Source: a virus
Reading direction: 5' to 3' (one strand)
DNA length: 20,947 nucleotides
Virus record (IMG/VR): IMGVR_UViG_3300009423_000043
Span: 1 to 20,947 of that record
Below, one piece after another: positions 1-20,947 of the stretch (its first letter is position 1; every line of letters begins with the position of its first letter). The position numbers and the translations under genes were made by a program. The notes below the pieces were generated by a model. It was not told where the DNA came from and did not search any database. It was given only the letters and a program-made list of their open reading frames with translations.

Positions 1-100
1 CCCAAGAGTTTTCCCGGTTAAGGAAAAAGGGAACCCCCCCAGGGGAAAAACAATAAAACCCCGCCTTTTTTCCCCTGTTTACCCCCCCCCCCCCCCCAAC
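1..100. other. C-rich low-complexity window end, no gene
   Basis: No open frame of note. The stretch is dominated by homopolymers: C runs at 34-40, 59-62, 72-75 and a run of 16 C at 82-97, mixed with A and T runs. This differs sharply from the balanced composition elsewhere. It could be a degraded contig end or sequencing artefact, or a true G/C-tract region whose minus strand has four G tracts able to form a G-quadruplex. The artefact reading seems more likely. Confidence 0.5.
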
Positions 101-101
101 T

Positions 102-197
102 GGTTCCCTGGTTCCGTAAGTAGTGTAAGTGTATTGTTATTAAAGAGTTACAAAGGGAACATTGGCGGTTCCGTAGTGGTTCCGGAGGTTCCGTAAC
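102..197. repeat. Cluster of GGTTCC direct repeats
   Basis: GGTTCC starts at 102, 110, 167, 178 and 187. Three copies extend to GGTTCCGTA (110, 167, 187). Inverted partial copies (GGGAAC) are at 29 and 155. Five copies of a 6-mer in under 100 bases is far above chance, and the 8 to 11 base spacing is close to one helical turn. This is typical of protein-binding repeats. Candidate roles are a terminase recognition (pac/cos) region, an operator for the packaging genes, or a replication site. The sequence does not decide between these. Confidence 0.5.
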
Positions 198-201
198 ATT
201 A

Positions 202-247
202 TTGCTCTGCTTTTAAATTGCTCTAACAAGGATGCTGATTTTGCTCT
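202..247. repeat. Three TTGCTCT direct repeats before the first gene
   Basis: TTGCTCT occurs at 202-208, 218-224 and 241-247, in the AT-rich leader just upstream of the nuclease gene. Spacings are 16 and 23 bases. It may be a regulator site or part of the same control region as the GGTTCC repeats. Chance is not excluded for so short a motif. No convincing promoter was recognised here. Confidence 0.3.
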
Positions 248-270
248 ACTTTATTTAGTTTGGCAGAACA

Positions 271-714
271 TTGAACAGTAGTTACGCTGTGGACATGGGA
301 GGACTAACATCAAGGAACAAGGGCAAGCGAGGTGAAAGAGAAGTAGTCAAGTTACTGCAAAGTGCATGCGACGAAGTTTACGAATACTATGCACACCCGG
401 CTCCGGTTTTCGAGCGCAATCAAATGCAGAGTAATTTAGGCGGTTACGATATTGTGGGACTTGAGTGGCTAGCTGTGGAAGTTAAGTTCCAGGAACAGCT
501 TCAACCTGATGCTTGGTGGAAGCAGACAACGGAGCAAGCTGGGGATGAACAAATCCCGGTTCTGTTTTATCGTAAGAGTCGAATGAAATGGAGAGTTAGA
601 ATGTTCGCTTGTTTACTTGTGGGCGATAACGATTTTAACGAGTATTGCTGCGACATACATTTGCAGGACTTTGTTAATTGGTTCCAATGTAAATTAAGCA
701 ATCAACTTAAATGA
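271..714 (+). CDS. Holliday-junction-resolvase-like PD-(D/E)XK nuclease
   Basis: About 147 residues, the usual size for phage and archaeal-type resolvases. The nuclease core is visible: a basic N-terminus followed by GERE (E22), then GGYD (D60) and VEVK (E70, K72), which are the acidic and lysine residues of the PD-(D/E)XK metal site. A tryptophan-rich AWWKQ helix (81-85) and a PVLFYR strand follow, as in phage proteins annotated as putative Holliday junction resolvases. Family knowledge suggests it cleaves branched DNA, which would clear replication or recombination junctions before packaging; its place directly before the terminase genes fits this. The start is uncertain: the longest form uses TTG at 271, but ATG at 295 keeps the whole nuclease core and is equally plausible. 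Neither has a Shine-Dalgarno site. The next gene overlaps by ATGA. Confidence 0.75.
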   Translation: MNSSYAVDMGGLTSRNKGKRGEREVVKLLQSACDEVYEYYAHPAPVFERNQMQSNLGGYDIVGLEWLAVEVKFQEQLQPDAWWKQTTEQAGDEQIPVLFYRKSRMKWRVRMFACLLVGDNDFNEYCCDIHLQDFVNWFQCKLSNQLK

Positions 715-923
715 TAATAGACCTGAGCAACCTGAGCAACCTGAGCAACTCGAAGCTCAGGAAGTATTATTGCAATGCGCTGACAACCGCATGCAGAAGT
801 CCGGTCTTGAAAAAGCAGAGAGCTAACTTCAACGCATGCGACGCATACTTGAAAGAAATTAAAAAGCGCAAGACTGGGATGCCAGCTAAGTCCGGCGATT
901 ACGACGGACCCGGTAGCTTGTGA
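711..923 (+). CDS. Small basic protein of unknown function
   Basis: A 70-residue protein that I do not recognise. Its ATG overlaps the stop of the nuclease gene (ATGA at 711-714), which suggests coupled translation. The N-terminus holds three Leu-Ser-Asn triplets encoded by a perfect 9-bp tandem repeat. The middle (about residues 15-53) is rich in Lys and Arg and looks helical, ending in a KEIKKRK stretch. The C-terminus is Gly/Pro/Asp-rich. The basic character and the position between a nuclease and terminase suggest nucleic-acid contact, but that is inference. The tight overlap supports it being a real gene. Confidence 0.55.
   Translation: MIIDLSNLSNLSNSKLRKYYCNALTTACRSPVLKKQRANFNACDAYLKEIKKRKTGMPAKSGDYDGPGSL
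721..747 (+). repeat. Three perfect 9-bp tandem repeats (ACCTGAGCA)
   Basis: Units at 721-729, 730-738 and 739-747 are identical and in frame, encoding Leu-Ser-Asn three times near the start of the small protein gene. Copy number could change by slippage without breaking the frame. It is too short for a CRISPR array and has no spacers. Confidence 0.8.
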
Positions 924-953
924 TCATTCATAAGCTTGTAAAGCATAGCTCAT

Positions 954-1538
954 TTGCTGTATTGCTGGAATGTGACCGATAAGATCCAGCCGCCATGGGA
1001 ACGCACCCGCACAGTGAAGTCCGTTGAAAAGGAAGTGACTGCAAAGACCCAGGGCAAGCGCAAGAAAGGCAGAGCTTCTCCTATCATCGTCGATGAAATA
1101 ATACAGGAGCAAGATAGGGAGAGCAAACTAGACAAGCCAACTAGACTCAAGTATGAAGCATTTGCTCGGGAGTATTTAGTAGACTTCAATTTAACCAATG
1201 CAGCTATACGCATGGGCATGAGCGAAGACGGGAGCTCCGGCAGGGGTTATCCGGCTAGCATAGGCAATCGTTGGTTTCATCATCCGCATACCCAGCGTTA
1301 TCTTGTTGAGCTACTAAGTAAGATAGAGGACGAGGCGCTTATAGATCGAAAGAGTGTGATTCACGGCCTGTTGAAAGAGGCTAACTGTGAAGGCACCGAT
1401 GCACGGGAACGAGCGATCAGGATTGCAGCCTGGCGCGAGATTGGAAAGCTGTGTGGGATGTATGTCGTAAGAACGGAAATAGATGTAAGGGACATGACCC
1501 CAGTTATTAACTTAACCGCTAACAAGCCTAATGAGTGA
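954..1538 (+). CDS. terS: Terminase small subunit
   Basis: About 194 residues in the longest reading. In phages this subunit recognises viral DNA and feeds it to the large subunit. The central part (about 66-115) has the pattern of phage small terminases: a helix-turn-helix-like run containing FAREYLVDFNLTNAAIRMG, then ASIGNRWFHHPHTQRYLVELL. A helical oligomerisation-type region follows (about 116-170). The first 40 residues are strongly basic. No ATG lies before the conserved part: possible starts are TTG at 954 or GTG at 972, both without a Shine-Dalgarno site, and a stop at 939 limits extension. The 3' end overlaps the large subunit gene by 8 bases, the classical terS-terL order. The function is well supported; the exact N-terminus is not. 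Confidence 0.85.
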   Translation: MLYCWNVTDKIQPPWERTRTVKSVEKEVTAKTQGKRKKGRASPIIVDEIIQEQDRESKLDKPTRLKYEAFAREYLVDFNLTNAAIRMGMSEDGSSGRGYPASIGNRWFHHPHTQRYLVELLSKIEDEALIDRKSVIHGLLKEANCEGTDARERAIRIAAWREIGKLCGMYVVRTEIDVRDMTPVINLTANKPNE

Positions 1539-2982
1539 CGAACACGTTCTGGACATTGCGCTGCACGACAAACAAGCAGAGGCATTCTTTAGCGACGCTA
1601 CTGAGATTCTTTACGGTGGAGCTGCCGGAGGTGGGAAGTCCCATTTGATGCGGGTAGCTGCAATCAATTGGTGCAGCGAAATAGCCGGGCTCCAAGTTTA
1701 CATCTTCAGACGAGTAAGCGAAGACTTATACAAGAATCACATGGAGGGCGCTGGGGGTTTCCTTTCCCTGCTCGGCGGATGGATGTCGCTAGGCTTAGCA
1801 TCATACAACTCGAGCAAGAACTTCATTAGCTTCTGGAACGGTTCCAAGATATGGCTTTGCCACTGCCAATATGAAAAGGACAAATTCAAATATCAGGGTG
1901 CTGAGATCCATGTGCTAATGATTGACGAGCTCACACACTTCTCGGACACGATTTACAGATACTTGAGGGGACGTTGCAGAATGGGCTCGCTGGACATACC
2001 GGACAAATACGACAAGGTGTTCCCTCGAGTGCTTTGCGGTTCTAACCCTGGAGGAGTTGGGCATACTTGGGTGAAAATGACGTTTGTGGATAATGCACCT
2101 TACAAGCACGTCGTTAGAATGGAGAAAGAGGAGGGGGGCATGAAGCGACAATACATCCCGGCGCTGCTGACAGATAACCCGACGCTTAATTATGAAGAAT
2201 ACTCTGCGCAGCTAAGCGGACTGGGTTCACCGGACTTAGTCAAAGCAATGCTGAACGGGGACTGGGATATTGTAGCAGGTGGCGCCCTGGATGACCTATG
2301 GCGCAATGATGTGCATGTGCTTCCCAGATTTAAAGTGCCGCACACTTGGAGACTCGACCGCTCGTTTGACTGGGGCAGCTCCACTCCGTTTTCCGTGGGA
2401 TGGTGGGCTGAAGCTAATGGAGAAGAAGCTACATTGCCGGACGGATCTGTATTCTGTCCGCCTAAGGGAACGCTGATTCGAATTGCGGAATGGTATGGCG
2501 CTGACAAGGTGGGAACTAACAAAGGACTTGGCTTAACTGCTGAGCAAATAGCACAAGGCATCCTTGAAATGGAATCCCAGTTAAGGGAGCTCGGCTGGAT
2601 CAAAGGCAAAGTGCATCCAGGACCTGCGGATAATCAAATCAGTAGCGTAGTCGAAAAGAAGTCGGACACTATTGCAAAGATGATGGCAGATAAAAAGGTG
2701 ACATGGATTAAGTCTAATAAGAGCCCTGGTTCCAGGATTGTGGGACTCGATTTAATACGTGCTCGAATGCGAGCTTCCGTAGTCGGAGAAGGACCCGGTT
2801 TGTATTTCACTAATAATTGTTTGGCATCGAAGGCCACTCTCCCTATAATGCCGAGGGATCCAAATAATCCTGAAGATGTTCTTAAAGGCCCGGACGATCA
2901 TGCTTATGACGAAATTCGTTATCGAGTCTTGCACGGCAATGTCCGAGCCGCTACCTCCGTCACCGTTAGATTAGCCACATAA
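1531..2982 (+). CDS. terL: Terminase large subunit, DNA-packaging ATPase and nuclease
   Basis: This 483-residue motor protein docks on the portal, pumps DNA into the head using ATP and cuts the concatemer. The N-terminal ATPase shows Walker A GGAAGGGKS (29-37), Walker B VLMIDE (128-133, with D132 and catalytic E133), and a coupling motif CGSNPGGVGHTW (169-180). The C-terminal RNase H-like nuclease shows RSFDWGSS (D280), PADN (D367) and DDHAYDEIRY (D455 to D460), the expected spaced acidic residues. Length and domain order match intact large terminases. The ATG lies inside the end of terS (ATGAGTGA at 1531-1538), implying coupled translation. The portal gene follows after 10 bases. Confidence 0.95.
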   Translation: MSDEHVLDIALHDKQAEAFFSDATEILYGGAAGGGKSHLMRVAAINWCSEIAGLQVYIFRRVSEDLYKNHMEGAGGFLSLLGGWMSLGLASYNSSKNFISFWNGSKIWLCHCQYEKDKFKYQGAEIHVLMIDELTHFSDTIYRYLRGRCRMGSLDIPDKYDKVFPRVLCGSNPGGVGHTWVKMTFVDNAPYKHVVRMEKEEGGMKRQYIPALLTDNPTLNYEEYSAQLSGLGSPDLVKAMLNGDWDIVAGGALDDLWRNDVHVLPRFKVPHTWRLDRSFDWGSSTPFSVGWWAEANGEEATLPDGSVFCPPKGTLIRIAEWYGADKVGTNKGLGLTAEQIAQGILEMESQLRELGWIKGKVHPGPADNQISSVVEKKSDTIAKMMADKKVTWIKSNKSPGSRIVGLDLIRARMRASVVGEGPGLYFTNNCLASKATLPIMPRDPNNPEDVLKGPDDHAYDEIRYRVLHGNVRAATSVTVRLAT

Positions 2983-2992
2983 TTCACAAGCT

Positions 2993-4447
2993 ATGCCACA
3001 AGTAAATCACGAACATCCTCTCTACGTAGAGCTCAAGCCTTCATGGGCACAAGTAAACGACTGCATCCAAGGAGAGCGCAAAGTTAAGCACAAGCGCGAA
3101 ACATATTTGCCAAAGCCTAATGCTGGGGATCTCAGCATGGAGAATAAACATCGTTACGAACAATACTTGCTTCGAGCAGTATTTTACAATGTCACCGCTA
3201 GAACTCTTAGCGGATTAGTGGGACAAGTATTTTCACGCGACCCTATTGTAGAGGTTCCTCCTTTGCTAGACGCTATAATGGAAGACTCGGACGGCGCTGG
3301 CGTAACAGTAGAGCAGCAAGCCAAATGCGTTCTGAGCCATGTGCTAGCTAATGGGCGAGCGGGTTTGTTTGTGGACTATCCGGCTGTCGAGGGAACAGCT
3401 ACTAGGCAAGATCAATTAGACGGCAGTATCCGTCCTAATATTTTGCATTATCGCGCTGAAGATATAGTCAACTGGAGAACGGAAAGAGTAGGCGCTAAGA
3501 ACAAGCTGATTCTAGTTGTGCTTAAAGAAACGCATGTGACGGATGACGACGGATTCAAGCAGACTATTGATCCCCAGTATCGCGTTCTCCGTTTGGAGGA
3601 AAATGTTTACCGGGTTCAAATATGGCGAAAGTATGGAACGTCAGGCGTAGGTGAATTTGCCCTTGCGGAAGAATACACGCCTACGGATTCAAGGGGTGGC
3701 GCACTAAACGAGATTCCTTTTCAATTTATAGGATGGGAGAACAATGACATCGACCCGGACTTGCCCCCTCTATATGATCTCAGCGTTATTAACTTAGCGC
3801 ACTATCGCAACTCCGCAGACTATGAAGAAGCTTGTTACATTGTCGGGCAACCTACGCCCTACATGACGGGGCTGGATCAATCTTGGGTAGACGACGTGTT
3901 AAAAGGGCAAGTGCAGCTAGGCTCGAGAGCGGCTGTTCCGTTGCCTGAGGGCGGTTCAATGGGACTTATACAGGCGGCAGCAAATAGCATGCCTAAAGAA
4001 GCAATGGATACGAAGGAGCGGCAAATGGTCGCCCTGGGCGCCAAGCTTGTTGAACAGAAACAAGTGCAGCGCACAGCTACGGAAGCCGGATTAGAAAACG
4101 CATCTGAGACAAGCGTTCTAGCTTCAGCGGCTAACAATACATCCGCAGCTTTTGAAAAAGCTTTGATGTGGTGCATGCTGTTCATGGGAACAGATGGCGA
4201 AATTACTTTTGAGCTTAATACGGACTTCGACATTTACAAACTTGAGCCCCAAGCACAGCAAGCACTTCTCAGCCTATGGCAAAATGAAGTTCTTACATGG
4301 GAGGAAGTGCGTGACAACCTTCGCAAGGCTAATATCGCTTACATGGACAACGAAGAGGCCAAAGATATATTAGAAGCTTCTGCGTTAGATTCTTTTGAAG
4401 CAGTGCTCCCAGTTGCCCCAGATGAAGAAGATGTAGACGATGAATAA
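2993..4447 (+). CDS. Portal protein (DUF4055 type)
   Basis: A 484-residue protein forming the dodecameric ring at the unique capsid vertex, through which DNA enters and leaves and on which terminase and connectors dock (family knowledge). The N-terminal half has the DUF4055 portal pattern: YNVTARTLSGLVGQVFSRDP (65-84) and NGRAGLFVDYP (120-130). The ERQMVALGAKLVEQ segment near residues 342-356 is the usual long-helix region of this family, followed by a helical part leading to the crown. The C-terminus is acidic (PDEEDVDDE). It sits between terL and the MuF gene, as in most such phages, and its end overlaps the MuF start by 8 bases. There is no Shine-Dalgarno site; ATG at 2993 gives the expected length. 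Confidence 0.9.
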   Translation: MPQVNHEHPLYVELKPSWAQVNDCIQGERKVKHKRETYLPKPNAGDLSMENKHRYEQYLLRAVFYNVTARTLSGLVGQVFSRDPIVEVPPLLDAIMEDSDGAGVTVEQQAKCVLSHVLANGRAGLFVDYPAVEGTATRQDQLDGSIRPNILHYRAEDIVNWRTERVGAKNKLILVVLKETHVTDDDGFKQTIDPQYRVLRLEENVYRVQIWRKYGTSGVGEFALAEEYTPTDSRGGALNEIPFQFIGWENNDIDPDLPPLYDLSVINLAHYRNSADYEEACYIVGQPTPYMTGLDQSWVDDVLKGQVQLGSRAAVPLPEGGSMGLIQAAANSMPKEAMDTKERQMVALGAKLVEQKQVQRTATEAGLENASETSVLASAANNTSAAFEKALMWCMLFMGTDGEITFELNTDFDIYKLEPQAQQALLSLWQNEVLTWEEVRDNLRKANIAYMDNEEAKDILEASALDSFEAVLPVAPDEEDVDDE

Positions 4448-6791
4448 AGGCCTCACTGACATAGTAACACGCCACCAAGTTTTACTTGAACGCTATAAGA
4501 GCGGGCGAGCTAAGGACTATGGCGCTCTGGCAAAGAAGTTTGAAGCTGAGCTAATAGGCGAAGCTAACAAGCTAGGTGTGGACAGCTTAAATCAGCTTAC
4601 TAAAAAGCAGTTCGCTACTTTTTCTTCAAACGTAAACACACTAACCCAGTTAAATCAAAATCAAGCAGTCAGCACGTTGCGCTCAGACTTGTCCGAGTTA
4701 GCTAGAAGCGAAGCTTTATTCGAAACTAATACTTTGAACCGAGTTATAACAAGTGAGGACATTGTCGCGAAGAGCGTAGCTGGAAAAGCTTTCGCTGCCG
4801 CGCTTGCTACACCGCTCTCCGCTAACGGGCAGCTACTAGATCCGTTTATGAAGAACTGGTCGGACACAGCTAAGAATCAAGTCAATGGAGTTATTCGTAA
4901 CGGATATAAGGAAGGCTTAACCCTTGGCCAATTAACTCAGCGCATAAGAGGGACACAAGCTGCAAACTTTAAGGACGGACTCACTACTTTAAAAACCAGG
5001 CAAGCGGAAGCAGTTATACGCACATCTGTTCAGCACGTTAGCAGTTCAGCTCGCCAGCTAACATGGGAGGAGAATAGCGATATTGTAAAAGGTAAGAAAT
5101 GGGTAGCTACACTAGACGGCAAAACCACCCAAGTGTGCAGAGGATTGGACGGACGAGAGTTTCCGTTAGACAGCGGGCCTACACCTCCTATTCATATTAA
5201 CTGCCGTTCAACTACTGTTCCCATCCTGGACAAGAAATTAGGTTTAGATTTTTTAGACGAGGGTGCAACTCGCTCCGCTTTGAAAGGACCTGTTCCAGCT
5301 AATCAAACATATTACGATTGGCTTAAAAAGCAACCGCGTGAATTTCAAAACACAGCTATCGGCACGGGCAAAGCTAGATTGCTAAACTCGGGTCAGCTCA
5401 CTTCTGATCAGTTCGCTAAGCTAAGCCTCAGCAAGACGTTTAAACCTCTTACGCTTGCAGAAATGGAAGCTAAGCGGGATCTAGTAACGAAAGGAACATT
5501 GCAAGCCTCAGCTGGTGCAGCGGGGAGACCTAAATCTGGATCTAAAACTGGAGCGATATGGGACACAGCAGACGAACTTGAAATCGAGCTCGGAAGGCTT
5601 CCGACTAAGCCCGAGCTTGTGGAAAGACTAGCGGGGCGCGGCTTTAATGCTTCAACTGTGTCCGTGCAATACGGCAAGTGGCGCAAGGTAACGCTAGCAG
5701 AGCAAGCCACAGCTAGCTCGGCGCTTAGCACTGGGGAAAAGATAGCTGAGCTCACTAGAGCGTCCGCATTGCGTCCTAAGAGCGGTAAAACTGCGGCAGT
5801 GTGGGACTTAGCGGACGACTATGCAATTAAGTATGGAAAGATCCCAAGCAGACAAGAGTTTCTCGCTATTGCTACGAGCGAAGGAATAAATGCTTCGACA
5901 GCCGGAACACAGTTCTCCAAATGGAAAAAAGTTGCCTCCGGCCAACCGGACATCCCTGTGCCTGTGGTGCCTAAAGTTACTAAGCTTACGGATAAAGAGC
6001 GAAGACTCAAAAGCATTTTAAGCGAGGCTGAAGCACTGGGAACAAAGGACGAACTTTATGTGACTAGCCAGTTTAAGGATCAGTGGACGCCTAAACAGAA
6101 ACAAGCACGGAAGGACTTGCACTACTTCATTTCTCAATCCGCAGATCAGAAAAACAAAGCAGTGGTGAAGGTAACCCCCTTTGGAGAACTGCCTAATAGA
6201 TGGGTGAACAGTAAAGGTCAAAAGATGACTTATGAAAAAGTGGCGCCCCAGGATGCAAAGAGACTTCGTGCAGGAGTGGACTGGTTTAATGACATAACTT
6301 CCGGCACAGTTAGAGCTCCGGGCGATGTGCCTGGCCTTCCGGACACCTCACGCAAGATTTTTCTTTATAAGGAATACGTTAATGGCAGACCTCAAAAGAG
6401 GGCGCACTTTTCAGAGGAACGCTGGGGAATTAATAACTGGGATATGAACTTCAGCACTACGCTGCATGAAATGGCGCACAGCATTGAATACAATCGCCCA
6501 GACATTCTTGACAAGAACGACGCCTGGCTTCAAAAGCGTAGAACTAAACCCGACGGAAAAAAGGAACGTTACACTAACCGCGGAGGGAATGGTAAATGCT
6601 TTGATGATGAATGGGGTGAGAGAGGAGGTCATTTTTACACAAGCCGGAGATATCTTTGGCAAGGGGAGGTCGACGCAACGGAAGTCTTGAGCATGGGCAT
6701 CGAAAGAATGTATGCTAACCCAGTGAAATTCTTTTACGACGATCCGGATCACTTTGAAGTTACACTGAAAGGACTGCTAGACTTATGGTAA
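4440..6791 (+). CDS. MuF-type minor head protein with C-terminal HExxH metallopeptidase-like domain
   Basis: 783 residues, far longer than a plain MuF head protein. Residues about 140-262 carry the Mu F-like domain: RQAEAVIRTSVQHVSS, then WVATLDGKTTQVCRGLDG, FPLDSGPTPPIHINCRS. MuF proteins are minor capsid components, some injected with DNA. Next come two copies of an unrecognised ~55-residue module (363-418 and 445-499) sharing RPKSG, KT, W-D-AD, NAST and KW-KV; the shape suggests small helix-turn-helix-like units. The C-terminal part (about 515-783) has LHEMAHSIEY with H676, E677 and H680 of a zinc HExxH site, and later EVDATEVLSMGIERM, where E743 or E748 could be the third ligand, as in gluzincins. 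This resembles MuF polymorphic toxins with swapped C-terminal effector domains. Protease activity and target are inference. The gene overlaps the portal gene by 8 bases and the next gene by 7. Confidence 0.85.
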   Translation: MNKGLTDIVTRHQVLLERYKSGRAKDYGALAKKFEAELIGEANKLGVDSLNQLTKKQFATFSSNVNTLTQLNQNQAVSTLRSDLSELARSEALFETNTLNRVITSEDIVAKSVAGKAFAAALATPLSANGQLLDPFMKNWSDTAKNQVNGVIRNGYKEGLTLGQLTQRIRGTQAANFKDGLTTLKTRQAEAVIRTSVQHVSSSARQLTWEENSDIVKGKKWVATLDGKTTQVCRGLDGREFPLDSGPTPPIHINCRSTTVPILDKKLGLDFLDEGATRSALKGPVPANQTYYDWLKKQPREFQNTAIGTGKARLLNSGQLTSDQFAKLSLSKTFKPLTLAEMEAKRDLVTKGTLQASAGAAGRPKSGSKTGAIWDTADELEIELGRLPTKPELVERLAGRGFNASTVSVQYGKWRKVTLAEQATASSALSTGEKIAELTRASALRPKSGKTAAVWDLADDYAIKYGKIPSRQEFLAIATSEGINASTAGTQFSKWKKVASGQPDIPVPVVPKVTKLTDKERRLKSILSEAEALGTKDELYVTSQFKDQWTPKQKQARKDLHYFISQSADQKNKAVVKVTPFGELPNRWVNSKGQKMTYEKVAPQDAKRLRAGVDWFNDITSGTVRAPGDVPGLPDTSRKIFLYKEYVNGRPQKRAHFSEERWGINNWDMNFSTTLHEMAHSIEYNRPDILDKNDAWLQKRRTKPDGKKERYTNRGGNGKCFDDEWGERGGHFYTSRRYLWQGEVDATEVLSMGIERMYANPVKFFYDDPDHFEVTLKGLLDLW

Positions 6792-7075
6792 AAATTTTCG
6801 TTGATACTCTCGGCATTGTGCAAGCAACTGACGAAGGAACCCTTGTCTTTGAAAACAATTCAGAGCCATATAAGGAAGTGCGTGAATTGATGCAGGACTA
6901 TTACGACTTCAACAAGCTCAACGGACACAGCTCTCAAACAGAGCTCCTAATTAATGGAGCCATTAACGCCTTTGGAATAGACCGATCTGAAACCAGTATC
7001 ATCATTCCGGAAACCGCTCCTCAAGAAACTTATTTCGATGAGGAGCTTAACCTAGAAAACAAAATAGTAGAATGA
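6785..7075 (+). CDS. Small acidic protein of unknown function
   Basis: A 96-residue acidic protein, not recognised. It starts with a hydrophobic strand-like stretch (VKIFVDTLGIVQA) and ends in a Glu-rich tail (FDEELNLENKIVE). It overlaps the MuF gene by 7 bases (ATGGTAA) and the scaffold gene by 4 (ATGA), so all three are probably translated in a coupled way. Its position right behind a MuF protein with a possible toxic effector domain makes an inhibitor or immunity role possible. A structural or assembly role in the head is equally possible. The overlaps on both sides support it being a real gene. Confidence 0.6.
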   Translation: MVKIFVDTLGIVQATDEGTLVFENNSEPYKEVRELMQDYYDFNKLNGHSSQTELLINGAINAFGIDRSETSIIIPETAPQETYFDEELNLENKIVE

Positions 7076-7806
7076 AATACACAATTAGCAAAACCGAATA
7101 CGAACAGCTCGAAGAGGTGATTCAAAAGCAATACGATGCCAAAGGCGACGAATATCAAATTCAGCTTGAAGGTGTCGAAGATACGGGAGCCTTAAAACGT
7201 GCCAAGGAGCATGAAAAAGAAAGGCGCCACAAAGCAGAGCAAGAGCTCAAAGAAGTCCGTGACAAGCTCGACAGCAAAGAGCAAGAGATAATGGACTTGC
7301 GTAAAGGTGCAGTCAGCAAAGACGATGTTGAAGCCCTGGAGAAAAGCTATAAAGAAAAGCTTGAGGACACGCAGAAAGATTATGAAGACAGACTTAACAC
7401 AAGTGAGAACTCATTGAAGAATTTACTTGTGGATAATGTAGCTAACAAACTAGCTACGGAAATCTCTACTGTGCCGGACTTGATGGCAAATGCTATTGCT
7501 ACCCGGCTTACTACGGAAGTGGTCGATGGCAAAACAATTACTCGCGTCCTGGACAACGAAGGAAAGCCATCTGCGCTTACTGTGGACGAGCTTAAAAAAG
7601 AATTCATTGCCAACGAGAAATTTTCCAGTATCATCGTAGGCAGTAATGCTAGTGGGAGCGGTGCTCAAGGTAGCGGAAATGGTGGCGGTGCCGCTAAAAA
7701 ATTCAGCGAGATGTCTGAATCGGAAAGAATTGATCTATACAAGTCTTCCCCTGATGATTATCGCACACTCCGAGATTCAGAAACCACTGCGCCCGCAGCT
7801 GGTTAG
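7072..7806 (+). CDS. Capsid scaffolding protein
   Basis: A 244-residue protein expected to guide capsid assembly and then leave the prohead. It has the usual scaffold design: a short N-terminal domain (1-40), a long charged coiled coil (about 40-118) rich in Glu and Lys, a second helical domain (118-186), a Gly/Ser/Asn-rich flexible linker (190-207), and a short C-terminal part with FSEMSESERIDLYKSSPDDY, like the capsid-binding tails of phage scaffolds. It lies immediately before the major capsid gene, the standard order. It has no protease signature of its own; whether the MuF zincin acts as maturation protease is an open question. The start overlaps the previous stop (ATGA). Confidence 0.85.
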   Translation: MKYTISKTEYEQLEEVIQKQYDAKGDEYQIQLEGVEDTGALKRAKEHEKERRHKAEQELKEVRDKLDSKEQEIMDLRKGAVSKDDVEALEKSYKEKLEDTQKDYEDRLNTSENSLKNLLVDNVANKLATEISTVPDLMANAIATRLTTEVVDGKTITRVLDNEGKPSALTVDELKKEFIANEKFSSIIVGSNASGSGAQGSGNGGGAAKKFSEMSESERIDLYKSSPDDYRTLRDSETTAPAAG

Positions 7807-7843
7807 AATCACAAATCAAACTAACTAATAAAATAATAATAAC

Positions 7844-8854
7844 ATGGCAAACGTGCAATTGAGCGACGCTATCATCCCGGAGGTCTATTTGGATTACACC
7901 GCGAACGATAGCCCCGAAAAAACCGCTTTCGTAGAGAGTGGCATCGCAGTTACTAACCCAGTGCTTCAAGCACAGGCGAACAACGGCGGAAATACTGTAG
8001 AAATTCCTCACTGGAATGACATTGACGCCAGCGTCGAACCTAATATTGGTGACACGACTGACAACCTCGCAACCCCTAACAAGATTGGTTCTGGCAAGCA
8101 GACGGGTCGTAACGCTTACCTCAACAACGGTTGGGCAGCTAAGGATCTCGTTGGCGAAATTGCTGGCAGCGATCCAATGCGTCGTATCCGTAACAGGACT
8201 GACCGCTACTGGATGCGCAACTGGCAATATCGTATTCTTGCAACTGCGGAAGGCCTACAGGCTGACAACGTAGCAAACAATGGCGGGGATATGATTAATG
8301 ACATCGCAATTGAAGATGGTAACAACGCAACCGCGGGCGCCCTTATTGGTCGCAGCGCAGTAGTAGAAACCGCCTTCACACTCGGGGACAGCTTCGGCTC
8401 AACTGGAGTGATTGCAATGCACTCAGCAGTCTACAAGCGTCTTGTTAATCTCGACGACATTGACTTCGTTAGGGACTCAACTGGAACTTTGGATATTCCA
8501 ACTTACCTCGGTAAGCGTGTCGTCGTTGACGATGGAATGCCCGTAGTCGCTGGCGGAACTTCTGGATTCAAATACACCACTATCCTTTTCGGAGCTGGTG
8601 CGATTGGATACGGAATGGGCAGCCCGCTTGTTCCCGTTGAAGTAGACCGCGATCCAGCCTCAGGTGTTGGTTCCGGACTGGAGACCCTTTGGGAGCGTAA
8701 GACATGGCTCGTCCATCCTTCCGGCTTCAACTTCAACAGTGCCGCCGTTGCCAGCGAGTCTGCTACACTTGCAGAACTGCGCGACGCCACTAACTGGACA
8801 CGAGTGTTCGACCGTAAGAAGATTCCGCTCGCTTACTTGGTAACGAACGGCTAA
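7844..8854 (+). CDS. Major capsid protein
   Basis: A 336-residue protein directly after the scaffold, the expected shell subunit of HK97 fold. Recognisable features are a short N-terminal arm, a GNTVEIPHWNDID region (49-61), a long helix-rich middle with GSDPMRRIRNRTDRYWMRNW, the domain with VIAMHSAVYKRL, and a C-terminal WERKTWLVHPSGFNF strand followed by a NWTRVFDRKKIPLAYL end. These match the coat-protein family found with DUF4055-portal phages. There is no N-terminal delta-type extension, consistent with a separate scaffold. A 37-base AT-rich leader (AATAATAATAAC before ATG) lacks a Shine-Dalgarno site, striking for what should be the most abundant phage protein. A strong hairpin follows the stop. 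Confidence 0.9.
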   Translation: MANVQLSDAIIPEVYLDYTANDSPEKTAFVESGIAVTNPVLQAQANNGGNTVEIPHWNDIDASVEPNIGDTTDNLATPNKIGSGKQTGRNAYLNNGWAAKDLVGEIAGSDPMRRIRNRTDRYWMRNWQYRILATAEGLQADNVANNGGDMINDIAIEDGNNATAGALIGRSAVVETAFTLGDSFGSTGVIAMHSAVYKRLVNLDDIDFVRDSTGTLDIPTYLGKRVVVDDGMPVVAGGTSGFKYTTILFGAGAIGYGMGSPLVPVEVDRDPASGVGSGLETLWERKTWLVHPSGFNFNSAAVASESATLAELRDATNWTRVFDRKKIPLAYLVTNG

Positions 8855-8864
8855 CGTTCATAAC

Positions 8865-8912
8865 TAGGTTAATGGCTAGGAGGTGCTCGGTCTCACCTCC
8901 TAGCCTAACCTA
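8865..8912 (+). promoter_or_regulatory. Strong RNA hairpin after the major capsid gene
   Basis: The left arm TAGGTTA (8865-8871) and GGCTAGGAGGTG (8874-8885) pairs perfectly with CACCTCCTAGCC (8894-8905) and TAACCTA (8906-8912). This makes a 19-bp stem with a 2-base bulge and an 8-base loop. No U-run follows (ACATTCTTAAAATT leads straight to the next ATG), so it is not a canonical intrinsic terminator. It may weaken read-through, or protect the capsid mRNA 3' end, giving high capsid output relative to downstream genes. Confidence 0.8.
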
Positions 8913-8926
8913 ACATTCTTAAAATT

Positions 8927-9151
8927 ATGTCAAAAGAAACTCCGTGGCAACCTGGCGAAAAACAGGACGCCCCTACCGAAAAAGAAAAGCCTGCTAAAAA
9001 GGCTAAGAAAAAGGCTCCTGCAAAGAGCTCTTCAGATACCAACGCAGATGGTAACACTCCTGGACAACGTGCAACGTTTGAACAAATTCAAGCGGGCATG
9101 AAGAAACAGAGTCAGCCATTAATCGAACGTTCTAATCGTCGCAGACGTTAA
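8927..9151 (+). CDS. Small Lys/Ala-rich basic protein
   Basis: 74 residues, very rich in Lys, with an Ala/Lys/Pro stretch (about 18-33) and a terminal Arg run (RSNRRRR). It is probably largely disordered. The middle segment RATFEQIQAGMKKQ looks like a short helix. I do not recognise a family. Its place between the major capsid and the first connector gene is where many phages keep a small head or head-tail protein, and the strong positive charge would suit contact with packaged DNA; both are inference. It is the first gene after the strong hairpin, so its level may be lower than that of the capsid gene. Confidence 0.6.
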   Translation: MSKETPWQPGEKQDAPTEKEKPAKKAKKKAPAKSSSDTNADGNTPGQRATFEQIQAGMKKQSQPLIERSNRRRR

Positions 9152-9163
9152 AAATAATTCGCG

Positions 9164-9664
9164 ATGGCTTTAATAATTGAAGACGGGACTGGAGTTGCAA
9201 ATGCTAACTCCTATATCACTGTCCAGGAGGCAAAGGATTACGCTGCACTGCGCAATTTAACTTTGCCAACTGTAGACGCTGACATCGAGCCTTTAATTAT
9301 TAAGGCCTTCGATTATTTGGAAGGCTTCAGCTACAAGGGAGAGCCAACCAGCCCTCCCCAGGATGCAGAATTTCCAAGGGACGGACTTTATATCCAAGGC
9401 GTCTTGTTTGATAAGAACAGCATTCCTCCCAAGTTAAAAAAAGCTCAATCGCAGCTTACTTATGAAGCGACTCAAACGGACTTGCTTCCAACTGGAGATG
9501 GCAGAGAAGTAATTAAGGAGAAGGTTGACGTTATTGAAGTCCAATATGCTGAAAAGGGGACAAGCGTTTCTAAACCTAGCTTTAGTTCCGTAGAGAGCCT
9601 ATTGTCGGACTTAGTTAAAACAGGAGGAGCTGGTTCCAGTTCCCTCGTAAGCTTGAGAGTCTAA
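9164..9664 (+). CDS. Head-tail connector (DnaT-like / gp6-type adaptor)
   Basis: A 166-residue protein starting MALIIEDGTGVANANSYIT, the hallmark of the family databases call DnaT-like ssDNA-binding protein. Its steady position after the capsid gene in phages suggests it is in fact the head-tail adaptor that binds under the portal. A helical core follows (AKDYAALRNLTLP, IEPLIIKAFDYLEG), then FPRDGLYIQG and an IPPKLKKAQSQLTYEA helix, all typical of the family. The C-terminal 35 residues are Ser-rich. Its stop shares a base with the next start (TAATG at 9662-9666), implying coupling. The connector role is better supported by context than a replication role. Confidence 0.75.
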   Translation: MALIIEDGTGVANANSYITVQEAKDYAALRNLTLPTVDADIEPLIIKAFDYLEGFSYKGEPTSPPQDAEFPRDGLYIQGVLFDKNSIPPKLKKAQSQLTYEATQTDLLPTGDGREVIKEKVDVIEVQYAEKGTSVSKPSFSSVESLLSDLVKTGGAGSSSLVSLRV

Positions 9665-10137
9665 TGGCAGATTTCTACACAGGGCTTCGAAACACTGCTG
9701 ACAAGCTTCTTAGCGATAAGGGACAAGTCGTGCGAGTTAAAAGAGCTCTCTCTAGCTTTGATCCTATAACAGGCGAAACAGTCGATGGAAGCGTTGTCTT
9801 CCAGGATTTGAACGCTGCAATATTCGACACGAAAAGCGGCACCTATGATCAATCCATTACACAAGAGAAAATTGTGGGCGAAACGAAAAGCGCCCTAGTC
9901 TCTACTAACAACTCAACGTTCACGCCTGAAGTTTTAGATGAAGTTATTATCGGACAGGAAATTTGGAAAATTTTCGGCTTTAGTAAATTAACGCCAAGCA
10001 CTGTTGACGTTATCTTTAAGCTTGGGATAATGCTCGTAGGTTCATTCGAAGCTCAGATTACTTATTACATTAGACCGGACGGCTTTAAATACCTTCGTCC
10101 AGATGGGATTTCCTTTTACACTAGGCCCATAATTTAA
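9664..10137 (+). CDS. Head-tail joining / stopper-like protein with RPDG-repeat tail
   Basis: 157 residues. The first ~120 resemble small phage head-completion proteins: FYTGLRNTADKLLSDKGQ, then a beta-rich core (VVRVKRALSSFDPITGE, AAIFD, ALVSTNNSTF, DEVIIGQEIWKIFGF). Such proteins sit below the adaptor and close the head channel. The C-terminus departs from this: from residue 134 it reads as an 8-residue repeat (YYIRPDGF, KYLRPDGI, then SFYTRP) that looks like a small beta extension. Similar RPDG strings occur in phage appendage proteins, so it could be an anchoring point, perhaps for the fibre-like protein encoded next. The start overlaps the adaptor stop by one base. Confidence 0.65.
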   Translation: MADFYTGLRNTADKLLSDKGQVVRVKRALSSFDPITGETVDGSVVFQDLNAAIFDTKSGTYDQSITQEKIVGETKSALVSTNNSTFTPEVLDEVIIGQEIWKIFGFSKLTPSTVDVIFKLGIMLVGSFEAQITYYIRPDGFKYLRPDGISFYTRPII

Positions 10138-10153
10138 ACACTATAAAACCATG
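10136..10153 (+). promoter_or_regulatory. A-rich start leader, copy 1
   Basis: AAACACTATAAAACCATG overlaps the previous stop and runs to the start codon of the fibre gene. It matches the leader of the tail tube gene (14639-14656) at 16 of 18 positions, both differences being C/T. No Shine-Dalgarno site is present, so this may be the actual start signal. Confidence 0.5.
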
Positions 10154-12433
10154 CCAGATTTACCAGTTGATGTATATATTGATGAGCTCATGCAGAAAAC
10201 GAGTGCAGCTCAAGCACGGGCGCACTTAGAACTCGGAACCGCAGCTTTAAGCAGTTCGACAGAATTTGCCACAGGAGCAGAAGGGGACTTAGCTGCCACA
10301 GCTTTACAAAATGCTTCAATTTCCACGCTTACACTTCTTAACGCAATAGTAACGGACGCAACGCTGGACGATGCGGGCGACACAAGGCCTCCAAGTGCGC
10401 ACTCGCACACAGCGGCACAGATAAGCGACTTTGACGCAGAGGTGAGCGCCAATGCGGATGTGATAGCAAACAAACTTGCAAGTCACGCCGCGGTTTCTGT
10501 GCTTGATTCTACTGAAATTGATTTCACGCTTGTCGGGCAGCTTATTACAGCGGCACTGAAAGACGGAAGCATTGCCCTAGCTCGATTAGATGCAGCTTTG
10601 CAAACTGCTATCGCAAACGCTAACTCCGCTTCACAGCCCGGCCACGGACATACAGCCTCAGACATAAGCGACTTTGATGTGGAAGTAAGCAATAACGCAG
10701 ATGTTACAGCTAACTCGAACGCCAGGCACGATGGGATAACTAAGACGGGAACTGGAACTTACGTTTCCGTTGCTGGGCAAGTAATAAACGTAGATCCAAT
10801 AGACGCTTCTGATGTCACGGATTTACAAACTGCAATCTCTGGCAATGCGGACGTTAGTGCAAACAAAGCGCAACTGGCGACGTTCTGGGAGGGCAATAAT
10901 TTAGCAGCAACGGCAGACCCAGTCGCCACGGACGACATTAACTCAGGTTATGAAGTCGGTAGCGTTTGGATTAATACTACCTTGGACACTGCATTCAGAT
11001 GCGTAGACAATACAGTGGGAGCGGCGGTATGGACTTCAGGAGGAGGAGGCGGGGGTGCAGCAACTTCTACGGATTCTACAGGTGTTCTGACGGGCGGAGT
11101 TTTAAGCCTTGGAGCTACGTCTACCCGCTATTCAATATCTGATGGAACGGGAATAATTGTAGACGAGTTAGGCAATAAAACAGAAGTGACATGGAGCAGT
11201 CTTTTAAACATTGAGCCCGGTGCCATCAACGCTCAGCAAATTACTTTCGTTAGTATTAACTCAGTTGGTGCAGTTATTGAGCAAGCGGATCCATGGACTC
11301 CTCAACAACGAAGAACACAGATTTGTATTGGAGTAGCTGTTCACGTAGATTTCACAAACGTAGTGGCTGTCAATAATGAGCAGGTCGTTAGCTTCAATCC
11401 GCATTCCTCAGCTTACGATATAGGTGAAGCATTAGGTTTCTTGAACCTGGAAGGCAATGAGTTCATGCCTAATGTAGCTACTCCTACAATGGCGATCAAG
11501 AAGGACGCAGGTGAAATTTTCAAAATGGGTGCCAACTATGACACGGATTCATTAGCTCCTCATAATAAAGTTCTACCCGAATTAGCTCCTGTAACTTTCG
11601 GCTACAGATACTCAGCTGGTAACACAGATTTTAACCAGACAGTTATTGACCCTAATAATCTCGACGACGGGGCGAACGGCTTAACACTAATTTCTGGAAA
11701 TGCTACTGCAAACAGATGGAGCATTCAAAGGGTCTACAGTTTCATTTCTAACAATGTATTTATACAGAGGGGAAGGGAAGAGTTTGGATCATTGGCGGAC
11801 GCGATAGCGGGAATAGGAACGGAGGCCTATGAGGTTGAAGGTTCTATAGCCGCTAACGGATTATTCAGAGGTTACATTATCGTGAAGAAGGGCGAAACAG
11901 ATTTGAACTCTGCAAACGCTACTTTCATTACTGCTTCCAAATTTGGAGCGGCTGGAGCGGGTAGCGGAGCAAGTCCTCACACCCCAGAGGGAACGGCAGT
12001 CTTATCAACAGGAGAAACGGAAGGAATTAAATACCTGCAAGAGCAAGGTAACGATACATCAGAATGGGAATACGTCTACGAGACTTTAGGCTTTGCTTGT
12101 TCTGATGAAACAACCTTTCCGATAGATACAGGGGACAGAATAAAATTTGATTGCCCGTTTGATTTTCGAGTGACTAGGGTTTACGCAACCGTAAACGACT
12201 TTCCAACTGTCAGTTCTTTGTTCCTTAACATAAGGGCAGAGGGAGTTGAGATTCTAGGAACTGATTTAGCAATTCCAGCGGGGACGCATAACGGGGAGAC
12301 AAGCGTATTTGCTGCGGCAGCGGCTAACTACCTAATCAACAAGGGTGATGAAATTATTTGCTCAGTAGAACTTCAAGATTCTGGTTTAGCCGCATCCGGT
12401 TTGAAAGTATTTATGGAAGGAATTAAAGTCTAA
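10151..12433 (+). CDS. Fibre-like appendage / putative receptor-binding protein
   Basis: 760 residues with tail-fibre character. The N-terminal ~240 hold two long repeats beginning HSHTAAQISDF (84) and HGHTASDISDF (165), each followed by a NADV-AN motif; a third partial copy ends GNADVSANKA (231-240). HxHT motifs of this kind bind metal in trimeric phage fibres. A segment GYEVGSVWINTTLDTAFRCV (266-285) and a Gly-rich linker (297-302), both common in fibres, lead to a ~450-residue C-terminal part that is probably beta-rich and of unknown fold. No catalytic depolymerase motif was recognised. The gene sits among head-tail connector genes rather than behind the tail tip genes, so it may be a neck whisker or head fibre instead of a distal tail fibre. 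Confidence 0.7.
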   Translation: MPDLPVDVYIDELMQKTSAAQARAHLELGTAALSSSTEFATGAEGDLAATALQNASISTLTLLNAIVTDATLDDAGDTRPPSAHSHTAAQISDFDAEVSANADVIANKLASHAAVSVLDSTEIDFTLVGQLITAALKDGSIALARLDAALQTAIANANSASQPGHGHTASDISDFDVEVSNNADVTANSNARHDGITKTGTGTYVSVAGQVINVDPIDASDVTDLQTAISGNADVSANKAQLATFWEGNNLAATADPVATDDINSGYEVGSVWINTTLDTAFRCVDNTVGAAVWTSGGGGGGAATSTDSTGVLTGGVLSLGATSTRYSISDGTGIIVDELGNKTEVTWSSLLNIEPGAINAQQITFVSINSVGAVIEQADPWTPQQRRTQICIGVAVHVDFTNVVAVNNEQVVSFNPHSSAYDIGEALGFLNLEGNEFMPNVATPTMAIKKDAGEIFKMGANYDTDSLAPHNKVLPELAPVTFGYRYSAGNTDFNQTVIDPNNLDDGANGLTLISGNATANRWSIQRVYSFISNNVFIQRGREEFGSLADAIAGIGTEAYEVEGSIAANGLFRGYIIVKKGETDLNSANATFITASKFGAAGAGSGASPHTPEGTAVLSTGETEGIKYLQEQGNDTSEWEYVYETLGFACSDETTFPIDTGDRIKFDCPFDFRVTRVYATVNDFPTVSSLFLNIRAEGVEILGTDLAIPAGTHNGETSVFAAAAANYLINKGDEIICSVELQDSGLAASGLKVFMEGIKV
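10400..10870 (+). repeat. Internal ~81-residue repeats of the fibre gene
   Basis: Two in-frame units start at the HxHT codons (10400 and 10643), 243 bases apart. ATAAGCGACTTTGA is identical at 10421-10434 and 10664-10677, the same spacing. The second unit ends near 10870 with a third NADVSANK motif. This is protein-level duplication of a fibre shaft element, with drift between copies. Confidence 0.7.
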
Positions 12434-12439
12434 CGACCA

Positions 12440-12973
12440 ATGAAAAATTATACACTATATCAAATTTCTGTATCGGAACCTGTATTGCCGATCAACCGTA
12501 AGCATCCTCACAAGGACGGAGAAACCTTTCCTCATGATTTGCCGGACGATTATGTTTACTTGGAAGAATCCGTTGCAGACGATCCAGCGTTTGATCCTGC
12601 AACGCACAGAGTAAAGCTAACTCAAAACTGGGTTTACGATGTTCCTAACTTGCAAGCGATACGGCAGAAAGAATTGGTTGCATTGCCCGTTCCAAGCGAT
12701 ACCGAATTAGCAAGGACTCAAATGGCAGCGGATTGGAGGTTGTTAGATTTTGAGTTAAGGGGTTTGTTTCACTCACAATACATGGCAGCAAATAACTTGC
12801 TAGACGAAGGGGACTACGAAGCTGCAAAAGCACTTGTGGACGGCATAGATCCATTTGAAGTCATTAAAGGGAATCCCACCAAGCTCGCGACGTTCAACGG
12901 AGTTAAGGCTCAATTTTCGGCAGCGATAACAGCGTTGCCAACTCCCCCAACTCCACCCATAGATCCCATCTAA
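12440..12973 (+). CDS. Hypothetical protein, possible fibre-associated or fibre-assembly factor
   Basis: A 177-residue protein without a clear family match. The N-terminal half is strand-like and polar (NYTLYQISVSEPVLPINRKH, then a Pro/Asp-rich part and THRVKLTQNWVYDVP). A helical middle follows (TELARTQMAADWRLLDFELRGLF, then YMAANNLLDEGDYEAAKALV) and the C-terminus is proline-rich (PTPPTPPIDP). A beta N-terminus with a helical rear is seen in some tail-fibre assembly proteins, and it lies directly behind the fibre gene by 6 bases. That role remains inference. The start context GACCAATGAAA is the same as that of the tail chaperone gene. Confidence 0.6.
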   Translation: MKNYTLYQISVSEPVLPINRKHPHKDGETFPHDLPDDYVYLEESVADDPAFDPATHRVKLTQNWVYDVPNLQAIRQKELVALPVPSDTELARTQMAADWRLLDFELRGLFHSQYMAANNLLDEGDYEAAKALVDGIDPFEVIKGNPTKLATFNGVKAQFSAAITALPTPPTPPIDPI

Positions 12974-12974
12974 C

Positions 12975-13733
12975 ATGATTTTAAATCCTTATCGCTTCGC
13001 AACAGCAGGCACTTTCGGCAACAACAGCCGTGACTTCGATGGCACTGAGGACTGGATTCATATTGGCGATGTTTTTAACTTTGACAGCACTGGAGACGAT
13101 GAGGTGTTTACCCTTGCGGCATGGGTAAAAATATCAGAGACGGCCTTCCAGCACATACTTGGAAGGTTCGGCACAGCTACCACAGACCGAGCTTGGATGT
13201 TCTATGCTACCACAGCGGCAAAGCTGCGTTTTTTCTGGTCGCAAGAAACTGGAACAGGACGGATCTACGAAACATCGGCAGCAGTTATTGACTCTACAGC
13301 GTGGGTGCATGTGGCAATTGAATACGATGGAACACAGGCAGTTTTTGACGACCGAGTGACTATGTATATCAACGGCGGCACAGGGCTAACATTCGGTAGC
13401 GGACTATCTTCCGTCAGCGCAGTAGGAAGCCCAAATTACATTCAAACCGTCACCGCACCGCTCAACATTGGAGGCAGCACCAACGATGCCTCTGGCACAA
13501 GCCTAACAAGACTCACTGATGGCAAGCTGGCAGACGTGCGAATCTATGACGCGTTAATTGGCTCGACTGAGGTGGCAAACCTAGCCGCTGGCACAGACTA
13601 CCAGACCAACCTCGTCGGCTGGTGGTTGCTCGACACCGATGATGTTAATGACAACGCTGGGGTGAACGATGGCACAAACGAACCAAGCGGAGGAACGCCA
13701 TCAGTATTCGACACGGACGGACCACTAGACTAA
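12975..13733 (+). CDS. LamG / concanavalin A-like lectin domain protein
   Basis: 252 residues, nearly all one jelly-roll domain of the laminin-G type. Typical elements are RDFDGTEDWIHIG at the start, FTLAAWVKIS (46-55), WVHVAIEYDGTQ, VTMYINGG, APLNIGGS and DGKLADVRIYDALIG, ending with VGWWLLD. Such domains bind carbohydrate or act as structural beta sandwiches on phage appendages. No signal peptide is present, as expected for a virion protein. The start is one base after the previous stop. It appears richer in GGC, GCA and ACC codons than its neighbours, consistent with recent acquisition. The likely role is host-surface binding or appendage decoration together with the preceding fibre. Confidence 0.75.
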   Translation: MILNPYRFATAGTFGNNSRDFDGTEDWIHIGDVFNFDSTGDDEVFTLAAWVKISETAFQHILGRFGTATTDRAWMFYATTAAKLRFFWSQETGTGRIYETSAAVIDSTAWVHVAIEYDGTQAVFDDRVTMYINGGTGLTFGSGLSSVSAVGSPNYIQTVTAPLNIGGSTNDASGTSLTRLTDGKLADVRIYDALIGSTEVANLAAGTDYQTNLVGWWLLDTDDVNDNAGVNDGTNEPSGGTPSVFDTDGPLD

Positions 13734-13794
13734 TGCAAGACGAGCGCACTATCTACATGCAACACCAACTCTAATGGACTCAGCATATTAACCC

Positions 13795-14214
13795 ATGAGC
13801 TTTGAAAGCGACATAATTGACTTCAGAAACAAATCCCTTGTTCAAGTGGATAGGATAAGAAGGGGCGTCATCCTAAAATTGTTTTCTGCCGTTATATTAG
13901 ACACGCCTGTTCAAACAGGATTGCTTCGAAGCAACTGGCAGACTAGCGTAGGTCGACCTAATGACAAAGTTATTAGCACAGCTAGCCAAGGAGGGAATGC
14001 TGCAATGCAGGAAATTTCTAGCAACTTAGGCATGTTCGGCGACGACGTTCATATGACTAATAACCTTCCTTATGCCAGGGTCGCTGAGTATGGACTTTGG
14101 AACGGGCCTACTGCAAAAGTAAATGCAAAAGGATTTAGTAAAAAAGCTCCTAGCGGAATGATGCGGAAGAATGTCATTCGTATTAAAAAGCATCTTAAAA
14201 AATTAGTCAAATGA
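13795..14214 (+). CDS. HK97 gp10-like tail completion / neck protein
   Basis: A 139-residue protein with the gp10-like signature: DTPVQTGLLRSNWQTSVG (36-53), then NNLPYARVAEYG (88-99), and a C-terminal APSGMMRKNVIRI helix. Proteins of this family act at the head-tail junction or in tail completion. A strongly basic end (KKHLKKLVK) is usual. Its start lies 61 bases after the lectin gene, with no Shine-Dalgarno site, and its end overlaps the tail terminator gene (ATGA at 14211-14214). The connector order is adaptor, stopper, gp10-like, terminator, here split by the inserted fibre/lectin cassette. Confidence 0.85.
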   Translation: MSFESDIIDFRNKSLVQVDRIRRGVILKLFSAVILDTPVQTGLLRSNWQTSVGRPNDKVISTASQGGNAAMQEISSNLGMFGDDVHMTNNLPYARVAEYGLWNGPTAKVNAKGFSKKAPSGMMRKNVIRIKKHLKKLVK

Positions 14215-14633
14215 GCTCCAAAGTTAGATCCGCATTAATTAAAGCAGTCGTTGATTTGAATGCAGCGAATTGGAACTACACTATCGTCGGGGAGAACAGC
14301 CCGGAAGCTCCTAATCATAATGAACCCTGGCTCGGGCTTAATTACATCCCAGACATCCCAGACGTTGCAACTTTAGGCGACGGGGGTGAAGATGATATAA
14401 GGGGCATCTTGCAAGTAGATGTTTTTCTTCCTTTGGGTAAAGGTGAGAAACAAGCTTTAGACGTTGCTGATTCTTTTAGAAGTTACTTTACAGCCGGGCG
14501 CCGATTAAGTTACAGTGGCCAAGAAGTTGTGATAGTAGGATGCGGCAGATCGAGCGGGTTCGTAAGCGACAACTTTTTCAGGATACCTGTATCGGTGATT
14601 TGGTATTCACGCCTCATTAGGGCAATCAATTAA
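14211..14633 (+). CDS. Tail terminator protein (DUF4128 / gpU-like)
   Basis: 140 residues. The pattern of a small alpha-beta tail terminator is present: an N-terminal helix (SALIKAVVDLNAA), a GLNYIPDIPD strand region, DIRGILQVDVFLPLG (62-76), an EKQALDVADSFRSYF helix, a beta hairpin (GQEVVIVGCG), and a final RIPVSVIWYSR strand. Such proteins form a ring that stops tube growth at the length set by the tape measure and joins the tail to the head. The position directly before the tail tube gene is standard. Translation is probably coupled to the previous gene by ATGA. Confidence 0.8.
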   Translation: MSSKVRSALIKAVVDLNAANWNYTIVGENSPEAPNHNEPWLGLNYIPDIPDVATLGDGGEDDIRGILQVDVFLPLGKGEKQALDVADSFRSYFTAGRRLSYSGQEVVIVGCGRSSGFVSDNFFRIPVSVIWYSRLIRAIN

Positions 14634-14638
14634 AACTA

Positions 14639-14656
14639 AAACACCATAAAACTATG
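14639..14656 (+). promoter_or_regulatory. A-rich start leader, copy 2
   Basis: AAACACCATAAAACTATG stands before the tail tube gene and matches the leader of the fibre gene (10136-10153) at 16 of 18 positions. The flanks differ, so this is not simply a duplicated gene border. Confidence 0.5.
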
Positions 14657-15595
14657 TCAGACGCATCACGCCACGCATTATATCAAGTGCTCGAGTCTAC
14701 CTACGGGACAACTCCTGCAACGCCTTCATTCGACAAGGTGCGCCACACTGGCGTCACCATAGGATTATCGAAGGACATTAGCCTATCCGAGGAACTTAGA
14801 GAGGACCGCCAAATTGGCTGTTCTAAACATGGCCCCAGAACTATTTCAGGGGACATTGCTTTTGAGCTAAGTTACGGATCATTCGACACGCAACTAGAAG
14901 CAGTAACTCTCGGGACTTGGGAAGTCGACGGAGGGGGTGCTGGAATCGACAGACTCAAAGCGGGCGTTGCACGTCGTAGCTTTTCTGTTATGCGACACTT
15001 CTCAGATCAAGGAGGGGGCGACAAGCCTTACCACTTGTTCACAGGAATTGAATATAACACGATGAACTTAACAGTAGCTCCTCAAGGGATTCTTGCTGGA
15101 ACTTTCGGAGTTGTAGGACAAGACATGGCAGTCAGCGACACCGCTCCGGCTGGAGCAACGTTAGGAGCTGCGACTGAGAACTGTCCTTTCAACGGGTTTA
15201 CTGGAGCTATTAAAGAGAACGACATTCTTATTGGAGTTGTTACTGAGCTTACGCTAACTCTGGAGAACGGACTTGAATCTCGTTTAGTTGTGGGCAGTGA
15301 TAAAACTATCCTTCCACAAATCGGACGTTCTAACCTTTCTGGGCAAGCGACTGTTTACTTTGATAACGCTACACTGCTTGAAAAGTTTCTTAACGAAACA
15401 GAATCCAGCATGGAGTTTGAACTAAACGACGGCATTAACAAATACACAGTTCTTATTCCTCGCATTACCTACACCGGAGGAGCTAACCCGGACACAGCAG
15501 GTGAGGGCTCAATTACTTTGGCACTTCCTTTCCAAGCACTCGTCGATGACGTAACTGTGGAAAGCAATATTCAAATCGATCGCTCGGCAGTCTAA
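14654..15595 (+). CDS. Major tail tube protein
   Basis: A 313-residue subunit expected to stack as rings into the tail tube. The start (ALYQVLESTYGTTPATPSFDKVRHTG) and the segment LREDRQIGCSKHGPRTISGDIAFELSYGSFD are the hallmark of the phage tail tube family seen in siphoviruses. Later parts (FNGFTGAIKENDILIGVVTELTLTLENG; SGQATVYFDNATLLEKFLNE; TYTGGANPDTAGEGSITLALPFQAL) follow the expected alternation of strands. The length suits a tube protein with a small extra domain. It is preceded by the 18-nt A-rich leader and followed by a hairpin, like the major capsid gene, which suggests these are the two highly expressed structural genes. Confidence 0.88.
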   Translation: MSDASRHALYQVLESTYGTTPATPSFDKVRHTGVTIGLSKDISLSEELREDRQIGCSKHGPRTISGDIAFELSYGSFDTQLEAVTLGTWEVDGGGAGIDRLKAGVARRSFSVMRHFSDQGGGDKPYHLFTGIEYNTMNLTVAPQGILAGTFGVVGQDMAVSDTAPAGATLGAATENCPFNGFTGAIKENDILIGVVTELTLTLENGLESRLVVGSDKTILPQIGRSNLSGQATVYFDNATLLEKFLNETESSMEFELNDGINKYTVLIPRITYTGGANPDTAGEGSITLALPFQALVDDVTVESNIQIDRSAV

Positions 15596-15628
15596 CGGTT
15601 CTGTCTAGTAGTAGTGAACAACGGAGGG

Positions 15629-15655
15629 GTGCGTATTCCTAATCTAATAACGCAC
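15629..15655 (+). promoter_or_regulatory. RNA hairpin after the tail tube gene
   Basis: GTGCGT-ATT (15629-15637) pairs with AAT-ACGCAC (15646-15648 and 15650-15655), with A15649 bulged. This gives a 9-bp stem and an 8-base loop. The following AC-rich and A-rich bases contain no U-run. As after the capsid gene, it may be an mRNA-end stabiliser or weak attenuator separating tube from chaperone expression. Confidence 0.6.
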
Positions 15656-15674
15656 ACTAATTAAAAAAAGACCA

Positions 15675-16154
15675 ATGAAAGACCTAGAACTATTCAGCAC
15701 ATCAGAGCTCGGCAATGCCGGAGTTAAGATTCCTTTGACCGATGTGGAGGGAAATAAAACGGAGCACTGGATCAAAATCGTAAGTATCGATTCGACACAG
15801 TTTAAAAAAGCGCAAAGCCTTTTCCGAAAAGCAATGCTAGACACCCACGCAGACGAAGAGCCGGACGAGGCTCTTTTCAACGACCCGGAAAAAGCTGACA
15901 GACTAACCACCGAACTACTAGCTTCATTAGTTGTAGCTTGGAGTTTTAAAAACGACGACGGGACACCTTATGAATGTTCTAAAGCTAATGTTATTAAAGT
16001 TCTACGGGATGCTCCAGTTCTCGCACAAGAAATTGACGAGGCTTCTGCGCAACGTAGAAATTTTATCAAGCGGAGCTCGACAAAATCTGCAACTTCGCGA
16101 AGCAAGAGTTCGAGCTCCAGAAATATCCGGAAAACTCAAAAGTCAGTAAGCTAG
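15675..16154 (+). CDS. Tail assembly chaperone, short form (gpG-like)
   Basis: 159 residues if translation continues in frame 0. The first ~130 look like a gpG-type chaperone: LTDVEGNKTEHWIKIVSID strands, a FKKAQSLFRKAML helix, and LTTELLASLVVAWSF. In siphoviruses such proteins coat the tape measure during tail assembly and are absent from the virion. Beyond residue 130 the frame turns into a Ser/Lys/Arg-rich low-complexity tail (IKRSSTKSATSRSK and so on), as expected where the conserved reading has moved to another frame. It lies directly before the tape measure gene, as in lambda G-GT-H. The start context is AAAAAAAGACCAATG without a Shine-Dalgarno site. Confidence 0.85.
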   Translation: MKDLELFSTSELGNAGVKIPLTDVEGNKTEHWIKIVSIDSTQFKKAQSLFRKAMLDTHADEEPDEALFNDPEKADRLTTELLASLVVAWSFKNDDGTPYECSKANVIKVLRDAPVLAQEIDEASAQRRNFIKRSSTKSATSRSKSSSSRNIRKTQKSVS

Positions 16155-16402
16155 CTCACTTAGAGCAAGTCTACAAGACAACTGGGATAAAGCCTAAAGA
16201 ATTAATTCGATCTAAACTGCCCGAGCATTTAAGTTACCTATTTCACTTTTACAAAGAACTTAAAAACGCTGAGCCACTAACTTACCTAGAGATTAAAGCA
16301 TGGACTGACTTAACAGGAACAACGCTAAGTGATTTTGATGTAACTGCATTAAGACAAATCGATCTAGTTTTCCTAACCACACTCACAACGAATAATGACT
16401 GA
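15675..16402 (+). CDS. Tail assembly chaperone, long form by -1 frameshift (gpGT-like)
   Basis: Reading 15675-16064 in frame 0 (130 codons, ending with Phe130), then slipping back one base and reading from 16064 to the stop at 16400-16402, gives a 242-residue protein. The added 112 residues have real protein character and match tail chaperone C-termini: YQAELDKICNFAKQEFEL, LAHLEQVYKTTGIKPKELI, LTYLEIKAWTDLTGTTLSDF, VTALRQIDLVFLTT. The -1 frame is blocked by TAG at 16055-16057 just upstream of the slip site, so this part can only be made by frameshifting. Its end overlaps the tape measure start by 8 bases. In lambda the T extension recruits tube subunits to the tape measure; the same role is likely here. 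Confidence 0.85.
16058..16118 (+). promoter_or_regulatory. -1 programmed ribosomal frameshift signal
   Basis: Slippery heptamer A AAT TTT at 16058-16064, with zero-frame codons AAT and TTT. After a 7-base spacer (16065-16071) comes a perfect 9-bp stem, GGAGCTCGA (16072-16080) with TCGAGCTCC (16110-16118). The 29-base loop contains a smaller hairpin (CTT-CGCG-AAG, 16093-16102). Heptamer type, codon phase, spacer length and stem all fit the classical signal. Confidence 0.85.
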
Positions 16403-19391
16403 AGATGTAGCAAGACTAAGATTAACTGTAGAGTCAAGAGGAGTTGCTAAGTCGCGCACTGAGTTGCAAAAGTTATCCAGGCAAGGCAAAAGAACACAGG
16501 AATCACTAGGCGGAGTTAAACGTTCCGCTGGCGCTGTGGCAGCTAGCATGGTAGGAATGGGAGCTGTGCTTCTCACTGTAGGCGCGACGCTTACAAAGAT
16601 AACTCGTAATTGGTTTAGCTTTAACAAAGCTATGCTCGAGGTGCAAACGATTGCGGGAGTAACGGCCGACGAAATGAAAGGGCTTCGAATGCAAGCGTTA
16701 AAGCTTTCACAGACCCTGGGTGTTGACGCTACGGATGCAGCGCGAGGTTTTTATCAAGCCATCTCCGCTGGAGTTGCTGCCCAGGATGCTGCCGCGTTTG
16801 TAAGCCAGGCAGCTAAGCTGGCACAAGCGGGAATCACAGATGTGGGCACTGCCACAGACTTGCTGACGACTGCTTTAAACAGCTACGGCAAATCTACAAG
16901 CGAGGCGGTTAAGGTAAGCGATATGCTTATGGAGACGGTGGTTCTGGGTAAGACTAACATGCCTCAACTGGCAAAGAGCTTTTCCCGTGCTTCCGCTGCG
17001 GCTGCAAACATGGGCGTTGAAATGTCCGAGCTCCTGGGCATCACTGCGATGCTTACTAAGCAGGGCGTTCCAACTGCGGAAGCAATGACGCAAGTCAAAG
17101 CCGCGCTAACTGCACTGGTAAACCCCTCCAAGGAGTTACAGTTCCTTTATGAAGAGATGGGTGTGTCGAGCGGTCGCGCACTAATCGAGCAAGAGGGCTT
17201 AGCCGGAGCTTTAGATAAAGTTAGAACTGCTACCCAAGGAAACGATTCAATGCTCGTTAAGGCGTTGCGTTCAACGGAAGCTTTGAACGGAGCTTACGGC
17301 ATAACCGGAGACAAGTTAAAAGAAACCCAAAAGCTGACTGAACAAGTCGCTGATTCAAATGGCAGAGTTGCAGAAGCGTCAAAGATTGCAGCTAACGAAA
17401 TTGGCCCAGCGAGCGAAAGGATAAGCGCCTCGTTTACTATAATGGCAGAGTCTATCGACAAAGCCACGAACGCTAGTCAGTTTCTGATTGATGCAATGAA
17501 CGGAATATCAGACACGATTTCCGATCCTGCATTTAGCGAAGCTTACTGGACAGCTTTGGCAGAAGGCCCGGAAAGGTTTTTCAAATGGTTCCTAACGGGT
17601 AAAGGTTACATAGAGCAGACAAATGATGAGATCGCTAAAATAGGACTCACCCTGGAGCAGCAACGCAGATACGAAGAAAATATAGAGACTCAAAGGAGGC
17701 GCAACCAAGCGGCTCAAATGACGGCTTTAGAAACTGCGCAACGTTACGTGAAGCTGCAAAGAGCTTTGGAGATAGCTGAAGGCGGCAGATTTACAAAGAG
17801 CATTGCTAGCTTAAAACAGGAGCTGACTTATTTGGATGAAAGCATTGGCAAGCTGGATCGCAAAGAAAGAATTCTTATTAACTATCAAACCCAAATCGAA
17901 AGGGTAAACGTTCAGCTTAAAAGAAACTTAATTACACAAGAGCAATGGAAGACTAAGGTCGATCAAATTAAGCGGGCGTATGAGGATGTCATCACTAACG
18001 GCGATCTCCTGGACAGAGCCATAAGAAACGTTCGCGATACTGCCATTAGCACTAACAAAGAATTTGAAAACTGGAAAACCAATATCCTAGAAGCCGCGAG
18101 CAATAGTAGCTTACTTCTCAAGCGTATTATAAACGCGAAAGAAATACGGCAGTCTCAAAGCCGCATTGATGAAATAATGCTAGGCTATGAAGATGACAAG
18201 CTGGCCGCACTTGAAAAACAGAAAAAGGAATACGAAGACCATTTAAAGTTAGGAGGACAGCTAACTGAAAAGCACCAAGGCATTTTAAATCTTATTAACA
18301 ATGCTATCGACAGCATGCGCGAGTTCAACAGTGAAGCTCGCAAGTCTGCTACGGATAAAACTTATGACTCGCTCAAGGAGAATTTGAGAACTCCGTTAGA
18401 AGTTGCAACTGCTGAGCTTAACAAAGCACAGGAGGCGATTGGAGCGAAAGCTAACATCAGCATGGATGAACGGGCGGACATGCTCGCTCGAGCTACTAAT
18501 AGGTTCCTTGAAGCGACTAAGGATCCTGAGAGTGCGAAAAAGGCGGGAGGGGGTGTGGACAAAGCTACCCAGGAAGCGGAGAGACGACAGCAAGAGTTTG
18601 AGCAGTTGGAAATGAGCTTGATGACAGAAGAAGAAGCAATAATGCGAAGCTACAATGAGCGGATGCAGATTGTCATCAATGCTACGGAAATGACAGAGCA
18701 GCGCAAAGCTGAAATCAAGCAACGCATAACAGCAGACACGAACCGCAAGCTGGACGACATGGAGCAAAGGCGCTTGCAAACTTCACTCCGAGTTGCGTCT
18801 GACTTCTTTGGGGGAATGAGTCAGCTTGCGGCAAGCTTTGGTAAGAAGGGTGCTAAGATTGCGAAAGCTGCCGCTATTGCACAAGCAACCATCGACATGT
18901 ATGCCTCCGCAGTGGCAGCATACAAGTCCGTAGTAGGCGTTCCCTATGTAGGGCCTGTGCTGGCGCCAATCGCAGCGGCAGGAGCTATCGCAGCAGGTGT
19001 CGCGCAAATACAAGCTATTAGATCGCAACCTGTGGGCGGTTATGCACAGGGCGGTATTATACCGGGCACGTCCACATCCGGAGACCGCTTGACTGCAAAC
19101 GTCAACAGCGGCGAAATGGTTCTGAATAAACAGCAGCAAACAAACTTGTTCAGAATGGCTTCTCAAAAGAAAAATTCCGACTCGTCCGGAAGGGGAGGAA
19201 ACGTCACCATCATAAATCAAACACGGGGCGAAGTTTCAGGGGAGCAATCAACAGACTCAGAGGGTAACATGCAAATTCTAATCCGCGAAGCTGTGCAGCA
19301 AACAAAGAACGAACTTACTAATGAAGCCTCGTTAGGCGGAGGCAGTTTTCTTCCAGCTATGGAAGGCGCTTACGGAATAGCTAGAAAATAA
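16395..19391 (+). CDS. Tail tape measure protein (TP901 core type)
   Basis: 998 residues. It sets tail length and is ejected ahead of the DNA. An N-terminal part (1-45) with many Lys/Arg is followed by a hydrophobic Ala/Gly/Val segment (about 46-67) and the TP901-type core (WFSFNKAMLEVQTIAGV, LSQTLGVDATDAARGFYQAISAG, TDLLTTALNSYG, MLMETVVLGKTNMPQLAKSFSR, MLTKQGVPTAEAMTQVKAAL). A long charged helical region (about 400-820) contains coiled-coil-like runs. A second hydrophobic stretch (about 825-875) precedes the familiar GGYAQGGIIPGTSTSGDR and SGEMVLNKQQQ motifs near residues 880-915. At ~0.15 nm per residue this predicts a tail near 150 nm. The start lies within the end of the frameshifted chaperone reading. 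Confidence 0.93.
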   Translation: MTEDVARLRLTVESRGVAKSRTELQKLSRQGKRTQESLGGVKRSAGAVAASMVGMGAVLLTVGATLTKITRNWFSFNKAMLEVQTIAGVTADEMKGLRMQALKLSQTLGVDATDAARGFYQAISAGVAAQDAAAFVSQAAKLAQAGITDVGTATDLLTTALNSYGKSTSEAVKVSDMLMETVVLGKTNMPQLAKSFSRASAAAANMGVEMSELLGITAMLTKQGVPTAEAMTQVKAALTALVNPSKELQFLYEEMGVSSGRALIEQEGLAGALDKVRTATQGNDSMLVKALRSTEALNGAYGITGDKLKETQKLTEQVADSNGRVAEASKIAANEIGPASERISASFTIMAESIDKATNASQFLIDAMNGISDTISDPAFSEAYWTALAEGPERFFKWFLTGKGYIEQTNDEIAKIGLTLEQQRRYEENIETQRRRNQAAQMTALETAQRYVKLQRALEIAEGGRFTKSIASLKQELTYLDESIGKLDRKERILINYQTQIERVNVQLKRNLITQEQWKTKVDQIKRAYEDVITNGDLLDRAIRNVRDTAISTNKEFENWKTNILEAASNSSLLLKRIINAKEIRQSQSRIDEIMLGYEDDKLAALEKQKKEYEDHLKLGGQLTEKHQGILNLINNAIDSMREFNSEARKSATDKTYDSLKENLRTPLEVATAELNKAQEAIGAKANISMDERADMLARATNRFLEATKDPESAKKAGGGVDKATQEAERRQQEFEQLEMSLMTEEEAIMRSYNERMQIVINATEMTEQRKAEIKQRITADTNRKLDDMEQRRLQTSLRVASDFFGGMSQLAASFGKKGAKIAKAAAIAQATIDMYASAVAAYKSVVGVPYVGPVLAPIAAAGAIAAGVAQIQAIRSQPVGGYAQGGIIPGTSTSGDRLTANVNSGEMVLNKQQQTNLFRMASQKKNSDSSGRGGNVTIINQTRGEVSGEQSTDSEGNMQILIREAVQQTKNELTNEASLGGGSFLPAMEGAYGIARK

Positions 19392-19395
19392 AAGT

Positions 19396-20835
19396 ATGAT
19401 TAACTGGAACGATCTTAACATAGCCCAGCCAGCTTCTTTAAAGGTAAATAACATTTCGCCAGTCGTTCGAAAGAGGATGGAAAACGGAAGAACGTTTCAG
19501 AGGAGGCGTTACACTAAGTCCCACGAAGTAGGAAGGGTGAATTTTAATTTCCTGGGCAGCAAATTCCAAATCTTTAAAGGCGCTTGGAAAATATATTTGA
19601 ATGAAGGCATAGATTGGTTTCTCATGGATCTCCCTATTGGAGGCACGGAAGAGATGACGCTGTGCCAAGTGCGCTTCGTTAGTGATTATTCTTTCTCTTA
19701 TAATTCGCCTTACAATGTTGACGTTAGTGCTAGCATTGAATTCTTTGAAGTTCAATCCGCAGACGAATTGGCTTTGTTTAACTTGACGTCTGTTGGCTCA
19801 CCCTTGCCCTTTCCGGATGCTACAATCCGAGAAGTTACTTATACAAATAAAACGACTGGAGGAAATGCTTACGCGGCTATTAGCAGCAGCCAAGGACCCT
19901 ATGCTGTTCAATGGTGGGATGGAACAATCACGACAAATAACAGCGTCGCCTTTTTAGTCAAACTCATGCCCGCTACTTCAGCGGAAACATATTTTAGAAC
20001 GCTTCAATGGAAATGTGTTTCGCTCGCTGACCCGACTCCAGTTCCTAACACGGCAGTCCGGGTCATAGCAGGTAGCTCAGCGGGATTCATAAAATATTTA
20101 GACTTAAACGAATACCCTAGTGAGCCTGTTAATTCGATCATTGATATGAATAACACTTATGAATGGGAGCCAGACAAATTTGGAGGAACTACACTTCTCA
20201 TTCCGGTAGAAGGGCAGCTCTCCTCTTGTAGAATTAGTCGCACTGAAAAGCCTACAACCTTAGCTTTTAAGTATAAGACTGCGGGTTACGTACTGCAAAA
20301 CGGAATAAATATGTCTTACATGCCGCAAGTAACCAGCGTCACCTTTGAACATGAAACTCCAGGAGAGTTGTGCAGGGCGGAGACTGTGATATTTTCGTTC
20401 GATATGAACTTTGATAACGGTAATGGTCATGTGGACTGGAGCAGTTTACATGTACTAGATATAGCGGGAGAGGGTTCCGCAGCTACAAACACTTTCGACT
20501 TGAGTTTTAACGATAACATCCAAGAACTAACATTAGGAAAAACAAGTAATCGCACTATTATGCTAATAGATAACAATCCTCAACTCGCAGCTCTTAATTT
20601 TGTTAATCCTTCAACCTTTAACTATATTAATCTTCGCGACTGTAATTTTTCAGTCGCAGCTATAAAAGCCTTCATTGACGACGTGACACCTGCTCCGGGA
20701 TTGTCTGGAATTTCGGAGCTTCAACTCGGAGGAAATCCGTGCTGGGTTGTAAATCAGCTAGACCAAACACATCCGGACACGCCATACGTTGAAGCAGCAT
20801 GCGCAACGAAAGGAATCTTATTAGTAACATCCTAA
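19396..20835 (+). CDS. Distal tail protein with leucine-rich-repeat-like C-terminus
   Basis: 479 residues. The first ~130 match a phage minor tail protein type that follows the tape measure gene: NGRTFQRRRYTKSHEVGRVNFNF (split here as residues 30-52), GIDWFLMDLPIGG (71-83) and CQVRFVSDYSFSYNSPYN. It is probably a baseplate or Dit-like component. The middle (about 135-345) is beta-rich and unrecognised. Residues about 349-450 read like leucine-rich repeats: LHVLDIAG, FDLSFNDNIQELTLG, IMLIDNNPQLAALNF, YINLRDCNFSVAAIKAF, ISELQLGGNPCW, with the usual Leu/Ile-x-Leu and Asn spacing. LRR folds bind proteins, so this could be an adhesion domain on the tail tip; that is inference. A 4-base gap separates it from the tape measure gene. 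Confidence 0.75.
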   Translation: MINWNDLNIAQPASLKVNNISPVVRKRMENGRTFQRRRYTKSHEVGRVNFNFLGSKFQIFKGAWKIYLNEGIDWFLMDLPIGGTEEMTLCQVRFVSDYSFSYNSPYNVDVSASIEFFEVQSADELALFNLTSVGSPLPFPDATIREVTYTNKTTGGNAYAAISSSQGPYAVQWWDGTITTNNSVAFLVKLMPATSAETYFRTLQWKCVSLADPTPVPNTAVRVIAGSSAGFIKYLDLNEYPSEPVNSIIDMNNTYEWEPDKFGGTTLLIPVEGQLSSCRISRTEKPTTLAFKYKTAGYVLQNGINMSYMPQVTSVTFEHETPGELCRAETVIFSFDMNFDNGNGHVDWSSLHVLDIAGEGSAATNTFDLSFNDNIQELTLGKTSNRTIMLIDNNPQLAALNFVNPSTFNYINLRDCNFSVAAIKAFIDDVTPAPGLSGISELQLGGNPCWVVNQLDQTHPDTPYVEAACATKGILLVTS

Positions 20836-20838
20836 ACA

Positions 20839-20947
20839 ATGAACGAAGATTATTCAGAAGCTCTTAAAGAAGTTGCTACAATAGCGCCAAGCGACGTTGC
20901 TATCCTGGAGACTTTAAGCATATCCCACCCAGAGGGTGGCGCTATAA
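20839..20947 (+). CDS. Start of a DUF1833-type minor tail protein, cut by window end
   Basis: The frame from ATG at 20839 stays open to the window end (36 codons). It reads NEDYSEALKEVATIAPSDV, then AILETLSISHPEGGAI. The pattern of an EALKE helix, an APSDV turn, and an LETLxIxHP strand is typical of the N-terminus of DUF1833 phage tail proteins, which often follow the tail gene after the tape measure. It begins 3 bases after the preceding stop (CTAAACAATG) with no Shine-Dalgarno site. Only the N-terminus is available, so the assignment rests on the motif and gene order. Confidence 0.65.
   Translation, partial: MNEDYSEALKEVATIAPSDVAILETLSISHPEGGAI

Follow-up and report, generated by a model that had tools for sequence, protein, structure and literature searches.

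The locus described here is, with a probability that we put at about 0.96 from the sequence evidence, a tail assembly chaperone gene of the lambda G/GT type that uses programmed -1 ribosomal frameshifting. It lies in an uncultivated tailed phage (uncultivated virus record IMGVR_UViG_3300009423_000043), the 20,947 bases of which constitute the window analysed, and all features of the locus and its two flanking genes are on the plus strand. A gpG-like 0-frame chaperone ORF of 159 aa (15675-16154) is overlapped by a -1 frame extension, a gpT-like domain of 112 codons plus TGA (16064-16402). The two-form tail chaperone proposed in the sequence-only reading is supported directly by the anatomy of the slip site, the homologies of both parts, the gene order and a frameshift signal that is conserved and covarying among relatives, and from these we infer the slippage, its efficiency and the assembly roles of the two products.

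The chaperone ORFs are positioned as in the lambda G/GT type, between the genes for the major tail protein and the tape measure protein. The upstream gene (14654-15595) encodes a tail tube protein (Pfam PF18906 Phage_tube_2, 1.9e-45) and the downstream gene (16395-19391) encodes a tape measure protein (Pfam PF10145, 5.9e-33; PHROG 991, 6e-46), the start of which overlaps the end of the -1 frame (16395 against 16402).

The 0-frame codons at the slip site read AGA (16056-16058), AAT, TTT and ATC, so that AAATTTT (16058-16064) is an X XXY YYZ heptamer in the correct phase; it falls within codons 128-130 of the 159 in the 0-frame ORF. The codons up to and including the slip site specify residues 1-130, and the 29 that follow them overlap the -1 frame, which is open from 16058 to 16399 and stops at TGA (16400-16402). 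An in-phase heptamer followed by a 7-nt spacer (16065-16071), a perfect 9-bp stem (16072-16080 with 16110-16118) and a 29-nt loop had been claimed for this site, together with a -1 frame shut just 5' of the heptamer by TAG (16055-16057) and then open for 112 codons after the slip; all of these coordinates were verified in the sequence. The region 16155-16394 would indeed appear empty if no frameshift took place, as no ORF of at least 60 aa lies there on the plus strand. As a control for chance, a total of 21 in-phase XXXYYYZ heptamers were counted among the 6672 codons of the window. Twenty of them lead into -1 ORFs of 2-29 codons and the heptamer at 16058 leads into one of 114. The efficient slippage suggested from the strength of the signal is not supported. 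Slippage at this site need not be strong, since the P-site tRNA-Asn on A AAT TTT must re-pair with AAA, where its third position is predicted to be mismatched.

Both parts of the gene were found to resemble tail assembly chaperones. The 0-frame product matches the tail assembly chaperone family PHROG 313 (E=1.4e-22), and the -1 product matches Pfam PF23812 Phage_TAC_18 over its cut-off (4.3e-13) as well as PHROG 4966 (1.1e-14). The 259-aa tail assembly chaperone family PHROG 15027 scores 16.3 bits with the N-terminal part alone and 36.0 bits with the fusion, the latter match spanning residues 9-233. The proposed relationship of the -1 extension to tail chaperones was also examined with an AlphaFold model of this domain (mean pLDDT 85), which matches (TMq 0.91, 115 columns) the predicted structure of an annotated tape measure chaperone, that of Escherichia phage Seurat, and, less strongly, other chaperones of about 260 aa; together with the PF23812 match, this bears out the relationship. 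The N-terminal part gave a model with a pLDDT of 79, and no match for it was obtained in the PDB by sequence or by fold. Searches for the N-terminal part in genome contigs, of NCBIfam, and of known phages at the nucleotide level returned no matches. In Pfam the 0-frame ORF hit a paramyxovirus P/V domain (0.005), but this fell below the cut-off and was discarded as chance.

With tblastn, the N-terminal part was found in 87 phage records and the -1 part in 126, and in distant phages the two matches abut with their frames one base apart. Many database records show two separate genes at this place, which would be consistent with a second small protein translated independently from the -1 ORF, through re-initiation or coupling. 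However, the -1 frame of the studied phage contains no ATG, GTG or TTG and the first start codon in the relatives checked occurs at codon 68 or later, which makes independent translation unlikely, and the homology of the -1 part extends right up to the slip site. We consider this explanation very improbable in comparison with frameshifting.

Nine distinct sequences obtained from viral contig scans, the studied phage included, make up the clade in which conservation was assessed. The 0-frame part of the other members is 56-67% identical to that of the studied phage, and the whole 0-frame product ranges from 136 to 161 aa across relatives as its tail runs to different stop codons. The heptamer AAATTTT in phase, the 7-nt spacer and the open -1 frame are present in all nine. 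Stop codons in the -1 frame were sought and none was found in any relative checked; similarly, no member of the clade has lost the heptamer, and most distant phages have another slippery heptamer at approximately the same place. The sequence-only reading had described the -1 extension as conserved-looking, and the frame is under purifying selection: mean pN/pS is 0.38 in the part past the overlap, and where the two frames overlap it is 0.46 when read in the -1 frame and 0.71 when read in the 0 frame. A single ORF split by a one-base assembly or sequencing mistake would likewise give an abrupt change of frame with homology on both sides, but the arrangement recurs in another contig that is 99.9% identical and in eight further distinct relatives, with the frame overlap, the heptamer and the stem all conserved, and such an error, refuted by these relatives, is extremely improbable.

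The stem-loop downstream of the heptamer (16072-16118) is the predicted stimulator of frameshifting, a feature that is common but not universal in the lambda G/GT type. The folding energy of 16058-16135 is -18.8 kcal/mol compared to -12.6 kcal/mol in dinucleotide shuffles (z -2.3). All 81 cells (nine pairs in nine clade sequences) are paired, and pairing falls to 52-59% when the stem partner is slid by one column. Compensatory changes on both sides were observed at three of the nine stem pairs, and the covariation score was reached by none of 500 shuffles, a result that is strong but is not a probability as the shuffle control leaves the relatedness of the sequences in. The conservation of the stem is partly due to coding, because both of its arms are also coding sequence in the -1 frame. 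Some of the compensations, however, pair a change that is synonymous in the -1 frame with one on the opposite arm that alters the amino acid in that frame, and such coupling is not what coding constraint by itself would be expected to yield. At alignment columns 36/76 a change of GAG to GAA is coupled in this way with a change of CTC to TTC, and a further case occurs at 39/73.

The more elaborate structure suggested for this region was not borne out. The inner hairpin proposed within the loop is based on a 10-nt palindrome, CTTCGCGAAG, that pairs over only 3 bp, at a cost of 1.9 kcal/mol to the stability of the fold; other inner pairs form in the minimum-energy structure, and the inner pairs fail in five of the nine sequences. 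The suggested pseudoknot check, in which the loop was compared with downstream sequence, revealed no register of four or more pairs kept in six of the nine sequences. An Rfam search returned nothing meaningful.

The covarying RNA stem, set 7 nt from the heptamer, is consistent with a ribosomal signal, and this bears on the alternative that RNA polymerase slips at the site, by transcriptional realignment, rather than the ribosome. Relatives with runs of A5T4 (L027) or T7 (L011) at the site would be compatible with polymerase slippage, but the studied phage has just A3T4 and transcriptional slippage usually needs longer runs than this. Polymerase slippage is thus highly improbable here, and ribosomal frameshifting remains the preferred reading. 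According to this mechanism, most ribosomes would translate 15675-16154 and produce the short chaperone of 159 aa. A minority would pause at the stem-loop, where the tRNAs on AAT and TTT would slip back to AAA and TTT; reading would then resume at TAT (16064) and stop at TGA (16400), giving a 242-aa fusion with RRNF-YQAELDK at its junction. On the lambda model, the N-terminal segment shared by both forms may bind the tape measure protein, whose gene begins at 16395, and the tail tube subunit encoded at 14654 may be recruited by the -1 domain.

Phage lambda makes gpG and, through low-level -1 slippage, gpGT, with the tape measure protein bound by the G part and the tail tube subunit by the T part (PMC5009743). 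The lambda frameshift and its conserved counterparts are credited to Levin 1993 and to Xu, Hendrix and Duda 2004 where PMC5009743 cites them. The studied phage resembles lambda in the location of the locus between the tail tube and tape measure genes and in the second domain carried by the long form, and a rare long and an abundant short form would be expected here as well. It differs in its chaperone families (PHROG 313 and Phage_TAC_18), in the covarying stem-loop downstream and in its heptamer, which is A AAT TTT whereas that of lambda is G GGA AAG. A literature match for AAATTTT (PMC10299305) is unrelated, as it deals with a hydrolase and with a +1 shift proposed for a Wolbachia phage.

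Counterparts also occur in Acinetobacter phage DMU1 (MT992243, L014) and in Bradleyvirinae (Mesyanzhinovviridae), Queuovirinae, Serratia and Vibrio phages, which share the homologous domains and the same gene order; in DMU1 the heptamer is also followed by a comparable stem. Unlike the studied phage, these homologues mostly have T TTT TTC, and 16 of the 18 distant phages fetched carry it at roughly the corresponding position. The heptamer of Pasteurella phage Pm86 is G GGA AAC. No XXXYYYZ heptamer was found at the expected place in the chaperone gene of Serratia phage Serbin (L008, 1201-1892), where the 0-frame codons are CGA AAG TTC TTT, and slippage in this phage may use CGA AAG or another motif. 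A stable structure downstream of the heptamer is present in only some of the distant phages. Among the related-phage records fetched, the frameshift is annotated only in DMU1, the record of which names gpG and the frameshift product gpGT. The two frames are mostly listed as separate hypothetical proteins in the others (L009-L025), or the second is missed.

The slip site is real and conserved in relatives. It adds a further case to an ordinary system that has long been known and leaves the general picture unchanged. In practice it allows this group of phages to be annotated correctly, since most related records either omit the C-terminal domain or list it as a hypothetical protein of its own. 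The one mildly new point is that the heptamer has changed within a homologous family, with the spacing and the stem kept in the clade. A tentative and on balance doubtful explanation is that the heptamer of this clade went from the usual T TTT TTC to A AAT TTT, with its weaker P-site re-pairing, and that the covarying stem at fixed spacing was kept, perhaps to hold the short-to-long ratio. If true, this would be a case of heptamer turnover compensated by the stimulator. The changed heptamer, constant spacing and covarying stem provide a natural series for studying how the ratio is maintained.

A few other genes in the window were also annotated. The 479-aa protein encoded at 19396-20835 matches PHROG 384 (virion structural protein) over its first 124 residues, and a family search gave no match beyond them. 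The Mu F-like head morphogenesis protein encoded at 4440-6791 (783 aa) has a long C-terminal extension with an HExxH motif (HEMAH), which suggests a metallopeptidase-like domain, and it also matches the head maturation protease family PHROG 595 (9.6e-24). Finally, the region 10151-13733 encodes a tail-fibre-like protein (PHROG 16641), a 177-aa ORF and a laminin G-like lectin protein, and these fibre-like genes occupy an unusual place between the head-tail connector and the neck and tail genes.
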